Shown here: piece after piece, positions 1 through 64,000 of the stretch
How the letters are laid out: every line of letters begins with the position of its first letter
Numbering within the stretch: the first letter of the stretch is position 1
DNA from: an uncultured Roseibium sp.
GTDB lineage: Bacteria > Pseudomonadota > Alphaproteobacteria > Rhizobiales > Stappiaceae
Length of the DNA: 64,000 bases
Assembly (NCBI RefSeq): GCF_947496995.1
Contig: NZ_CANMFD010000005.1
Span: 124,001 to 188,000, forward strand
Reading direction: 5' to 3'
Notes under the pieces: model-generated
Databases searched by the model: none
Told to the model about the DNA's origin: nothing
Seen by the model: the letters and a program-made list of their open reading frames with translations, nothing else
Program-made: the position numbers and the translations under genes

Positions 1-1
1 A

Positions 2-1828
2 TCTGACCTTCTGCTTCTGGCGGGACAGGATATGCCCGCCAGCGGCAAGTTGAGCGCGGATCTGGCGTTTGAAACTGTCGGCATGACCGGTGAGGAACTG
101 GTGGCAGGTCTTGACCTCAACGGATCTGTCTCGATTGCCGAAGGCGAGATCGGCGGTCTCGGCCTGTCGTCCGCCATGGGCGGCGATCCTGAAGCCGACA
201 GACTGACAAATCTCGCCATGGATGTGGAACTGCAGGGCCTTGAAAAGCCGATTGCCCTGAGTGGTGCCCTGTCCTGGCGCGGTGAAGCGTTCAGCCTGAC
301 GGGGCGGGCGGATACGGCGAAGTTGCTCGCAGGAAATGCCGCGCCGGTATCGGTGACCGTGAAGGGCAACCGGGTGAGCGCCGGGTTTGACGGCAAGGCG
401 TCGACGTCAGGTGCGCTTGACGGTGCTGTGAACGTGGAAACCGCCGACCTGCGCGGACTGATGGCCTGGATGGGCCAGCCGATCGGTGCAGGAAACGGCC
501 TGAAGACATTCAAGGCCTCCGGCATTTTCGGCATGCAGGGCGATACGCTGACATTCGAGGAAACACGCTTCACGCTGGATGCGACCTCCGGAGAGGCAAA
601 CGGCAAAATCCGGCTGGGCGGCAAGCCGAGCGTCACGGCGCGCCTTGCGCTCCGCGAACTGGTGCTCGATCCTTATCTGGGCGGATCGTCCGGGTCGGGT
701 GGCGGTGCATCGGGGTCTTCCGGCAGCGGCCAGAGCAGTGGCAACGGCGGTAAAAAAGGCAGCACATCCGGCTGGAGTTCGGCGCAGATCGACTTTTCCG
801 GCCTGCAGGCGGTGGATGCCGATTTTCAGCTCACGACCAGCGAAATCCGCTGGCACAAGATCAAGATCGACGAAAGTGCGCTGACGACCAAGATCAAGAA
901 CGGCGTCCTGACCGCCAATCTGGAGAAGCTCTCGCTCTATGGCGGCTCGGGAAGCGGAACGGTGACGCTGAACGGTGCATCGGACACGCCGCAGATCGCT
1001 GCCAAGGTGTCGCTCGCCAAGCTGAATGCCTATCCTCTGCTGCGTGACGCGGTGGATTTTGACTGGATCGAGGGCAAGGCGGCGATCAGCCTGGACGTGA
1101 CCTCAAAGGGGGGAAGCGAACAGGCGCTTGTCCAGGGGTTGAACGGCACGGCAAGCTACCAGTTCGCCGACGGTGCGATCCGCGGCATCAACATTCCGCA
1201 AATGGTGCGGGGCCTGTCCCTCGAGACCCTGCTCGGCTGGCAGGAGGCTTCGTCCGCGAAAACCGATTTCAGCTCTCTCGGGGCGACGTTCCAGATCAAG
1301 AACGGTATCGCAACGACAACAGATCTTTCGCTGGTTGGCCCGCTGGTGCGCATGAGCGGCAAAGGCACGACCGACATGCCGAAGCAGACGCTTGCCTGGC
1401 GGGTGGAGCCGAAAATCGTGCCGACACTCGAAGGCCAGGCGCCGCAGCCGCGTCGCAAGGGCGAGGACAAGAAGCTCGCAGGGTTGGGTGTACCGATCGT
1501 GATCGAAGGATCCTGGAACGATCCGCGCATCTATCCGGATATCAAAGGCATTCTGGAAAACCCCGAAGCGGCCTACAAACAGTTGCAGAAATCCGGCGGT
1601 GAGCTGATTTCGATCCTTCAGGGCAAGAAAGACCCCTCCGAGGCGCTGGTCGATACGGCCAACAAGGCTATCGAGAAAGCAACGGGCGGCCGCACGCAGA
1701 TTGATGTGCAGAAGGTTATCGAGGGCGACGTCAACGACGAGGAAATTCTGAAAGCCGTCGAGGAAGGCTTCGGTCTGCCGTCCGGCCTGCTTGGCAACGT
1801 GTTCGGGAACAAGAAAAAGAAGAATTGA
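2..1828 (+). CDS. AsmA-family protein, C-terminal part (5' end outside window)
   Basis: The reading frame is open from base 2 with no stop, so this is the 3' part of a larger gene; the ATG at 32 is only the first one visible. About 600 residues of repetitive beta-rich sequence end in a conserved AsmA C-terminal region (roughly residues 260-510, counted from that ATG). A Gly/Ser-rich low-complexity linker lies near residues 217-246. AsmA proteins are envelope proteins thought to act in outer-membrane assembly or lipid transport between membranes. The N-terminal membrane anchor typical of the family would lie upstream of the window. The gene converges on phnN with 22 bp between them. The family call is good; the substrate is unknown. 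Confidence 0.8.
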   Translation, partial: SDLLLLAGQDMPASGKLSADLAFETVGMTGEELVAGLDLNGSVSIAEGEIGGLGLSSAMGGDPEADRLTNLAMDVELQGLEKPIALSGALSWRGEAFSLTGRADTAKLLAGNAAPVSVTVKGNRVSAGFDGKASTSGALDGAVNVETADLRGLMAWMGQPIGAGNGLKTFKASGIFGMQGDTLTFEETRFTLDATSGEANGKIRLGGKPSVTARLALRELVLDPYLGGSSGSGGGASGSSGSGQSSGNGGKKGSTSGWSSAQIDFSGLQAVDADFQLTTSEIRWHKIKIDESALTTKIKNGVLTANLEKLSLYGGSGSGTVTLNGASDTPQIAAKVSLAKLNAYPLLRDAVDFDWIEGKAAISLDVTSKGGSEQALVQGLNGTASYQFADGAIRGINIPQMVRGLSLETLLGWQEASSAKTDFSSLGATFQIKNGIATTTDLSLVGPLVRMSGKGTTDMPKQTLAWRVEPKIVPTLEGQAPQPRRKGEDKKLAGLGVPIVIEGSWNDPRIYPDIKGILENPEAAYKQLQKSGGELISILQGKKDPSEALVDTANKAIEKATGGRTQIDVQKVIEGDVNDEEILKAVEEGFGLPSGLLGNVFGNKKKKN

Positions 1829-1850
1829 GGACAGGGCGGGTCTGTTCGGA

Positions 1851-2417
1851 TCAGAGATCCAGTGCCGTCATCATCTTCTCCACGGCATCTTCAACCGTGC
1901 CGGTGTTTTCGATACGGATGAGACTGGTGACATTTTCCGGTTCAAGGTCCGCACGTTCCAGCCGCTTGCGGATTTCGTCCCGGGTTTCGCGGCCGCGGGC
2001 AGCGAGGCGGTCGGCGAGGATTTCGACCGGAGCCGTGATCAGAAGCACGACGGCGTTTTCGTATTTCTGTTCGGCCTGCTTCAAGACCCGCCGCGAGCCG
2101 TTGGCAATGACGGTACCACCTGAGCGGATGATCTCGTCACAGGTCTTCGGGATGACGTAGCCGAGACCATGAGCTTCCCAGGCAAGCGCCACCTCTTTGG
2201 TGGCAACCAGATGCTCGAAGCCGGCCCGGTCCAGCGTGTCGTGGTCCTCAGCGTCTACATCCGCCTGCCGGGTAATTGCCCTGCGGGCGAAGTGCACATC
2301 GCTTCGGCTGCGGAGCCGATCCTTCAGCGCCGCCATCAACGTATCCTTGCCGGCTCCGCTCGGGCCGACGACCAGCACCATGCGACCGGGGCCGAGTTTG
2401 GCGGCGGCGTCAGGCAA
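1851..2417 (-). CDS. phnN: Ribose 1,5-bisphosphate phosphokinase PhnN
   Basis: PhnN makes PRPP from ribose 1,5-bisphosphate, the last step that returns C-P lyase ribose to metabolism. The protein has a guanylate-kinase-like fold with the P-loop GPSGAGKD at residues 18-25. I prefer the TTG at 2417: it overlaps the phnM stop by 8 bases and has a GAGG Shine-Dalgarno sequence about 9 nt upstream. A GTG at 2462 (longer) and an ATG at 2381 (shorter, directly before the P-loop strand) are alternatives. It is the last gene of the phn cluster and is translationally coupled to phnM. Function is confident from sequence and context; the start is uncertain. Confidence 0.88.
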   Translation of the reverse strand: MPDAAAKLGPGRMVLVVGPSGAGKDTLMAALKDRLRSRSDVHFARRAITRQADVDAEDHDTLDRAGFEHLVATKEVALAWEAHGLGYVIPKTCDEIIRSGGTVIANGSRRVLKQAEQKYENAVVLLITAPVEILADRLAARGRETRDEIRKRLERADLEPENVTSLIRIENTGTVEDAVEKMMTALDL

Positions 2418-3555
2418 CGCGTCGTCCCTCGCGCCAGACGCCGCGTACGATGGGGACGTCACCGGCCAGCTTCACCTGAATGAGATCCGCTCTCAGTCCG
2501 GGCTGCAGCACACCGCGATCCTTCAGCCCAATGGCCCTTGCCGGGGTTGAGGTGACCATGGCGACAGCCTGTGGCAGGGAAATCGCCTCGACTTCATCGG
2601 CGAGCTGGAAAGCCGCCTGCACCAGCGACACCGGGACATAATCGGAAGACAGAACGTCGAGGCAGCCGGCTTCGGCCAGCTCTCTCGCGGAAACATTGCC
2701 GGAGTGGGACCCGCCGCGCACCACGTTCGGCGCCCCCATCAGCACGGCCATGCCGGCCTGATGCGACGCCCTGGCGGCCTCGACGGTGGTCGGAAATTCA
2801 GCGATTTTCGTGTGCAGACCGATCGCCTCGTCAACATGATCGCGGGTGGCATCGTCATGGCTGGCGATGGTGATGCCGCGCTTTTGCGCTATCGCGGACA
2901 GCTGCTTGCGGTTCTCCGGCGCCAGTCCGCTGGCGCGTTCCTTCCGCTGGCGGATGAACTCTTCCATTTCGGCGTCGGAAAAGCCCTTCTTGCCCTGGTA
3001 ATAGATCTTGTAGGCGTCCAGCGAAACGAACTGGCGCTGCCCGGGGGTGTGGTCCATCAGGGAAATCAGCCGGATGCTTTCATCGTCCTTGAACACCTCG
3101 AAGGCTTCCAGGACGTCGGGGGCGGAGACCTCGCAGCGCAGGTGAATAAAGTGATCGGCCCTGAGGCGATTTTCCTTCTGACCGGTTTCGATGGCGTCGG
3201 CGAGAATGCGCATGTCCGGATAGCGCAGGTCCGCATCCTCATCCATGCCGACCCTGAGGGCGTCGAACACAGTGGTGATGCCCGCGCAGGCGATCTGCGC
3301 GTCATGAGCCTGGACGGCTGAAATGGCGTTCCAGCGGACTTTGGGACGCGGCGCGTAATGGGACTCAAGGTGATCGGTGTGCAGCTCGACGAGGCCCGGC
3401 AGCAGGTAATCGCCGTCACAATCGTGCCCGTCTGCCGTCGTCGGAGACCCGATTGTTTCGATCAATCCATTGCCGTCGAGCGAAAGAGACCCGTCGATGA
3501 CTTCATCCGCAAGAACAAGCCTTGCGTTCCGGAAGACTTTCGGATGTGTGCTCAT
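2410..3555 (-). CDS. phnM: Alpha-D-ribose 1-methylphosphonate 5-triphosphate diphosphatase PhnM
   Basis: PhnM removes pyrophosphate from the ribose 1-methylphosphonate 5-triphosphate made by PhnGHIL, giving the substrate of the C-P lyase PhnJ. It is an amidohydrolase-superfamily protein of 381 residues, normal for the family. Metal-site motifs are visible: LPGLVELHTDHLESH (His59 and His62), SLMDHTPGQ, IASHDDAT and SSDYVP. The ATG overlaps the stop of the upstream 2H-phosphoesterase gene as ATGA, and the gene overlaps phnN, so translation is coupled. Its position between the DUF1045 gene and phnN fits other alphaproteobacterial phn clusters. Confidence 0.93.
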   Translation of the reverse strand: MSTHPKVFRNARLVLADEVIDGSLSLDGNGLIETIGSPTTADGHDCDGDYLLPGLVELHTDHLESHYAPRPKVRWNAISAVQAHDAQIACAGITTVFDALRVGMDEDADLRYPDMRILADAIETGQKENRLRADHFIHLRCEVSAPDVLEAFEVFKDDESIRLISLMDHTPGQRQFVSLDAYKIYYQGKKGFSDAEMEEFIRQRKERASGLAPENRKQLSAIAQKRGITIASHDDATRDHVDEAIGLHTKIAEFPTTVEAARASHQAGMAVLMGAPNVVRGGSHSGNVSARELAEAGCLDVLSSDYVPVSLVQAAFQLADEVEAISLPQAVAMVTSTPARAIGLKDRGVLQPGLRADLIQVKLAGDVPIVRGVWREGRRVA

Positions 3556-4301
3556 GCGTTCTCCTTGCGGGTCGAGCCGCCTGTCTGTTCTTCCGCAGCC
3601 CGGGGTGTGAGGGTGCCGGTCAGGGTGAAGATTTTCAGAACCTGAAACGGGCCACCGGCTTCCGGCTCGACATAAAGCCCGAACGTGTGGCAGGTGCGCG
3701 GCCTGCCGGTGAGTTCGGCGAAAAAGGATCGTGCAGCCTGTGCCAGTGCGTCCGCTTCCGTTTCGTTGTCGAGCTTGTTGGAAAGCGTCATGTGAAAGCG
3801 GAATTCGTCGAAAATATAGGGATAGCCCCAGTCGCTCAGATAGGCGTCCTGCCTAAGAGTAAGACCACTCTTGCGACGCCGCTCCAGGTCGGCAGAGCTC
3901 AGCGGGGCGCGAAACGGTTCGAAGGCGCGCAGGCACTGGGCGGCGAAGGCCTGCAGGTCCGGTTCGGAGCCGTTCGGGGTCAGGGCCAGGAACTTGCCGA
4001 GCCGGTTGACGTCGAGCCCCCGGATTTCGAATGGTGCGATCCGGCCCGCAAACGCCGCGCAGGCTTCCAGGAGAGTTGCTTCGTTTTCTCCCTCGCGGAG
4101 GAAGAACGGCGCTTTCAGGGTGCCGTGGAAGCCGTAACGGCGCGGGTCGGCGGTGAGTTCGCGAACAGTCTCGGGCGACAACCCGGCAATCTCCGGCTGC
4201 CGGAGGTCCTCACCCGAAAACGGATCGCGCCCGAGCCAGGCATTGCCGAGCTGCATCAGGCGGTCGTCGGCCTCTGCGGCGAAATAGATTGCGTAGCGCA
4301 T
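3552..4301 (-). CDS. DUF1045 / phn-operon 2H phosphoesterase-like protein
   Basis: This 249-residue protein matches the DUF1045 family often found in phosphonate operons. Two H-x-T motifs, H59-G-T61 (FHGTLKAPF) and H170-M-T172 (FHMTLSNK), are the signature of the 2H phosphoesterase fold, which opens 2',3' or 1',2' cyclic phosphates. A role in opening the cyclic ribose phosphate left by PhnJ, normally done by PhnP, is an inference; no PhnP is seen in the window. The start at 4301 is the ATG before RYAIYFAAE; the open frame upstream is antisense spill-over from phnL. It overlaps phnM by ATGA and follows phnL after a 127-bp gap holding a possible Pho box. Confidence 0.82.
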   Translation of the reverse strand: MRYAIYFAAEADDRLMQLGNAWLGRDPFSGEDLRQPEIAGLSPETVRELTADPRRYGFHGTLKAPFFLREGENEATLLEACAAFAGRIAPFEIRGLDVNRLGKFLALTPNGSEPDLQAFAAQCLRAFEPFRAPLSSADLERRRKSGLTLRQDAYLSDWGYPYIFDEFRFHMTLSNKLDNETEADALAQAARSFFAELTGRPRTCHTFGLYVEPEAGGPFQVLKIFTLTGTLTPRAAEEQTGGSTRKENA

Positions 4302-4352
4302 GTCCGGAATCACGAACTCATGTTGGGGAAGGTCAAGACCTAAAGAGGGGCG

Positions 4353-4370
4353 GTGACTTTTCTGTGACAG
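4353..4370 (-). promoter_or_regulatory. Candidate Pho box upstream of the DUF1045-phnM-phnN genes
   Basis: On the minus strand the gap between phnL and the DUF1045 gene contains CTGTCAC-AGAA-AAGTCAC. PhoB boxes are two CTGTCAT-like 7-mers 11 bp apart; the first half matches 6 of 7 and the second is weaker. It lies about 50 bp before the ATG at 4301. PhoB control is inferred from this match and from the known phosphate regulation of phn genes. Confidence 0.35.
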
Positions 4371-4428
4371 TTTTGATCTGCTCGCAAGGCTTTCCTCGAT
4401 TTCCTTTTCATTCACCTGACGGTTTGTT

Positions 4429-5133
4429 TCAGGCGGCAGCCTCCGAGCCGAATTTGGTGACGTCCACGATCCGGTCGGCAATCTGGTCGCGGACATCCTG
4501 ATCGTGCAGGATGCCGACCATGGCGACGCCCTTGGCCTTCTTTTCCTCCACCAGCCGGACGACCACCGCCCGGTTGGCGGCGTCAAGCGAAGCGGTCGGC
4601 TCGTCCAGAAGCAGGATCGGATAATGAGCGATGAAGCCGCGGGCGATGTTGACCCGCTGCTGTTCGCCGCCGGAAAAGGTCGCCGGCGGCAGGGTCCACA
4701 GGCGTTCCGGAACGTTGAGCCGTGAAAGCAGGGCGCGGGCGACGTCCCGGCCTTCCGTCTCGCTTGTGCCTTGCGCGATCAGCGGCTCGGCGACCACATC
4801 CTCGGCGGAAACGCGCGGGATGGTGCGCAGGAACTGGCTGACATAGCCAATGGTGCTGTCACGCAGGCCGAGAATTTTGCGCGGTTCGGCGCCTGCCACG
4901 TTGATGATCTCGTCATCGATGGTGACCAGGATCTGGCCCTCGTCGCAGCGATAATTGCCGTAGATCATCTTCAGGATCGAGCTCTTGCCCGCACCGGAGG
5001 GGCCGCCAAGCACGACACACTCGCCGGCACTGACGGAAAATTCCACGTTTTCGACCACGGGAATGACGGCGCCGCCCTGCAGATGCATGGTGAAGGCCTT
5101 GCCGACATTGTTGAGGTAGAGACGGACTGGCAT
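4429..5133 (-). CDS. phnL: C-P lyase system ATP-binding protein PhnL
   Basis: PhnL is an ABC-type ATPase required, with PhnG, PhnH and PhnI, to form ribose 1-phosphonate 5-triphosphate; despite its family it is not a transporter subunit. At 234 residues it shows Walker A GGPSGAGKS (43-51), the signature FSGGEQQRVNIARG, Walker B PILLLDEPTASLD and a switch His in GILHDQDVRD. It starts 12 bp after phnK ends. The 127-bp gap downstream separates it from the DUF1045-phnM-phnN group, which may also have its own promoter. Confidence 0.93.
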   Translation of the reverse strand: MPVRLYLNNVGKAFTMHLQGGAVIPVVENVEFSVSAGECVVLGGPSGAGKSSILKMIYGNYRCDEGQILVTIDDEIINVAGAEPRKILGLRDSTIGYVSQFLRTIPRVSAEDVVAEPLIAQGTSETEGRDVARALLSRLNVPERLWTLPPATFSGGEQQRVNIARGFIAHYPILLLDEPTASLDAANRAVVVRLVEEKKAKGVAMVGILHDQDVRDQIADRIVDVTKFGSEAAA

Positions 5134-5145
5134 CTGAAGCCTCCT

Positions 5146-5934
5146 TTACACCTGGAGAATGGAAGAGACGAGAAGCTGGGTGTAGGGCTCGCGCGGATCG
5201 TCCAGCACCTGATCGGTCAAGCCGGCCTCGATGACATTGCCGTGGCGCATCACCATGATCCGGTGCGAGAGCAGCCGAGCAACGGCGAGATCGTGGGTGA
5301 CGATCACCACCGACAGGCCGAGATCGGCGACCAGACGGCGCAGCAGATCCAGCAGGCGCGCCTGCACGGAGACGTCGAGCCCGCCGGTAGGTTCGTCCAT
5401 GAAGACGAGCCGTGGCTGGGTGACGAGGTTGCGGGCGATCTGCAACCGCTGGCGCATGCCGCCGGAAAAGGAACGCGGATCGTCGTCGATCCGCTCGTTG
5501 TCGATCTCGACCCGGCCCAGCCAATCGTCGGCCGTGGAACGGATGTTGCCGTAGTGGCGCGCGCCGACCGCCATCAGGCGCTCGCCGACATTTGCCCCGG
5601 CGGAGACATTCATACGCAGGCCGTCGGCGGCGTTCTGGTGCACGAAGCCCCAGTCCGTGCGCATCAGCAGGCGGCGCTCTGCTTCGGTAAGCTGATAGAG
5701 ATTGCGCATGGCGCCGTCGCGCATGCGGTATTCAATGGCGCCGGCCGTCGGCGCGAGACGGGTGGAGAGACAGTTGAGCAAGGTGGTCTTGCCGGAGCCG
5801 CTTTCCCCGACAATCGCCAGAACCTCTCCCGGCCAGAGGTCGAAGGAGACCTCCGAACAGCCGATGCGGTCGCCGTAGTAACGGGTAACATTGTGGACCT
5901 GCAGCAGCGGGTCTTCTGCGTGAAACAGGTTCAT
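5146..5934 (-). CDS. phnK: C-P lyase complex ATP-binding protein PhnK
   Basis: PhnK is the ABC ATPase that docks on the PhnGHIJ core complex and is needed for C-P bond cleavage. The protein is 262 residues from the ATG at 5934, which overlaps the phnJ stop as ATGA; longer upstream starts would run inside phnJ. Walker A is GESGSGKT (43-50), the signature is SFSGGMRQRLQIARN and Walker B is LVFMDEPTGGLD. The C-terminal region follows the oligopeptide-transporter-ATPase-like pattern usual for PhnK. It stands between phnJ and phnL. Confidence 0.94.
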   Translation of the reverse strand: MNLFHAEDPLLQVHNVTRYYGDRIGCSEVSFDLWPGEVLAIVGESGSGKTTLLNCLSTRLAPTAGAIEYRMRDGAMRNLYQLTEAERRLLMRTDWGFVHQNAADGLRMNVSAGANVGERLMAVGARHYGNIRSTADDWLGRVEIDNERIDDDPRSFSGGMRQRLQIARNLVTQPRLVFMDEPTGGLDVSVQARLLDLLRRLVADLGLSVVIVTHDLAVARLLSHRIMVMRHGNVIEAGLTDQVLDDPREPYTQLLVSSILQV

Positions 5935-6872
5935 CGGACCGTCTCCCCGGTTTTGGTGTTGCCGACCCGCGCGGCAGCCGGATCCGCCGCCATCGGACCG
6001 AGATGACCGTCCGCACGGCGTTCTTCGCAATAGTCGCTGTCCGAGCAGACGAACATGCGCCCGCCCTTGTCATCGAGGATGACCTCGTCGAGATAGACGT
6101 TTTCCGCGCCGCAGAGGCCGCAGGGCTTGTCGAATTGCTGGATCTCGAAGGGATAATCCTCGAAATCGAGGCTCTTGACCTTGGTATAGGGCGGGATGGC
6201 GTAGATGCGTTTTTCCCGGCCCGCGCCATAGAGCTGTAGCGCGGCCATCCGGTCGATTTTCGGATTGTCGAATTTCGGCGTCGGCGAGGGGTCCATCACA
6301 TAGCGGTCGTTGACCTTGACCGGATAGGCGTAGGTCGTGGCGATATGGCCGTTTTTGGCGATGTCCTCGTAGAGCTTCACATGCATGAGGCCGTAGTCTT
6401 CCAGCGCATGCATCTTGCGGGTTTCGGTTTCACGCGGTTCCAGATAGCGCAGGGGCTCGGGGATCGGCACCTGAAACACCAGGATCTGGTCCTCGCGCAG
6501 GGTCTTTTCCGGAATGCGGTGGCGGGTCTGGATGATGGTCGCCTCCGCCGTCTCGCAAGTCGTCCTGACCCCGGCGGTCTTTTCGAAAAAACCGCGCAGG
6601 GAGACGGCATTGGTTGTGTCGTCGGAGCCCTGGTCGATCATCTTCAGGCAATCGCTTTTGCCGAGGATCGCCGCCGTCACCTGGACACCGCCGGTTCCCC
6701 AGCCATAGGGCATCGGCATTTCGCGGGAGGCGAAAGGCACCTGGTAGCCGGGGATGGCGATGCCTTTCAGGATCGCGCGGCGGATCATGCGCTTGGTCTG
6801 TTCGTCCAGATAGGCGAAATTGTATTCGCCCTGCTCGTGGACGCTGTCCGGGATCTGTGCCGTATCGGTCAT
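5931..6872 (-). CDS. phnJ: Carbon-phosphorus lyase catalytic subunit PhnJ
   Basis: PhnJ is the radical-SAM enzyme that breaks the C-P bond of ribose 1-phosphonate 5-phosphate, releasing the alkane and a cyclic ribose phosphate. The protein is 313 residues from the ATG at 6872, which overlaps the phnI stop (ATGA). The iron-sulfur Cys set is exact for the family, C-x2-C-x21-C-x5-C (Cys251, 254, 276, 282). The glycine matching the E. coli glycyl-radical Gly32 (in the PGYQVPF motif) is Gly42, so the enzyme looks intact. An upstream in-frame start at 6929 lies inside phnI and is unlikely. Confidence 0.96.
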   Translation of the reverse strand: MTDTAQIPDSVHEQGEYNFAYLDEQTKRMIRRAILKGIAIPGYQVPFASREMPMPYGWGTGGVQVTAAILGKSDCLKMIDQGSDDTTNAVSLRGFFEKTAGVRTTCETAEATIIQTRHRIPEKTLREDQILVFQVPIPEPLRYLEPRETETRKMHALEDYGLMHVKLYEDIAKNGHIATTYAYPVKVNDRYVMDPSPTPKFDNPKIDRMAALQLYGAGREKRIYAIPPYTKVKSLDFEDYPFEIQQFDKPCGLCGAENVYLDEVILDDKGGRMFVCSDSDYCEERRADGHLGPMAADPAAARVGNTKTGETVR

Positions 6873-7990
6873 TGTGCGGCCTCCGGGGCGGCTTCGCCCT
6901 GTTCCTGCTGTTGGCGTTTTTCGAACCATTCGGCACGCATGCGGCGCACCAGGTCGAGCTCGGCCTGAAAATCAACGTAGTGGGGCAGCTTCAGGTGTTC
7001 GACGAAGCCGGTCGCCTGGATGTTGTCGGAGTGGGACAGGACAAATTCGACGTCCTGGGCCGGGGCCATCGGTTCCTCGCCCAGCTCCTGCCAGCGCAAC
7101 GACCGGTCGACCATCGACATCGACATTGCCTTGCGTTCCGCCTGACCAAAGACAAGCCCGTATCCGCGTGTGAACGTCGGCGCGGCCTGGGCGGAGCCAG
7201 CGAACTGGTTGACCATCTGGCATTCGGTGACCTTGATGGTGCCGAGCGTGACCGCGAACCCGAGTTCCTCGGCGAAGAATTCCACCTCGATTTCGCCGTA
7301 ACGGATCTCGCCGGCAAAAGGATGGGTGCGGCCATAACCGCGTTGGGTGGAATAGGCGAGCGCCAGCAGGAAGCCCTCGTCGCCACGGGCAAGGTTCTGC
7401 AGCCGCAGGTCGCGGTCGGCCGGAAAGGACAGCGGCTCGCGTGTCAGGTCGCCGACGGGCGTCTCCTCGTCGGAGACGGGATCCGGTTCCATCAAGCCTT
7501 CGTCGCCCAAGAGGTCGGTGACCCGCGGCATGGCCTGATCGTCGTTTTCCGCCATCTCGACAGGCTGCTCCGCGCCGTCATCTTCCGCCGCAAGGGCAAA
7601 ATCCAGCAGGCGGTGGCTGTAATCGAAGGTCGGGCCCAGAACCTGGCCGCCGGGCAGATCCTTATAGGTGGCGGAGATCCGGCGCTCGACCAGCATGGCA
7701 CCGGTGTCGACCGGCGTGCTGTAGCCGAAGCGTGGCAGTGTCGTGCGGTAGGCGCGCATCAGGAAGGCGGCCTCGATCAGATCGCCGCGCGCCTGCTTGA
7801 TTGCCAGTGCGGCCAGCGTTTCGTCGTAGAGCGAACCTTCGCCCATCACCCGCGCGACCGAATGGGCTAGCTGCTGCGCGATCTGTTCCAGTGTCAGCGC
7901 GGGAACGGAGGTGTCGCCCCTGCGGCGCTTCGCCGTAAGCTTGTGGGCGTTGCGGATGGCCTTTTCACCACCCTTGACGGCAACATACAT
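6869..7990 (-). CDS. phnI: C-P lyase core complex subunit PhnI
   Basis: PhnI is the nucleosidase-type subunit that, with PhnG, PhnH and PhnL, swaps adenine of ATP for the phosphonate. It is 373 residues from the ATG at 7990 (MYVAVKGGEKAI), the classical PhnI N-terminus; upstream codons in this frame belong to the intergenic space and phnH. The length and the conserved N-terminus agree with the family. It begins 4 bp after the phnH stop and overlaps phnJ by ATGA, showing tight coupling. Confidence 0.95.
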   Translation of the reverse strand: MYVAVKGGEKAIRNAHKLTAKRRRGDTSVPALTLEQIAQQLAHSVARVMGEGSLYDETLAALAIKQARGDLIEAAFLMRAYRTTLPRFGYSTPVDTGAMLVERRISATYKDLPGGQVLGPTFDYSHRLLDFALAAEDDGAEQPVEMAENDDQAMPRVTDLLGDEGLMEPDPVSDEETPVGDLTREPLSFPADRDLRLQNLARGDEGFLLALAYSTQRGYGRTHPFAGEIRYGEIEVEFFAEELGFAVTLGTIKVTECQMVNQFAGSAQAAPTFTRGYGLVFGQAERKAMSMSMVDRSLRWQELGEEPMAPAQDVEFVLSHSDNIQATGFVEHLKLPHYVDFQAELDLVRRMRAEWFEKRQQQEQGEAAPEAAQ

Positions 7991-7994
7991 GGCG

Positions 7995-8645
7995 TCAGAC
8001 CTCCGTCGGCAGGATGCGTGTGGACCGGGGGAGTGCGGCAATCCCCGCGGTGCCGGCAAAAATCAGGTCGATGCCGCGCGGGAACTGCCGGCTGTTGGCG
8101 GTAACCTGTTCCCAGAACACCGGTGGAACCGGGCCGACCGGAAACGTCGTGCTGTCCTGAATGCCGGGGCCTGTCAGGGTCACCGCCGGCGTTGCCGTCT
8201 GTGCCGCGGCAAAATCCTGACCGAGCAGGATGACGGTTGCCGAGCGGTCCGGATATTCGGCCGAGCCCTGGTTGAAGCTCGCCAGGGGGATCATCTGTCC
8301 CGGATTGGCGACCAGCGCGAAGGCGGCCTCCACAGGCTCGCTGACGATCGGCGCTCCGGTGTGAAAGCGCAGGAAGGCCTTGACCGCCTCGGACGTCATC
8401 AGCGGCTTGTCGAGCCAGACGGGTGTGTCGTAGTCGAAGAGGGTCAGCGCAAGCGCCGCCGCGACGGGCGTCAGTGGCGCGGGCGGCTTCAGGCCGGCAG
8501 TGTCCAGCGACTGCCGGGTGCCCGGACGGGCCATGGCGTTCATCACGGCCCGGAAACAGGCCTGGGCATCGTGAACCGGGTCATGAAACCCGGCGGCAAG
8601 CGGCGTCATCGCCTGCGAGTGTTGCGTTTCCTGCGTTGCGGTCAT
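7995..8645 (-). CDS. phnH: C-P lyase core complex subunit PhnH
   Basis: PhnH is a structural subunit of the PhnGHIJ core complex with a fold related to PLP-dependent transferases but no cofactor. The protein is 216 residues and has the family N-terminal pattern GFHDPVHDAQACFRAVMNAMARPG. Its ATG overlaps the phnG stop by one base (TGATG). It lies in the order phnG-phnH-phnI usual for C-P lyase operons. Confidence 0.93.
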   Translation of the reverse strand: MTATQETQHSQAMTPLAAGFHDPVHDAQACFRAVMNAMARPGTRQSLDTAGLKPPAPLTPVAAALALTLFDYDTPVWLDKPLMTSEAVKAFLRFHTGAPIVSEPVEAAFALVANPGQMIPLASFNQGSAEYPDRSATVILLGQDFAAAQTATPAVTLTGPGIQDSTTFPVGPVPPVFWEQVTANSRQFPRGIDLIFAGTAGIAALPRSTRILPTEV

Positions 8646-9142
8646 CAGTCGTCTCCCCGCACCATGGTGAAGAAGTCTACCTTCGTTGCCGCTGTTTCCT
8701 GCCGGACCGTCTCTTTGGCGGTTTGCTGCGCGGCGGCAAGCGGGGCGATGATGTCATTTTCGATCAGCGCGCGCGTTTCCAGGCGCTGCCAGAGGGCGTC
8801 GATCACCGCCGAATGCAATGCCTTCTTCTTGCTGCGGCCAAGGCTGTAGGCGCTGCCGGTCTCGCCGGTTTCCAGACGCACGACGCAGCGGGTCACGGTG
8901 ATCTCGCCCAGATTGAACGGGCTGCCGGTGCCACCCATGCGGCCACGCACCATCACCAGCCCGGTTTCCGGCTGGCGGACGAGATCGAAGGAAGGCACGG
9001 CGAGGTTTTCATATTTCCCGGCAACGGCTTCCGGCGTGGCTGCGGCCAGTGTGGCCATGATCTTCTTCCGGACGCCGGAGGCATTTTCCGGGAATGCGTC
9101 AGGGACCTTTCCGGTCCGGTCTTTGACTGTGGTTTCGCTCAT
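8645..9142 (-). CDS. phnG: C-P lyase core complex subunit PhnG
   Basis: PhnG is the small subunit of the C-P lyase core complex. From the ATG at 9142 (MSETTVKDR) it has 165 residues, normal for PhnG; the open frame continues upstream to 9325, but that would run through the divergent promoter region. The family pattern MVRGRMGGTGSPFNLGEITVTRC, with the RxxG-type glycine stretch, is visible in the middle. It is the first gene of the minus-strand operon and is divergent from phnF, so its promoter lies in 9143-9306. Confidence 0.92.
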   Translation of the reverse strand: MSETTVKDRTGKVPDAFPENASGVRKKIMATLAAATPEAVAGKYENLAVPSFDLVRQPETGLVMVRGRMGGTGSPFNLGEITVTRCVVRLETGETGSAYSLGRSKKKALHSAVIDALWQRLETRALIENDIIAPLAAAQQTAKETVRQETAATKVDFFTMVRGDD

Positions 9143-9248
9143 GAAGGGTGCCTTCTGAAGCTGGGCGGCTGTCCGGACCTCTGGAGTTCCGGGGACAACC
9201 GCCTGAAGGGGTCGTGATATTTTCAAAATCTCTAGTCTTGATTCGTCT

Positions 9249-9264
9249 ATTTGTCTATACAAAT
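9249..9264. promoter_or_regulatory. Candidate PhnF (HutC-type GntR) operator
   Basis: The phnG-phnF divergent gap contains ATTTGTCTATACAAAT, an inverted repeat matching 14 of 16 positions. Its core GTCTATAC (9253-9260) fits the HutC-subfamily consensus GT-N-TA-N-AC exactly. PhnF belongs to that subfamily, so autoregulation of phnF and control of the phn operon from one site is the simplest reading. Binding itself is inferred. Confidence 0.6.
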
Positions 9265-9306
9265 AATCCGATTGACTCTTTGGTAGCGAACTTTGATGAC
9301 GGATGC

Positions 9307-10047
9307 ATGACGACCAACAGCACACTCGACCGCGGCGCGGGCATCGCCGTCTGGCGGCAGATCATGGAAACGCTCAAGGCCGAGATCGTCAGCGGTGTGT
9401 TTGAAAGAGGCAGCCGGCTGCCGCCGGAATCCGAGCTGGCCAGCAGATTTGGCGTCAACCGCCACACCGTACGCCGCGCCATCGCCGCGCTGACGGGTGA
9501 AGGCATCCTGCGCGCCGATCAGGGCCGGGGCACCTTCGTCGCCTCGACGCCGCTCACCTATCCGATCGGCCCACGGACGCGGTATTCGGAAATCGTCTCT
9601 GGCCAGGACCGGGCGCCGGACGGCCGCATCATCGGCTCGGCGACCGAGGAAGCCGACGGGCTGCTGGCCAACCGCCTCGACGTGCCGCTCGGCACGGTGC
9701 TGACCCGGGTGGAAGCCCTGCGGGTCGCCGACGGCGTGCCGATGATCATTGCCACAAGCTGGTTCGAGCAGGCGCGGGTGCCGAATTTCGTTGCCGACTA
9801 CGCCGACAGCGGTTCCATCACCACGGCCCTGGCCCGCGCCGGGATCACCGATTACCGGCGCAAGGAAACCCGCATTACGGCTGACCTCGTCGAGGCGAGG
9901 GACGCCCGCCAGCTCGGCATGGCGCTGGGGCAGCCCGTCATGATCATGGAAAGCGTCAACCTCGACATGGAAGGCCGCCCGATACAGTACACGCGGGCAC
10001 GGGTGGCGGCTGACCGGGTGCAGCTTGTGGTGAATGAGGCGGAGTGA
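9307..10047 (+). CDS. phnF: Phosphonate metabolism transcriptional regulator PhnF (GntR/HutC family)
   Basis: The protein is 246 residues from the ATG at 9307 (MTTNSTLDRG). It has a GntR winged helix near residues 10-75, with LPPESELASRFGVNRHTVRRAI as the recognition region, and a UTRA effector domain over roughly residues 95-240. PhnF proteins regulate phn genes; the ligand is not fixed by the sequence. The open frame extends upstream to 9148 through the divergent promoter, which is why I chose the shorter start. It is divergent from phnG and shares the palindrome at 9249-9264. Confidence 0.88.
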   Translation: MTTNSTLDRGAGIAVWRQIMETLKAEIVSGVFERGSRLPPESELASRFGVNRHTVRRAIAALTGEGILRADQGRGTFVASTPLTYPIGPRTRYSEIVSGQDRAPDGRIIGSATEEADGLLANRLDVPLGTVLTRVEALRVADGVPMIIATSWFEQARVPNFVADYADSGSITTALARAGITDYRRKETRITADLVEARDARQLGMALGQPVMIMESVNLDMEGRPIQYTRARVAADRVQLVVNEAE

Positions 10048-10224
10048 GGGCGCCACCTACCTGCCAGTACAAGTTAGTGAAAGCGGTGAGCGATGTGCGC
10101 GGCCGGTGTCGAGGGGCCAGTTATTGAAAATTACCGTAGCGTTATATTGGCAATGCATAATCGACAGCGTATAAATTTCATCAGGGCGTGAAATCAGACT
10201 TGAAAAATACGGAAAGAGAGCAGG

Positions 10225-11004
10225 GTGAGGGACATCATCTCAAAGCTGCTGATTGCGGCTGGTCTCGCAGTCGGCTCCTGGTCAGCCGCGATTGCGCAGG
10301 ATGCTTCCGGCGGAAATCCAACGTCTTTTCAGTCTGATCATGGCTGGAAATTCAATGCCGATATCTATGGATGGCTCCCCCAGATCAACCTTGAAACCAT
10401 CAGGCGAGACGAAATGGAGCTGCCGCTCTGGCAGATCCTGCAGAACCTGAACTTCACTGCAATGGCGGGTCTTACGGCCCAGAACGGAAGATGGACCGGG
10501 TTTTCGGACTTCATTTACATGAACCTCCAGGGAACCCGCACGTCCACGGCCAATATCATCGGCCGGTCGGTGGAGACCGGTGTCGGCATCAAGATGCAGG
10601 CGTTGATCAACACGACTGCCGTCGGGTATTCCGTCCTGCAAACCGATAACACCGAACTCAAGGCATTTGCCGGTACGCGCTATCTTTGGCTCAAGTCCGA
10701 CCTGAGTTTCAATATCGGTCGGGCCGGCGGCGAGGTTGTCGGCCAGGGGCATGTCTGGGACGGCATTGTCGGCCTTCGCGGCCAGACGAATTTCGCCGAC
10801 CGGTATTTTGTCACCTATTATGGCGATGTCGGTACCGGACAAAGCGACCTGACCTGGCAGGCGCTCGGCGGCCTCGGCTACCGCTTCGACAGGTTCGACG
10901 CGGTCGTGGGGTGGCGCTATCTGGACTGGAATTTTTCCGATACCGCCAAAATGGACGATCTGACCGTCAATGGCCCCTTCGCGGGCATCAAGGTTCATTT
11001 CTGA
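10225..11004 (+). CDS. Predicted outer-membrane beta-barrel protein
   Basis: The protein is 259 residues with a signal peptide ending near AAIAQDA (about residue 25). The mature part alternates polar and aromatic residues in short strands (for example WKFNADIYGWLP, YRFDRFDAVVGWRYLDWNF), as expected for an 8- to 12-stranded outer-membrane barrel. It starts with GTG and has a purine-rich stretch just before it. I do not recognise a specific function. A 177-bp AT-richer gap separates it from phnF, so it probably has its own promoter and is unrelated to the phn genes. Confidence 0.6.
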   Translation: MRDIISKLLIAAGLAVGSWSAAIAQDASGGNPTSFQSDHGWKFNADIYGWLPQINLETIRRDEMELPLWQILQNLNFTAMAGLTAQNGRWTGFSDFIYMNLQGTRTSTANIIGRSVETGVGIKMQALINTTAVGYSVLQTDNTELKAFAGTRYLWLKSDLSFNIGRAGGEVVGQGHVWDGIVGLRGQTNFADRYFVTYYGDVGTGQSDLTWQALGGLGYRFDRFDAVVGWRYLDWNFSDTAKMDDLTVNGPFAGIKVHF

Positions 11005-11159
11005 GGGCTTTGGACATCACGCTGGGGTCCGGACTACCGGCGCCCGTCTGATCGTGCCTCCCGCCCGAAGGCGGCGCCCAGTCCCTCGGCGGCGTCATCC
11101 GCTCACACGGATGCCGACGCCTGACGCCCGCCAGGGCGGGAGGCCGTGCCCTTGCTCTT

Positions 11160-11774
11160 TCAGTGCTGATGCGTTCCGCCGCCAACCTGCAGGTTCTCCA
11201 CATCCCGCGCCATGCTGGCGGCCAGGTCCTTCACGCCGGCAGGGTCGCCGCCGAGATGTGCCTCCACCCTGAGGGCGGTGATATTGGCCTGGTATCGGCG
11301 GGCGAGGCGGTCAGGGTCGGCGTCGGGAGGGAGTTCGCCGTTGTCCCGGGCCTTGCGGAAGAACCGGGCGAATTCGTCGCGCATGGCCTCGAAATAGGCG
11401 CGGGCCCTGTCGGAGACCGCGCCGTCGTCGTCGGTGGTGTCCAGAAGGGTCTTGACGATCATGCAGGCTCGGCCGTCGGACGTCTCGCCGGTCATGTTGC
11501 CGTGGCTTCTCAGGTGATCCGCCAGCCCGCCCAGAACGGTGCCTGCACCGGCCATCTGCTCCCGCAGGGCATGGCGGCCACTGAGGAAATAGCGCTCCAG
11601 GCTTGCCAGATAGAGCGCCTCCTTGCTCTTGAACGCGGCATAGATGCTGCCCGGCTTCATGGCCAGCGCAGCTTCCAGATCTTTCAGGGACGTGGCGTGA
11701 TAGCCCTTGCGCCAGAACAGGTCCTGCGCCGCGTCCAGCGCTTTCTCGCGGTCATAGGGGTGAGCTCGTTTCAT
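11160..11774 (-). CDS. TetR/AcrR-family transcriptional regulator
   Basis: The protein is 204 residues. The N-terminal helix-turn-helix is typical of TetR (DREKALDAAQDLFWRKGYHATSLKDLEAALAMKPGSIYAAF, residues 8-49), followed by an all-helical ligand domain. It is divergent from the AhpD-like gene at 11966, and a strong double palindrome lies between them, so local repression of itself and that gene is likely. The ligand cannot be read from the sequence. Confidence 0.88.
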   Translation of the reverse strand: MKRAHPYDREKALDAAQDLFWRKGYHATSLKDLEAALAMKPGSIYAAFKSKEALYLASLERYFLSGRHALREQMAGAGTVLGGLADHLRSHGNMTGETSDGRACMIVKTLLDTTDDDGAVSDRARAYFEAMRDEFARFFRKARDNGELPPDADPDRLARRYQANITALRVEAHLGGDPAGVKDLAASMARDVENLQVGGGTHQH

Positions 11775-11837
11775 GGGAAAAAAATAGGGTCCTCCGCCCG
11801 GAATGTCCCGTCCGGAAATCGTGGGTCGGGCTCACAT

Positions 11838-11877
11838 TTGAGTGATCGCTCAAGTAATCTATTGAGCAATCACTCAA
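11838..11877. promoter_or_regulatory. Double palindrome, likely TetR operator
   Basis: Two related 16-bp units, TTGAGTGATCGCTCAA and TTGAGCAATCACTCAA, are separated by 8 bp and together form one large inverted repeat. The site lies about 65 bp upstream of the TetR gene and 90 bp upstream of the AhpD-like gene. Such a doubled site suits two TetR dimers; that is an inference from position and symmetry. Confidence 0.65.
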
Positions 11878-11965
11878 ACACACCTATCTGCTGATCGCAA
11901 GCCCGGCCTGCCGCCGGATACTTCTGGGGTTTCGGCCCCGGAGCAACTTAAAGGGATCAACAGAC

Positions 11966-12529
11966 ATGACCGACTTCACGCTTTACGACGAGACCAACGC
12001 TCCGGAAGAGTCCCGTCCGCTGCTGGCGAAATCCAAGGCAGCCTTTGGCATGGTGCCGGGGCTTCATGCGGTGATGGCCGAGGCGCCGGGTCTGCTGGAG
12101 GCCTATCAGCGCGTGCATGAGCTGTTTGCGAATTCGAGCTTCGACAAGGACGAGCTGACCGTGGTCTGGCAGACCGTGAACGTGGAGAACGCATGTCATT
12201 ACTGCGTGCCCGCGCATACAGGCATCGCCAAGAGCATGAATGTCGACGATGCCATCACCGAGGCGCTGCGCAACAAGACGCCGCTGCCGACACCGCGCCT
12301 GGAAGCGCTGCGTGATTTCACCCTGAAACTCATTCGCTCCCATGGCAACCTGTCCGAGGGTGACGTGCAGGCTTTCCTGGATGCGGGTTTCACCAAGCGC
12401 AACATTCTGGAGGTGATCCTGGGTTACAGCCAGAAGATCATGTCCAACTACACCAACCATGTCGCCCACACGCCCGTGGATGCGCCTTTCCGGAAATTTG
12501 CCTGGGAACCCGCCGACAAGGCCGCCTGA
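11966..12529 (+). CDS. Carboxymuconolactone decarboxylase / AhpD-like protein
   Basis: The protein is 187 residues with the AhpD-type motif C77-H-Y-C80-x3-H84, the redox-active pair and proton-relay His of alkylhydroperoxidase-like proteins. The fold is the all-helical CMD domain. It probably reduces peroxides or acts as a small oxidoreductase, but its partner is unknown. It is divergent from a TetR regulator across a strong palindrome, which suggests induction by the TetR ligand. Confidence 0.82.
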   Translation: MTDFTLYDETNAPEESRPLLAKSKAAFGMVPGLHAVMAEAPGLLEAYQRVHELFANSSFDKDELTVVWQTVNVENACHYCVPAHTGIAKSMNVDDAITEALRNKTPLPTPRLEALRDFTLKLIRSHGNLSEGDVQAFLDAGFTKRNILEVILGYSQKIMSNYTNHVAHTPVDAPFRKFAWEPADKAA

Positions 12530-12681
12530 CGGCCGAACTTTCCGGGGCGGTTTTGTGGCCGCCCCGGAGCGGATGCTGCCGGGCGAAAGGGAAAAGGCCT
12601 CCGGCACATGGCTGGCCAGGCGGGAGAGATCGTCAGTGGCCTCGTTCTTCTGGCGCAGGCGTCCGGTTTCCTGCAGGGGCT

Positions 12682-14247
12682 TCAGGTCCAGAACTTCGGC
12701 GTTTCCCGCGTGGCGTCCCAATAGCCCCTGGCGTGCTGCCACATGGTCTGGCAGCGGCATTCGTGCCAGCCTATGACGAAGCCGACGGCCTGATGAGCCG
12801 CTTCCGCCTGCGGCCCGGAAGCGGTGCAGGTCTGCGGCAGCTTCTCGGCCATGGCGACGTCATTCAGATAACCGAAAATATCCTGAAGCCTCTTCATGCG
12901 CTTGAGGAACGGCTTGACCGTGCCCTTCGGATAGAGGCAGCCGAAGAATTCGACGCCGTAGCGCATCTTCTTCATGGCCTTGCGCATCTCATGGCGTTCT
13001 GGAATCGACAGATCCTCAATGCGGCTGCCGAATTTCAGAACCTTCTTCCACTGCCTGGCGAGGGCCTTGTCCGCGAATTTTTCGACCGGCTGCGCCAGCT
13101 TTTTCGTCTGTCTGAAATTCTCGGGGTCCAGCCAGCCACGGCCTTCCGTGTAGGCGGCCAGGTCGAGCAGGAAACCGTTCACTTCGGCTGATCTCAAATG
13201 CTTTACCAGCGTGTGGCGTGTGTCCTGGCTCCGGGTCGCGTTCAGGTTTTCAAGCAGCGCGTCGAAGGACAGGCTTTCCGGCGCCCTGGCGGCCAATGGC
13301 GCGACGATCTCTTCAATCAGCACGTCGAGGTCCCGCAAGGCGCCGGCTTCTGCGGCGATGGTCTGCGCCATATCATCCAGGGGGATCAGCGTCGCAGGAT
13401 TGAGGATCGGTCTGAACAGCCGGAAGGCGCTGCGCAGCCGGCGCAGGCCGATGCGAAGCTGGTGCGGTCCTTCCGGGTCATCGGAAGACAGAACCACCAG
13501 CCGGTTTTCAGCAATCTGGGTAAGGCAGGAGCGCAGAACGTCCCGGAAAGCAAGCTCGGCGCTGATCCCGGAGGCGAATTCGACCGGCTCGGCGAAATAG
13601 GGGGCGCCCTCCGCTGCGGTGACGCCTTCGGCGAAGCGGTAGCCCCGTTCGGCTTTGCTGTAGGGGGAAAACCGGAATGGCGTATCCCTGAGCAAAGCCT
13701 TGGCCGCCTCGAAGACCGCAAGGCCCGGCCCGGATTTCAGCTCCATCTCCAGTTCGGTCAGCGGCTGGCTTCCCGCGCCCGCCAGGATGTTGCCGGTGTC
13801 GAGCGCCAGTTCGATCTGCGCGCCGTCGCTGTCGCGGGTCAGCTGACGGGTTGTCCGCTTCATCACCGTCTCGAAACACTCGCCAAGAGGGGCGTCGCCA
13901 ATGATTTCCGCCAGTTTTTTCCGGACGTCGGCATCCTCTATGACCGAAAAATCCAGCGCCCGGGTGCTGACCGGATGTTCGGCTTCCACGGCGGTGGACA
14001 ATCCGGCCATGACACCGGTGCCAATCTTGGCCGTCTGCACCCAGCTCCGGCCGGTCTTGCGCACCCGCAGGGAGATCTTCGCCTTGCGCAGCGCCTGGTC
14101 CGGCGTGTCGAAATAAATCGACTGCAAGGTCCTGGTGACCGGGCGTCCAGCGGTAAAGCCTTCAATGGTGCCGGCGCTTTTCAGCGCATCCTGCGCCGTC
14201 GGATCCAGTTCGAGCTTGAGCTCGATTTCACGTCCTGATTTGCTCAT
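12682..14247 (-). CDS. CYTH and CHAD domain-containing protein (inorganic triphosphatase-like)
   Basis: The protein is 521 residues. The N-terminal CYTH domain (about 1-205) begins with the ExExK motif (E7, E9, K11), which binds triphosphate through a metal in a tunnel fold. The C-terminal CHAD domain (about 225-510) is helical and rich in conserved His, Arg and Lys residues such as HQLRIGLRRLRSAFRLF and RHEMRKAMKKMRYGVEFF; CHAD domains bind polyphosphate. The pair suggests inorganic triphosphate or polyphosphate handling, as in E. coli YgiF. It stands alone between a convergent plus-strand gene and a cupin gene. Confidence 0.9.
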   Translation of the reverse strand: MSKSGREIELKLELDPTAQDALKSAGTIEGFTAGRPVTRTLQSIYFDTPDQALRKAKISLRVRKTGRSWVQTAKIGTGVMAGLSTAVEAEHPVSTRALDFSVIEDADVRKKLAEIIGDAPLGECFETVMKRTTRQLTRDSDGAQIELALDTGNILAGAGSQPLTELEMELKSGPGLAVFEAAKALLRDTPFRFSPYSKAERGYRFAEGVTAAEGAPYFAEPVEFASGISAELAFRDVLRSCLTQIAENRLVVLSSDDPEGPHQLRIGLRRLRSAFRLFRPILNPATLIPLDDMAQTIAAEAGALRDLDVLIEEIVAPLAARAPESLSFDALLENLNATRSQDTRHTLVKHLRSAEVNGFLLDLAAYTEGRGWLDPENFRQTKKLAQPVEKFADKALARQWKKVLKFGSRIEDLSIPERHEMRKAMKKMRYGVEFFGCLYPKGTVKPFLKRMKRLQDIFGYLNDVAMAEKLPQTCTASGPQAEAAHQAVGFVIGWHECRCQTMWQHARGYWDATRETPKFWT

Positions 14248-14284
14248 GCAAAATTTCTAGACAAGCCAAATGCACTTGTCCAGA

Positions 14285-14307
14285 AAAAGCGCACAATTTG
14301 CGCTTTT
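14285..14307. terminator. Hairpin with A/T flanks between the CHAD and cupin genes
   Basis: An 8-bp perfect stem, AAAAGCGC and GCGCTTTT, encloses a 7-nt loop. It lies downstream of the minus-strand cupin gene and just upstream of the CHAD gene start, so it could end cupin transcription. The flanking A and T tracts make it terminator-like on both strands. Confidence 0.45.
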
Positions 14308-14369
14308 GTGAGCCGTCTAAGCGTTTCCGGCCGAGGCTTCGGCCGCCGTGCTTCCGGCGGTCCGGAGGC

Positions 14370-14921
14370 TCAGGTGAAGATGTTACGATGGATCTTGTTG
14401 ATCAGCCGGCAGAGTTTGTGAAGGTAAGACGGCACGGACTTCTGGTTAAAGGCGACCTTGCGGATATAGGACGGGACTTCCCAGATCGCGGCGGAGCCGT
14501 CAGGGAATGAAAGCGTTGTGCCCGGCACCGCATGATATGTCACGCCGTCGTCATCGGTGATGAACGCTTCGCCTTCGAGGATGAGAATGGTTTCGTCGAA
14601 AAAATATTGCCAGCGGAACTTTCCGGAGGTGCAGGACCAGTGATCGACGGAGGTCCAGTTGTCTGCGATCCTGAAAAGATTATGGCACCGCGCTTGCGGG
14701 TTGCCCTCCAGGATCCAGCTCTGGTCGATGGGCGAGGGCTTGAGCGTGTCCTTGTTCAGATGCGAAAGGGAGAACAGGGTGGTTTCCGGCGCGGCGACTG
14801 CACCCGGGCCCATGGCGGGAGCCGCCTGTCCAAGCGGTTTTACGTTCGCAATACGCGCTGCGGTGGCCGTTCTTGCGGCCATCGAATTGTTGCGGAATAC
14901 CATGATCTGTCGCTCCCCCAC
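14370..14921 (-). CDS. Cupin-domain protein
   Basis: The protein is 183 residues from 14921; an ATG at 14903 (MVFRNNSMAART) is also possible. The C-terminal half is a small cupin barrel of the DUF861/ethanolamine-utilisation-like type (KFRWQYFFDETILILEGEAFITDDDGVTYHAVPGTTLSFPDGSAAIWEV). The usual metal-binding His set is incomplete: an Asp-Glu pair is present but no HxH. The N-terminal 60 residues are not recognised. It stands alone, and its substrate is unknown. Confidence 0.65.
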   Translation of the reverse strand: MGERQIMVFRNNSMAARTATAARIANVKPLGQAAPAMGPGAVAAPETTLFSLSHLNKDTLKPSPIDQSWILEGNPQARCHNLFRIADNWTSVDHWSCTSGKFRWQYFFDETILILEGEAFITDDDGVTYHAVPGTTLSFPDGSAAIWEVPSYIRKVAFNQKSVPSYLHKLCRLINKIHRNIFT

Positions 14922-15178
14922 TGTCGGGACACTCTAGGAAGCGGTCTTTGACGGAGTCTTAAGCCAGGCTGAATCCTGCTCACCTGTTGGGAAAAATCGC
15001 GATTTGAATCGAGTCAGGGTAAACGGTGGGTTTGCAGAGCTGGTAAAATTGAAGGTATTGCCGCCTGCCGGGCGGGCGAGCGGGCGGGCCAGCAGATCCG
15101 CCGGATTGCCGGATCCGGCCGCTCTAACCGCTTGCATCGCTCAAATGCTCATGATAGGCACCCTTCCCGGTGCCGGTC

Positions 15179-15263
15179 GCCCCTCTGGCGGAATTGGTAG
15201 ACGCGCGGGATTCAAAATCCCGTTTCTTCGGAAGTGCCGGTTCGATTCCGGCGGGGGGCACCA
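15179..15263 (+). tRNA. tRNA-Leu (anticodon CAA)
   Basis: The 85-nt gene folds into a type II (long variable arm) tRNA. The acceptor pairs GCCCCTC with GGGGGGC, followed by discriminator A and an encoded CCA. The anticodon stem CGGGA/TCCCG holds loop TTCAAAA, giving CAA, and the T-arm is GCCGG-TTCGATT-CCGGC. The D-loop has AATTGGTAGA. Its 3' end is repeated at 21396, marking it as an integration site. Confidence 0.96.
15247..15263 (+). repeat. attL-like core: 3' end of tRNA-Leu
   Basis: The 17 bases TCCGGCGGGGGGCACCA, which include part of the T-arm, the 3' acceptor strand and CCA, occur again in direct orientation at 21396-21412. Bases on either side differ between the copies. This is the hallmark of site-specific integration into a tRNA gene that keeps the tRNA intact. 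Confidence 0.85.
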
Positions 15264-15646
15264 CTTCAATATTTTTTTCAATAAATTCAGCTGCCCATGT
15301 TTCGAAATTGTCCCACTTTGAAGGGCGTTTCGAAAAAGTGGGACATTTCCACCTCGATGAGAGGATCCTCTAGAGGGTTGAATTTCGAGAGTTGCTAGCT
15401 GTTGTGAGATACCTAAAGTCAATTTTCTGGTGCAAAACTTAGGTCCTTTCATGAGAAGAGGACGCTGGAGCCTCTGCGTGTAAAGAGAATGAAGATGGGC
15501 AAAATTGTATTCATGCAATGCGTCCTCATTCCAGAAATCAGAGAAAATTATTATTTTCCAGCATGCTTGAGCACAAGCGCAGAGCGGTACACTACTCCTT
15601 TAGTAAGATTTTATTTTGACACGCTAAGTATACAACTATGCACTAG
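15264..15646. other. Left end of the tRNA-Leu island, no gene supported
   Basis: This AT-rich 383-bp stretch lies between tRNA-Leu and the insertion sequence. It carries an 11-bp inverted repeat (15309-15345) and otherwise only short unsupported frames. An integrase gene would be expected here but is absent. It ends at CTAG (15643-15646), the left target copy of the IS. Confidence 0.6.
15309..15345. repeat. Inverted repeat TGTCCCACTTT/AAAGTGGGACA at the island left end
   Basis: Perfect 11-bp arms are separated by 15 nt. The GTGGGACA core recurs three times at the right end of the island (21304, 21337 and, inverted, 21351). Two copies of TTTCGAAA interleave with it. Arm-type binding sites for a tyrosine recombinase are the likely meaning, which is inference. 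Confidence 0.6.
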
Positions 15647-16520
15647 TCCGTGTGGACGAATTGACTCAGGTATAAGTTTTGGGATTCCGGATTTGATTTC
15701 AAAGTGATTCATTGGTTGCCGACGTGATTTGGAGGTCGGCGATGTGTACCAAGATGACAGAACGGGATTTCGAACTGGCACTGGAGGTTTTCCGGGCTTG
15801 CTTGCCACGGGTTGGCGCGAAGGCAAAGAATGACCGTCTGTTTCTCGAGGCACTGCATTATTTCACGCTTCACAACATCTCCTGGCGCGCTTTGCCCGAG
15901 CGGTTCGGCAACTGGAACAGCGTCTGGAAACGCTTCGACCGTCTTGGCAGGGCCGGTGTGTTCGAGGACTATTTTTCCATTCTGGCCGGGCTTGATGAAG
16001 GCGCGCATCTGATCGCCATGTTCGACAGTACCGTCATTCGCGCCCATGTCTCGGCGGCCGGCGCCAAAAGGGGGCAGGAAGGTCAAGCGCTCGGGCGTTC
16101 GCGCGGCGGGTTCGGAACAAAAATCCATCTGAAAACGGATCGGAACGGCCTGACGCTTGGCTTTGAACTGACCGGTGGCGAAGCCTCTGACAGCAAGCAG
16201 TTTACGGATCTCATGGAAACCGGCCCCGACATCAAGCACCGGGCCATCGTTGCCGACAAGGGCTATGACAGCAATGCCAATCGAGAGGCTGCGCGAAAGG
16301 CAGGGGCTGTCCCGGTCATTCCATACAAATCAAACCGGCGCGAGATTCCCAGGCACTTCGCCAAAGCGCTCTACCGCGGCCGCGCACGCATCGAACAAAT
16401 GATGGGGAAGATCAAACGCTTTAAACGCGTCGCCCTGCGTTGCGAGAAAACCGCCAGAAACTTCCGGTCCATCGTCGCAATTGCCGCAGCCTTCATCTTG
16501 ATCAAATCCGTCCACACGGC
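15647..16520 (+). mobile_element. IS5-family insertion sequence, complete
   Basis: The element is 874 bp. Its ends form inverted repeats: the left starts TCCGTGTGGACGAATTGA and the right, read inward, GCCGTGTGGACGGATTTGA. Both ends are flanked by CTAG (15643-15646 and 16521-16524), matching the 4-bp YTAR target preference of the IS5 group. It contains one transposase gene that reads to the right end. It sits inside the tRNA-Leu island, just upstream of a truncated resolvase. Confidence 0.8.
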
Positions 16521-16524
16521 CTAG
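15742..16524 (+). CDS. IS5-family DDE transposase
   Basis: The protein is 260 residues from the ATG at 15742, which has GGAGGT 5 nt upstream; the longer in-frame start at 15712 has no such site. It has the IS5-type N-terminal domain and a DDE core: Asp in MFDSTVIRAH, Asp in VADKGYDS and Glu in RARIEQMMGKIKRFKR. The frame is unbroken, so it could be active. The stop codon TAG (16522-16524) lies in the flanking CTAG target copy rather than in the element, so the host site supplies it. Confidence 0.93.
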   Translation: MCTKMTERDFELALEVFRACLPRVGAKAKNDRLFLEALHYFTLHNISWRALPERFGNWNSVWKRFDRLGRAGVFEDYFSILAGLDEGAHLIAMFDSTVIRAHVSAAGAKRGQEGQALGRSRGGFGTKIHLKTDRNGLTLGFELTGGEASDSKQFTDLMETGPDIKHRAIVADKGYDSNANREAARKAGAVPVIPYKSNRREIPRHFAKALYRGRARIEQMMGKIKRFKRVALRCEKTARNFRSIVAIAAAFILIKSVHTA

Positions 16525-16684
16525 GGCGAAGGCAAAACATCCTGAGAAGTATAGGGGCCGCCCACAGGCGATTGATCCATCACGAGTCAGGGAGCTCAAA
16601 GAAGCTGGATTTGGCGCTTCCGAGATCGCAAAGCGTCTCGGGATTGGGCGGGCGAGCGTATACCGACTGCTTTCAGTGAGGTGA
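16523..16684 (+). pseudogene. C-terminal remnant of a serine resolvase/invertase
   Basis: From the IS right end an in-frame stretch of 53 codons to the TGA at 16682-16684 reads as the C-terminal tail of a Tn3/Hin-type serine recombinase: AKAKHPEKYRGRPQAI, then a helix-turn-helix (EIAKRLGIGRASVYRLL). The catalytic N-terminal domain is missing. The sequence left of the IS does not encode the missing part in any frame I checked, so the 5' portion was lost by more than a simple insertion. Confidence 0.75.
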
Positions 16685-16697
16685 AACTGTGTGAGCT

Positions 16698-17579
16698 CTA
16701 TTTTGCTCTATTATTTAGAATTCTGAGAATGGCCGTGCGTTTATAGTTGAGAAAGAGCCAGTCAGAAATCCTTTGTTCAGCAACAGAACGGTACAGAATA
16801 GCTTTCCAAGAGTTTACACCGTCATCTTCTGCCGCAGTGTTATACAAGTTGATTAAATATTCGTTGAACTGCTTGTTGTTGCTGCAGTAGTCGTCAAAAA
16901 GTGGCAGAGTCCTCCTAGGAGTGTCCCTTATTTTGGACCATTTTTTTGCAGCAAATTCTAAGAAGCTCGTCCTTAATAAGACATTCTTAACGTGAAAATC
17001 CAAGTTAATGTAATGCGGATTCGAAGTGTGGAGTAAGTATTGAATTTTAAATCTTGGTGGACGGGCGCTAGGGTCAAATTCAAGTCTTATAAGAGGTATA
17101 GATAATACGCTGTCGTAGAATGGATGAAGAACACGTGCTCCAGTGCAGTGATCTATTGTCCTATCCCCTCGCTTTTGGTTGCAATCGCAGGCAGGGACCA
17201 AGTTATACGGCAATAAAGCGTAATCAGAGTACTTCTTCTTTGGAAGAAAGTGATCCAGCGTTGTGGGAAAATAACCGCCACACATAGGGCAGGTCTCCCC
17301 TGCCTCAGAATTTCTTTGCTCTCCAATATAGGACAAGCAGTTAGGCGGATTATCGTATAGATAGACTAATTCGTCCTTTTCTTCTTTTGAATTTTTTGAT
17401 TCAAAAATGATATTTGGGCTTCCAGAGCAGGAGTCATAATACTTTTCAATTCTTTCGGCGCGAAGAGAGAACTTTAGGAGCTTGGGATATGATTTCAACT
17501 TGCTATTCGTGCAAGCCTCTTTAATATAATCAGTTCTTGGGTCTATTGGTTTGTCAATATTCTTCATTTTTATTAACAA
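16698..17579 (-). CDS. HNH endonuclease, PtuB-like (Septu-type defence)
   Basis: The protein is 293 residues (an ATG at 17567 would give 289). An HNH/zinc-finger nuclease core is clear: C97-P-M-C100-G-G, T-L-D109-H110-F-L-P-K, then N126-L-V-P-A-C131-D-C133-N134-Q-K. This resembles PtuB of Septu systems and the HNH effectors of some retrons. The spacing of the second Cys pair is C-x-C rather than the common C-x2-C. The gene overlaps the 3' end of the ATPase gene, so the two are coupled. Base use is markedly AT-rich compared with the chromosome, suggesting transfer. No reverse transcriptase is present, so a retron is unlikely. Confidence 0.75.
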   Translation of the reverse strand: MLIKMKNIDKPIDPRTDYIKEACTNSKLKSYPKLLKFSLRAERIEKYYDSCSGSPNIIFESKNSKEEKDELVYLYDNPPNCLSYIGEQRNSEAGETCPMCGGYFPTTLDHFLPKKKYSDYALLPYNLVPACDCNQKRGDRTIDHCTGARVLHPFYDSVLSIPLIRLEFDPSARPPRFKIQYLLHTSNPHYINLDFHVKNVLLRTSFLEFAAKKWSKIRDTPRRTLPLFDDYCSNNKQFNEYLINLYNTAAEDDGVNSWKAILYRSVAEQRISDWLFLNYKRTAILRILNNRAK

Positions 17580-19197
17580 GTTTAGAAATCAAATCTTCAG
17601 AGGCGACCGAGCGGAGAATCTTCTCAATTGGCTCGCCGTGGTCATCAAAGCTTTCAGCATACTCTAAAGCCCGTCTGCGAGTTGTGGCCAATTCATCTTC
17701 CCCGAACACGAATAGCGAGAGCATTCCGATGTCGGCGCCGAATGTTTTCATGCGTGGCTTTTGTATTTCTACCCGTTTTTCAAATTCGTTTCGAATAATA
17801 TGAACCATATTCTCTTCCACACATCGTACCACGTAAGCAGAGTGAGTAGCGATGACTGAGATTGATCCGGAAAGTTCGCAAATCTTATGCAGAGAGCCCA
17901 TTAAAGCATCAATGTATTGAGGGTGTAGAAACACCTCTGGTTCGTCAAAGAGTAATAAAGATCCATTTTCAACACTTTCTGCCGAATAGGTGCAAAAACG
18001 TACATAGGCTTCTTCTCCAGAACTTAAGTCATCAGGGGTATCGTGAAAAATACCTTTCGTTGCATCTATATTTTCGACTAATTCTTCCGGAGTTGTTTCG
18101 ACTATGTTTTCTGATTTTGTTTGGAAGATAAGACTGTCTGAATTAAAGTATGGCGTTTGGATGGAGAGAATATTTATTGGTCCATAGTGATTGTGTAGTA
18201 TACAGATCGGCCTCTTTGAACCCGATTCTTTGAGAGACTGCTTTAGTATTTCAAAGCGGCTCTGATCAGCGATAAGTCTTCTATTGCTTATCAAATCAAG
18301 GATAATTTCGGCTACACTTGTGGACGATGTAGCGTCGTCGTGTGCAAGACTTAGCACCCTATAACCTGAGGTTCGGCGCTTCAGTGTCTGGATAGGAAAA
18401 ATCTTCGAAGCTCGAGTTCCAGAATAAAAAGCGACAACTCTGCTTGGGTGAAAATTACCAGTCCAGCTTCCGAACGAACTATCAAGCGCCTGTTTTGCAA
18501 TATGCCTTAACGTTTGACTTTTTCCGCAACCATTCTTTCCTATTAGAACTACGATGCGTCTGCCGAGATCGTGTGTGCGACCAAACTGGAAGAAAAAAGA
18601 ATAGTCTCTTCCGTCTTCTATCTCAAAATGACACGTAAATTCAGGTTCGGCTGTATCTATCGCCCTTCTTTCGTTTTCTTTTATTATTTCAATGCCATTC
18701 TCTAAAAGAAAACGCTGCTCAGTGCTTCTAATTAAGTTCTTTTTTATTCTGTTGCGGTGTCTAAGATTCTTTAATTTGCTATTGTTTGGTCCGTATTCTT
18801 GTGTGACTATCAGGTCATTGATTGATAGAAGAAGTTCGATTGCTTGAGAGGTATCCATTTCTTCAAGCAAATTTCGATAGGTGTCCGCACGCGTTGCCAT
18901 AGTGATAAAGGTAAACTTGAACTCAGCAGACTCGACCTCAACAAATGGGCGGTCAGCGAAGTTCTCATTAATTTGTTGAATGACATCAGAGAATTTCACT
19001 ATTCCAGAACCACTTTTGGGTTCAAAATGAATGGTTAGCGGACCAAATTCATGTCGGCGCCTTCCAAAATAGGCATAGCAAGTCTGGTCGTCTCTAAGAA
19101 TAATTAAAGTGTAATTTCGACCACGAAACTCATTCTCTGCATAGCCATAAATTTTGTCGCGACTCTCCGTAGAGATGAAAACCGAAGATTTAGCCAT
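17554..19197 (-). CDS. AAA/ABC-type ATPase, PtuA-like (Septu-type defence)
   Basis: The protein is 547 residues. The C-terminal two thirds form an SMC/ABC-like ATPase: Walker A GKNGCGKS (220-227), signature LSSGE (391-395), Walker B SLLLFDEP (413-420) and switch His in ATHS (His452). The first 210 residues precede the Walker A and match no domain I know; PtuA proteins usually have Walker A near the N-terminus. The gene overlaps the HNH gene by 26 bp. Together they look like a Septu-like anti-phage pair in which the ATPase controls the nuclease, but this is inference from domains and context. It is AT-rich. Confidence 0.72.
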   Translation of the reverse strand: MAKSSVFISTESRDKIYGYAENEFRGRNYTLIILRDDQTCYAYFGRRRHEFGPLTIHFEPKSGSGIVKFSDVIQQINENFADRPFVEVESAEFKFTFITMATRADTYRNLLEEMDTSQAIELLLSINDLIVTQEYGPNNSKLKNLRHRNRIKKNLIRSTEQRFLLENGIEIIKENERRAIDTAEPEFTCHFEIEDGRDYSFFFQFGRTHDLGRRIVVLIGKNGCGKSQTLRHIAKQALDSSFGSWTGNFHPSRVVAFYSGTRASKIFPIQTLKRRTSGYRVLSLAHDDATSSTSVAEIILDLISNRRLIADQSRFEILKQSLKESGSKRPICILHNHYGPINILSIQTPYFNSDSLIFQTKSENIVETTPEELVENIDATKGIFHDTPDDLSSGEEAYVRFCTYSAESVENGSLLLFDEPEVFLHPQYIDALMGSLHKICELSGSISVIATHSAYVVRCVEENMVHIIRNEFEKRVEIQKPRMKTFGADIGMLSLFVFGEDELATTRRRALEYAESFDDHGEPIEKILRSVASEDLISKLVNKNEEY

Positions 19198-19256
19198 ATT
19201 TATTTGTTAGTTCCTGTAACAAGAGCAGGATTTGAAGACTTCTTCGCCAAATATTT

Positions 19257-20321
19257 TTAGGTTTGTGAGTTTTCAGTTTGCTGATGAATGAGTCCATCAG
19301 CTTTCAGTCGATCCAACGCTGCCGTGACTGCTGCTCTCGGAAAACTGTCCCGCTTATGGTCGTTCCATGCCTCCAATGCTTCTGACATTTCTGGCTGGGT
19401 CGTAATGCCCTCGGATACAGATAGGAAGTGAACGCTCGACAGTAGCTCCATACCGTAGGGCGTTTCATAGCCATCGATCAGAAGTGAAAGCTTTGAGACT
19501 ATGTGGCTTGTATCGATGCCTTTCGATTTCAAAAACTCGTCGGCAGCAGCATAAGTTGCTGGTGTTACGACTACGGTTTTTTCCTCGCTGCTATAACCAT
19601 GGATATAGCGTTTGTTCTCCATCGCTTTGAAAGCGTTGTGCAGTGTTTCGGAGTATGGTCCGAACTGTTGTTTTGAGAACTTCAGCCCAAAGTCGCTCCC
19701 AAAGACCTGAAGGAAGTATGCAAGTTTTTGCGCGGTAAGGCGCGTGAGGTGGCCGCCGAAAAATTTCTCAAGTTCAGCAAACGCTACCATCATCGTTGCA
19801 CGTCCCACAGTTAAATCATTAGGGACGGACACCTGCTCCGGTTTCATTGTGTCAGCCACGGGGGCAAACACGACGAACTTCACCTCAGGTAGTTCTGAAA
19901 GGCTCTGCTCGATAAGAGGTCTAACCTCCGACCAATCCAAACCACCATTGCCGCACCCCAGCGGCGGCAGTGCGACTGACTGGATTCCAAGCGCCCTGAC
20001 TTGGCATACAAAATCTTTCAATCCATCCTGAACATATTCGATTTTGGATTTTGCTCGCCAATGCTGTTTGGTTGGAAAATTGATTAGGTATCGATGTTTT
20101 CCATCGCCGAGAAAGTCGTTGTTCTCAAAAACAAACATGCGCCCCGGCGAAATTTTGTTTTCGTCGCAGAGCTTTTTGTATGCCTTGAAGTTTTCTGGCC
20201 AGCGCCGTTTGAATTCCAACGCTACGCCTTTGCCCATCACACCAACGCAGTTGACTGTGTTCACAATCGCCTCGGTAGGCTCTTCGAACATGTCGCCGTT
20301 TTTATATTCGATGGTCATCAT
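19257..20321 (-). CDS. darG: DarG: macro-domain antitoxin of the DarTG system
   Basis: The protein is 354 residues. The N-terminal macro domain (about 1-155) shows AIVNTVNCVGVMGKGVALEFK (19-38), NFPTKQHWRAKS (81-92, with Lys85 at the place of the DarG catalytic lysine) and PPLGCGNGGLDW (119-130). The C-terminal 190 residues match the extra domain of longer DarG proteins, which binds and blocks DarT. DarG removes ADP-ribose from thymidine in DNA. It directly follows darT (TGA then ATG, no gap), and either of the first two Met codons may be the start. Confidence 0.9.
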   Translation of the reverse strand: MMTIEYKNGDMFEEPTEAIVNTVNCVGVMGKGVALEFKRRWPENFKAYKKLCDENKISPGRMFVFENNDFLGDGKHRYLINFPTKQHWRAKSKIEYVQDGLKDFVCQVRALGIQSVALPPLGCGNGGLDWSEVRPLIEQSLSELPEVKFVVFAPVADTMKPEQVSVPNDLTVGRATMMVAFAELEKFFGGHLTRLTAQKLAYFLQVFGSDFGLKFSKQQFGPYSETLHNAFKAMENKRYIHGYSSEEKTVVVTPATYAAADEFLKSKGIDTSHIVSKLSLLIDGYETPYGMELLSSVHFLSVSEGITTQPEMSEALEAWNDHKRDSFPRAAVTAALDRLKADGLIHQQTENSQT

Positions 20322-21038
20322 TCAAAAATAACATCCGGGTTTGACATACACAGGGATGTTTGCACCTGACTCGTTGATCCAGCCTTGAACGGTTGCAAGG
20401 TGTGCGTCGTTTTTCAGTATGATGCACAAAACCTCATCCATACTCAAATAGTCCTTCACCATAAACTCTGCCATGCGACGTTTGCTGCGCATCTGGTGCT
20501 CTACCGGTTCATCGCGGTCGTGTTGCCATTTGCATACGCCGGTGTAGCCAATCTCTGTGATGATGGCTTTCTTTGGCGTATCGTCAAAAAGTGTCCACTG
20601 GATGTGTGTCGAGAGTTTTTCTGGCTGATTTTCGTAGACCGGCGGGATGCCAGAATTACAGGCGATATCAGTAAACCAGCAGGTGCGCCCGCCTTCAAAA
20701 AGAGTCGCAGGTTTCACGACAAGATATGCGACATCTTGCATCTGTGCAGTCCCAAGATCCTTACCTTCGGGATCTATCAGCCGAACATTTCCAGCGTGGA
20801 TCGTGTAAGCCATTTTTGTGACCGGCGAGAAATAGAAAGGCACAAAATCATTGACGTTCGAATTGCATGGTGTCGTGAACAGAGCTGTTCCGCGACGTTG
20901 TACAATGTCGTTGAATGATATCCGAAAGCCGGGCTGCATATCTTTATGATTTTTGGCAAAAGCCCTGCCATCCGCGAGATATCTCTGCAGATTTTGAAAA
21001 TACGTCATTCTAAAAAGAAAACGGTCGGGCACAGCCAA
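20322..21038 (-). CDS. darT: DarT: DNA thymidine ADP-ribosyltransferase toxin (DUF4433)
   Basis: The protein is 238 residues. It has the DarT N-terminal NAD-site region (FRMTYFQNLQRYLADG, residues 9-24), the VPFYFSP block (66-72) and KRRMAEFMVKD with Glu191 as the expected catalytic residue. DarT modifies thymidine in single-stranded DNA and blocks replication, including that of phages. The start is TTG at 21038 or GTG at 21032, because the ATG at 21008 would leave the NAD motif without its first strand. Many DarT proteins have His in the first motif; here it is Arg10. Confidence 0.87.
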   Translation of the reverse strand: MAVPDRFLFRMTYFQNLQRYLADGRAFAKNHKDMQPGFRISFNDIVQRRGTALFTTPCNSNVNDFVPFYFSPVTKMAYTIHAGNVRLIDPEGKDLGTAQMQDVAYLVVKPATLFEGGRTCWFTDIACNSGIPPVYENQPEKLSTHIQWTLFDDTPKKAIITEIGYTGVCKWQHDRDEPVEHQMRSKRRMAEFMVKDYLSMDEVLCIILKNDAHLATVQGWINESGANIPVYVKPGCYF

Positions 21039-21147
21039 ATATCGCCTTTGATCTTAGATGCTATCCGGTAGCATCAACGAAAAATTGTGTCTACGCTTCC
21101 GACCTCCGCTTGACTACAGATGCAGCTAAGTCGCTGAATCATTTGAC

Positions 21148-21189
21148 TTTTGCCAAATTACGCTTATTTTCAGACGGGATTTGGCAAAA
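21148..21189. promoter_or_regulatory. Inverted repeat upstream of darTG, candidate operator
   Basis: Perfect 11-bp arms TTTTGCCAAAT and ATTTGGCAAAA are 20 nt apart, 110-150 bp before the darT start. The symmetry and place suit a regulator site for the toxin-antitoxin operon. No DNA-binding domain is evident in DarT or DarG, so the binder is unknown. Confidence 0.45.
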
Positions 21190-21303
21190 ATGAATGATAT
21201 CAATAGGTTGTATTGTGTTCGGGGTCATGGATGGCAATAGGCTGTTTTGGCGTCATATCACTTTGGCTGCGCTGGTGAATTTCCAACGAAATCGCTCAAA
21301 TCG

Positions 21304-21359
21304 GTGGGACACTGATCCCGAAAAATAGCGGAAACAGTGGGACAATTTCCTGTCCCACT
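21304..21359. repeat. GTGGGACA repeats at the island right end
   Basis: GTGGGACA occurs at 21304-21311 and 21337-21344, and inverted at 21351-21358. The last two form a perfect 9-bp hairpin (AGTGGGACA, ATTTCC loop, TGTCCCACT). The same motif pair lies next to the left att copy. Recombinase arm sites are the likely role. Confidence 0.6.
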
Positions 21360-21395
21360 TTGAGCTAAGTCCTTGTATTAATTAAATGCGCGTGG

Positions 21396-21412
21396 TCCGG
21401 CGGGGGGCACCA
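21396..21412 (+). repeat. attR-like copy of the tRNA-Leu 3' end
   Basis: These 17 bases repeat the tRNA-Leu 3' end (15247-15263) exactly and in the same orientation. No other part of a tRNA precedes them. They mark the right boundary of the 6.1-kb island, after which GC-rich chromosomal sequence resumes. Confidence 0.85.
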
Positions 21413-21420
21413 TTATTCCG

Positions 21421-21489
21421 GCGCTATCGCCCTTCGGGCTACTTGAGCGCTGGGTTTCGCGCCACTGCCCTCCGGGCAGTTCGAGCGCG
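21421..21489. repeat. Two tandem imperfect 31-bp palindromic units
   Basis: Units at 21421-21451 and 21459-21489 share about two thirds of their bases. Each can fold through outer GCGC arms and an inner GCCC/GGGC stem with a short loop. They lie directly outside the right att copy, so before integration they would have stood about 10 bp after tRNA-Leu. They may be intergenic palindromic repeats or the original terminator region of the tRNA. Confidence 0.5.
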
Positions 21490-21581
21490 CGAATGACCAA
21501 AACCGGCTCAATTCCAGCTCCATGTTCCTTTCAGAAAATCGTCAGGTGACTTTTTCCGCCGCGCCCGCTATGGGAAGCGCC

Positions 21582-22160
21582 ATGATCAGACGTCTTTATG
21601 ACTGGACCTTGTCCCTTGCCGCCGGACCGCGTGCGCCTGTTGCGCTGGGGTCGGTCTCCTTTATCGAAAGCTCGGTGTTTCCGATCCCGCCGGATCTCCT
21701 GCTGATCCCCATGGTGATCGCGCGGCGGGAGCGGGCGTGGTGGTATGCCGCCCTGTGCACCCTCACGTCGGTTCTGGGCGGTATTCTGGGCTATCTGATC
21801 GGCATGTTCCTGTTCGAGCAGGTGGCCGTGCCGGTGCTGACCTTCTACGGCAAGATGGACTGGCTGAGCGAATTCACGGCGGTCTTCAACCAGTATGGCT
21901 GGTGGTTCGTGTTTATCGCCGGGCTGACACCGTTTCCCTACAAGGTGATCACCATCGCCTCCGGGGTCGCCGGGCTCAGCCTGCCGGTGTTCATCTTCGC
22001 CAGCATCGTCTCGCGGGGACTGCGGTTTTTCGCCGTCGCCGCGTTGCTGTATCTGTTCGGCCCGCCCATCAAGACCTTCATCGAAAAGCGCCTCGGTCTC
22101 ATGTTCACCTTGTTCGTGGTGCTGCTGGTCGGCGGGTTCATACTGCTTCGCTATATCTGA
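21582..22160 (+). CDS. DedA/YqaA-like VTT-domain membrane protein
   Basis: From the ATG at 21582 (MIRRLYDWTL) the protein has 192 residues; an in-frame start at 21522 would add 20 residues lacking conserved features. It has several membrane helices and the VTT/SNARE-associated pattern SFIESSVFPIPPDLLLIPM and GLTPFPYKVITIASG, with the conserved Glu, Pro and Lys. The YqaA branch of the DedA superfamily probably moves lipids or supports membrane energy state; the substrate is unproven. It is followed 15 bp later by dsbB and is probably co-transcribed with it. Confidence 0.85.
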   Translation: MIRRLYDWTLSLAAGPRAPVALGSVSFIESSVFPIPPDLLLIPMVIARRERAWWYAALCTLTSVLGGILGYLIGMFLFEQVAVPVLTFYGKMDWLSEFTAVFNQYGWWFVFIAGLTPFPYKVITIASGVAGLSLPVFIFASIVSRGLRFFAVAALLYLFGPPIKTFIEKRLGLMFTLFVVLLVGGFILLRYI

Positions 22161-22175
22161 ATTCAGGAGGGCACG

Positions 22176-22700
22176 ATGTCCGCAGAGCGACTGGCGAGAA
22201 ACTTGACGGGACTGGCGCTGATCGGCGGACTGGCGGTTATTTCGACGGCCTGGGGTTTTCAGCTGATCGGTGGCTATGTGCCCTGCAAACTCTGCCTGGA
22301 ACAGCGGTTTCCCTTTTATGCCGGCCTGCCCCTGCTGGCCGTGGCGTTGACGCTGATGGGCCGGGAGAAGCGGGGGCTTGCGATGCTGCTCCTGCTGGCG
22401 GCTACGGCGGTGTTCGCCTATGGCGCGGGTCTCGGGGCCTATCAGGCCGGAGCGGAGTGGCAGTTCTGGGCGGGTCCCAGCGATTGCGGCGGCGGCAGCG
22501 CGGCTCCGGCGAAGGCCGCCGACATGCTGCAGGCGCTGCAGTCCACACGGGTGGTCAGTTGCACGGAAGCCAGCTGGCGGATGTTCGGTCTGTCCTTCGC
22601 GGGCTGGAATGCCGTCGCCTCTGGCGGGATTGCCCTGCTTGCGCTGATTTCGGCCGCGCTGTTGAAACGGCGCCCGAACAGGGTAAGTGTAGGGGCATGA
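22176..22700 (+). CDS. dsbB: Disulfide bond formation protein DsbB
   Basis: DsbB reoxidises DsbA and passes electrons to quinone. The protein is 174 residues with four membrane helices. The first periplasmic pair is C37-K-L-C40 (VPCKLCLEQR) and the second is Cys104 and Cys129 in the second loop. The stop overlaps the ATG of the next small gene as ATGA, showing coupling. A ribosome-binding sequence (CAGGAGGG) lies before the start. Confidence 0.9.
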   Translation: MSAERLARNLTGLALIGGLAVISTAWGFQLIGGYVPCKLCLEQRFPFYAGLPLLAVALTLMGREKRGLAMLLLLAATAVFAYGAGLGAYQAGAEWQFWAGPSDCGGGSAAPAKAADMLQALQSTRVVSCTEASWRMFGLSFAGWNAVASGGIALLALISAALLKRRPNRVSVGA

Positions 22701-23005
22701 GCGGATCAGAGCATCACAACGACGGGCACATGAAAGACGGGCGTACGAAAGAAAAGCACCCGAAAGAAAAGCAGCGCGAAGAGGCGCTGCGGGTGCTGGA
22801 CCGGGTCGAGGCGGAAAGCGAAACCATCGGCGGGTCGACGTTCGTGCGCATGGCCGACCGGGCCAGGAACCACATGAGCGCCGCCGACAAGGACGCGGAC
22901 GACCTGGTCGAGGTCTGGGCGACGCGGGTCGGGCGCGGCCTGGGACTTGTTTTCGCGATAGGTCTGGCCGTTTATCTTTTTGTTACTTACGTATTAGGCC
23001 GATAA
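22697..23005 (+). CDS. Small single-span membrane protein, unknown
   Basis: The protein is 102 residues and starts within the dsbB stop (ATGA). The first 75 residues are very hydrophilic, rich in His, Lys and Glu (SEHHNDGHMKDGRTKEKHPKEKQREEAL), and one membrane helix (GLGLVFAIGLAVYLFVTYVLG) ends the protein. I do not recognise the family. Coupling to dsbB supports it as a real gene. The longer open frame starting at 21737 overlaps two real genes and is not used. Confidence 0.65.
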   Translation: MSGSEHHNDGHMKDGRTKEKHPKEKQREEALRVLDRVEAESETIGGSTFVRMADRARNHMSAADKDADDLVEVWATRVGRGLGLVFAIGLAVYLFVTYVLGR

Positions 23006-23029
23006 CGACAAGTTTGAGCGGCCAGAGGA

Positions 23030-23479
23030 ATGAGTATGGCGTCGATCCATCCGGTCAGCCGGAGTGACTGGTCCGAGCTGAAGGCTCCCGACCTTGGTGA
23101 TTTCGAAGCCATGGCGAGTGAAACGCTTGCCGGCCTTCCGGATGACCTTCTGCTGCGCTGCGGGCATGTCCAGATCAACATGGCGGAATATGCGCCGGAC
23201 GACGTTCTCGATGCGCTGTCCATCGAGGACCCGCATGATCTTCTGGGACTGTTTGAAGGAAACGGCCTGATCGACGGCGACGATGCGGCCGGGACCGGCC
23301 GGCTGCCCAACCGGATCTGGCTTTTCAGAAGGCCCATCCTGGATTACTGGGCGGCCATGGACGAGACGTTGGGAGATGTCGTCGCCCATGTGCTGATCCA
23401 TGAGATCGGCCACCATTTCGGGCTTTCTGATCAGGACATGGAACGCATCGAGGCCGCTGCGGATTGCGGCCTCGACTGA
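23030..23479 (+). CDS. Minimal zincin metallopeptidase-family protein
   Basis: The protein is 149 residues with HEIGHHFGLSD (124-134), the HExxH zinc motif followed by the third ligand region of the small DUF1025-type zincins. The family is short, widespread in bacteria and of unknown substrate. The N-terminal region (WSELKAPDLGDFEAMASETLAGLPDDL) matches the usual fold of the group. It lies 24 bp after the small membrane protein and may be the last gene of that operon. Confidence 0.82.
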   Translation: MSMASIHPVSRSDWSELKAPDLGDFEAMASETLAGLPDDLLLRCGHVQINMAEYAPDDVLDALSIEDPHDLLGLFEGNGLIDGDDAAGTGRLPNRIWLFRRPILDYWAAMDETLGDVVAHVLIHEIGHHFGLSDQDMERIEAAADCGLD

Positions 23480-23489
23480 ACTCTCGAAA

Positions 23490-23511
23490 AAGGCGCCTTA
23501 TTCGGCGCCTT
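23490..23511. terminator. Bidirectional hairpin between the zincin gene and ppa
   Basis: An 8-bp stem, AAGGCGCC and GGCGCCTT, holds a 6-nt loop between two convergent genes. It overlaps the last codons of ppa on the minus strand. The A-rich left flank and short T runs are only moderately terminator-like. Confidence 0.45.
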
Positions 23512-24037
23512 CCATGCGGGCGCGTTCGATCGACTCGGTGATCATCCGCTTGGCCGCTTCGGTTCCCTCGACACCGGTGATCTTCACCCATTTGCCGGGC
23601 TCGAGATCCTTGTAGTGCTCGAAGAAGTGCCTGACCTGGGCCATGGTGATGTCCGGCAGGTCGGAGATGTCGTTGATGTTGTCGTAGCGCTTGCTGAGCT
23701 TGTGAGTCGGCACGGCGATGATCTTCTCGTCCTGGCCGGACTCGTCTTCCATCAGGAGCACACCGATCGGGCGGCAGTTCATGATCGCACCCGGCACGAC
23801 CGGCCGCTGGTTGACGACGATCACGTCGATCGGGTCGCCATCGCCGCACAGGGTGTGCGGTACGAAGCCGTAATTGCCCGGATAGCGCATCGGGGTGTAG
23901 AGAAAGCGGTCGACGTACATCGCCCCGGCTTCCTTATCCATTTCGTATTTGATCGGTTCGCCGCCAACGGACACCTCGATGATGACGTTGACGTCTTCCG
24001 GCGGGTTCTTGCCAATCGGCACGGCGTCGATACGCAT
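23498..24037 (-). CDS. ppa: Inorganic pyrophosphatase (family I)
   Basis: The enzyme splits pyrophosphate in the cytoplasm with Mg2+. From the ATG at 24037 (MRIDAVPIG) it has 179 residues, normal for bacterial family I enzymes; the 24118 start lies upstream of a good AGGAGTG-type site and is not needed. Visible motifs are EMD near residue 30, the [20 protein letters not shown] block with the active-site Asp residues, and the [13 protein letters not shown] segment. It stands alone and is convergent with the zincin gene. Confidence 0.95.
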
Positions 24038-24168
24038 TGCACACTCCTGTTTTTCGTTGCAGGGTCTATCGCAATCCCGCCGGAGAAGTTCAAGTCCTTT
24101 ATTTTGCATTGCACCCAAAGGATGACTGTAGCTTTCTCCGGCAAGCCAATTCGTCCGGAGGAGTACAG

Positions 24169-24753
24169 ATGCTGCAGTTCGCCTTTAAACTGGTGGGAGC
24201 TTTGGCTCTCGTCGTCCTTGCCACGGCCCTTCCCGTGGCGCCTGAAGCAGTTGCGGCAGGTATCACCAGCGACTATACCAAGATCCGGCTTGAGGCCTGC
24301 AAGCAAATCGCCGCGGCCGACACGGAAGAGGGCACTTTCGGCGGTGCCTGGCAATGCGCCGGATACAAGGGCCTGCCGGTCTATGTTGCAGAAGGCGACC
24401 TGCGCATGTTCGTCTCCTTCGGACCGACCGCGGAGGACGAGCCGGCCGCCGGGCAAACACTGCCGAATTTCAACACCGTCAACGAGACGCTCGAGTGGCG
24501 GCTGCGCGACGGCGTGCCTTTCGCGACCATCCTGCGGTGGTTTCCGAGTGTGGATGACAGCGGCAAGACCGGCAGCGTGCTGATCGTCACCCAGCTTCTT
24601 CCCGGCGGAGGCACCTGCCAGATCGCGCGGGTCGACGCGCAGGCCAACAAGAACGCCAATGTCCTGGCCCGTCAGGCGGCGGACAGCATGGCCGGGTCTT
24701 TCGATTGTTCCAATCCGCCGGTTATCATCGGAGCTCCGGGCATTCTCTACTGA
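24169..24753 (+). CDS. Exported protein of unknown function
   Basis: The protein is 194 residues from the ATG at 24169, preceded by GGAGGAG. It begins with a signal peptide ending near EAVAAG (about residue 28). The mature part has four Cys residues (for example [24 protein letters not shown] and FDCSNPP), likely forming disulfides. I recognise no domain, although alphaproteobacterial homologues of this kind are common. It is divergent from ppa and convergent with the GNAT gene. Confidence 0.7.
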
Positions 24754-24805
24754 GGCCCGGCCGGATCAGCCCCGAAACGTATCGTCGCTTCGGAAATCGT
24801 TGGTT

Positions 24806-25324
24806 TCAGGTCTTCTTTTCCGGCCAGGCGTAGATGGACAATTCCATACGTTTGCCGCCCAGACGGTACCAGGATTTCGCTGCCAGTCTTCCGCCGAGTG
24901 CGTTGTAAAACGCACGGGCGGGCCGATTGTCGCTGAGGACCTGAACCGCGAGGCCTGAGAGGTTTTTCGCGGACAGCGTCTCCCTGACATTTCCGAACAG
25001 GGTTCGACCGAAGCCCAGGCCCTGATATTCGGGCTTCAGGTAGAGTTCGTATATCTCGCCCTCCATGCCGGTATCGCGCAGGCGGCAAGAGCCGTAGGTC
25101 GCGTAGCCGGCCGGGACGTCGGCAATGCTGAGGATCTTGATGTCCACACCGCGCGCAAGGGCGCCGTGCCACCAGCTTGTGCCCCGGCGGGAGACCATCT
25201 TCTGCAGGTCGACGCCATGCAGCACGCCGCGATAGGCGCCGAGCCAGGCTTCGCAGTGAATGCCGGCTAGCGCCTCGCAATCCGCGGTCCGGGCCGCGCG
25301 CAGATCGATCAGGTCCGTTGTCAT
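24806..25324 (-). CDS. GNAT-family N-acetyltransferase
   Basis: The protein is 172 residues from the ATG at 25324 (MTTDLIDLRAA). The GNAT acetyl-CoA motif A is IYELYLKPEYQGLGFGRTLFG (with Q-G-L-G-F-G), followed by the motif B-like VLSDNRPARAFYNALGGRLAA. The acceptor substrate is unknown. An upstream in-frame start at 25429 adds a stretch without conserved features. It stands alone between two convergent or unrelated units. Confidence 0.85.
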   Translation of the reverse strand: MTTDLIDLRAARTADCEALAGIHCEAWLGAYRGVLHGVDLQKMVSRRGTSWWHGALARGVDIKILSIADVPAGYATYGSCRLRDTGMEGEIYELYLKPEYQGLGFGRTLFGNVRETLSAKNLSGLAVQVLSDNRPARAFYNALGGRLAAKSWYRLGGKRMELSIYAWPEKKT

Positions 25325-25476
25325 CCTGCAAAAAGGATACAACAAGCAACCAATTGGAAAAGAGGCAATCTCATCCAAAGCAGAGAAAATCGGCGGCTGC
25401 CGGGCCGGGCACAAGTCTGAAATGCGCACTCAGGGCCACGGCCTCGGCAATTTTACGGAAGAGTTTGCCCTCTCCG

Positions 25477-26754
25477 TCAGGCTTCGCTGCGCAGACGCGC
25501 CAGAATGCCTTCGGCGAGGTCCTGACGTACCTTGCCGAGCGCCTTCAACTCCTCCGCCACCTTGTCGATTTCCGCGCCGACGGCACCGACCATCAGGGCG
25601 ACGTTCTGGGCATGCAGGGCCATGTGGCCTTTCTGGATACCGGTGGTCGCCAGGGCGCGCATAGCTCCGAAGTTCTGGGCAAGGCCGACGGAAACGATGA
25701 TGCGGGCCAGTTCATCGGCGGTCTTGACGCCGAGGATCTTCAGGTTGGCCTGCGCCGTCGGGTGGATCTTCGTGGCGCCGCCGATCAGCCCGACCGCCAG
25801 CGGCATTTCAAGGATGCCGACGAGATTGCCGTCGCCGTCCTTTTCCCAGCGGGTCATGGAGCGGTACCAGCCGTCCTTTGCCGCATAGGCGTGGGCGCCC
25901 GCCTCGATGGCGCGGGTGTCGTTGCCCGTCGCCAGCACCACCGCGCTGATGCCGTTCATGATGCCCTTGTTGTGGGTGGCGGCCCGATAGGGGTCGGCAT
26001 CGGCGAAATGATAGGCCGACAGCATGTCGTCACGCACCTGCTCGCCGCCGATTTCCTCGACCGGCCAGACAGCGCGTACGCGGGCGAGACGGCGGTCGGC
26101 CAGATTGGTCAGGATGCGCAGCAGGCTGCGGGCGCCGGTCCATTCCTCCAGCTTCGGGGCCAGGGCCTCCGCCATGCTGTTGACGGCGTTGGCGCCCATG
26201 GCGTCGCGGGTGTCGACAATGATGTGCACCACGGTCATCGGGCCTTCGGCCGTGTCGATCACGCGAATGTCGAGATCCCGGAACCCGCCGCCGAATTTCA
26301 GCAGGAGCGGATCGGTCTCGTCGCAGATCGCCTTGATTTCGCCGATGCGTTCCAGAACCTTCAGGCGGACGTTTTCCGGATCGCTGGCGCCCAGTAGCTG
26401 GATCTGGGCGGCCATCACAGGGCCGCTTGTGGAGGTCCTGAAACCGCCGGTGGACCGGCAGCGCTTGGCGGAATTGCAGACCGCGGCAATGACGGAGGAT
26501 TCTTCCGTCGCCATCGGCACCAGCACGTCCCGTCCGTCGACGGTGACGTTGGTGGCAATCCCGACCGGAATGGCCATGCTGGTGATGGCATTTTCGACAA
26601 GGCGGTCGGCTAGCTCTATCTGGCCGGAGGCGGCATCCGCGAGAACGGCGACGGCTTCGTTGCCGAGCTTCGCCTGGCGCGCCACGGCCTGGAGCCGGGC
26701 ATCCGGAGCCATTTTGTGAAAGCCTTCAATTCGGGACGATGTGTCGTCGCTCAT
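25477..26754 (-). CDS. mvaA: Degradative (class II) hydroxymethylglutaryl-CoA reductase
   Basis: Class II HMG-CoA reductases work in the oxidative direction in bacteria that grow on mevalonate, making HMG-CoA. The protein is 425 residues. The substrate-binding block ENAITSMAIPVGIATN (55-69) and MATEESSVIAA (81-91, Glu84 at the catalytic position) are near-perfect, as is DAMGANAVNSMAEALAP in the NAD-binding region and GHMALHA with the C-terminal catalytic His. It is the last gene of an operon with a TRAP transporter (15 bp after the large permease), which points to mevalonate import and breakdown. HMG-CoA lyase is not in the window. Confidence 0.93.
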   Translation of the reverse strand: MSDDTSSRIEGFHKMAPDARLQAVARQAKLGNEAVAVLADAASGQIELADRLVENAITSMAIPVGIATNVTVDGRDVLVPMATEESSVIAAVCNSAKRCRSTGGFRTSTSGPVMAAQIQLLGASDPENVRLKVLERIGEIKAICDETDPLLLKFGGGFRDLDIRVIDTAEGPMTVVHIIVDTRDAMGANAVNSMAEALAPKLEEWTGARSLLRILTNLADRRLARVRAVWPVEEIGGEQVRDDMLSAYHFADADPYRAATHNKGIMNGISAVVLATGNDTRAIEAGAHAYAAKDGWYRSMTRWEKDGDGNLVGILEMPLAVGLIGGATKIHPTAQANLKILGVKTADELARIIVSVGLAQNFGAMRALATTGIQKGHMALHAQNVALMVGAVGAEIDKVAEELKALGKVRQDLAEGILARLRSEA

Positions 26755-26769
26755 CGGATGTCCTGCATG

Positions 26770-28083
26770 TTAGTTGATCATTGAATTGGGAAGCCACAGC
26801 ACCAGCTCCGGGAAGAGAGCGCAGATGAAGATGCCGAGGGCCTGGAGAAGGATGAAGGGAATGATGGCCCGGTAGACGGTCCCCATGCCGATCCCGGCCG
26901 GGAGAACGCCTTTCATGTAGAAGAGCGTGTAGCCGAAGGGCGGCGAGATATAGGCCATCTGGGCGGAGACCAGGAAGAGGATGCCGAACCAGAGCCGGTC
27001 GAAACCGAGGAAGTCGATCACCGGCAGGAAAACCGGTACGCACAGAAGAATGATGCCGATCTCGTCCAGGAACATGCCGAGCAGGAAGAGAATTCCCAGC
27101 ATTACCGCCAGTACGACCCAGCGGTTGGCGTCCAGGTTCTGGATGAAGTCCAGCAGGAAATCGGCGCCGCCGGTTCCGGTGAAGATCGCCACGAATGCCC
27201 TTGCGCCGATGGTGATCCAGAGGATCATCGCCGTGACTTTCACAACGTCGAGCGCGACGCCGGAGACGAGTTCCCAGCCGAGGCGCCGCTCGACCAGGGC
27301 CGAGATGAAGGCGAGGAACACGCCGACCGCGGCAGCTTCCGTCGGTGTGGCGATGCCCATGTAGATCGTGCCGAGAACGCCGACGATGATCAGCAGCGGC
27401 AGAACCAGGGATTTCAGCGAGGCAATCCGTTCGTCCCACGTGGCGGCCTCGTCGGCGTCCGGACGCGGCGCGACGGAAGGATTGAACGTGGCGCGCAGGA
27501 CGATGTAGCCGATATAGAGCGAAGCCAGCAGCAGGCCGGGAACGACGCCGGCGATGAACATCTGGCCGATGGAGGCCTGCGCGGTGACCGCATAAACGAT
27601 GGTGATGACCGACGGGGGAATGAGAATGCCCAGAGTTCCGCCGGCGCAGATCGTGCCGATCGCCAGTTCGGGACTGTATTTGCGCTTCAGCATGGAAGGC
27701 AGCGCCAGCATGCCCATTGCCGCGACGGCGGCGCCTACGATGCCGGTCATGGCGGCGATGATGGTGCAGATGACAATGGTACCGACCGCCAGTCCGCCCG
27801 GAAGGCGGCGCGACCACAGTTCCATTGCCCGGTAAAGGCTTTCAATAACGCCGGAGCGCTGCAGCGTGCTGGCCATCATGACGTAGAGCGGTATGGCGAG
27901 CAGCGCCTCCGAAGTCATGGTGGAATAGAGATTGAGGATCGTCACCGACAGGGCGGCGGAGCCCCACAAGAGCAAGGTGAAGAGCAGGGCCAGAGCGCCG
28001 AGCGTGAAGGCGAGCGGGACACCGGTCAGAAGCAGGCCGATGAGGCTTGCGAACATGATGGCAAGAACGAATTCGGAGCTCAT
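26770..28083 (-). CDS. TRAP transporter large permease (DctM-like)
   Basis: This is the 12-helix ion-coupled channel subunit of a tripartite TRAP importer. The protein is 437 residues, the usual DctM length, with conserved blocks such as GGTLGILIPPSVITIVYA and FLLGMFLDEIGIILL. The start overlaps the small-permease stop (ATGA). The substrate is best inferred from the next gene, a degradative HMG-CoA reductase: mevalonate or a related hydroxy acid. Confidence 0.93.
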   Translation of the reverse strand: MSSEFVLAIMFASLIGLLLTGVPLAFTLGALALLFTLLLWGSAALSVTILNLYSTMTSEALLAIPLYVMMASTLQRSGVIESLYRAMELWSRRLPGGLAVGTIVICTIIAAMTGIVGAAVAAMGMLALPSMLKRKYSPELAIGTICAGGTLGILIPPSVITIVYAVTAQASIGQMFIAGVVPGLLLASLYIGYIVLRATFNPSVAPRPDADEAATWDERIASLKSLVLPLLIIVGVLGTIYMGIATPTEAAAVGVFLAFISALVERRLGWELVSGVALDVVKVTAMILWITIGARAFVAIFTGTGGADFLLDFIQNLDANRWVVLAVMLGILFLLGMFLDEIGIILLCVPVFLPVIDFLGFDRLWFGILFLVSAQMAYISPPFGYTLFYMKGVLPAGIGMGTVYRAIIPFILLQALGIFICALFPELVLWLPNSMIN

Positions 28084-28586
28084 GCGTCCGCTCCGATCTC
28101 ATTTTCGGAGAAAAACACTGCCTGGAGGATCTCTGCGATCGCCTGGGCGAAAAGCATGGCGAACGACAGCGGGACGACGAATTTCAGCCACCAGATCGGC
28201 GGGTTCCAGGCGGAAAAGCTCGTTTCGGCCATGCCGAAGGAATTCATGGCCAGCGGCCAGCTCACCATGGCGAAGACGCCAGCGAAGATGGCAACGACAA
28301 GATAGGAAAACACCTCTGAGGCGATTTTCGCTCTGCCGTGCAGTTTCTCGCTGAAAATGTCGACGGCGACATGGCCCTTGAGATGCAGCAGGTAGGGGCC
28401 TGCAAACAGGAAGTGGGGACCGAAGACAAGCGTGCTGGCCTCCATCGCCCAGACCGTGGGGGAATCGAACGCGTAGCGGGCGACGACCTCGAAGAGCAGC
28501 ATGGGAACCACGGCGAAAATCAGCGCGGCGGCTGCGAGGAAAAGCACCCGGTTGATACCGGTGATGAGTGAACAGATCTGTTTCAT
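28080..28586 (-). CDS. TRAP transporter small permease (DctQ-like)
   Basis: The protein is 168 residues with four membrane helices and belongs to the DctQ family of TRAP small subunits. Typical features are the N-terminal helix FLAAAALIFAVVPMLLFEVVARYAFDSPTVWAMEAS and a central LKGHVAVDIFSEKL motif. It joins the large permease to the binding-protein stage. It lies between the binding-protein gene (80 bp upstream) and the large permease (overlap of 4 bp). Confidence 0.9.
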   Translation of the reverse strand: MKQICSLITGINRVLFLAAAALIFAVVPMLLFEVVARYAFDSPTVWAMEASTLVFGPHFLFAGPYLLHLKGHVAVDIFSEKLHGRAKIASEVFSYLVVAIFAGVFAMVSWPLAMNSFGMAETSFSAWNPPIWWLKFVVPLSFAMLFAQAIAEILQAVFFSENEIGADA

Positions 28587-28666
28587 GAAGCTGCGGAGCC
28601 AGGATAAAAGCTGCCGGACGGCGACCGGTGCCGAAGCACCGATCGCCGCCCTGCGGGAGGAAGGTC

Positions 28667-29707
28667 TTAAAGCAGACCCAGAGCAGTCATGAAGTTAATC
28701 TGACTTTCAAGGACACGGTTGGCGAGATCGTCATCCTTGGTGGCTTTTTTCCAGGATTCGACGGCATTGGCGCGATTGCTGGCAATGTCGGCTTCGTCCA
28801 GGTAGATCACCTCAACGCCTTTTTCCTTGTACTTTTCGAGAACCTCGGCGTTCTGCGTCATGATGTGCTGGCGCAGGGAGCCGGAGATTTCACGCGCGGC
28901 CACCGCAAGAGCGGCCTTGTAGGAATCGGGCAGGGCTTCATAGGCCGCCTTGTTGGCGACATAGCTCGTGGCCGTTGTCGGCTGGTGCACGCCCGGAAGG
29001 ATGATGAACTTGGCGACTTCCGCCAGGCCTGCCTCGTAATTGGCCGTCAGGTCGCCCCGGTCGGCAAAGTCGATGAGGCCCTTTTCGAGCGCCGTATAGA
29101 TCTCGCCCGTCGCCATCGGCGTGACCGCGACACCCATGTCTCCCATCACAGCCGAGGCAAGGCCGACGAACCGGCCCTTCTTGTCAGCCATGTCGGCAAT
29201 GGTTTCCATCCTTACAGTGGAATGGATCGGCTCTTCGCCGTAGACGGTGGGGGCGATATAGAACAGGCCCGCCTTGTCGTAGGCTTCGCGCGCAAGTTCC
29301 AGCCCGCCGAGCTCGTAGAACCAGGCTTCGTACTGGTCGGATTCCGGAAAGCCGAAGGGGATGGACGACGTAAAGGCGAAGGCCGGGATCTTGCCGGCTT
29401 CGTAGCCGTCATAGGTTTTCATCAATTCGAAGGCGCCGGCACGAACGGCGTCAAATGCCTGGTTCGCCGGGACGAGCTGTCCTGCCGAAAACAGCTTGAT
29501 GTCGAATTTGCCGTCGGTCAGCTCGCTGACGCGCTCAACGAATTTCTTTTCATATTCGAACGGGGTCGTGCCTGCGTCCCAAAGGGCCTGCATGCGCCAT
29601 TCTACGGCGTCCTGAGCCTGTGCCGTGCCCGGTACTGCCAATGCCGCCAGTGCAGCCGCGCCGAAGGCAGCGCCCGCAATAAGTCCGCGTCTATTCAATC
29701 TGGTCAT
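28667..29707 (-). CDS. TRAP transporter substrate-binding protein (DctP-like)
   Basis: The protein is 346 residues with a signal peptide that has a Tat-like twin-arginine (RLNRRGLIAGAAFGAAAL), cleaved near AQAQDA. The mature part is a two-lobed DctP-type binding protein; ATGEIYTALEKGLIDFAD is the conserved family block in which the carboxylate-binding Arg region normally follows. It is the first gene of the TRAP-mvaA operon and is divergent from a MocR regulator. Binding of mevalonate is inferred from the operon. Confidence 0.92.
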   Translation of the reverse strand: MTRLNRRGLIAGAAFGAAALAALAVPGTAQAQDAVEWRMQALWDAGTTPFEYEKKFVERVSELTDGKFDIKLFSAGQLVPANQAFDAVRAGAFELMKTYDGYEAGKIPAFAFTSSIPFGFPESDQYEAWFYELGGLELAREAYDKAGLFYIAPTVYGEEPIHSTVRMETIADMADKKGRFVGLASAVMGDMGVAVTPMATGEIYTALEKGLIDFADRGDLTANYEAGLAEVAKFIILPGVHQPTTATSYVANKAAYEALPDSYKAALAVAAREISGSLRQHIMTQNAEVLEKYKEKGVEVIYLDEADIASNRANAVESWKKATKDDDLANRVLESQINFMTALGLL

Positions 29708-29770
29708 GTTTTCCTCCCTAGGAAGCTCTCGCTTTCTGGTTTAATGGTCGTGACTGTCATAAAAAATTTT

Positions 29771-29838
29771 GGGACAATCAAGGGACGGATAGCGGCAAAA
29801 CTGAGGTCACTGTCCCAGTAAGAAAGCAGGGACAATCA
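29771..29838. promoter_or_regulatory. GGGACAATCA direct repeats, candidate MocR operator
   Basis: GGGACAATCA occurs at 29771-29780 and again at 29829-29838, where it also supplies the ribosome-binding region of the regulator gene. GGGAC (29782) and inverted GTCCC (29812) lie between them. MocR-type regulators typically bind direct repeats with one inverted copy, so the site likely controls both divergent units. Confidence 0.55.
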
Positions 29839-29840
29839 CG

Positions 29841-31253
29841 ATGAGCGATGGCAGCCGACGGCTTTCCCGTGTCGACCAGATCGTTGAAAAGGTTGCTCTA
29901 ATGGTTGAGGCCGGGGCTTACAAGACCTTTGAGCGGTTGCCCTCCATCCGTCAGGCTGCGCGCGAGAACGGTGTTTCCAAGAACACAATGGCCGAAGCCT
30001 ATGACCGGCTTGTGGCCCGCGGGCTTCTCGAAGCCCGTGCCGGGTCGGGTTACTACATGGCCCAGGTGAGGATCTCTCCGCCCTTGGCGCCGGCGCCGCA
30101 TGTCGCTGCCGCGGTTGATGGCGTGTCGCTGCTGCGCGAGCAACTTGAAAAGCACTACGAGGTGCGGCCGGGAGACGGACGGCCACCACCCTTGTGGATG
30201 GAAGGCTCGGAACTCAGGCGCCATTTCGCCAATGCCAAGTCCCCCTATCCGGAAGCCATTCAGTTCGGTTACGGCAGTTGCTGGGGCTATGGTCCGTTGC
30301 GGGAGCGCCTGCGGGTTCAACTGCTCGAACGTTCCATCCCCGTTCAGCCGGACGGGCTGCTGCTGACCCATGGGGTCAATCACGGGCTGGACCTGATCAT
30401 CCGTCATCTGACCGAGCCGGGCGATACGGTCTTCGTCGACGAACCCGGATATTACCCGCTGTTCTCCAAACTGACCTTCGCCAAGGTGCAGATCGTCGGC
30501 ATTCGCCGGGACCGGGACGGGCCGGACCTGGAAGACCTGACGGCAAAGCTCGCGCTGCATCGTCCGAAGATGTTCGTCACCCAGTCGCACGGACACAATC
30601 CCACGGGCGGGTCCCTGTCACCATCCCGGTCCTTCGGGTTGATGCAGCTCGCTGAACGCTGGGGCTTTCTGCTGGTGGAAAACGATGCGCTGGCCGATAT
30701 CCTGCCTTCCACGCTGCCACGGCTCGCAGCGCTCGACCAGTTGAACCGTGTGCTTTATCTCGGCTCCTTTTCGAAGACGCTGTCGGCAAGTCTCCGGTGC
30801 GGCTATGTCGCCGGGGCGCCCGAGATTGTCCGCCGCCTGGCGGATATCAAGATGGTCACGCTGGTCAATTCTTCCGAACATGTCGAACGGTTCGTCTTCA
30901 ATCTTATCCAGGCAGGACATTACTTGCGGCACCTCAGGCGATTGAGAGGACGGGTCGAGGAGGCCTGCAAGGCGACTTTCGAAGAGATGGAAAGGCTCGG
31001 GCTTTCGCTGATGGAAAGCTCCATTCCCGGGTTTTATCTGTGGGTCGAGTTTCCCGAGCACGTCGACGAGCAGGAGCTGTGCGCGCAGGCAAGCAAGCAA
31101 AGCATTTTCATTTCCCCGGGCTCCGTCTTTTACCCGAACCGCAAAAGCCGCGGGCGGGCCGCCATGCGCGTCAACGTGGCTCATGGAACGGATCCGAGGT
31201 TCATAAATTTTCTGCAGGAATTTCTGGGCAGGCCGATACGCGATAGCGCTTAA
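29841..31253 (+). CDS. MocR-type (GntR/aminotransferase) transcriptional regulator
   Basis: The protein is 470 residues: a GntR winged helix (about 8-78, LPSIRQAARENGVSKNTMAEAYDRLVARGLL), a linker and a fold-I aminotransferase-like domain. The PLP lysine is Lys312 in LGSFSKTLSASLRCGY, and Asp282 in ENDALADI stands where the PLP pyridine ring is held. Such regulators sense PLP or amino compounds, but some have changed ligands. It is divergent from the TRAP-mvaA operon with repeats between them, so it is the likely controller. Confidence 0.92.
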   Translation: MSDGSRRLSRVDQIVEKVALMVEAGAYKTFERLPSIRQAARENGVSKNTMAEAYDRLVARGLLEARAGSGYYMAQVRISPPLAPAPHVAAAVDGVSLLREQLEKHYEVRPGDGRPPPLWMEGSELRRHFANAKSPYPEAIQFGYGSCWGYGPLRERLRVQLLERSIPVQPDGLLLTHGVNHGLDLIIRHLTEPGDTVFVDEPGYYPLFSKLTFAKVQIVGIRRDRDGPDLEDLTAKLALHRPKMFVTQSHGHNPTGGSLSPSRSFGLMQLAERWGFLLVENDALADILPSTLPRLAALDQLNRVLYLGSFSKTLSASLRCGYVAGAPEIVRRLADIKMVTLVNSSEHVERFVFNLIQAGHYLRHLRRLRGRVEEACKATFEEMERLGLSLMESSIPGFYLWVEFPEHVDEQELCAQASKQSIFISPGSVFYPNRKSRGRAAMRVNVAHGTDPRFINFLQEFLGRPIRDSA

Positions 31254-31752
31254 ATCGGGATGTCTGCGGGCCGCAATATTGTTGGCGTAGACAGAGTGAC
31301 CGATATATCGTGGAACACGCCGCACAAATGAAAAGGGCCGGCATGGCGCCGGCCCTTCAGTTGCCCTGATGTTTGACTCATAAAATCTGGCTGGCCGGTA
31401 AGAAACCACGGGGGGCTGGGGGGCTAATGCATTCCGCAGCTTCCACTGACCATACCCATCAGGGTATGAACCTAATATGGTAAGTTAAAATGGCTCGCCA
31501 AGGGCTGGATTGCGGCAAAAACAAGGAAATATCGGCATTCTTTCTGGGCAAAGTTCCGTTACGTCCTTTTTGGCGTTGTCCGCAGGAAATTTCATGGCAA
31601 GTTTACCTATATCGGCGCCGGAAAGGGCCGTTTCGGATTTGCGGACTTGCCATGGGGGCAAAAGCCGACGCATCATGACAGCAAGGTAACAGGAGACTGT
31701 TCCGGCGGGACGTTCCTGATCATTGCCAAACCGCAAACGGAATGGAGGCGGA
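31254..31752. other. Intergenic region, no gene supported
   Basis: These 499 bases hold one hairpin (31333-31357) after the MocR gene and otherwise only short frames (31485-31736 on the minus strand, 31490-31678 on the plus strand) with no ribosome site or recognisable product. The last part carries the promoter of the DUF2794 gene. Confidence 0.5.
31333..31357. terminator. Hairpin after the MocR regulator gene
   Basis: A perfect 10-bp stem, AAGGGCCGGC and GCCGGCCCTT, encloses a 5-nt loop about 80 bp after the stop codon. The T run is short, so efficiency is uncertain. Confidence 0.5.
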
Positions 31753-32142
31753 ATGAGCGAAGCCGATGATAGCGCGTTTCATCGCGGTGCGGGTGTCAAC
31801 CCGTTGCCGCAAAGCCAACCGGCTCCCCCTCCAAAACCCGTCGTCGCCTTCAACCGGCGCGAACTCGATACGATCCTCAGGCTTTACGGCCGCATGGTCG
31901 CGGATGGCGAGTGGCGGGACTATGCCATCGACCTTCTGAACGACAGGGCTGTTTTCTCGGTGTTCCGGCGGTCTTCGGAAATGCCGCTCTACCGCATCGA
32001 AAAAGATCCGAAACTGGCCAAGCGTCAGGGCGCCTATTCGGTTGTCGCCACGGGCGGTGTAATCCTCAAGCGCGGCCGGGACCTTGCGCAGGTTCTCAAG
32101 GTTCTCGAGAAAAAGAAACACTTGCGGGTCGTGCGCGCCTGA
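31753..32142 (+). CDS. DUF2794 family protein
   Basis: The protein is 129 residues from the ATG at 31753, which has GGAGGCGG upstream. DUF2794 is a short family largely restricted to Alphaproteobacteria, of unknown function. The conserved core is FNRRELDTILRLYGRMVADGEWRDYAIDLL and YRIEKDPKLAKRQGAYSVVATGGVILKRG. A Pro/Gln-rich stretch precedes it. It stands alone, convergent with the kinase-like gene. Confidence 0.85.
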   Translation: MSEADDSAFHRGAGVNPLPQSQPAPPPKPVVAFNRRELDTILRLYGRMVADGEWRDYAIDLLNDRAVFSVFRRSSEMPLYRIEKDPKLAKRQGAYSVVATGGVILKRGRDLAQVLKVLEKKKHLRVVRA

Positions 32143-32152
32143 TGTCCGCCTC

Positions 32153-32806
32153 TCAAGGTGAAGCATCACTCTTGTAAACATCATCCGCGCATGATGAGAA
32201 CTCCCGGAAGTAAGGCTCACAATACGTCCGCTCCAGGTGCATCATATAGGCATGCCGTTCCGGATCCTTGGCTCTTTGCAGGCCGCGGGAATGCCGAAGC
32301 GGTGCGGGGCAGTCGACATATATGGTTGCGTCGAACCAGTCCCTGACGGGCTCGTGCAACAGAAAGATGCCGTCGCAGAGCACGAGGTCCGGTTCATCCT
32401 CCCCGAGATGTAACGCGTAATGCGCGTTCAACTCCCCCGATGCCGGGTTCCACGCGCGGCAGAAATCGAAACGCCGCTGCTTGCGCAGGCCATCGAGGGC
32501 CTTTTCGATTTCGTTCCAGTCGTACCAGTGCCGCGGGTTTTCCTCATCGGCGCAGGTGTCGATGTCGGCAATTTGCTCTGCGATGCGTTTTTCGCGTTCC
32601 TTGAAGCTGTAGCGGGAAAACCGGTCGCATTCGAAATGATACGCCGTATCGGAAAGTGCTTCCAGGATCGATCGGCACAGCGTGGTTTTTCCAGCTCCGG
32701 CAAAGCCGCAGACCGCCACTATCGTGATGTCGTTGTGCCGTGTCTTTTCGCGCAGCCGCGCTGTCAACGTATCGAGGTCTGTGATCTGCTTCGGAGTGTT
32801 GTGCAT
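32153..32806 (-). CDS. Uridine kinase/phosphoribulokinase-like P-loop kinase
   Basis: The protein is 217 residues from the ATG at 32806 (MHNTPKQITD). It has a P-loop GFAGAGKTT near residue 30, an acceptor-site region HFECDRFSRYSF and a kinase core with LVLCDGIFLLHEP, all in the pattern of the uridine kinase family. The substrate is unknown, and the lid region (RHSRGLQRAKDPERHAYMMHLERTY) is longer than a minimal kinase. The frame upstream of 32806 runs toward the autotransporter gene and lacks a good start. Confidence 0.75.
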   Translation of the reverse strand: MHNTPKQITDLDTLTARLREKTRHNDITIVAVCGFAGAGKTTLCRSILEALSDTAYHFECDRFSRYSFKEREKRIAEQIADIDTCADEENPRHWYDWNEIEKALDGLRKQRRFDFCRAWNPASGELNAHYALHLGEDEPDLVLCDGIFLLHEPVRDWFDATIYVDCPAPLRHSRGLQRAKDPERHAYMMHLERTYCEPYFREFSSCADDVYKSDASP

Positions 32807-32894
32807 CAGGTCTTGAGTGTCGCTTGCAGAAGAGGGGACGCGACCTGATCCGGCGTGATGAGACCTGTCGGATCGTCGCCACCGGCGGCGGAAA

Positions 32895-34937
32895 TCAGAA
32901 TTGCAGCGAGAGCTTGAAGTTGACCATATGGCTGCTGGCGTTTTCGCGAAAGGCGCCCGAATACCCAAGGGAGCTGCTGAGGCCCGTGTCCTTGAAATCC
33001 AGTTCCATCCCGGCGCCGACCAGCGCGATGTCGCGGCCGAGTTCAGCCGTGCTGCCCGTCAGTTGGGAGCCGAGCAGTTCGACGTCACGGGTATAGGCGT
33101 CCGGCCCGATGGCGCGGGCGTAGGCGACATCAAGCTGGGCATGGAGCGTCGCGAAGCTGAGGTCGGCGGCATGCGGGCGCAGGTTCAGCCCTATTCCGGC
33201 CGTCGTCCCCGTGACGCTGTCTGCCGATGCGGAAAGATTGAACACTCCGGCGCCGCTCTCGTCGTAGGATCCCATCCACTGGTGGACGAGGCGGCCGTGG
33301 AGATAGGGTCTGAGCGCACCGGCACGCGTCTCGATGCTGGAGCCGGCCCTTGCCGCCAGCCAGCCGCCGAGATCCGTGCTTTCACTGCTTGCTGTCAGGC
33401 CCGAGGCGCCCAGAATGGTTCCGCCCGTGCCCGAGATGTCCTTTCGCGTCTGATGTGTGCGAAACGCGCTGAACCCGGCGGCCGCGTCCGCGAAAAAGCT
33501 TTCATCGTCATAGGCGCCGAAGATCGCCAGGTGGTACCCGGTCACATCCGCCCGGTTGCTGCCCGCGTCAACCCGGGATCCGGTGAACCCGAGGGCCGCA
33601 CCGAGCGTGCCGGTGTCGTTTCGAAGCAGCTCCATGCTGGCGAGCACGCCGCCCGACCAGGATGTCGCGCTGCTTTGCGACCCGCTTCCCGAAATCCGGG
33701 AGTTCGCGACGATCGGTTGAACCACGATCCTCTTTTCCAGCGGCTGCGCTTCGTTCGCTCCGTGGGTGGAGATCAGAACGTTGTCGCCATTGCCGCCGCC
33801 GACACCGGGAAGGCCCTGACCGCGGCGGGTCAGGTCAATGATCTGATTGAGTATATCCGCCTGCGCCCAGACGTTCTGGGCCGGGAAGGATGCGGTCTCG
33901 GTCTGTCTGGTTGCGACCAGATTGCCGATGTTGAGCAAGCCCCATCCGTAGACCTTGTCTATTCCTTCGGCACCGATGTCGGTTGAAGTTTGCAGGACCA
34001 GATCGGCCAGATCGGTTGCCGCCGCGTTCGGATACATTTCCCGGGCAATGGCCAGGGCGCCGGTGACATGCGGTGCGGCCATCGAGGTGCCGGAGTAACG
34101 GACATAACCACCGTCGTTGGCGGTGGAATAAATCCCGTCCTCATCTTCGTCGTCACCGCCGCCGGGAGCCGCCAGGCACCAGTTGGCGGCAACACCGCAC
34201 CAGTTCGCATAGTCGGTGATCTTGCCATCGCGTCCGACCGCTGTGACGGCAAGCCAGCTTGATGTCAGCTCGGAAAAATAGACCGGCAACTGGGATTCCA
34301 GGGACGGGTCTGTTTCGCTGTCATTCCCGGTGGCCCAGACAAGCACTGCACCCTGGTTCGCGGCATTGCGAAAAGCGCCCAGCTGCTTCGGCGCGTTTTT
34401 CAGGATGTAGGCGCGGCCTTCCTCGATATCTTCCTCGTCTTCAGGATCGGCAGACTCTCCTCCCCAGGAGTTGTTGAAGAATTCGATGCCCTTGCCGAGG
34501 CCGTATTCGTAGACGCGCGGAACGGCGATCTCCAGTTCCTCGTCCTCGGCATCGCCGTCCTCGTCGAATATTGCGAGTGCCGTCAGCTTTGCGTCCGGAG
34601 CGACGCCCATCATGCCGGTGCCGTTTTTTGCCGCGCCGATGATGCCGGACACATGGGTGCCGTGACCGTTCGGGTCAGAGGTGACCGGGTCGAGCGTATT
34701 TCCGTCGAGGGAGAAGCCGCTCAGGTTCGGTGAAAGATCGGGATGCCCGGGGGTGATGCCGCTATCGACCACACCGATATTGACGCTCTTGCCCGTGTAG
34801 CCGGCCTGAAAAGCCGCCTCGGCATAAATCAGTGCGAGGCCGAACTGATTGGAAAACTCGTCGGCGAAACCCGTTCCCGGCACGAGGCAGGCGACGGCCG
34901 GCACAATGGCTGCCAGATGGAACAGGGGTTTGTGCAT
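32895..34937 (-). CDS. Subtilisin-like (S8) serine protease autotransporter
   Basis: The protein is 680 residues: a signal peptide (about 1-25, ending GFADEF), an S8 protease domain with the triad Asp58 (VVDSGI), His92 (NGHGTHVSG) and Ser285 (GTSMAAPHVTG), and a C-terminal autotransporter beta-barrel from about residue 410 ending in Phe (FKLSLQF). Type V secretion would place the protease at the cell surface. Acidic stretches (EDEELEIAVP, EDEEDIEEGR) mark loops of the catalytic domain. Its targets are unknown. It stands alone. Confidence 0.92.
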   Translation of the reverse strand: MHKPLFHLAAIVPAVACLVPGTGFADEFSNQFGLALIYAEAAFQAGYTGKSVNIGVVDSGITPGHPDLSPNLSGFSLDGNTLDPVTSDPNGHGTHVSGIIGAAKNGTGMMGVAPDAKLTALAIFDEDGDAEDEELEIAVPRVYEYGLGKGIEFFNNSWGGESADPEDEEDIEEGRAYILKNAPKQLGAFRNAANQGAVLVWATGNDSETDPSLESQLPVYFSELTSSWLAVTAVGRDGKITDYANWCGVAANWCLAAPGGGDDEDEDGIYSTANDGGYVRYSGTSMAAPHVTGALAIAREMYPNAAATDLADLVLQTSTDIGAEGIDKVYGWGLLNIGNLVATRQTETASFPAQNVWAQADILNQIIDLTRRGQGLPGVGGGNGDNVLISTHGANEAQPLEKRIVVQPIVANSRISGSGSQSSATSWSGGVLASMELLRNDTGTLGAALGFTGSRVDAGSNRADVTGYHLAIFGAYDDESFFADAAAGFSAFRTHQTRKDISGTGGTILGASGLTASSESTDLGGWLAARAGSSIETRAGALRPYLHGRLVHQWMGSYDESGAGVFNLSASADSVTGTTAGIGLNLRPHAADLSFATLHAQLDVAYARAIGPDAYTRDVELLGSQLTGSTAELGRDIALVGAGMELDFKDTGLSSSLGYSGAFRENASSHMVNFKLSLQF

Positions 34938-35031
34938 CTAAAGTCCGGAAAATTTGCAGGGTAAAATTTATTGAAAGGGATGCTAACCAGACATTGTCCT
35001 TTTAGTCAAAGCAGCTTTTGCATGTAATGAA

Positions 35032-35057
35032 AAAGGCCCGGCAAATGCCGGGCCTTT
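35032..35057. terminator. Terminator between the Bax inhibitor gene and the protease gene
   Basis: A perfect 11-bp stem, AAAGGCCCGGC and GCCGGGCCTTT, has a 4-nt loop. It lies just downstream of the minus-strand Bax inhibitor-1 gene and upstream of the protease gene, with A and T ends on each strand. Confidence 0.65.
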
Positions 35058-35088
35058 CCACGATACCTGATGTGATGCGTCTGCCGGA

Positions 35089-35871
35089 TCAGTTACGGTT
35101 TCCGAACAGCTGCAGCATGAACAGGAACATGTTGATGAAGTCGAGGTAGAGACGCAGAGCGCCCATCACGGACTTCTTGGTGGCAACTTCGCTGCTGTCA
35201 CCTTCGTAGTACATTTCCTTGATCTGCTGCGTGTCATAGGCAGTCAGGCCGGCAAAAACCAGAACGCCGATCACCGAGATCGCGAACTGGAGGGCGGCGG
35301 ACGCCATGAACCAGTTGACGACCATCGCGATGATAATGCCGATCAGGCCCATGAAAAGGAACTTGCCCATGGCGGACAGGTCCTTCTTCGTGGTGTAGCC
35401 GTAAAGGCTCAGCGCGCCGAAAGATGCAGCGGTGATGAAGAAAACCTGTGCGATCGAGCCCGGCGTGTAGACCAGGAAGATCGAGGACAGGGAAATACCC
35501 ATCACTGCGGAATAGACCAGGAACATGGTCCGGGCGGCAGAGGCGCTCATGGACTGAATCCGGAAGGACAGCCACATCACCATACCGAGCGGGGCAAGCA
35601 TCACGAGCCATTTCAGCGGGCTGCCGTAGATGGCGACGCCGAGCTGGGTCAGCATGCGTCCGTTGCCGAGGCTGGCGACGGCGGCGCTCTGATCGGTGGT
35701 CGTGGCCATCATTGCGGTCAGCAACGCCAGGAAGCCGGTCAGCGCGAGGCCGATGGTCATGTAGTTGTAGACGCCCAGCATGTAGGTCCGCAGGCCCTGG
35801 TCGATGCCGGCCTCTGCGCGTGTGCCGGCGACCTGGTAGGCGCCTTGAGGTTGACGGTCAAAGGTCGACAT
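35089..35871 (-). CDS. Bax inhibitor-1/YccA family membrane protein
   Basis: The protein is 260 residues with about seven membrane helices and the family C-terminal pattern VFAGLTAYDTQQIKEMYYEG, followed by ALRLYLDFINMFLFMLQLFGNRN. Bacterial members form pH-sensitive calcium-leak channels or interact with FtsH (YccA). The start at 35871 follows a GAGGGGA-type ribosome site. It stands alone, ended by a strong hairpin. Confidence 0.92.
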   Translation of the reverse strand: MSTFDRQPQGAYQVAGTRAEAGIDQGLRTYMLGVYNYMTIGLALTGFLALLTAMMATTTDQSAAVASLGNGRMLTQLGVAIYGSPLKWLVMLAPLGMVMWLSFRIQSMSASAARTMFLVYSAVMGISLSSIFLVYTPGSIAQVFFITAASFGALSLYGYTTKKDLSAMGKFLFMGLIGIIIAMVVNWFMASAALQFAISVIGVLVFAGLTAYDTQQIKEMYYEGDSSEVATKKSVMGALRLYLDFINMFLFMLQLFGNRN

Positions 35872-36045
35872 GGTCGGTAAGATCCCCTCTTAGATAGACA
35901 TTGCTTGCGACATCGCAGGCAACACAACTCCCTCAACATATGGGAAATTGCGGAGCCGAGCACAAGCCGGGAATTCTGAAATTTTCGTTATTCCGGCCCG
36001 CTTACCGCAAGAAATACCAATATACTTAAGATTCTTGTTCCAATT

Positions 36046-38628
36046 TCAGAGATTCCGGAGGACCGGAGCCGGTTTTTCGCCGAGGATCCGCCAGGTCCCG
36101 ACAAGGCCGAAACCGACCGTCAGGATCAGCGCGATCAGGGCGGCGCTCGCGGCTGTCACCGGCATCAGCACAAAGGACCCACCCATGATCTGCGTGATCA
36201 CGTACAAGGCGGCGATGCCGCCCGCGACCAGCGCGAACAGTGCGGTCACCAGCCCCAATATGGCGTATTCCAGTCCATAGGCAACGATCAGCCGTGTTCT
36301 GGTTGCTCCGAGGGTCTTCAGGATGACGGCATCATAGATGCGGCTGCGGTGCCCGGCGGCGAGCGCTCCGGCGAGCACCAGAACGCTGGCGATCAGGGTG
36401 ATCGAGCTCGCGCCACGGATGGCCCAGGCCAGTTGGGCCACCAGATCGTTCACCTGGGAAATGGCATCCTTGACGCGAATGGCGGTGACTGTCGGGAAGG
36501 CGCCGGAGACGGCCTTCAGAATCTCCAGTTCGGTTTCCTGCGGAACGTCTTTGTCCCAGCCGAGGGTCATCAGATGGGCATGCGGGGCGCCTGCAAAGGT
36601 GTTCGGTGAGAACACCATGACGAAGTTGATTGCCAGCGACTGCCATTCCACGTCCCGGAAATTGGCAATTTCGGCGGTCAGTTCGCGTCCGAGCACATTG
36701 ACGGTGATCATGTCGCCGATGCTGAGGCCGAGATCCGCGGCGGCTTCGGCGTCGAAGGACAACAGGGGAGGTCCGGTATAGTCCTCAGGCCACCATGATC
36801 CTGCCACCAGTTTCGAGTTTTCCGGTATTTCGGCCTGATAGGTGATGCCGCGGTCGCCGCGCAACACCCAGCCGGAGCCGTCCCGCGCAGGGGTGAACTC
36901 GTCTGCGGGAACCCCATTCAGGTCGACGATCCGCCCGCGCAGCATGGGAACGCTCTGCAGTGTCCCATCCGGGGCTTCCTCCGTCAGGAGCGCCTCGAAG
37001 GCATCTCGTTCGTGACTTTGAATGTCGACGAAGAAGAAGCTTGGGGCCTCATCGGCAATCGTCGCGGTCAGTTCGCGGCGCAGGTTGCCGTCGATCAGCG
37101 CAAGGGCCACCAGCAGCGACAGGCCGAGGCCGAGAGACAGCACCACCGAAGGCGTCAGCGCTCCGGGCCGGTAGATGTTGGCGATGGCCAGCCGCAGTTC
37201 CGTCGAGCGGACGGTGGGCAGCCGCCGTGCGGTGAACATGATGACCCGGGCAACAACGACCAGAAGGACAAAGGCCCCGCCAGTGGCGGCGATATAGATG
37301 CCCGCCATGCGCTGGTCGTGAGACAGGCCGATGGCGATGGTGGCAAGAACCAGCACGGTGACCAGGGTCGCGGCGAGGTAGCGCTTGCGCGGAAACTTCG
37401 GCCCGCCGGAAACGATGTCGCGGAACAGGGCGGTTGGCGGCACGTCATGTGCCCGGCCGAGGGGCCACAGCGCGAAGGCGAGCGCCGTCAACAGGCCATA
37501 GGCAAGCCCGAGGCCCAGTTCCGCCGGATAGATGTTCGCCGCGAGCTCTATCGGCAGGACGCCGGACAGGGCTGCGGCGGCCGCGAAAGGAAGCAGTGCG
37601 CCCACGACAAGGCCGATGCCTATACCGATCAGGGCCAGGATCAGCATCTGCACCAGGTATATCTGGAAGACGAAACCGCCGGTGGCGCCGAGGCATTTGA
37701 AACTGGCGATGACTTCGCGCTTGGTTTCCAGGTAGGCGCGGATGGCATTTGCCACGCCAACGCCGCCAACCACCAGTGCCGTCAGGCCGACAAGGGTCAG
37801 GAACTGCGCGAAACGTCCGATGCTGCGCTGCAGGCCGGGGGAGGCGTTGGCGCGCGAGCGCACCCGCCAGCCCGCGTCGGGATATTCGCTCTCGGCGTCT
37901 TCAACGATTGCGTCGAGGTCCTGAATATCCGGGGCCGGGTTCATGCGGACGCGGTAATGCCAGCGGACCAGGCTGCCGGGCTGGATGAGTCCGGTGTCGG
38001 CAATCGCCGCGTCGGAAATCATCAGGCGCGGACCGAATTCCAGTCCGCCTGAAAGCTTGTCAGGCTCGGCTTCGATGACGTCGGTGATACGCACATTTGT
38101 CCGGCCGAGGGCCAGGGTGTCGCCGACGGAGACATCGAGACGCGCAAGCAGCGCCAGGTCCGCTGTGGCACCCCAGACGCCGTCCTGTTTGGACAGCGCG
38201 GCCTCCAGCGGCTGGCCGGAGGCGAGATCGAGCGAGCCGTAGAGCGGATAAGCGCCGTCGACAGCCTTCAGTTCCACCAGCGCCTGATCGCTGCTGTCGG
38301 CATTGCGGGACATGGCGCGCAAGGTGGCTGCGCGCGACACGGTGCCCAGAGATTTCAGAAAATCGACCTGCTCAGGTTCGGCTTCCCGGTGGATCAGAGA
38401 GAAGGAAAGGTCGCCGCCCAGAATGGACTGGCCTTCTCTCGATATTCCTTCCGTCAGGGCGCGGGAAACCGAGGTTACCCCGGCAATGGCGGCAACGCCG
38501 AGGGCGATACAGGCGATGAATATGTAGAACCCCTTGAGGCCGCCGCGCAGTTCGCGAAGGGCGAAGCGGGTCGCCAGGGCGAAGGTCTGGTTGCCGGCAC
38601 GGGCATGCCCCGGAACGAAGCCGCTCAT
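36046..38628 (-). CDS. ABC transporter permease, FtsX/YbbP type
   Basis: The protein is 860 residues with an N-terminal membrane helix, a large periplasmic domain and two FtsX-like blocks of helices, as in YbbP, the partner of YbbA. Blocks LTLVGLTALVVGGVGVANAIRAYLETKREVIASFKCLGATGGFVFQIYLVQ and DAVILKTLGATRTRLIVAYGLEY are family landmarks. It overlaps the ATPase gene by ATGA and is divergent from tesA. The ybbAP-tesA arrangement is conserved, and the complex is thought to extrude hydrophobic molecules or aid envelope lipids. Confidence 0.92.
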   Translation of the reverse strand: MSGFVPGHARAGNQTFALATRFALRELRGGLKGFYIFIACIALGVAAIAGVTSVSRALTEGISREGQSILGGDLSFSLIHREAEPEQVDFLKSLGTVSRAATLRAMSRNADSSDQALVELKAVDGAYPLYGSLDLASGQPLEAALSKQDGVWGATADLALLARLDVSVGDTLALGRTNVRITDVIEAEPDKLSGGLEFGPRLMISDAAIADTGLIQPGSLVRWHYRVRMNPAPDIQDLDAIVEDAESEYPDAGWRVRSRANASPGLQRSIGRFAQFLTLVGLTALVVGGVGVANAIRAYLETKREVIASFKCLGATGGFVFQIYLVQMLILALIGIGIGLVVGALLPFAAAAALSGVLPIELAANIYPAELGLGLAYGLLTALAFALWPLGRAHDVPPTALFRDIVSGGPKFPRKRYLAATLVTVLVLATIAIGLSHDQRMAGIYIAATGGAFVLLVVVARVIMFTARRLPTVRSTELRLAIANIYRPGALTPSVVLSLGLGLSLLVALALIDGNLRRELTATIADEAPSFFFVDIQSHERDAFEALLTEEAPDGTLQSVPMLRGRIVDLNGVPADEFTPARDGSGWVLRGDRGITYQAEIPENSKLVAGSWWPEDYTGPPLLSFDAEAAADLGLSIGDMITVNVLGRELTAEIANFRDVEWQSLAINFVMVFSPNTFAGAPHAHLMTLGWDKDVPQETELEILKAVSGAFPTVTAIRVKDAISQVNDLVAQLAWAIRGASSITLIASVLVLAGALAAGHRSRIYDAVILKTLGATRTRLIVAYGLEYAILGLVTALFALVAGGIAALYVITQIMGGSFVLMPVTAASAALIALILTVGFGLVGTWRILGEKPAPVLRNL

Positions 38629-39344
38629 GCGGAGACCTCTTGCTGAGCACCGGCGCCGGTGGTCCCGGCCTCGTCGATTTCACCGGAACGGACGCGGATC
38701 ACGCGGTCGCATCTCGTCGCAAGGGCCGGATCATGGGTCACCAGAACGAGCGTTGTCTTGCGTTCGCGCTGGGCGGTGAACATGAGATCGACGATCTGGC
38801 TGCCGGTGGAGTCGTCCAGATTGCCCGTCGGCTCGTCGGCGATGAGGATTTCCGGTTCCACCACAAGGGCGCGGGCAACCGCGACGCGCTGCTGCTCACC
38901 GCCCGACATCTGCGCGGGATAATGATGCATCCGGTGGCCGAGCCCGACCGCGTCGAGTTCGGATTTGGCCTTGTCGAAGGCCTGCGGATCTCCGGCGAGC
39001 TCCAGCGGCACGGCGACGTTTTCAAGGGCGGTCATGTTGGGAACAAGGTGGAAGGACTGGAATATGATGCCAACATTGCGGCCCCTGAACTGGGCTAGCC
39101 TATCTTCGGAAAGCGGTCCGAGTTCGGAGCCGGCAACCTGAACCGTGCCTTCATCGGCCCGCTCAAGACCGGCCATTACCATCAGGAGAGTCGACTTTCC
39201 CGAGCCGGACGGGCCGACAAGGCCGACGGACGTTCCTTTTTCGATCCGCAGGTCGATCCCCTTGAGGATATGTACCCGACCGGCTCCGTCTCCGAGGGTC
39301 AGGTGAACGTTTTTCAAGGCGATCGCGGGCGAATTTGTCATCAT
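38625..39344 (-). CDS. ABC transporter ATP-binding protein, YbbA/LolD type
   Basis: The protein is 239 residues from the first of two adjacent ATG codons at 39344. It has Walker A GPSGSGKST, the signature MSGGEQQRVAVARALV, Walker B ILIADEPTGNLD and the LolD/MacB-type N-terminus IALKNVHLTLGDGAGRVHILKGIDL. It works with the FtsX-type permease that it overlaps by 4 bp. It is divergent from tesA, with about 120 bp between them for both promoters. Confidence 0.93.
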   Translation of the reverse strand: MMTNSPAIALKNVHLTLGDGAGRVHILKGIDLRIEKGTSVGLVGPSGSGKSTLLMVMAGLERADEGTVQVAGSELGPLSEDRLAQFRGRNVGIIFQSFHLVPNMTALENVAVPLELAGDPQAFDKAKSELDAVGLGHRMHHYPAQMSGGEQQRVAVARALVVEPEILIADEPTGNLDDSTGSQIVDLMFTAQRERKTTLVLVTHDPALATRCDRVIRVRSGEIDEAGTTGAGAQQEVSA

Positions 39345-39464
39345 CTGACCTTTACAACAGGCGTGCGATCGTCTTCCTGACAGATGCGTGCCCTCGACAA
39401 TGGGAAGCTTTGCGACCATATGGGCCTGATGTGACGCGTCTTCCAGTCCTGAAAGAGGGTTAGT

Positions 39465-40094
39465 GTGAACCGGTTAATTCCCCTTCTATGTGCGGTGGCT
39501 TTTTTTCTGGTCCCCGTTGCGGCTCATTCAGCGGATCTGAAGCTGGTGGTTCTGGGCGACAGCCTGTCCGCAGGATACCGGCTCGCACCCGAAGAAGGGT
39601 TTCCCGAACAGCTTCAAAAAGTGCTGGATGCGCGCGGGCATTCGGTGGAGGTCATCAATGCGGGCGTGTCCGGCGATACGACGTCCGGCGGTCTTTCGCG
39701 GCTCGACTGGTCGGTCGGTCCCGACACGGACGCGGTGATCGTGGAACTGGGGGCGAATGATGCGCTCAGAGGCATTTCGCCTGAAATTACCCGTAAAAAC
39801 CTTGAGGAAATCACCAGACGCCTGAAAGAGCGGGGCATAGCGGTGCTGCTGGCCGGCATGCTGGCACCCCGTAATCTGGGACCTGAATACGCAGATGCTT
39901 TCGATCCGATATATTCGGATATTGCAACGACCCAGCATACTCTGCTTTATCCCTTCTTTCTGGACGGGGTAGCTCTCGATCCGGATCTCAATCTTTCAGA
40001 TGGCATGCACCCCAATGCGGAGGGGGTTGCCGTCATTGTCGAAAACATTCTGCTGAAAGTGGAAGAACTTTTGGCCAGAGCCCAGTCGTCTTGA
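39465..40094 (+). CDS. tesA: Multifunctional acyl-CoA thioesterase I / arylesterase TesA
   Basis: This SGNH-hydrolase is 209 residues with an N-terminal signal peptide (about 1-22, ending AAHSA), so it is periplasmic. Block I GDSLSAGY holds the catalytic Ser33, block III is GANDAL, and the C-terminal SDGMHPN holds the Asp-His pair. It hydrolyses acyl thioesters and esters. It starts with GTG and is divergent from the ybbA-like ATPase gene, as in E. coli. Confidence 0.92.
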   Translation: MNRLIPLLCAVAFFLVPVAAHSADLKLVVLGDSLSAGYRLAPEEGFPEQLQKVLDARGHSVEVINAGVSGDTTSGGLSRLDWSVGPDTDAVIVELGANDALRGISPEITRKNLEEITRRLKERGIAVLLAGMLAPRNLGPEYADAFDPIYSDIATTQHTLLYPFFLDGVALDPDLNLSDGMHPNAEGVAVIVENILLKVEELLARAQSS

Positions 40095-40159
40095 GGGGTG
40101 AAAGCCAAGGCTAACGGCCTTTTTGCTTCCGCACCGCCCTTTTCAAATCAAAGGAATTC

Positions 40160-41215
40160 ATGATGGAACAACGCCGTCTCGGCCGCACGGATGTGCAGGT
40201 AAGCGCCCTGTGCCTTGGAACCATGACCTTCGGAGAACAAAATTCGGAAGCCGAAGGCCACGCGCAGATGGATTACGCCCTGGACAAGGGCATCAACTTT
40301 TTCGACGCCGCCGAACTTTATCCCATCCCGCCAAACAGGGAGACCCAGGGGCGCACGGAGCGCATCATCGGGACCTGGCTTGCGAAAACCGGCAACCGCG
40401 ACAAGGTGGTTGTCGCGACCAAGATTGTCGGGCGCACCGACATGGACTGGTTTCGGGAAAACGGTGAGTACGGCAGGCTCACCCGGCCGCAGATCGAATT
40501 CGCGGTCGACCGCAGTCTGAAAAATCTCCAGACCGACCATATCGACCTCTACCAGATCCACTGGCCGGATAGGCGCACCTCCGGGTTCGGCTCGAACCCG
40601 ACGCGCTGGAGCGACGTGGAGCCGGCGGAGGATGAAAACAGCATCGATTCCACGCTGGAAGTTCTGGCCGACCTGGTAAAGGCGGGCAAGATCCGGCACA
40701 TCGGCATTTCCAACGAAAGCTCCTGGGGCGCGATGCGGTATATCGCTGCCGCAGAGCGTTACGGTCTGCCGCGCATCGTCTCGATCCAGAACGCCTATTC
40801 ACTGGTCAACCGGACCTTCGAGACCAACCTGGCGGAGGTCGCGCGCAGGGAAGATGTCGGCCTTCTGGCCTATTCGGCGCTGGCGCAGGGATATCTCACC
40901 GGCAAGTACCGTGACGGAGCGCTGCCGGCCGGTTCCAGGAAAGCCCTTTTCAACCGTCTTCAACGCTACGAAGACCCGCGCGCGATCCAGGCGTTCGATG
41001 CCTATGTCAACCTTGCGAAGGAAGCAGGGCTGGACCCTTCACAGATGGCACTTGCCTTCGCGATGTCGCGCAGCTTCATGACCTCGGTGATCCTCGGGGC
41101 GACCCGGATGGATCAGCTCGAGACGGATATCGCGGCAGCCGAGCTGAAGCTGAGCGAAGATGTTCTGGAAAAAATCGATGCGCTGCATCAGGAGTTCGGC
41201 AATCCGGCTCCATAA
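40160..41215 (+). CDS. Aldo/keto reductase, Tas-like
   Basis: The protein is 351 residues and matches the NADP(H)-dependent aldo/keto reductases of the E. coli Tas branch: RLGRTDVQVSALCLGTMTFGEQNSE at the N-terminus, the catalytic Asp/Tyr region NFFDAAELYPIPP, and the NADP-binding C-terminus MSRSFMTSVILGATRMDQLETDIAA. An adjacent ATG pair starts it. The in vivo substrate is not fixed. It stands alone and is followed by a strong terminator. Confidence 0.9.
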   Translation: MMEQRRLGRTDVQVSALCLGTMTFGEQNSEAEGHAQMDYALDKGINFFDAAELYPIPPNRETQGRTERIIGTWLAKTGNRDKVVVATKIVGRTDMDWFRENGEYGRLTRPQIEFAVDRSLKNLQTDHIDLYQIHWPDRRTSGFGSNPTRWSDVEPAEDENSIDSTLEVLADLVKAGKIRHIGISNESSWGAMRYIAAAERYGLPRIVSIQNAYSLVNRTFETNLAEVARREDVGLLAYSALAQGYLTGKYRDGALPAGSRKALFNRLQRYEDPRAIQAFDAYVNLAKEAGLDPSQMALAFAMSRSFMTSVILGATRMDQLETDIAAAELKLSEDVLEKIDALHQEFGNPAP

Positions 41216-41269
41216 GGCTTCAATCCGGAGCTGCAGGGAAATCGGTTCAGACGAGAATCAATTTGCATG

Positions 41270-41308
41270 AAAAATGCCGGATGGGTTGCTCGCCGATCCG
41301 GCATTTTT
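41270..41308 (+). terminator. Strong terminator after the aldo/keto reductase gene
   Basis: A perfect 13-bp stem, AAAAATGCCGGAT and ATCCGGCATTTTT, with a 13-nt loop ends in a T run. It separates the reductase gene from thpR. Confidence 0.8.
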
Positions 41309-41419
41309 GTCTGTCCAAAAGGAAAACCGGCGCGAATTCAGAAACTTGCAATTTTGTCTTGCGAATTTCATGAAGTTGATTCCTCATGGGTTTCATCAGC
41401 GACAGCGGAGGGAAAACCC

Positions 41420-41956
41420 ATGCCGCGCCTATTTACAGGCCTTGAGATTCCGTCCCAGACGGGACTCATGCTTTCGATGCTCCGGGGAGGCCTTCGGGGC
41501 GCCCGCTGGATCGACCCGGAAAACTATCATCTCACCTTGCGTTTCATCGGCGACATAGACGACCGCACGGCCGATGAGGTCGTGGCGGCGCTTGACCGGA
41601 TCCGCCGGGATCCCATCGAAATCCGCCTGAACGGGCTGGGCTCTTTCGGCAATGGCAGGCCGCATGCGGTGTGGGCCCGCGTAGAGCCGACCGCGCAGTT
41701 GGCCGAGCTGCAGGCTGAGCAGGAGCGTATTCTCCAGCGGATTCATCTACCGCCCGAACGGCGCAAATACATTCCGCATGTAACCGTGGCGCGTTGCAAG
41801 ACCTCGACCAACGAGGATGTAGCGAAATGGCTGAGCGAGCGGGGAAATTTTCAGGCGCCGCCGTTCATTGCCGGCCGCTTCGTGCTGTTCTCCGCCAAAG
41901 CCAGCGTCGGCGGCGGACCCTATCTTGTCGAAGAGGCCTATCCGCTCGCAGCCTGA
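41420..41956 (+). CDS. thpR: RNA 2',3'-cyclic phosphodiesterase ThpR
   Basis: This 2H phosphoesterase is 178 residues from the ATG at 41420 (MPRLFTGLEIP). The two motifs are H37-L-T39 (YHLTLRFIG) and H120-V-T122 (PHVTVARC). ThpR opens 2',3'-cyclic phosphates at RNA ends and was first seen as a 2'-5' RNA ligase. The longer open frame from 41267 crosses the terminator and is not used. Its 3' end overlaps the convergent glycosyltransferase gene by 19 bp. Confidence 0.93.
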   Translation: MPRLFTGLEIPSQTGLMLSMLRGGLRGARWIDPENYHLTLRFIGDIDDRTADEVVAALDRIRRDPIEIRLNGLGSFGNGRPHAVWARVEPTAQLAELQAEQERILQRIHLPPERRKYIPHVTVARCKTSTNEDVAKWLSERGNFQAPPFIAGRFVLFSAKASVGGGPYLVEEAYPLAA

Positions 41957-43125
41957 CTCAGGAGCCCGGCGTATACAGCCAGGGTCTTCGCGCACATGGT
42001 TTCGACGGAAAAGTTCTGCCGGACATGGTTCAGTGCCCGCTCCGTCAGCTGCTTGCGGTTTTCCGGGCCCTGGCGCAGCGCCATGGAGATCGCATCGGCC
42101 AGCGCGTCCGGGTCTGCCGGCGGAACACGCCAGCCGGTCCGCTGATTTTCGGCAACCTCGGGCGGGGCCAATACGGTTTCCGGAACCGCTCCAAGGTCCG
42201 AGACGATGACGGGAACCGATGCTGCCTGAGCCTCGACCGCGGCCCGGCCGAAGGCTTCCGGTTCCGTCGAGGCGACAATTGCCAGGTCTGCCAGCGCCAT
42301 GGCCGCGGGCACATCCGCGCAATGTCCGACCAGCCGCACCCGGTCATGCAGATCGTTGTCGGCAATCAGTTTCTTCAACTCGGCGACATAGTTCTCGCGG
42401 CCCTGGTGATCGCCTGCCAATATCGCGATGGGATCGCTGCCGCCGGTGTCCTTCAGCCGCGCCATCGCCTCAATGACGATCTTCTGGCCCTTCCAGGCGG
42501 TCAGCCGGGCAATGTTCACGATAATCGGATGTCCCGCCGGGATACCCCACTGGTCTTTCAGCGCCTGCTGGCGAAGGGCGCTGACATTGGCGGGGTCAAG
42601 GCCGTTCAGGTCCGAGCCGCGCTGGATCACGGTGACCCGGTCCCTGGCAAACGGATGCCTGTCGGCAATGAGCCGGGCAATGAAGTGGGAGTTGGCGATG
42701 ACCGCGTCGCCGCGCGCCATGACGGAGTTGTAAAACGCTTTCAGGGTGTTCGACTGATTATAGGTGCCGTGGTAGGTCGTGACGAAGGGAACCTTCGCGC
42801 TGCGGGCAGCTTGAAGGGCAGACCAGGCCGGAGCGCGGCTTCGGGCATGAACGATGCTGACATTGCGCTCGGCAATCAGGGCGGCAAGCCGCCCGGCGTT
42901 TTTCCACAGTGTCAGCGGGTTCTTGGATTTGACCGGCATGAGGATATGTTCCGCGCCGACCTCGGTGAGACCGCTTTCCATCTGACCGCCCTGGCTGACC
43001 ACCAGAGCGGTTCCCCCGGCGTCCACGATGGCCCGCGCCACATCCAGCGTCGTCTGCTCCGCGCCGCCGGAATTCAGGTCCGGGATGACTTGAAGGATTG
43101 TTGTGGCTGGGGGCAATCGATCCAA
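41938..43125 (-). CDS. Glycosyltransferase family 4 protein
   Basis: The protein is 395 residues with a GT-B fold: the N-terminal LQVIPDLNSGGAEQTTLDVARAIVDAGGTALVV and the C-terminal nucleotide-sugar site STEPEAFGRAAVEAQAASVPVIVSDLGAVPETV with the Ex7E pair. It probably transfers a sugar to a lipopolysaccharide or other envelope glycan. No other glycan genes are adjacent, so the acceptor is unknown. It overlaps the end of thpR. Confidence 0.9.
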   Translation of the reverse strand: MDRLPPATTILQVIPDLNSGGAEQTTLDVARAIVDAGGTALVVSQGGQMESGLTEVGAEHILMPVKSKNPLTLWKNAGRLAALIAERNVSIVHARSRAPAWSALQAARSAKVPFVTTYHGTYNQSNTLKAFYNSVMARGDAVIANSHFIARLIADRHPFARDRVTVIQRGSDLNGLDPANVSALRQQALKDQWGIPAGHPIIVNIARLTAWKGQKIVIEAMARLKDTGGSDPIAILAGDHQGRENYVAELKKLIADNDLHDRVRLVGHCADVPAAMALADLAIVASTEPEAFGRAAVEAQAASVPVIVSDLGAVPETVLAPPEVAENQRTGWRVPPADPDALADAISMALRQGPENRKQLTERALNHVRQNFSVETMCAKTLAVYAGLLSQAASG

Positions 43126-43210
43126 GTCTTCCCTCCGGGTGGCCTTTTGGATGCAAGGCCGGTATCAGCTGAATATGCAAAGATGAAGATAGCAGAACGA
43201 GAGCCATAAT

Positions 43211-43984
43211 ATGGGCGCGTGCGAACCGCAATTCATCCAGGTCGGAAAAAACGCTGAACAGCGCCGGATAGCGGTGCTGGAAACGCCGGGCAAGGCGCCG
43301 GCTCTTCTGTGGCTCTCGGGGTTCAAGTCGGACATGTCCGGAACGAAGGCCGTAGAACTTGCCGTGTTCGGTGCGGCGCGCGGGCAGGCGGTTGTCCGGT
43401 TCGATTATTCCGGTCACGGTCAATCCGGCGGCGATTTCGAGGACGCCTGCGTTTCCGACTGGCTGGAGGAGGCGGAGGCCGTGTTCGACCGGTTCTGTCC
43501 GGATGAGACCATCCTGGTCGGCTCCTCCATGGGAGGCTGGCTTGCTTTGCTGCTGGCGTTGAGCCGCAGGGCGACCGGCAGGATAAAGGGACTTGTGCTG
43601 ATCGCTCCGGCGGTGGACTTCACGGAGGAACTGATGTGGAGACAACGCTTCACGGACGACATCCGCCGGACGATCCTGTCCGAAGGGCGCTGGGCGCAGC
43701 CTTCGGCTTATGGCGATGAGCCTTATGTCATCACGCGCAAGCTGATCGAAGATGGCCGCCGGCACCTGTTGCTGGGCGATCTGCTGCACGTTGGTGCGCC
43801 GGTCACGATCCTGCAAGGGGCGCAGGACCCGGATGTGCCCGCGAGCCACGCCCGGCGTCTGGTTGAGGCCCTGCCGCTCGACGATGTCACGTTTACTCTC
43901 GTTCCGGATGGCGATCATCGCCTGTCGCGGCCGCAGGACATCGAGCTGCTTCTGCGGGCTGTGGCGGAGATGTCGGGGACCTAG
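43211..43984 (+). CDS. Alpha/beta hydrolase
   Basis: The protein is 257 residues with the nucleophile elbow GSSMGGW (Ser in G-x-S-x-G), an oxyanion region LWLSGFKSDMSG, the acid in GAQDPDVP and the catalytic His in DGDHRLSRPQD. It resembles small cytoplasmic esterases related to human ABHD10 and bacterial palmitoyl-thioesterase-like proteins. The substrate is not known. It is divergent from the glycosyltransferase gene and overlaps the end of the glycosylase gene by 4 bp. Confidence 0.85.
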   Translation: MGACEPQFIQVGKNAEQRRIAVLETPGKAPALLWLSGFKSDMSGTKAVELAVFGAARGQAVVRFDYSGHGQSGGDFEDACVSDWLEEAEAVFDRFCPDETILVGSSMGGWLALLLALSRRATGRIKGLVLIAPAVDFTEELMWRQRFTDDIRRTILSEGRWAQPSAYGDEPYVITRKLIEDGRRHLLLGDLLHVGAPVTILQGAQDPDVPASHARRLVEALPLDDVTFTLVPDGDHRLSRPQDIELLLRAVAEMSGT

Positions 43985-44622
43985 ACCGGCATCGTGTCCC
44001 GCCCCTGCTTCTGCACCCGGTACCAGGACCAGAAGAGGCGCGCGGCGACGGCCCGGTGCGGTGACCATGGGGCCGCGATCTCATCCAGGGTCGCCGGGGC
44101 CGGTTTTTCGTTCAACTGCAGGGCATCGCGGACGGCGATCTGCAGCGCGAGATCGCCGCTCGGAAAGACGTCGGGATGACCGGCGCAAAACAACAGGAAG
44201 ATATCAGCCGTCCAGCGGCCAATGCCCTTGATGGCGCACAGGCGTGCATGGGCCTCTTCTGCCGGGGCTTCGGCCAGATGCGCCAGATCGAGGCCGTCGC
44301 GGCATGTGGTTGCGATTGCGCGCAAAGTCCGGATCTTGGGGCGGGAGAGACCCGCGCCGGCAAGATCGTCGTCGGTGAAGTCCTCAAGCCGGTCAGCGGT
44401 GAGAGGCGTTACCAGCATCTGCAGCCGCTGAAAAATGGCAGAGGCGCTGGCCACCGACACCTGCTGTCCGGTGACGATCTGGGCAAGTCCTTCAAAATCC
44501 GCAGTCCTGCGCCGCAAAGGGATGGGTCCGGCAATCCGGGCGACGGAAGCAAGACGCGGATCCGATCTGATCAATTCGGACAGTCCGGCGTGAATGTCAG
44601 CTTCCGTGTCAATCGGTTTCAT
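43981..44622 (-). CDS. DNA-3-methyladenine glycosylase II (AlkA family, HhH-GPD)
   Basis: From the ATG at 44622 (MKPIDTEADIHAGL) the protein has 213 residues; a start at 44646 is also open. It has a helix-hairpin-helix region LCAIKGIGRWTADIFLLFC and the GPD loop SGDLALQIAVRDAL with catalytic Asp, and the pattern GLAQIVTGQQVS of AlkA-type enzymes. It removes alkylated bases from DNA. It is convergent with the hydrolase and divergent from gluQ. Confidence 0.92.
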   Translation of the reverse strand: MKPIDTEADIHAGLSELIRSDPRLASVARIAGPIPLRRRTADFEGLAQIVTGQQVSVASASAIFQRLQMLVTPLTADRLEDFTDDDLAGAGLSRPKIRTLRAIATTCRDGLDLAHLAEAPAEEAHARLCAIKGIGRWTADIFLLFCAGHPDVFPSGDLALQIAVRDALQLNEKPAPATLDEIAAPWSPHRAVAARLFWSWYRVQKQGRDTMPV

Positions 44623-44714
44623 GCGGAACGATCTCGTTGTTTGCACCCGGCATCGGGGATGTTAGGACTTGAATTCAGGCCCACCGTCCCGTCAACCCCG
44701 TTGCCCTGGTTTCG

Positions 44715-45599
44715 ATGACCGAACCCGTCTTCCGTTTCGCGCCCTCTCCAAACGGGCATCTGCATCTCGGTCATGCGCTGTCGGCGCTGCTCAATGCCCG
44801 CGCGGCCGCGGCGCTTCGCGGCCGGCTTCTTGTGCGGGTGGAAGATATCGACCAGACCCGCTGCACGCCGGAACTGGAACGGGACATGTTCGAGGACCTG
44901 GCCTGGCTGGGGCTTCAATGGGAGAAGCCGGTCGTCCGTCAGTCGGACTGCTTTGCGTTCTACCGGGAAGCTCTGGAGAGGCTGCAGGATACGGGACTGG
45001 TTTATCCGGCCTATCTGACGCGGGCGGAAATCAAGGCTTTCGTCAACCGGCAGGAGGCGAGCGGTAAATCTTGGCCGCGCGATCCGGACGGGGCGCCGCT
45101 CTATCCCGGCGACGAAGCGGTGTTGTCCGAAGCGGAACTGCGTCAGCGCGCGGCCAGCGATGCTTCTTTTGCCCTGCGGCTCGACATGAAAGGGGCGCTT
45201 GAACGGATCGGCGCATCGCCAGGCTGGCAGGAGGCCGGAGCCGAGGGTGCGCGTCTGTTCGAGCCGGCGGTCACGGTCGCGGCCGATGCGGCGGCATGGG
45301 GAGACGTGGTGCTGGCGCGCAAGGACACGCCGACCAGCTATCACCTGTCGGTGGTGGTGGATGATGCGCGACAGGGCATCACCGATGTGCTGCGCGGACA
45401 GGATCTTTATCATGCCACCAGTGTTCATCGGGTGCTTCAGGAATTGCTCGGCTTGCCGCAGCCGGTTTACCGGCATCACCGGCTGGTCATGGGTGAAGAC
45501 GGCCGAAAATTGTCGAAATCGAACAGCGACACCAGCCTCAGGGCCCTGCGCGATGCCGGCATGACCCATACGCAGTTGCGCAAGCGGATCGGTCTTTGA
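44715..45599 (+). CDS. gluQ: Glutamyl-Q tRNA(Asp) synthetase
   Basis: The enzyme adds glutamate to the queuosine base of tRNA-Asp. The protein is 294 residues, lacking the anticodon-binding domain of GltX, as expected. It has the HIGH-type motif PSPNGHLHLGHAL and KMSKS-type KLSKSNSD. The GluQ zinc site usual in the family is absent or altered, which is known in some members. It is divergent from the AlkA-like gene. Confidence 0.92.
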   Translation: MTEPVFRFAPSPNGHLHLGHALSALLNARAAAALRGRLLVRVEDIDQTRCTPELERDMFEDLAWLGLQWEKPVVRQSDCFAFYREALERLQDTGLVYPAYLTRAEIKAFVNRQEASGKSWPRDPDGAPLYPGDEAVLSEAELRQRAASDASFALRLDMKGALERIGASPGWQEAGAEGARLFEPAVTVAADAAAWGDVVLARKDTPTSYHLSVVVDDARQGITDVLRGQDLYHATSVHRVLQELLGLPQPVYRHHRLVMGEDGRKLSKSNSDTSLRALRDAGMTHTQLRKRIGL

Positions 45600-45611
45600 G
45601 GCTGGCGCCGC

Positions 45612-46586
45612 TTAGCGCAGAGCCGCTCCGAACCACATGTCCAGAAACCAGATCCACAGGCTTGTGGTGATGATGGCGCTCAAGGTCGTCACGGTGATCG
45701 CATTGGCGGACATGGCGTGGCCGGTGCCGTAGCGATTGGCGAAGATATAGGCGTTGGCTCCGGTCGGGCAACTGGCCGTCAGGGTCGCCACGGCGGTCCA
45801 GAGCGGCGGCAGCTGGAAGACGAAAGCCCCGGCGACAAAGACGACGACGGGCATGACCAGGATCTTCACCGTTGCGAGCAGCAAACCAGGCAGCACGTTG
45901 CCGCGCATTCCGTATTGCACCAGGCTCATGCCGAGCGACAGCAGCGCCAGGGGCAGGGCCGTCGCGGCGATGCGGTTCAAGACGTCCATGCCGATCTCGG
46001 GAATTTCGAGGCTGGTCTGGCGCCATATGAAGGCGATGACGATGGCAAGGATGAGCGGATTTTTGGCAAGGTTCCGGGCGACGCCCTTCAGAAGATCCGC
46101 AAGCGGGGGCGTGGCTTCGCCGCTGTCGAGCGCGGCGGCGCGTTCCATGGCCACCGCCATAAGGACTGTCATCACGGACAGATGGATGGAGATGATCAGG
46201 AGCAGAGGAATCAACCCCTCTTCGCCGTAGACGGCGGAGATCAACGGCAAGCCGACCATGATGCCGTTGGCGAAAGCCGCCGAGATGCCGCCGATGGCTC
46301 CGGCACGGGCATCGCGCGCGAATCCTTTCCGGATGATCAGGGCACCGAGCGCCCAGGCGACGCCTACCCCGAGGAAATAACTGGCCCACAGGGCAAGCGG
46401 CACACCGGAGCTGAGATCTGCGCCGATCAGCGTGCGGAAAAGTAGCACGGGAATGGCGACGACGAAGACGAATTGTCCGAGGGCATCACTGGCGTTCTGC
46501 TTGAGCACCCGAAACTTCGCCAGCGCATAGCCGATGCCGATCAGAATGAAGACCGGGGCAACAATGGAAAGGGTTTGTCCAAGCAT
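45612..46586 (-). CDS. AEC (auxin efflux carrier) family transporter
   Basis: The protein is 324 residues with about ten membrane helices in two halves, matching the bacterial AEC family (FILIGIGYALAKFRVLKQNASDALGQFVFVVAIPVLLFRTL at the N-terminus, TASCPTGANAYIFANRYG near the C-terminal broken helix). It likely exports or imports a carboxylate, but no substrate is fixed. It converges on gluQ and is upstream of a 360-bp gap. Confidence 0.88.
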   Translation of the reverse strand: MLGQTLSIVAPVFILIGIGYALAKFRVLKQNASDALGQFVFVVAIPVLLFRTLIGADLSSGVPLALWASYFLGVGVAWALGALIIRKGFARDARAGAIGGISAAFANGIMVGLPLISAVYGEEGLIPLLLIISIHLSVMTVLMAVAMERAAALDSGEATPPLADLLKGVARNLAKNPLILAIVIAFIWRQTSLEIPEIGMDVLNRIAATALPLALLSLGMSLVQYGMRGNVLPGLLLATVKILVMPVVVFVAGAFVFQLPPLWTAVATLTASCPTGANAYIFANRYGTGHAMSANAITVTTLSAIITTSLWIWFLDMWFGAALR

Positions 46587-46946
46587 TGGAAGCGACGGCC
46601 TCTGGCTGAATCTGATCCGGTGGATCGAATTTTACACTTGATACCCGCTTGCGGCCGGTTCGCATTCAAATGCCAAATTCAAAAAGACCTACTGGAAACA
46701 GATATTTATCGAGTGGATTTCAATATTTCAACATTTGCAACCAGGGCAGCGGCGCGGAGATGCACATGTTGAGATCGGACGACTGGCAGGTTCGGGACAT
46801 GGGACTGGCGGTTCGGGCCACGGGAAAGCGTCCGGATGGACAGAGGCCAGTCATCAGGGTAAGCACGGTATTGGTTAACTTGGCTTTTTGGCATCCGTCT
46901 GGCAAGCCCCGTTGATGTCCATCCCACGCGAAGGAGCCTGGGCCGT
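46587..46946. other. Divergent promoter region, no gene supported
   Basis: These 360 bases lie between the minus-strand AEC gene and the plus-strand hybrid kinase. Short frames here (46649-46915 plus, 46706-46927 minus) have no family resemblance or ribosome site. A short AT-rich stretch around 46670-46740 could hold promoters for both genes. Confidence 0.5.
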
Positions 46947-48104
46947 ATGGCAGGTCAGGATGACGACAGCATCAAGATTGCGCTGCTTGCTCACGACCTG
47001 AGGACGCCGCTGGCTGCGATGCGGCTGACCGCAGAACTCATCGGCAATCGTCCGCTTGACGATACGCAATCAGAGCACTTGTCCATTCTCATTCGCTCCA
47101 TCGATGCGCTGACCCAGCTCACCGGCGATCTCATTCCTGCCACCGGTTCTGGAGCCGGCAGTGCGGCGATCCGGGTTGCCGATGTGGTTTCCGATGTCGC
47201 CGGCCTTTTCCGGATCGCCGCCGAGCAAAAAGGCCTGTCTTTCAAGGTTTCGCTCGAGGAACCGGTGCAACGGATCGTCACCCGTCATGGCGGCGCGCTG
47301 CGCCGGGTGTTGACGACGCTCCTCGACAATGCGGTCAAATATACGCCGGAGGGGGGTGTCGCGCTGACCGTGCGTTTGATCCCCGCCGAGGCGCCCACGG
47401 AGAACGAATTGGTGGCTCTGAGCGTTGACGACAGCGGTCCGGGCATCGATTCGGAGGAACAGGCGCGGCTTTTCCGGCCGTTTGTCCGCGGCCGTCATGG
47501 CCGCGAGACCGGACCGGGGACGGGTCTGGGGTTGTGGGGAACGCAGCAGTTGCTGCAGGACATGGGCGGCCAGTTGAAGCTGAGCCGCTCGGAGGCCGGC
47601 GGCAGCTGCTTCGAAGTGCGCATCCCCGCCGAAGGGGGAATGGGCGGAGACAGGGACGCGGGCGAATCCTCTCCCTCGGCAACTGTTCGCGAACAAGCTC
47701 CACCCGCGAGCGGACTTTCCGCACATGTGCTCATTGTCGACGACAACGATACGAATTGCCGCTTGCTGGAGGCCTTGCTGGAATCCTTCGGTATTTCCTC
47801 GGAAATCGCCAGGTCGGGCGAGCAGGCCATCGGCCTGGTTGGCAAGAGCACCTTCGATGCCGTGCTTCTGGACCTGCATATGCCGGGAATGAGCGGCGTG
47901 GAAACCGCCGAGGAGCTGAGACATCTGCGGCCGGAGTTCGAGCTGCCGCTGATCGCCGTGACCGCGGCGCTGGAATCGGCTGATGACGACCGGCTGCAGC
48001 AGGCGGGTTTTCAGGAAACGCTCACCAAGCCCCTGTCTCCCCTGGCACTGTATGAGGCCATGGTGCGTGCACTGCGCAGCAGGACCGGCTCACAGGCCAA
48101 GTGA
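46947..48104 (+). CDS. Soluble hybrid histidine kinase-response regulator
   Basis: The protein is 385 residues: a HisKA domain with His16 in LLAHDLRTPLAAMRL, a HATPase domain (Asn128 in LLDNAVKYTPEGG; DDSGPGID; GTGLGL) and a C-terminal receiver domain (260-380) with Asp309 in LLDLHMPGM and Lys in TKPLSP. There is no sensor domain and no membrane helix. Input must come from a partner or another phosphodonor. No separate DNA-binding regulator lies next to it. Confidence 0.88.
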   Translation: MAGQDDDSIKIALLAHDLRTPLAAMRLTAELIGNRPLDDTQSEHLSILIRSIDALTQLTGDLIPATGSGAGSAAIRVADVVSDVAGLFRIAAEQKGLSFKVSLEEPVQRIVTRHGGALRRVLTTLLDNAVKYTPEGGVALTVRLIPAEAPTENELVALSVDDSGPGIDSEEQARLFRPFVRGRHGRETGPGTGLGLWGTQQLLQDMGGQLKLSRSEAGGSCFEVRIPAEGGMGGDRDAGESSPSATVREQAPPASGLSAHVLIVDDNDTNCRLLEALLESFGISSEIARSGEQAIGLVGKSTFDAVLLDLHMPGMSGVETAEELRHLRPEFELPLIAVTAALESADDDRLQQAGFQETLTKPLSPLALYEAMVRALRSRTGSQAK

Positions 48105-48218
48105 ACGGATTTCCACTTGTGCCATATGGCTTCCAAGGAGCTTCCATCTGCAGGCCGGACAACTTTTCTGCTTTCATATGGTTCCATATGAGGGCGGGGT
48201 GATCTAGATCATGTGCCC

Positions 48219-49076
48219 ATGAAACATGTCGGTTCCAGCGAAAACAAAATGACGTCATTACCGCGCAAGGTGGCCGCGTGGTGCATTCAGCATCCGATGG
48301 TCGCCGTGAGCCTTTACGTAGCCGTGGTGTCGTTGTTCTTCCTGATTTTTCCAGGGGTCGATTTTCTGGCAAGCGGTCTGTTCTATTCCGCGAGTGCCGG
48401 GTTTTCCGCCCAGGATGTGCCGTTTCTGCGGGATGTGAGGCATCTGGGCCCGTTTCTCGTCCGTCTGATCGCAATCGTCTGCGTCGCGGTGCTCCTCATC
48501 AAGCTGCTGGCGCCCGGACGGCCGCCGCTGATGCCGCTGCGCATGCCGGTTTTTCTGCTCAGCACCCTCATTCTGGGTCCTGGCGTGCTGGTGAACCTGA
48601 TCCTGAAGAACAACTGGGGGCGCCCGCGTCCGCGGTCGGTCGAGGAATTCGGAGGCGATCTGCCGTTTCAGCCGGTCTGGAAAATCACCGACAGCTGCGA
48701 CAGCAACTGTTCCTTCGTTTCCGGCGAGGCCTCGGCGGGCATGTGGCTGGTCTCGATAGCCTTTCTTGTGCCGGCAACCTGGCGCAAGCCCGTGCTGGCG
48801 TTCATCCTGCCGCTCTGCCTGATCCTCTCAGTCAACAGGGTTGCGTTCGGAGGGCATTTTCTCTCCGACACGCTGATTTCCTGGGGCGTGACCCTGTTGC
48901 TCATCCTGGTCATCCACCACCTGCTTTATGTCAAACAGCCGCCGCTCGTAAGCGACATCCGGCTGGATGAATGGTTCACGGTGAACGGCCGCAGGCTGCA
49001 AAGAACAGGGCGGAGATCCCTGACGAAGGTCAGGAGAGCCGTGCGGAGCGCGCTCGGCAAATTTTCGGAAAACTGA
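48219..49076 (+). CDS. PAP2-family membrane phosphatase (LpxE-like)
   Basis: The protein is 285 residues with about six membrane helices. The PAP2 motifs are KNNWGRPRP (first), CSFVSGEAS (second) and NRVAFGGHFLSDTL (third). The second motif has Glu in place of the usual His of PSGH; such SGE variants are known in lipid A and phospholipid phosphatases of the LpxE type. It probably removes phosphate from lipid A or a lipid phosphate at the periplasmic face. An upstream GTG start at 48213 is possible. Confidence 0.82.
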   Translation: MKHVGSSENKMTSLPRKVAAWCIQHPMVAVSLYVAVVSLFFLIFPGVDFLASGLFYSASAGFSAQDVPFLRDVRHLGPFLVRLIAIVCVAVLLIKLLAPGRPPLMPLRMPVFLLSTLILGPGVLVNLILKNNWGRPRPRSVEEFGGDLPFQPVWKITDSCDSNCSFVSGEASAGMWLVSIAFLVPATWRKPVLAFILPLCLILSVNRVAFGGHFLSDTLISWGVTLLLILVIHHLLYVKQPPLVSDIRLDEWFTVNGRRLQRTGRRSLTKVRRAVRSALGKFSEN

Positions 49077-49082
49077 CCGGTC

Positions 49083-49343
49083 CTATTTCTTGCGCGGCCG
49101 GGTGCGCTTGAGTATGCGGGCAAAGGGCAAGGGGGACCTGTCCTCCACCCAGGTTATGGCGTGATTGAGCTGTGGCGCGGTGCGCCGGTGGCTGCGCAGC
49201 TGCCGTGCCGCGCTTCTGCTTGTGGCGATGATGACGATCAGGCCAAGGGCAAGCAGCGGCACTCCGGTCGGGATGGGCATCCACACGGTCGCCAGGCCGA
49301 GCAGAATGAGGACCGCAGCAATACACCACCACAGAAGTTTCAT
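49083..49343 (-). CDS. Small two-helix membrane protein (PGPGW-like)
   Basis: The protein is 86 residues from the ATG at 49343. It has two membrane helices joined by a short turn WMPIPTGVP, resembling the PGPGW transmembrane family where P-x-P-x-G sits in the turn. The C-terminal half is basic (RTAPQLNHAITWVEDRSPLPFARILKRTRPRKK). Function is unknown. It is convergent with the PAP2 gene. Confidence 0.6.
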   Translation of the reverse strand: MKLLWWCIAAVLILLGLATVWMPIPTGVPLLALGLIVIIATSRSAARQLRSHRRTAPQLNHAITWVEDRSPLPFARILKRTRPRKK

Positions 49344-49477
49344 GATCGGACCCGGGACTGTCTCAGGGAGTAAAATCCATACAACGGCCCGCAAGACGTA
49401 TTTATGAACCCTGATCGCCGAGGGCGTAGTAACAGGGGCAATCTCTCGCGTGCCGGCCCGATCCGGCTTCAGACGTA

Positions 49478-49957
49478 TCAGGGCCGGTCAAACGTCTCCA
49501 GAAATCGCTCACAGCCTGAGCGCACGAGGCGGCAGACATGTTCGAACCCGTCCGGTCCGCCGAAATAGGGATCGGGAACGTCCTTGGGCGGATCGTCGAG
49601 CAGCAGGCGGATACGGGCCGTGCCGGCGTTTTTTCCGGATCCGAGCGCCGCGAGGTTGGCGGCATCCATTGCAACGATTGTATCGAACCGGGTGAAGTCT
49701 TCGGGGACGACCTGCCGGGCGCGCTGCGCGGACAGATCTATCCCGTATTTCGCAGCGACATCGATCGAGCGCGGATCCGGTGGATTGCCGATATGCCAGG
49801 CGCCGGTTCCGGCGGAATCGATTGTGAACAGGTCGCCGTCGCCTCTCTCTTCGACAAGGGAGCGGAAAACGCCTTCGGCGAGCGGGGACCGGCAGATGTT
49901 GCCAAGACAAACGAAGAGGACAGAACGAGGCACGGCAATCTCCGGAGTGGCGGCCAT
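49478..49957 (-). CDS. Low-molecular-weight protein-tyrosine-phosphatase
   Basis: The protein is 159 residues from the ATG at 49957 (MAATPEIAV). The active-site loop is C17-L-G-N-I-C-R23-S (the C-x5-R motif), and DPYFGG carries the general acid Asp. Such phosphatases act on tyrosine kinases of polysaccharide export or on arsenate in some cases, but the partner here is not seen. The in-frame stretch up to 50032 is likely untranslated. Confidence 0.92.
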   Translation of the reverse strand: MAATPEIAVPRSVLFVCLGNICRSPLAEGVFRSLVEERGDGDLFTIDSAGTGAWHIGNPPDPRSIDVAAKYGIDLSAQRARQVVPEDFTRFDTIVAMDAANLAALGSGKNAGTARIRLLLDDPPKDVPDPYFGGPDGFEHVCRLVRSGCERFLETFDRP

Positions 49958-50093
49958 GATCACAAGGTCAGCCGGCGCGTCCGGCAGGGCAACGCAAACC
50001 TTTGTCGTCACGGGATACCGCATCGCCTTCACCTTGTCATCGGGTTAGGGTGGGGACCCAAAATCGGGAGTTTCCGATGCGAAGGAGGATCAA

Positions 50094-50390
50094 ATGGCAG
50101 AGCGGCTGAAACCGGAAGACCGTGCGGCGGGGCTGAAAGCACTGACGGGCTGGCGCCTGTGCGACGGACGAGAAGCCATTTCGAAATCCTTCAAGTTCAA
50201 GGATTTCCGGCAGGCCTTCGGGTTCATGACGGAGGTGGCGCTGGTGGCGGAAAAGATGAACCATCATCCGGAATGGTTCAATGTCTACCGCAGCGTCGAT
50301 ATCACTCTGGCGACCCATGATGTCGGCGGATTGAGCGCGCTGGACCTGGACCTGGCTTCGGAAATCGACGGGATCGCGAACCGCTCCTGA
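50094..50390 (+). CDS. phhB: 4a-hydroxytetrahydrobiopterin dehydratase (PCD)
   Basis: The protein is 98 residues and is the small pterin-4a-carbinolamine dehydratase fold. The catalytic block [29 protein letters not shown] is conserved, with the His-His pair and Asp of the family. It regenerates the pterin cofactor used by phenylalanine hydroxylase, or takes part in molybdopterin metabolism where no hydroxylase exists; none is seen here. The start follows a GGAGGATC ribosome site. Confidence 0.92.
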
Positions 50391-50433
50391 GGCGGTGAAG
50401 CACGTCGTCCCGGATCAACCGAATGCGGATGCT

Positions 50434-50661
50434 TCACGCGCCCTTGGCGAGCAGGAAACTGTGTCCAGTCGCGGTTTTTTCCGCCGCCAGCAGGGTGTGA
50501 CCGTCCTCCCGGCAAAGGTGCGGGATGTCGATTTCAGCCATCGGATCCGTGGTCAGAACCGTCAACCGGTCGCCGGAGGCAAGACGACGCAAGGCCTTGC
50601 GAGTCTTGAGAACCGGCAGCGGGCATTTCAGGCCTTTCAAGTCCAGTGTCGTTTCACTCAA
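50434..50661 (-). CDS. TusA-family sulfurtransferase
   Basis: The protein is 75 residues with the family motif LKCPLPVLKTRKAL (Cys13 as sulfur carrier). TusA proteins pass persulfide sulfur to tRNA thiolation or molybdenum cofactor paths; no Tus partner genes are adjacent. It is convergent with the pterin dehydratase gene. Confidence 0.88.
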   Translation of the reverse strand: MSETTLDLKGLKCPLPVLKTRKALRRLASGDRLTVLTTDPMAEIDIPHLCREDGHTLLAAEKTATGHSFLLAKGA

Positions 50662-50858
50662 TGAATGCGGTTCCTGAAACTGCTCGATTTAACGATGGTT
50701 CGTCGCTTCGAGATATGGGGAGTTCTCACAAGTCTTTACGCAAGATTAGCAGTTCGAATTTAGGCTCAATATACGATCGCTGTGCTTCGGGAAACGTCAA
50801 GACATTCAGATAACGGAAAAAGCGTGAAAATCTCCCGGATTTTTGCGGTTCCTGCAAG

Positions 50859-51713
50859 ATGGACCGGTCAGATGTATCATCAACGCTCTTCGGTACTAGG
50901 CCCTTGAAACCTGGATTGTGTATCTTCGCATGTGCCTTGATTTCAGCCTGCTTGTGGCACAACCCGCAGGTCGAGGCCGCGTCCGGGCAGATCCGCATCG
51001 TGACGCAGGACTTTGCGCCGCTGCAGTGGGATAATGACGGACAGCCGGACGGCTATGTCGCCGACTTCATGCTTGCCGTCATTGACCGGGTCCGCGACCG
51101 TCTGCCGGTCCCGGTCGGACCGTTTGAATTTCTGCCCTGGAAAAGGGCGATGCTGATGGCGCGGCTGGAACCAAATGTCCTGCTTTTTTCGCTTTCCCGA
51201 ACGCCGGAACGCGAAGACTGGTTCGAGTGGCTGGGCGAAGTGTCCCCCTATGGGCAGTATTTCTATCAGCTCGATACCCGGCCGAAGATCGCCGTCGACC
51301 GGATTGAAGATCTCAAGACGCTCAAACTGCGGATCGGCGTTCAGGATGGCGGCAATCTTTACAGCTATCTGAAACAGCTCGGCTTTGATGAAACTGGTAA
51401 CATGGTGCCGATCACCGATTACCATCAGGGTATCGAGATGCTCTATCTCGGCCGACTCGATCTCGTTCCGCTGACGGGATTTCTGGCCGAAGCCTCCGCC
51501 TGTCGGCAAGGTTTTGACGGCGCGCGACTGAAGCCGGTGGTTTTTGTGGAGGCGCTGGCACAGCCCCTGTGGGCTGTCTTCAGCAAGGGAAGCGACCCCC
51601 AGCTGGTCGAGGCCTTCCGGGAGGAAATGGCCCGGTTGAGGGAAAACGGCTTTTTCGAAGAGACCTACGCCGATCACATCGAAAGCTGGCAGAAACTTGC
51701 CTGCGGCCAATAG
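50859..51713 (+). CDS. Extracellular solute-binding protein, family 3-like
   Basis: The protein is 284 residues with an N-terminal signal segment (about 1-42, ending QVEAASG) and a two-lobe periplasmic binding fold (IRIVTQDFAPLQWDNDGQPDGYVADFMLAVIDRV, then a hinge near residue 140). It resembles amino-acid-binding family 3 proteins. No ABC permease or ATPase gene is adjacent, so it may act as a stand-alone sensor or transport partner. The substrate is unknown. Confidence 0.82.
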   Translation: MDRSDVSSTLFGTRPLKPGLCIFACALISACLWHNPQVEAASGQIRIVTQDFAPLQWDNDGQPDGYVADFMLAVIDRVRDRLPVPVGPFEFLPWKRAMLMARLEPNVLLFSLSRTPEREDWFEWLGEVSPYGQYFYQLDTRPKIAVDRIEDLKTLKLRIGVQDGGNLYSYLKQLGFDETGNMVPITDYHQGIEMLYLGRLDLVPLTGFLAEASACRQGFDGARLKPVVFVEALAQPLWAVFSKGSDPQLVEAFREEMARLRENGFFEETYADHIESWQKLACGQ

Positions 51714-51785
51714 CTGTTTGCTATAATGGGCCGATGGATAGCCGCTTTGAGCGGCCGGTTTCAACGCAATCGTGAAAGACTATCA

Positions 51786-52337
51786 ATGACCGATCAGCAG
51801 ATCACATCGCTGGATGTGCTCGATTTCTGGTGGCAGGCCGGCGCCGGAAAATGGTTTGCAAGCGACGAGAAGTTCGACCGTGACTGCCGGGAGCGATTCC
51901 TGCCGGCGATCGAGGAAGCGTTTTCCGATGATCTGGATCCGTGGATGGAGACGGCGGACGGATCGCTCGCGCTTCTTCTGCTGCTGGACCAGATGCCCAG
52001 AAACGTGTTCCGGGGAACGGCCGATGCCTTCCAGGGAGATTCGAAGGCGCTGAGGGTGGCCGAGCATGCGCTTTCCCGCGGGTTCGATCGGGCCTTTCCA
52101 AAAGCAGCGCGTGGATTTTTCTATCTGCCTTTCGAGCATTCGGAGGATATGGCGGATCAGGAACGGTCGGTGGATCTGTTTCGGGCCCTCGGCGACACGG
52201 AGCTTTATCACTACGCGTTGATCCACATGGATGTCATCCGGCGGTTCGGCCGCTTTCCCCACCGCAACATTCTGTTCGGGCGGGACACGACGCCGAAAGA
52301 GCAGGCCTATCTGGATGACGGCGGGTTTTCCGCCTGA
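51786..52337 (+). CDS. DUF924 family protein
   Basis: The protein is 183 residues from the ATG at 51786 (MTDQQITSLDVLDFWW). It matches DUF924, an all-helical TPR-like family common in Proteobacteria and of unknown function. The motif LLLDQMPRNVFRGTADAFQGD and YLPFEHSEDMADQERSVDLF are highly conserved in the family. The in-frame extension to 51726 lacks a good start. Confidence 0.88.
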   Translation: MTDQQITSLDVLDFWWQAGAGKWFASDEKFDRDCRERFLPAIEEAFSDDLDPWMETADGSLALLLLLDQMPRNVFRGTADAFQGDSKALRVAEHALSRGFDRAFPKAARGFFYLPFEHSEDMADQERSVDLFRALGDTELYHYALIHMDVIRRFGRFPHRNILFGRDTTPKEQAYLDDGGFSA

Positions 52338-53094
<757 letters not shown>

Positions 53095-53115
53095 TTTTAG
53101 GTAAGGAAACGTATC

Positions 53116-54444
53116 ATGAATAAACTTGTCGCTAAGGGCGCGACGTCGCTGGCCTTGCTGAGCCTCTCGGCAGTGCCGGCCCTCGCCCAGGACACCGCGG
53201 CTATTCCGGCCGTGTCCCCTGAGGTCGCCTACATCCTGAACACGCTGCTGTTTCTGATCGGTGGTTTCCTCGTGATGTGGATGGCTGCCGGCTTTGCGAT
53301 GCTGGAAGCCGGCCTTGTCCGCTCCAAAAACGTCTCGATGCAGTGCCTGAAGAACATCACGCTCTACTCCATTGCGGGCCTGATGTACTGGATCACCGGT
53401 TACAACCTCATGTACACCGGTGTTGACGGCGGGTTCATGGGATCCTTCGGTCCGTACGCCTTCGATGCTGTCGGTGGCGATGCACTCGACACCGGTTATT
53501 CCACTGCGTCCGACTGGTTCTTCCAGATGGTGTTCTGCGCCACGACCGCGTCGATCGTCTCCGGCACCCTGGCCGAGCGCATCAAGCTGTGGCCGTTCCT
53601 GCTGTTCACCGTCGTTCTGACCGGTTTCATCTACCCGATCGCCGGTTCCTGGCAGTGGGGCGCGGGCTGGCTCTCTGAAATGGGCTTCTCCGACTTCGCC
53701 GGTTCGACACTGGTTCACTCCGTCGGTGGCTGGGCCGCTCTTGCCGGTGCGATCATCCTGGGTGCCCGTAAAGGCAAATACGGTGCGGACGGTTCGGTCC
53801 ATCCGTTCCCGGGTTCCTCCATGCCGCTGGCAACCCTGGGTACCTTCATCCTGTGGCTCGGCTGGTTCGGCTTCAACGGCGCGTCGCAGCTCGCAATGGG
53901 CACCATCAGCGACGTCTCCGACGTCTCCCGCATCTTCGCCAACACCAACATGGCGGCTGCCGCCGGTGTCGTCATGGCGGTCATCCTCACCCAGATCCTC
54001 TACAAGAAGGTCGACGTGACGATGGCTCTGAACGGCGCTCTTGCCGGTCTCGTTTCCATCACCGCCGAGCCGCTGGCTCCGAGTGTCTGGCAGACCGTGT
54101 TCATCGGTGCTGTCGGTGGTGCGATCGTCGTATTCGCCGTGCCGATGCTCGACAAGCTGAAGATCGACGACGTGGTCGGCGCCATCCCGGTTCACCTGCT
54201 GGCAGGTATCTGGGGCACGCTGATTGTGCCGCTCTCCAACACCGATGCCTCCTGGGGCGTTCAGATCACCGGTATCGTTGCCTACGGCGTGTTCACGCTG
54301 GTCGCTTCGGCAATCGTCTGGTTCATCCTGAAAGCCACCATGGGCATCCGGGTCTCGGAAGAAGAAGAAGCGCTCGGGCTCGACAAGGTCGAAGTCGGCG
54401 TGGAAGCCTATCCGGAATTCGGAATGGGATCCCAGCGCCTCTAA
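53116..54444 (+). CDS. amtB: Ammonium transporter AmtB
   Basis: The protein is 442 residues with a cleaved signal peptide (about 1-25, ending PALAQ) and eleven membrane helices. Both pore His residues are present in LVHSVGGWAALAG and VHLLAGIWGTL. AmtB moves ammonium into the cytoplasm and is gated by GlnK, whose gene lies just upstream. It ends at a strong terminator. The N-terminal signal peptide is usual for AmtB. Confidence 0.96.
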   Translation: MNKLVAKGATSLALLSLSAVPALAQDTAAIPAVSPEVAYILNTLLFLIGGFLVMWMAAGFAMLEAGLVRSKNVSMQCLKNITLYSIAGLMYWITGYNLMYTGVDGGFMGSFGPYAFDAVGGDALDTGYSTASDWFFQMVFCATTASIVSGTLAERIKLWPFLLFTVVLTGFIYPIAGSWQWGAGWLSEMGFSDFAGSTLVHSVGGWAALAGAIILGARKGKYGADGSVHPFPGSSMPLATLGTFILWLGWFGFNGASQLAMGTISDVSDVSRIFANTNMAAAAGVVMAVILTQILYKKVDVTMALNGALAGLVSITAEPLAPSVWQTVFIGAVGGAIVVFAVPMLDKLKIDDVVGAIPVHLLAGIWGTLIVPLSNTDASWGVQITGIVAYGVFTLVASAIVWFILKATMGIRVSEEEEALGLDKVEVGVEAYPEFGMGSQRL

Positions 54445-54471
54445 CAGGATGCGCTGACCAACATCTCCCAG

Positions 54472-54530
54472 GCGGTCTTTTGGCTCAGACCGCAAACTTG
54501 GAAGCCCGGAGTTCGCTCCGGGCTTTTTTT
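54472..54530 (+). terminator. Terminator of glnK-amtB
   Basis: Two hairpins follow the amtB stop. The first (54472-54493) pairs GCGGTCT with AGACCGC. The second (54502-54530) pairs AAGCCCGGAG with CTCCGGGCTT around a TTCG loop and runs into seven T residues, a classical intrinsic terminator. Confidence 0.9.
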
Positions 54531-54848
54531 ATTTGCCTGTACTGCAGGGGATGGCGCCGGAGCGTCTCGCGTCTGGTGGAATGCCCTGGATGTTCGGCGG
54601 GCCCCGAAAAGATCGCGTCCTCCATTGGATGTTGCTTGAAGGTCAGCAGGTTGATCCAAAAAATAGGCAAGTGATCATCAAATAAGCAGAATTCAAGGTC
54701 GCGAGTCGCTGTGTAAATCCGGATGTGCTCAATAGATCGGCTGAATTCTGCGTATTTTATAGACTTCTGCCCGATTGGCATGCGGATTGTATGGTTTGCG
54801 GTTCCAAAAGCATAAACAAACGGCAATTTGCCTAATCGGGGGTCGGAA
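54531..54848. other. Intergenic region before the second ammonium transporter
   Basis: No gene is supported in these 318 bases. The sigma-54-like site at 54775-54790 is the only clear element, about 60 bp before the start codon. Confidence 0.55.
54775..54790 (+). promoter_or_regulatory. Candidate sigma-54 promoter of the second ammonium transporter
   Basis: TTGGCATGCGGATTGT has GG and GT 10 bp apart, fitting the sigma-54 -24/-12 spacing, with -12 GC changed to GT. It lies 59 bp before the ATG at 54849. Confidence 0.5.
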
Positions 54849-56069
54849 ATGAGTGCAACAGGGGTTGGGGGGGACGTCTTTTTCGTTCTGGTCGGGGCTA
54901 TCCTCGTTTTTGCCATGCATGGAGGCTTCGCGTTTCTCGAAGTGGGAACCGTGCGGCAAAAGAACCAGGTCAATGCCCTGGTGAAAATTCTCGTCGACTT
55001 CGCGTTGTCGACCGTGACCTATTTCTTCGTCGGCTATGCCGTTGCCTATGGCACGACCTTCCTGGTGAATGCCGCGACCCTGTCCGGCGGCGGGGAGGGT
55101 TTCGAGCTGCAGGGCCTGACGCTGGTCAAGTTCTTCTTTCTCACCACTTTCGCCGCCGCCATTCCGGCGATCATCTCCGGCGGTATCGCCGAGCGGATGA
55201 AGTTCTGGCCGCAATGCCTTGCGACTGTCGCGCTTGTCGGCATTGTCTATCCTCTCTTCGAAGGCGTTGTCTGGAACGGCAATTTCGGCATCCAGGGCTG
55301 GATCGAAGCGTCCTTCGGCGCGCCCTTCCACGATTTCGCCGGATCCGTGGTGGTCCATGCCGTCGGTGGCTGGATCGCGTTGGCGGCCGTGCTGCTGCTT
55401 GGCCCGCGCATCGGCCGCTACGACCGCAACGGCCGCCCGGTCGGCATTCCGCCGTCCTCGCTTCCCTGGCTCGCCATGGGGTCCTGGATGCTGTGCGTGG
55501 GCTGGTTCGGCTTCAACGTGATGACGGCCGGGTCGCTGGAAGGGGCTTCCGGCCTTGTTGCGATCAACTCGCTGATGGCCATGGCAGGCGGCATCCTGGC
55601 CGCGCTCGTGGTCGGAAAGAACGACCCGGGGTTTGTCCATAACGGCGCGCTCGCCGGACTTGTCGCCGTCTGTGCCGGCTCCGACATAATGCATCCCGCG
55701 GGCTGTCTGGTTGTCGGCGCCATCGCGGGCGGGATCTTCGTGATCGGTTTCGAGATCTGCCAGAACAAGCTGAAAATCGACGATGTTCTCGGTGTCTGGC
55801 CGCTGCACGGCATCTGCGGCGCCTGGGGCGGCATTGCTGCCGGTTTCTTCGGACTGGAGGCGATGGGTGGTCTCGGCGGCGTGTCGCCGCTGGCTCAGAT
55901 CGCGGGGACTCTCCTTGGCGCGGTGTATGCGCTTGGCGCAGGCCTTGTCGTCTACGGCATTCTGAAAGTTGCAATGGGGCTGCGCCTGACGGCGGAAGAG
56001 GAGCACCTTGGGGCCGATCTTTCCATCCACAAGATCAGCGCCAACCCGGAAAGCGATCTGGGCAGGTAA
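54849..56069 (+). CDS. Ammonium transporter (second, divergent Amt)
   Basis: The protein is 406 residues from the ATG at 54849 (MSATGVGGDVFF) with eleven membrane helices and no clear signal peptide. The pore His residues lie in VVHAVGGWIAL and LHGICGAWGG. It is clearly different in sequence from the amtB product next door and lacks its own PII gene. It may serve a different ammonium range or act as a sensor-type Amt; this is inference. Confidence 0.92.
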   Translation: MSATGVGGDVFFVLVGAILVFAMHGGFAFLEVGTVRQKNQVNALVKILVDFALSTVTYFFVGYAVAYGTTFLVNAATLSGGGEGFELQGLTLVKFFFLTTFAAAIPAIISGGIAERMKFWPQCLATVALVGIVYPLFEGVVWNGNFGIQGWIEASFGAPFHDFAGSVVVHAVGGWIALAAVLLLGPRIGRYDRNGRPVGIPPSSLPWLAMGSWMLCVGWFGFNVMTAGSLEGASGLVAINSLMAMAGGILAALVVGKNDPGFVHNGALAGLVAVCAGSDIMHPAGCLVVGAIAGGIFVIGFEICQNKLKIDDVLGVWPLHGICGAWGGIAAGFFGLEAMGGLGGVSPLAQIAGTLLGAVYALGAGLVVYGILKVAMGLRLTAEEEHLGADLSIHKISANPESDLGR

Positions 56070-56171
56070 AGGTCCGAAAGCAGGCTCTGGCCTTGCGCCG
56101 GGATCTGTTTCCGTCTCTGAAGGTCCCGGCTCAAGGCCGGGACGGAGGGCTTGGGGAGGCAGCCGTGTACT

Positions 56172-56855
56172 TCAAGCCACTGGGCTGGTGTCCGACAGCA
56201 TGGCTGCCAGGTCGTCATGACTGTCGACGACCCTGTGAGCCCCTGCGGCCGACAACTGTTCTGCATGGCCGTCATGGCTGTGACCGCCGCCGACAAATCC
56301 CCAGACGGTCATGCCCGCGGCCAGCCCGGCCTTGACCCCGTTGGCGCTGTCTTCGATGACAAGCGTCGACGCCGGCTGCACACCCAGCTTGCCGGCAGCG
56401 AAGAGAAAGAGATCCGGCGCCGGTTTGCCGTTCTCAACCTGTTCGCCTGAATAGATGTGCGGCTCGAAATAGGCGTGAAGGCCGGTGTGGCGCAGCTTGT
56501 GGTGCAGCCGCTGCAGGCGGGACGAGGACGCGACCGCCCGTGCTCCCCTGTGTGCCTCCAGCAGTTCCTTGATGCCGGCTATGTCGGTGAGTTCGGCGTC
56601 GATCCGCGCCAAAGTGGCTGCGTCAAGGTCCGGACCAAAGGTCTCCGGCAGGGGACCCTTGCCGAGTGCCTGATGATCACTTTGCAAAGCGGCACAGAAG
56701 TCCGCGCCACCGAGGCCCTGGAAGCGGTCCATATAGACATTCAGGTCGTAATGAAGACCGATCCTGGCCAGATGCTCGCGTTCCACTTCCACATAGATCT
56801 TTTCGGAATCGACCAGAACGCCGTCGCAATCGAAAAGGATCGCCTCAAATGCCAT
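56172..56855 (-). CDS. HAD-family hydrolase (phosphoglucomutase/phosphatase-like)
   Basis: The protein is 227 residues with HAD motif I FDCDGVLVDSEKIY (nucleophile and acid Asp), motif II Ser in VASSSRLQRLHHKL, Lys in ENGKPAPDLFLFAA and motif IV VIEDSANGVKAG. The cap is of the beta-phosphoglucomutase type. The substrate is unknown. It begins 26 bp after the permease gene on the same strand and may be co-transcribed with it. Confidence 0.88.
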   Translation of the reverse strand: MAFEAILFDCDGVLVDSEKIYVEVEREHLARIGLHYDLNVYMDRFQGLGGADFCAALQSDHQALGKGPLPETFGPDLDAATLARIDAELTDIAGIKELLEAHRGARAVASSSRLQRLHHKLRHTGLHAYFEPHIYSGEQVENGKPAPDLFLFAAGKLGVQPASTLVIEDSANGVKAGLAAGMTVWGFVGGGHSHDGHAEQLSAAGAHRVVDSHDDLAAMLSDTSPVA

Positions 56856-56881
56856 GTCATCCTCATTGTATGGGTCGGTAC

Positions 56882-57730
56882 CTAGTGTGAGCCGTCGAAC
56901 AGACCTTTAACAACCTGTCTTTGAAACAAGATGACAAGCAGTGCCGGCGGGAGCACCGCCAGAACCGCGAGCATCAATCCGTGCGGGCTGGCGCGGCCGA
57001 AGAACTGCATGCCCCGGACCAGCGTGTAGGCGCTCTCCTCGGATGTCACGATGACGGGCCAGAGATACTGGTTCCAGCCGGTGACGAACAACACCAGGAA
57101 CAGCGCTCCGGCCGTCGGCAGCGAAATCGGCAGGAGAATGTCCCTGAAGAACCGGAAGGGGCCGGCGCCGTCGAGGCGTGCGGATTCCATCAGCGTGTCC
57201 GGCACCGTCAACAGAAACTGGCGAAAGAACAGCGTTCCAAGTCCGGAGGCGACAAGCGGGAAAATGAGCCCGGCACGCGTGTTCACCATGCCAAGCTCCG
57301 CAACGACCTCATAAGTGGGCAGAAAGCGGGATTCCAGCGGCAGCAAAAGCGTGAGTAGAAGAATGGCGAAGACGAGGCTTGCAAACCTGATGCGGAAGTA
57401 GATCAGCGCATAGGCGGTGATGAGCGAAAGGACCAGCTTCAGGGAGGCAAAACCCGCGCCGAGCAGGAGGGAATTCCACAGCATCGTGAGCGCAGTCACT
57501 TCTCCGGAAAAGCCATAGTCCGATGTCAGGAAACGGCCGTAATTTTCGAGCGCGTTTCCTCCCATGTCGAGTCTCGGCATCATGGGGACGCCAGCCCCGT
57601 GGGTTGTCGCCGCGAACAGGGTATAGATCGGGACCGCCATGAAGAGCGATCCGGCGATCAGAATGATGTGGTCGGCAAGCTGGGCGTGAAACCGCCGCCA
57701 GGAAGGCATTTTGGGATCATCCTGTTTCAA
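56882..57730 (-). CDS. Carbohydrate-type ABC transporter permease (UgpE/MalG-like), orphan
   Basis: The protein is 282 residues with six membrane helices and the permease EAA loop MESARLDGAGPFRFFRDILLPISLP. Overall it resembles UgpE, the second permease of glycerol-3-phosphate importers. No partner permease, binding protein or ATPase gene is found near it: upstream is the CDF gene and downstream the HAD hydrolase. A rearrangement or a distant partner is possible. Confidence 0.85.
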   Translation of the reverse strand: MKQDDPKMPSWRRFHAQLADHIILIAGSLFMAVPIYTLFAATTHGAGVPMMPRLDMGGNALENYGRFLTSDYGFSGEVTALTMLWNSLLLGAGFASLKLVLSLITAYALIYFRIRFASLVFAILLLTLLLPLESRFLPTYEVVAELGMVNTRAGLIFPLVASGLGTLFFRQFLLTVPDTLMESARLDGAGPFRFFRDILLPISLPTAGALFLVLFVTGWNQYLWPVIVTSEESAYTLVRGMQFFGRASPHGLMLAVLAVLPPALLVILFQRQVVKGLFDGSH

Positions 57731-57789
57731 GAATTCGGTCTTGCGGGGCAGATGTGGTTTCCAATGAGGGTGTTCATTGGGAATCGCTC

Positions 57790-58683
57790 CTAGAGAACGA
57801 CAATACCGGAATGTTTCGCCTTGTGTTCGGGCTCCACATGAATGGTGACCTTTGCGCCTGGAACGTCTGCCGCGATGGCGACCTCGATCCTGTCGCAGAT
57901 ATCGTGCGCAGCTTCAACCGACATTTCTCCCGGAACGACCAGATGAAAATCGACGAAGGTCGTCTTGCCGGCAATGCGGGAGCGAAGGTCATGTGCTTCG
58001 ATGGCACCCTCGCCCTGTTCGGAAATCTGCAGGCGGATCTTGTCGAGAACGTCGGCGGAAGCAGCCTCGTCCATGAGGCCGCCGACGGATTCCTTTACCA
58101 ACCTCCAGCCGGACCACAGCACGGCGAAGCCGACGAGAGCTGCGAGCGCGGGATCAAGAATCTTCCAACCCGTCATCAGCACAAGCACGACGCCGGTCAG
58201 CACACCGGCCGAGGTTATGACGTCCGCCATCAGGTGTCTGCCGTCGGCCAAGAGCGCCGGTGACCGTGTCTTGCTGCCGTAATGGATCAGGTAGCGCGCC
58301 CAGAGCGCGTTGATGATCGCGGCGCTCAGGTTCATGGCGATCCCCACCGGGGAATAATGCGGGCTGCGGCCGCTGGTGAAGCCGATCCAGGACGCATAGA
58401 AAATGGATATCGCCGCCAGGACGATCATCACTCCGACCAGAACGGCCGCGAAGTATTCAGCCTTGTCGTGACCGTAGGGATGATTGCTGTCGGCGGGTTT
58501 GGCTGCGAACCACACGGCCGCCAGAGCTGCGATCGAGGCCGCGATATTGACGGTCGTTTCCAGGGCGTCGGAAAACAGGGCGACAGACCCGGTCAGCCAA
58601 TAGGCTGCGAATTTGAGACCGAGCACAAGGATGCCAATCAAGATGCTTGAAAAGGCAATCCGTAGCCTGCGCTTCAGGTCCAT
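57790..58683 (-). CDS. Cation diffusion facilitator family transporter
   Basis: The protein is 297 residues from the ATG at 58683 (MDLKRRLRIAFSS) with six membrane helices and a C-terminal cytoplasmic domain (about 205-295). The metal-site motifs are FSDALETTVN and HPYGHDKAEYF. CDF proteins export Zn2+, Fe2+, Mn2+ or similar ions by proton exchange; the metal cannot be read here. The in-frame extension to 58761 has no good start. Confidence 0.9.
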   Translation of the reverse strand: MDLKRRLRIAFSSILIGILVLGLKFAAYWLTGSVALFSDALETTVNIAASIAALAAVWFAAKPADSNHPYGHDKAEYFAAVLVGVMIVLAAISIFYASWIGFTSGRSPHYSPVGIAMNLSAAIINALWARYLIHYGSKTRSPALLADGRHLMADVITSAGVLTGVVLVLMTGWKILDPALAALVGFAVLWSGWRLVKESVGGLMDEAASADVLDKIRLQISEQGEGAIEAHDLRSRIAGKTTFVDFHLVVPGEMSVEAAHDICDRIEVAIAADVPGAKVTIHVEPEHKAKHSGIVVL

Positions 58684-59036
58684 GTCATACCCCCGGATCA
58701 ATCCGCCCGAACAAGATGCGTGAGAGCGGAAATGCCGGTTGAATTCCGGCTGCTCCAGCATGTCCTGCGTTCAATGCAACGCTGACAGATGCCCTAACAC
58801 TTTACAACCAATCAACTTTCAGACCTGCTTCTGTTCCGACAAGAGGTCTGTCGATCTGATGAGCCGATCGAACCGGCGCAAGGGGTAGCAGCTTTTGCGC
58901 GGGTTACAAGGCACATGGCGCCATTATTCCCGCGAAATCAGCTGAATGCCTGGAATTTGCCCGGCGATCACAGGGCAGGGGATTGGCAACCTTAAGTGTG
59001 TGTGCTGGCGATCCCGAGGTGCAACAGGCTTCGAGA
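58684..59036. other. Intergenic region, no gene supported
   Basis: These 353 bases lie upstream of the CDF gene and downstream of the DUF1223 gene. I see no conserved frame or RNA in them; the part near 58684-58810 may hold the CDF promoter. Confidence 0.45.
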
Positions 59037-59813
59037 TCAGCCTTTCCAGTCCAGAACCGTGGCGCCGATGATGGTTCCCGGGCCGTCCTGGTCTTCCACC
59101 TGGATCAAGATCGCGCAGCGGGCGTCGCCTTTCAGCATAAGCTTGGATTTCGGCATGCGGAAGGTCTCCGCGCCGCCGGACCACATACCGATGGGCTGGA
59201 GATTGCGGACGACATTCACATACCGGATCTTCCGTCCGGCATTTTCCCCGCGGCCGATATCAACCGCCGTCTCGTCTTCGATCCGGACGAAATAGACCGT
59301 CGCCATCGCCGCGTTGCCGGGCAGGGTTCCGTCCACCTTGGCCTGAACGACCATGTTGGAGATTTTCAGATCGACGGTGGCGGTGAAAGGATCTGTGCGG
59401 GCAAGGGCCGCGCGGACATCCCTTTCGCGGCTGCCGACGACGTGTTCATTGCCGTTGATGACCATCTGCGGGGTATAGACCGAGCGGTCACCCCGACGGG
59501 CCGCGTAAGCGCGCTGGCGCTGGGAATTGGCCGGGCTTGCGAGCGTGTCCTTCCAGCCGAGATAGTCCCAGTAATCCACCGGCATGACGAGCGTCAGCAG
59601 ATCGCTTTCCTCTCCGACCAGCCGCTCCGCGAGCTGGTCGGCCGGCGGACAGGACGAGCAGCCCTGGCTTGTGAACAGTTCAACGACCTTTTGAGGCTCG
59701 GCCCCGGCGTGGCTCAAGGAAGCCGTCAGCGTGACTATTCCGGCCAGGACGATAAAAATCTTCCGGAAAGCATTCGCGGCTCTCCGGCGCTGTGCACCCA
59801 CCATCTGGTTCAA
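59037..59813 (-). CDS. DUF1223 domain protein (secreted, thioredoxin-like)
   Basis: The protein is 258 residues with a signal segment (about 1-38, ending AGAEPQ) and the DUF1223 fold, a thioredoxin-like domain with CSSC in ELFTSQGCSSCPPADQL. The conserved VMPVDYWDYLGWKDTLASP block follows. Members are common in Alphaproteobacteria, with unproven function; a redox role in the periplasm is plausible. It lies next to ccmG but on its own promoter region. Confidence 0.85.
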   Translation of the reverse strand: MNQMVGAQRRRAANAFRKIFIVLAGIVTLTASLSHAGAEPQKVVELFTSQGCSSCPPADQLAERLVGEESDLLTLVMPVDYWDYLGWKDTLASPANSQRQRAYAARRGDRSVYTPQMVINGNEHVVGSRERDVRAALARTDPFTATVDLKISNMVVQAKVDGTLPGNAAMATVYFVRIEDETAVDIGRGENAGRKIRYVNVVRNLQPIGMWSGGAETFRMPKSKLMLKGDARCAILIQVEDQDGPGTIIGATVLDWKG

Positions 59814-59937
59814 TTCCTCTTCTGGATGGCGTCAAAATATGCAATCGCGCTGTCAATCGCGAGTCACGAGGCAGTGACCATGGCGGGTTTTGCCGGATAT
59901 CGCGCAAATGTGACGAAGGATGCCATACCCCGGTGGG

Positions 59938-60561
59938 TCAGCCGCCTTGCTGGATTTTCCGGAGTTCAGGCAGAAAAACGTCCCGGTAGGACTGGGGGCT
60001 GAGCGGACCGATGAATTTGTACCGGATCATGCCGCGGGTATCGACGATGAAGGTTTCCGGAACGCCGTAGACACCCCATTCGATGGCTGTACGGCCAGCG
60101 TCATCCGCGCCGATACGCGTGTAGGGGTTGCCGAGGCTTCCGAGGAAGCGGCGCGCGTTTTCCGGTTTGTCCTTGTAGTTGATGCCCAGAAGCTGGATGC
60201 CCTCCACCGTTGCCAGGTCCTCCAGCAGCGGATGTTCCTGACGGCAGGGCACGCACCAGGAGGCAAAGATGTTGACGACGGACACCTTGCCCAGAAGATC
60301 GTCACGCGAAAAGCCGGGTACGGGGTCGTCGTCCCTGAGGAGGTCGGGTACGGGTGCGAGCGTGAAGTCCGGAGCCGGTTTGTTGAGGAGCGCGGAGGGG
60401 ATTTTCTGCGGATCGTTGCCAAGCGTAAGCTGGAACAGAAACAGGCCGGCGAGCGCGGCGAACAGCACCAGGGGCAGCAGGACAAGCACCGGGAAGCCGC
60501 GCTTCGGCGTTTTCGAGCCAGGGTCCTTGCCGGAGCCGGCATTTGTGTCTTGAGCACTCAT
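59938..60561 (-). CDS. ccmG: Thiol:disulfide interchange protein CcmG (DsbE)
   Basis: CcmG keeps apocytochrome c Cys residues reduced for heme attachment. The protein is 207 residues with one N-terminal membrane helix (about 22-45) and a periplasmic thioredoxin domain with W102-C103-V-P-C106. The family loop GVYGVPETFIVD is present. It follows ccmD after 5 bp in the ccmABCDG block and ends the visible operon. Confidence 0.93.
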   Translation of the reverse strand: MSAQDTNAGSGKDPGSKTPKRGFPVLVLLPLVLFAALAGLFLFQLTLGNDPQKIPSALLNKPAPDFTLAPVPDLLRDDDPVPGFSRDDLLGKVSVVNIFASWCVPCRQEHPLLEDLATVEGIQLLGINYKDKPENARRFLGSLGNPYTRIGADDAGRTAIEWGVYGVPETFIVDTRGMIRYKFIGPLSPQSYRDVFLPELRKIQQGG

Positions 60562-60566
60562 TCGGG

Positions 60567-60740
60567 TTAGCGACCGCCTTCTTCAGGCCGCCGGCGGGAG
60601 ACGCCCTGCTCCGCAAGCTCCTTCAGCGCCCTTTCCAGGTTTGCCTTGTCGATCCTTATCCATGCGATCAGAACGAGCACGGTGAGGAGACAAAGGCCGT
60701 AGGAGGCAAGGATAAAGCCGGCGTGGGAGCCAAGGTCCAT
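60567..60740 (-). CDS. ccmD: Heme exporter protein CcmD
   Basis: This 57-residue protein has one membrane helix (FILASYGLCLLTVLVLIAWI) followed by a charged C-terminal tail (RIDKANLERALKELAEQG), the pattern of CcmD. The ATG at 60740 lies 4 bp after the ccmC stop, and its TAA is 5 bp before ccmG. CcmD stabilises CcmE with the CcmABC complex. Its place between ccmC and ccmG supports the call. Confidence 0.88.
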   Translation of the reverse strand: MDLGSHAGFILASYGLCLLTVLVLIAWIRIDKANLERALKELAEQGVSRRRPEEGGR

Positions 60741-60744
60741 GATC

Positions 60745-61512
60745 TTACTCCGCAGGCTGCGCGGTTGCGACCGCGGAACGGGGGTGGGCGGCGCTGGCGG
60801 CCCGCAGGCGCAGCGTGCGCACGCGGCGGCGCAGGATCTCGTTGCGCATCGCCATCAGGTGCAGCACGAAAAACAGCAGCGTGAAGGCAACCGCCATGAC
60901 GAGCAGAGGCCAGAGGATATCCAGGTGAATGGTCGGACCGTCCATGCGCATGACGCTGGCCGGCTGATGCAGCGTGTTCCACCAGTCGACCGAAAACTTG
61001 ATCACCGGCAGATTGAGAGCGCCGACGAGGGTCAGAACGGCAGCCGCCTTGCCGGCCTTGATCGGATCGTCCATCGTGCGCCACAGGGTCATCAGACCGA
61101 GATACATGATCAGCAGAACGAGTACGGATGTCAGCCTGGCGTCCCACACCCAGTAGGTGCCCCACATGGGTTTGCCCCAGAGCGACCCGGTGACCAGCGC
61201 CATGAAGGTGAAGGCCGCGCCGATCGGCGCGGCGGCCTTGGCGGACACGTCGGCGAGAGGGTGTTTCCAGACCAGTGTGCCAAGCGACGAGACGGCCATG
61301 ATGGAATAGCACATCATCGACAGCCACGCGGCGGGCACGTGGATATACATGATGCGGACCGTCTGACCCTGCTGGTAGTCCTCCGGAGCGACGAAGAAAC
61401 TCATGTAGAGCCCGGCCCCGAAGGCCAGCACGCACAGGCCGGTGAGCCAGGGGAGAACCACCTGGACCAGCTTCAGAAACCGCGTCGGATTTGCATAATC
61501 CCAAAATGCCAT
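60745..61512 (-). CDS. ccmC: Heme exporter permease CcmC
   Basis: CcmC handles heme and passes it to the chaperone CcmE. The protein is 255 residues with six membrane helices and the tryptophan-rich WGTYWVWDARLTSVLVL motif that binds heme on the periplasmic side, with conserved His residues in nearby loops. The start at 61512 lies about 105 bp after ccmB, so it may have its own ribosome site. It is followed closely by ccmD. Confidence 0.94.
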   Translation of the reverse strand: MAFWDYANPTRFLKLVQVVLPWLTGLCVLAFGAGLYMSFFVAPEDYQQGQTVRIMYIHVPAAWLSMMCYSIMAVSSLGTLVWKHPLADVSAKAAAPIGAAFTFMALVTGSLWGKPMWGTYWVWDARLTSVLVLLIMYLGLMTLWRTMDDPIKAGKAAAVLTLVGALNLPVIKFSVDWWNTLHQPASVMRMDGPTIHLDILWPLLVMAVAFTLLFFVLHLMAMRNEILRRRVRTLRLRAASAAHPRSAVATAQPAE

Positions 61513-61618
61513 GCTTGCTTTTACTGCAGTCTTGCGATGCCATCAATGAACCGAACGTCGCAGAGGCGCATTGCGCTCGCTCAAGCCATCAAATGACTCA
61601 ATATAATCGGAAAGTGAT

Positions 61619-62290
61619 CTAGTCGGTTGCGAAGCGGAGGGCGGCGGCCGAGGCGATCGGGCCGATGACCGCGGCAATCAGCGAGAGGGCGCACAGGATC
61701 AGAAACGGCGTGAGAAACGGCACCGGATCGTGAATGGCGGCATCGGCGGAGCTGACGCCGAAAATCAGCACCGGTATCGCCAGCGGCACCACGAGAACGG
61801 CCAGCAGAAGTCCGCCCCGGCGCAGGGACACGGTCAGCGCCGCACCAATGGCTCCGATCAGAGTAAGGGCCGGAGTTCCGACCAGAAGCGTCAGGGTGAC
61901 GGCGCCCATCGCCAGCGGATCGATATTCAGAAACACCGCCAGCAGGGGCGCGGCGGCGACGAGGGGCAGGCCGGTTGCCACCCAGTGAGCGAGACACTTG
62001 ATCAGAACCACCAGTTCCAGCGGCCGACCGGCCATCAGCATCAGGTCGAGCGTGCCGTCGTCCCGATCCGCCTGGAACAGCCGGTCGAGCCCCAGCAGCG
62101 TAGCAAGCAGGGCACCGATCCAAAGGATCGCCGGCCCGATGCGCGACAGAAGGTTGAGATCCGGGCCGACGCCGAAGGGAATGACGGTGACGACGGCCAG
62201 GAAAAACAGCACTCCCACGAGCGCGCTTCCGCCCACCCGGACGGACAGGCGCAGGTCACGCTGGAAAAGAGCGATTGCCCAGGGGCTCAT
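61619..62290 (-). CDS. ccmB: Heme exporter permease CcmB
   Basis: CcmB is the membrane subunit that, with CcmA and CcmC, releases heme-bound CcmE. The protein is 223 residues with six membrane helices and the conserved RADRDDGTLDLMLMAGRPLELVVLIKCLAHWVATGLPL-type block (here QADRDDGTL). Its ATG overlaps the ccmA stop (62287-62290), so translation is coupled. Confidence 0.93.
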   Translation of the reverse strand: MSPWAIALFQRDLRLSVRVGGSALVGVLFFLAVVTVIPFGVGPDLNLLSRIGPAILWIGALLATLLGLDRLFQADRDDGTLDLMLMAGRPLELVVLIKCLAHWVATGLPLVAAAPLLAVFLNIDPLAMGAVTLTLLVGTPALTLIGAIGAALTVSLRRGGLLLAVLVVPLAIPVLIFGVSSADAAIHDPVPFLTPFLILCALSLIAAVIGPIASAAALRFATD

Positions 62291-62949
62291 TGCATCGCTT
62301 CCTCGAGAGGCAGATCGGCCGTATCCCCGGTCTGCAGGTGCAGGATCAGCGTTTTTTCAAGCGCCAGATCGGCATGGGTCGCCGTCACGATCAGGCCTCC
62401 GGCCGCAAGATGGGTGTTCATCAGGTTCAGAAGCTGCGTTTCCGACACCCTGTCGAGCGCCGCGGTCGGTTCGTCCATCAGCCAGATCGGTCTTGGCGTC
62501 ACCAGAAGCCGGCAAAGCGACAGTCTGCGTTTTTGTCCGGCCGAAAGGAAAGCCGCAGGCAGTTGGGCCGTGTGTCCGATGCCCAGGATATCGAGTGCTT
62601 CCAGAGGCTTCACCGGACCGTCGGAAAATCCGGAAACGTGAGCCGCAGCGGAAAAACTCTGCCAGAACCGCAGGTTCTCCAGTGCCGACAGGGCCGGCTT
62701 GACCGCATCCTGGTGGCCGAAATAATGGATGTGCTCTTCAGGGGGCGTGTCCGGGACACCGCCCTCCAGCCGGATCGATCCATGCGCAAGCGGGACCAGC
62801 CCCGCCAGCGTGCGCAGAAGCGACGACTTGCCGATGCCGTTGGCGCCGGTCACCACCAGGGCGCACCCGCCTTCCAGCGAGAACGACAGGTCCTCGAACA
62901 CCCGGCGTCCGCCGCGGTCGATGGTCAGGTTTTCGGCGATGAGTTTCAG
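62287..62949 (-). CDS. ccmA: Heme exporter ATP-binding protein CcmA
   Basis: CcmA is the ATPase of the CcmAB complex. It has Walker A GANGIGKSS, the signature FLSAGQKRRLSLCRLLV, Walker B IWLMDEPTAALD and switch-His ATHAD. The GTG at 62901 gives 204 residues but drops the first strand of the fold (KLIAENLTIDRGGR). The only in-frame initiator-like codon before that strand is CTG at 62949, with GGAG 6 nt upstream, giving 220 residues as in homologues. I therefore extend to 62949 as the likely start; GTG at 62901 is the conservative alternative. Confidence 0.85.
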   Translation of the reverse strand: MKLIAENLTIDRGGRRVFEDLSFSLEGGCALVVTGANGIGKSSLLRTLAGLVPLAHGSIRLEGGVPDTPPEEHIHYFGHQDAVKPALSALENLRFWQSFSAAAHVSGFSDGPVKPLEALDILGIGHTAQLPAAFLSAGQKRRLSLCRLLVTPRPIWLMDEPTAALDRVSETQLLNLMNTHLAAGGLIVTATHADLALEKTLILHLQTGDTADLPLEEAMQ

Positions 62950-63030
62950 GGTCGACTCCGGCGCGGATTTATTGAGCCTCCTTTGTTAGAGGGCCGCAAG
63001 GGGCGGTGGCAAGTGCGCAAATACGCCCAG

Positions 63031-63123
63031 GGGTCGGGAGACAGGTTGCCAAACCCGGCCGGTGAACCCGGCAAGGAAGCAGCCGCGCCGGCCGGGTCCG
63101 CGGATGTGGCCACCGCAGACCCT
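63031..63123 (+). ncRNA. SRP-RNA-like sequence with shortened apical loop
   Basis: The stretch contains AAGGAAGCAGCC (63072-63083), the sequence typical of the 3' strand of the SRP-RNA domain IV loop, inside a perfect 10-bp stem ACCCGGCCGG (63053-63062) / CCGGCCGGGT (63088-63097). GGGTC and GACCC near the ends can pair as a terminal helix. Unlike a normal 4.5S RNA, the 5' side reads GGTGAACCCGGCAAGG, so the conserved GTCAGGTCC-GGAA-GGA hairpin is missing or strongly altered. It could be a divergent or degenerate SRP RNA, or an unrelated structured RNA. It lies between two minus-strand genes. Confidence 0.4.
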
Positions 63124-63141
63124 CATCTTAGCCGGATGGTA

Positions 63142-63918
63142 TCAGTCGAATACGGACGCGATCTGGTCGACGCTGATGCCTTCCTTGATCTCGCGCAGCC
63201 GGGCGTAGATCAGGGCCACCAGGATACTGATGTAGCCCACTCCGATGGCGGAAAGCGCCGAGAACAGGATGGTGGCAAGGATGGTGCCGCCGATGTACGC
63301 GACAAGTCCGATGATCAGGCCCACCACGAAGTTTATGACGATGATGAGGATCAGAGCCAGGACAAGCGCGCCGGCGATCGGCCAGCGGTATTGTTTGGTG
63401 AGCCGGGCACTGCGGCCGAGGCCGCCAAAACCGACGCGTTCGATGACGATTGCCGGGACCATTACCGAGAACACCGCATAGACCCAGAGTCCCGGAATGA
63501 TAAACAGGAGAGTTGCGAAGCCGGCCAGTATGCCGGCGACCAGGCTCAGGATCGCAACGGGCAGCAAGGCGCTCAGCGCGGGCCCGATATACCGTCCCGG
63601 CTGCACCGGCCGCTTCAGTTTTGCGTCATAGGCAAGTTGCACCAGAAGAGCGGTCGTCAGGGAGTAGATCACCATTTCCACGATGAACGCCAAACCGAAA
63701 GCGGCGGTGCCGCCGGCATCGTTGAATGTGGGCTCTGCCACGCCGAGTGCGACATCGAAGCCAATCAGTCCGCCTGACAACACGAGACCCACCAGAACGG
63801 GCACGAAGGCGACGAGGATCACTTTGAGGAAATTTCCGAAAAGGATCGAAAAACTGTCGCCGATCAGGGCGCCGACGCCGAGTGGGACCTTGGGCTGATC
63901 GAGGGGGGTGTCAGTCAT
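63142..63918 (-). CDS. Multi-span membrane protein of unknown function
   Basis: The protein is 258 residues with about six membrane helices and a short cytoplasmic start (MTDTPLDQPKVPLGVGALIGDSFSILFGNFLKV). The pattern, with VPAIVIERVGFGGLGRSARLTKQYRW in the middle, resembles the glycerophosphodiesterase-type membrane domain and YciC-like proteins often annotated only as membrane proteins. No function can be given. It is the last gene in the window, and its promoter lies in the terminal AT-rich bases. Confidence 0.7.
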   Translation of the reverse strand: MTDTPLDQPKVPLGVGALIGDSFSILFGNFLKVILVAFVPVLVGLVLSGGLIGFDVALGVAEPTFNDAGGTAAFGLAFIVEMVIYSLTTALLVQLAYDAKLKRPVQPGRYIGPALSALLPVAILSLVAGILAGFATLLFIIPGLWVYAVFSVMVPAIVIERVGFGGLGRSARLTKQYRWPIAGALVLALILIIVINFVVGLIIGLVAYIGGTILATILFSALSAIGVGYISILVALIYARLREIKEGISVDQIASVFD

Positions 63919-64000
63919 TCCGGAACTCCAATTTTTTCAAAGTAATTTTAAAACGGATCTATTGAATTACAAAACAGGCACATGTCTCCATGCTGCGAAG

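Follow-up and report, generated by a model that had tools for sequence, protein, structure and literature searches.

How did a cluster of defence genes come to lie in a tRNA gene between two copies of the tRNA 3′ end, and can it still move if no integrase gene lies with it? The tRNA-Leu(CAA) gene of an uncultured Roseibium sp. raises this question in the stretch of 64,000 nucleotides analysed here, hereafter the window (contig NZ_CANMFD010000005.1, positions 124,001 to 188,000). A preliminary description had placed two answers side by side, namely that integrase loss had fixed the element in place or that it moves using a recombinase from elsewhere. We conclude, with a probability of about 0.83, that the inserted unit listed in Table 1 is the internal-deletion remnant of a tyrosine-integrase island, of which a fuller counterpart is present in Roseibium hamelinense.

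The exact repeat of the tRNA 3′ end noted previously held up as a unique pair: TCCGGCGGGGGGCACCA has two forward copies and no reverse copy in the genome (5,464,113 bases), while its backwards control has none. This rules out a chance repeat, and the chance of such a 17-mer repeat within 6.5 kb is about 1e-6, estimated for even base composition. The 6.1-kb size was refined to the limits in Table 1, and the described AT-richness was borne out, given that the island has a GC content of 0.458, compared with 0.623 left of the tRNA and 0.610 right of the island, and that 1-kb windows outside the island range from 0.54 to 0.67. An empty site was found in 4 of 24 same-genus relatives, in which only 65–124 bp separate the tRNA from the VTT gene region of the right flank and the core is kept at the tRNA end. 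The closest relatives, G011 and G020, have other genes of normal GC at the locus and no empty site, and the genes of the window island were not seen at this locus among the relatives examined. A REP-like repeat forms the flank directly right of attR, which makes the match of this flank to the post-tRNA sequence in relatives weaker than it appears.

Table 1. Features of the tRNA-Leu(CAA) locus and of the inserted unit, in window coordinates.
Feature	Position	Strand	Remarks
tRNA-Leu(CAA), integration target	15179..15263	+	ARAGORN; 3′ end is the attL core
attL core TCCGGCGGGGGGCACCA	15247..15263	+	last 17 bp of tRNA-Leu(CAA)
Inserted unit	15264..21412		6,149 bp including one core copy; based on the direct repeat and the short intervals in 4/24 relatives
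Left end	15272..15348	+	77% identical to attL end of R. hamelinense island
Left inverted pair TGTCCCACTTT (15309-15319) / AAAGTGGGACA (15335-15345)	15309..15345		45 bp past tRNA end; putative arm sites
CTAG left of IS5	15643..15646		possible target duplication; other copy 16521-16524
IS5-family element	15647..16520	+	single copy in genome; boundaries by eye; inverted repeat; at presumed deletion junction
IS5 transposase ORF as listed	15712-16524	+	NF033580, 220 bits, cut-off 110
Serine resolvase C-terminal remnant	16521..16684	+	86% amino acid identity over 50 residues to intact resolvase
HNH protein, PDC-M01B family, Septu PtuB-like	16698..17579	-	PADLOC; no Pfam/NCBIfam match
AAA ATPase, PDC-M01A family, Septu PtuA-like	17554..19197	-	PADLOC
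darG, DNA ADP-ribosyl glycohydrolase antitoxin	19257..20321	-	NF048014, 375 bits, cut-off 250
darT, DNA ADP-ribosyltransferase toxin	20322..21038	-	PF14487, 100 bits, cut-off 22.5; TTG start as listed
Right end	21298..21395	+	84% identical to attR end of R. hamelinense island
Putative right arm-type site GTGGGAC	21304..21310	-
Putative right arm-type site GTGGGAC	21337..21343	-
Putative right arm-type site TGTCCCACTTT	21351..21361	+
attR core TCCGGCGGGGGGCACCA	21396..21412	+	second copy of tRNA 3′ end

The fuller counterpart, a defence island of 19.7 kb, occupies the same tRNA-Leu in R. hamelinense ATCC BAA-252 (NZ_VLLF01000010.1, about 138498-158251), where an integrase accompanies the same core and other cargo. 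Its cores lie at 158235 and, with one mismatch at the far end, at 138498. It shares with the window island the arm layout, the resolvase C-terminus and a cargo slot beside attR, but differs in encoding a tyrosine integrase (P0001) preceded by a small gene that looks AlpA-like by eye, type III Mod/Res, AbiD and an intact serine resolvase, with AbiD/helicase/nucleotidyltransferase as cargo. BLASTN between the two elements returned three collinear matches only (E 4e-9, 2e-25, 3e-23), at the left end, the resolvase C-terminus and the right end, which closes with ATGCGCGTGG, also found before the core in R. hamelinense. Given that the window cargo shows no homology to the R. hamelinense cargo, the latter island represents the parent type and not a direct ancestor.

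We propose that site-specific recombination at the 17-bp core brought a tyrosine-integrase island into the 3′ end of tRNA-Leu(CAA), the parent layout being one of attL arms, integrase, type III restriction-modification, serine resolvase, defence cargo slot and attR arms. An internal deletion would then have removed everything from the left arm region to within ~50 residues of the resolvase C-terminus, integrase included, so that the two cores and the arm-type sites survived together with the cargo slot, which holds a Septu-like AAA+HNH pair and darTG. Integrase loss could have spared both ends because the integrase sits 0.8–13 kb inside the arm pair in related elements, and not right beside it (∼3.2 kb in R. 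hamelinense, 0.8 kb in Nioella, 13 kb in Pacificoceanicola). The single IS5 would now mark the deletion point, as resolvase homology starts at 16521, the first base after IS5; the left deletion end is not fixed, given that 15349-15646 has no counterpart past the arm region among the compared elements. IS5 may have caused the deletion, and its single-copy status neither shows nor excludes IS-IS recombination as the cause. The CTAG on both sides of IS5 could also be a plain target duplication, in which case IS5 inserted into an existing deletion or arrived after it.

The earlier statement that no integrase gene remains was upheld by several searches. The island's five large ORFs matched other families in Pfam, NCBIfam and PADLOC and no tyrosine integrase, and a six-frame comparison of the island with 33 related integrases gave a best E of 0.07. 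PF00589 had five matches in the genome, and none of the four among the matches listed lies in the island. The host genome had no integrase of the P0001 (R. hamelinense) type at E 1e-10, and a second attL-type site pair was not found in it. Given this lack of a related integrase, the island is probably immobile now and possibly mobilisable in trans, for which a cognate integrase would have to enter the cell. The integrase of its own that defines an autonomous tRNA genomic island is absent from the window island, the only one without it among five elements with both ends visible. These five say little on the frequency of integrase-less copies, since the element limits at most other sites could not be set.

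The key feature of the island, absent from the preliminary description, is that both ends carry inverted GTCCCAC sites. Together these comprise five heptamers, all intact. Given that their spacing from the tRNA is 45–47 bp in 13 of 19 alphaproteobacterial loci and that related integrases accompany 13 of 26 sites, they are probably integrase arm sites, a reading drawn from position and conservation. The strict site pair was present in 3 of 397 genomes of the order, and a pattern search of genome contigs yielded 31 loci with the pair, 19 of them alphaproteobacterial and including all 13 loci with the 45–47 bp spacing past the tRNA 3′ end. The other 12 loci, of which we take eleven to be from other groups and one from an unclassified MAG going by their titles, lack a tRNA in the stretch and resemble palindromes that arose by chance. 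Off this layout were a pair in G011 (261 bp past the 3′ end of a tRNA-Ser), two Devosia pairs (225 and 251 bp off the tRNA 5′ side) and one pair in G024 (C51; no tRNA in 19.9 kb). Of two further loci, L048 was without a tRNA and L049 was left out. Arm sites as a general property of tRNA-Leu(CAA) were ruled out, as the core-plus-arm pattern occurred only in the window's own genome among 385 genomes of the class, a set that did not include R. hamelinense.

At 13 of the 26 sites, a P0001-like integrase (two partial, one broken) lay no more than 14 kb away on the contig, and the other 13 had none on their contig, several of them being near contig edges; both Henriciella sites, Mesorhizobium composti and Tateyamaria could not be scored for that reason. 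In Jannaschia, a fragment of a broken integrase lay 11.5 kb off, at the contig end, while the Pseudorhodobacter pair was followed by flagellar-looking genes and by no related integrase in 19.8 kb. Right-end arm heptamers of the window island were identical to those of R. hamelinense at 21/21 positions, compared with 56/72 in the others (p 0.011, Fisher test); in the two-ended figure (35/35 vs. 113/157, p 3.8e-5), the left side is biased because R. hamelinense was itself detected through that site pattern. A literature search with TGTCCCACTTT returned matches unrelated by title, and one on arm-type sites in Alphaproteobacteria returned no match. Among the papers listed for gtcccac with integrase and attP, judged from titles and abstract starts, one on a Shewanella island (PMC8978831) contains these letters once.

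The integrase tree comprised 33 sequences, 10 of which entered via the site pattern itself and are hence biased, 17 came from 21 P0001-like matches (omitting one P0001 duplicate and three broken pieces) and six from IMG/VR contigs; further integrase matches were left out of it. GTCCCAC occurred within 150 nt after the gene in 12 of the 23 integrases found by integrase search alone and was absent in 11. Given its ten open forks and long branches, the tree was used for grouping only, and R. hamelinense, Nioella and Pacificoceanicola grouped weakly (support 82/64). G424, from the same genus, has attL arms at tRNA-Met followed by what looks by eye like the end of an integrase gene interrupted by an IS3-like insertion, with no attR seen in about 10 kb; we dropped it as a second integrase-less island, as it appears by eye to be a decayed remnant.

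The gene content given in the preliminary description (IS5, resolvase remnant, ATPase + HNH, DarTG) proved correct by profile matches and the resolvase alignment. The AAA ATPase and HNH nuclease pair has the composition that defines Septu / PDC-M01 (PADLOC E: PDC-M01A 3.7e-50, PDC-M01B 2.7e-36, PtuA 1.9e-21) and is predicted from its sequence to act in defence, with the ATPase far under the cut-off of the PtuA NCBIfam model (38.9 of 500). As in DarTG, a DarT ADP-ribosyltransferase gene is followed by that of an adjoining DarG macrodomain glycohydrolase (PF01661 above cut-off), and both families were matched, but DarT falls under the NCBIfam cut-off (NF048013, 102.7 of 150). The PDB relatives were 7omv and 5m31, with the DarT match to 7omv covering residues 8–85 only. 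Cargo common across the genus was ruled out, as only four of 45 genomes had DarG (at 40–48% in the three others) and only two of the 45 had the ATPase (at 31% in the second). Both systems may act against phages, and darTG may in addition aid retention of the island.

Loss of the integrase is thus a well-supported account of how the island arose, backed by the integrase-bearing relative, the empty sites and the rare cargo, while for movement by an outside recombinase the putative recognition sites are intact but no cognate integrase was found in the host at E 1e-10. A stronger form of the latter, in which the island is a non-autonomous satellite, selected for competence without an integrase and moved in trans by P0001-type integrases of other islands or prophages, seems doubtful to us. 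Such a satellite would explain the intact heptamers and cargo unlike that of the parent type, and several alphaproteobacterial genera, as well as some IMG/VR contigs, carry related integrases with these sites. However, in addition to the missing host integrase and second attL-type pair, no second integrase-less copy was delimited at both ends, G424 looks decayed, and the arm identity may predate the integrase loss.

Less probable still is a prophage remnant, in which temperate-phage ends with a deleted middle would have left an accessory region. Pseudovibrio Alg231-02 has the same site pair at tRNA-Cys and a PtuA/PDC-M01 AAA+HNH pair amid phage-tail-like genes (by eye), and the integrases on the six IMG/VR contigs are 53–57% identical. 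Against this, R. hamelinense, the closest full relative, has restriction, resolvase and Abi genes, and no phage structural family was matched in ten scanned proteins of its island or in the five large ORFs of the window island (Pfam, NCBIfam, PADLOC). We give almost no credence to an ordinary variable region after the tRNA, assembled by homologous recombination or gained illegitimately, with a chance repeat, which accords with the 0.9–15 kb of other genes in the tRNA-Leu to VTT interval of 13 of 24 relatives (insert GC values from 12 of these 13, gene types judged by eye) and with the lack of a tRNA-end repeat of at least 11 bases in the 20 loci scanned, within the stretch taken, but is already contradicted by a core repeat unique in the genome and by ends homologous to an integrase-bearing island at the same tRNA.

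The deletion remnant can be compared with known systems. Phage satellites (PICI and similar) are alike in that the window island could depend on a helper recombinase; PICIs normally carry their own integrase, and the window island differs in having no recognised phage-interference or packaging genes among its large ORFs (Pfam, NCBIfam, PADLOC). In Dehalococcoides, genomic islands without integration modules have been reported next to others that carry an integrase at a single RNA gene, ssrA, with 15 reported (PMC3146451), although those involve serine recombinases and ssrA, whereas ours is a single island of the tyrosine integrase type at tRNA-Leu. The island also resembles a cis-mobilizable element (CIME), defined as retaining attL and attR with integration and transfer genes lost (PMC5704250). 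Likewise, it keeps exact cores and predicted arm sites at both ends, has a resolvase remnant only in place of integration genes, and gave no relaxase/T4SS match in its five large ORFs (at least ∼200 aa scanned). A CIME would derive from an ICE or IME by deletion and be mobilised in cis after accretion with one; the presumed parent here is an integrase-bearing defence island that also encodes a resolvase, with no conjugation family in the ten proteins scanned, and no tandem partner element was seen at the tRNA-Leu locus.

Our results connect a defence island without an integrase to a parent type that has one and occupies the same tRNA. They also provide an attachment signature that can be used in searches and that belongs to a clade of alphaproteobacterial integrases. 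This clade may be widespread and use one attachment grammar, with a core at the tRNA 3′ end, an inverted GTCCCAC pair 45–47 bp beyond it and a second set at the opposite end; that integrase-less defence islands persist under this grammar as satellites of integrases, moved in trans between species, we consider unlikely. The signature would separate orphan islands from random accessory genes and assign the integrases able to move them. Given that it links islands to integrases, whether such islands are dead or mobilised in trans becomes directly testable.

The unit inserted downstream of tRNA-Leu(CAA) (the window unit) is, at a probability of about 0.83, the remnant of a tyrosine-integrase island at this tRNA gene that underwent internal deletion. 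The preliminary description had presented it as an AT-rich insert between exact copies of the tRNA 3' end that lacks an integrase, and these points held. The 17-bp core occurs twice in the 5.46-Mb genome, GC content within the window is 45.8% in the unit vs 62.3% to its left and 61.0% to its right, and 33 related integrases searched against the island gave a best E value of 0.07, with no integrase recognised. We additionally found GTCCCAC sites at both ends, absent from that description. Our sample for this species was one genome in 15 contigs.

Features of the window unit and its flanks, including matches to the Roseibium hamelinense island
Feature	Position	Details
tRNA-Leu(CAA) gene	15179-15263	
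Window unit	15264-21412	6,149 bp
Match 1	15272-15348	77%
Left-end GTCCCAC copies	15309-15345	TGTCCCACTTT and AAAGTGGGACA, inverted
Gene-free stretch	left end of unit	380 bp; no gene recognised
IS5-family element	15647-16520	CTAG on both sides, read from sequence; transposase by family match; single copy in genome
Match 2 (resolvase)	16521-16665	77%; 86% in protein
Serine resolvase C-terminus	right of IS5-family element	
HNH protein and AAA ATPase		PADLOC candidate family PDC-M01, related to Septu
darG, darT	rightmost genes of unit	adjacent, same strand
Match 3	21298-21395	84%
Right-end GTCCCAC copies	between 21304 and 21361	three, inverted arrangement
Second core	21396-21412	last 17 bases of tRNA gene
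REP-like repeat	21413-21455	GCGCTATCGCCCTTCGGGCTACTTGAGCGC; right of attR; after tRNA-Leu in some relatives

The strict GTCCCAC site pair was present in three of 397 genomes of the order, among them R. hamelinense ATCC BAA-252, where it lies beside the same tRNA-Leu(CAA). The island there (NZ_VLLF01000010.1) runs to a second core, 19.7 kb away, that has one mismatch in 17 and its own site pair. It encodes a tyrosine integrase (P0001), the methyltransferase and the restriction enzyme of a type III system, AbiD, a helicase and a nucleotidyltransferase, and its serine resolvase is intact. The window unit shares only three collinear matches with this island, and the resolvase match starts at the first base past the IS5-family element. 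In the simplest history, the integrase and the bulk of the resolvase would have been lost in an internal deletion whose junction the insertion sequence now occupies; the CTAG flanks cannot show whether this element caused the deletion, since a CTAG target gives the same four bases either way. Heptamers at both ends were equal between the window and R. hamelinense at 35/35 positions vs 113/157 elsewhere (p = 3.8e-5), while the right end, the sole fair test because the left pair had served to find R. hamelinense, gave 21/21 vs 56/72 (p = 0.011).

Judged by position and conservation, the GTCCCAC sites are most likely the predicted arm-type binding sites of the integrase. The pair occurred at 31 loci in the genome contigs, 19 of them alphaproteobacterial by title, and lay 45–47 bp past the tRNA 3' end in 13 of these 19, including Pacificoceanicola (seven tRNA-Phe, two Leu(CAA), one Leu(CAG), two Met, one Cys); no tRNA was found within the stretch taken at the other 12. 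Three elements delimited at both ends carry an integrase: 11 kb in Microvirga at tRNA-Leu(CAA), 15.7 kb in Ensifer at tRNA-Met, and 22 kb in Pacificoceanicola at tRNA-Phe, the last also with a resolvase. GTCCCAC lay at most 150 nt after the gene in 18 of the 33 related integrases compared, 10 of which were recruited through the site itself (12 of the remaining 23 had GTCCCAC). The pair was 0.65–13 kb from the integrase in R. hamelinense, Nioella, Pacificoceanicola, and isolate Mf 1.05b.01, and 11 of the 33 had no GTCCCAC; the tree of these integrases is weak. A looser pattern run in 63 chosen genomes gave 26 sites, several comparison sites being at contig edges; 13 of them have a P0001-like integrase no more than 14 kb away on their contig (two of these integrases partial, one broken) and 13 have none there. 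Searches of open-licence papers yielded no GTCCCAC attachment signature common to these elements.

In one compared genome (G424, L119:9840-10700), tRNA-Met, a site pair, and an integrase gene end broken by an IS3-like insertion look, by eye, like another decaying island of the P0001 clade. Within the genus, G012:C29:258491-259062 (L057/L073) holds P0001-like integrase pieces, 52–72% identical and with internal stops, of a decayed relative. Pairs 225–261 bp from tRNA-Ser or tRNA-Pro (L120:6888-6923 in G011, L125:9996-10030, L126:10019-10053) did not match the tRNA-end layout, and in G024:C51 (L121:3047-5677) GTCCCAC-like sites of both orientations are clustered where there is no tRNA in the vicinity. 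Pseudorhodobacter ferrugineus (L134:13-97, L122:19830-19866) has an orphan end, with the pair at the usual distance from tRNA-Leu(CAG); the 19.8 kb beyond hold flagellar-looking genes and no related integrase.

Among the same-genus loci of the first search, the window unit alone has the core repeat, and the 20 relatives' loci scanned had no tRNA-end repeat of at least 11 bases within the stretch taken. In the first search, the VTT gene region that flanks the unit on the right lay 65–124 bp past tRNA-Leu in 4/24 same-genus genomes and beyond 0.9–15 kb of other DNA in 13, mostly metabolic or regulatory genes (translations, by eye) with normal GC among those listed; in the remaining seven it was not reached or not recognised within the stretch taken. 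This interval thus varies for several causes. The DNA right of attR resembles the post-tRNA sequence of three relatives (G022, G024, G017), but is a REP-like repeat. DarG was found in 4/45 genus genomes (the other three at 40–48% identity) and the ATPase in 2/45, so the cargo does not look ancestral. In G013 (L046:1104-3443), a 53-nt tRNA-Leu end precedes what looks by eye like an integrase gene, and the contig also has a full tRNA-Leu adjacent to a PF00589 integrase, pointing to use of the same tRNA 3' part by another integration. Past this tRNA-Leu in G010 lies a low-GC insert of 3.5 kb with a short tyrosine recombinase (218-aa ORF; G010:C16:179088-179600, in L029), where no core repeat was seen.

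Published accounts make an integrase-less element with both att ends a known kind: cis-mobilizable elements keep attL and attR and have lost integration and transfer genes (PMC5704250), and Dehalococcoides has integrase-less islands at ssrA (PMC3146451). The window unit has the structural features of the former and would work in a similar way.

The genome carrying the window unit had no P0001 relative at 1e-10 and no second attL-type pair under the looser pattern; its PF00589 matches number five, four of the five being among the matches listed. At present the island probably cannot move. Its two cores and its predicted arm-type sites are all intact, so it could be mobilisable upon entry of a cognate integrase. 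Its AAA+HNH pair resembles Septu, and a Septu/PDC-M01 pair in Pseudovibrio sp. Alg231-02 (L053:8635-11051) is 37–38% identical to it over ~100 residues each. The Pseudovibrio pair has genes that look phage-like by eye on one side and, on the other, a GTCCCAC site pair at tRNA-Cys, and looks like a defence pair on the edge of a prophage-like region. DarTG is both a toxin-antitoxin and a phage-defence system, and may therefore protect the cell and make island loss costly at once.
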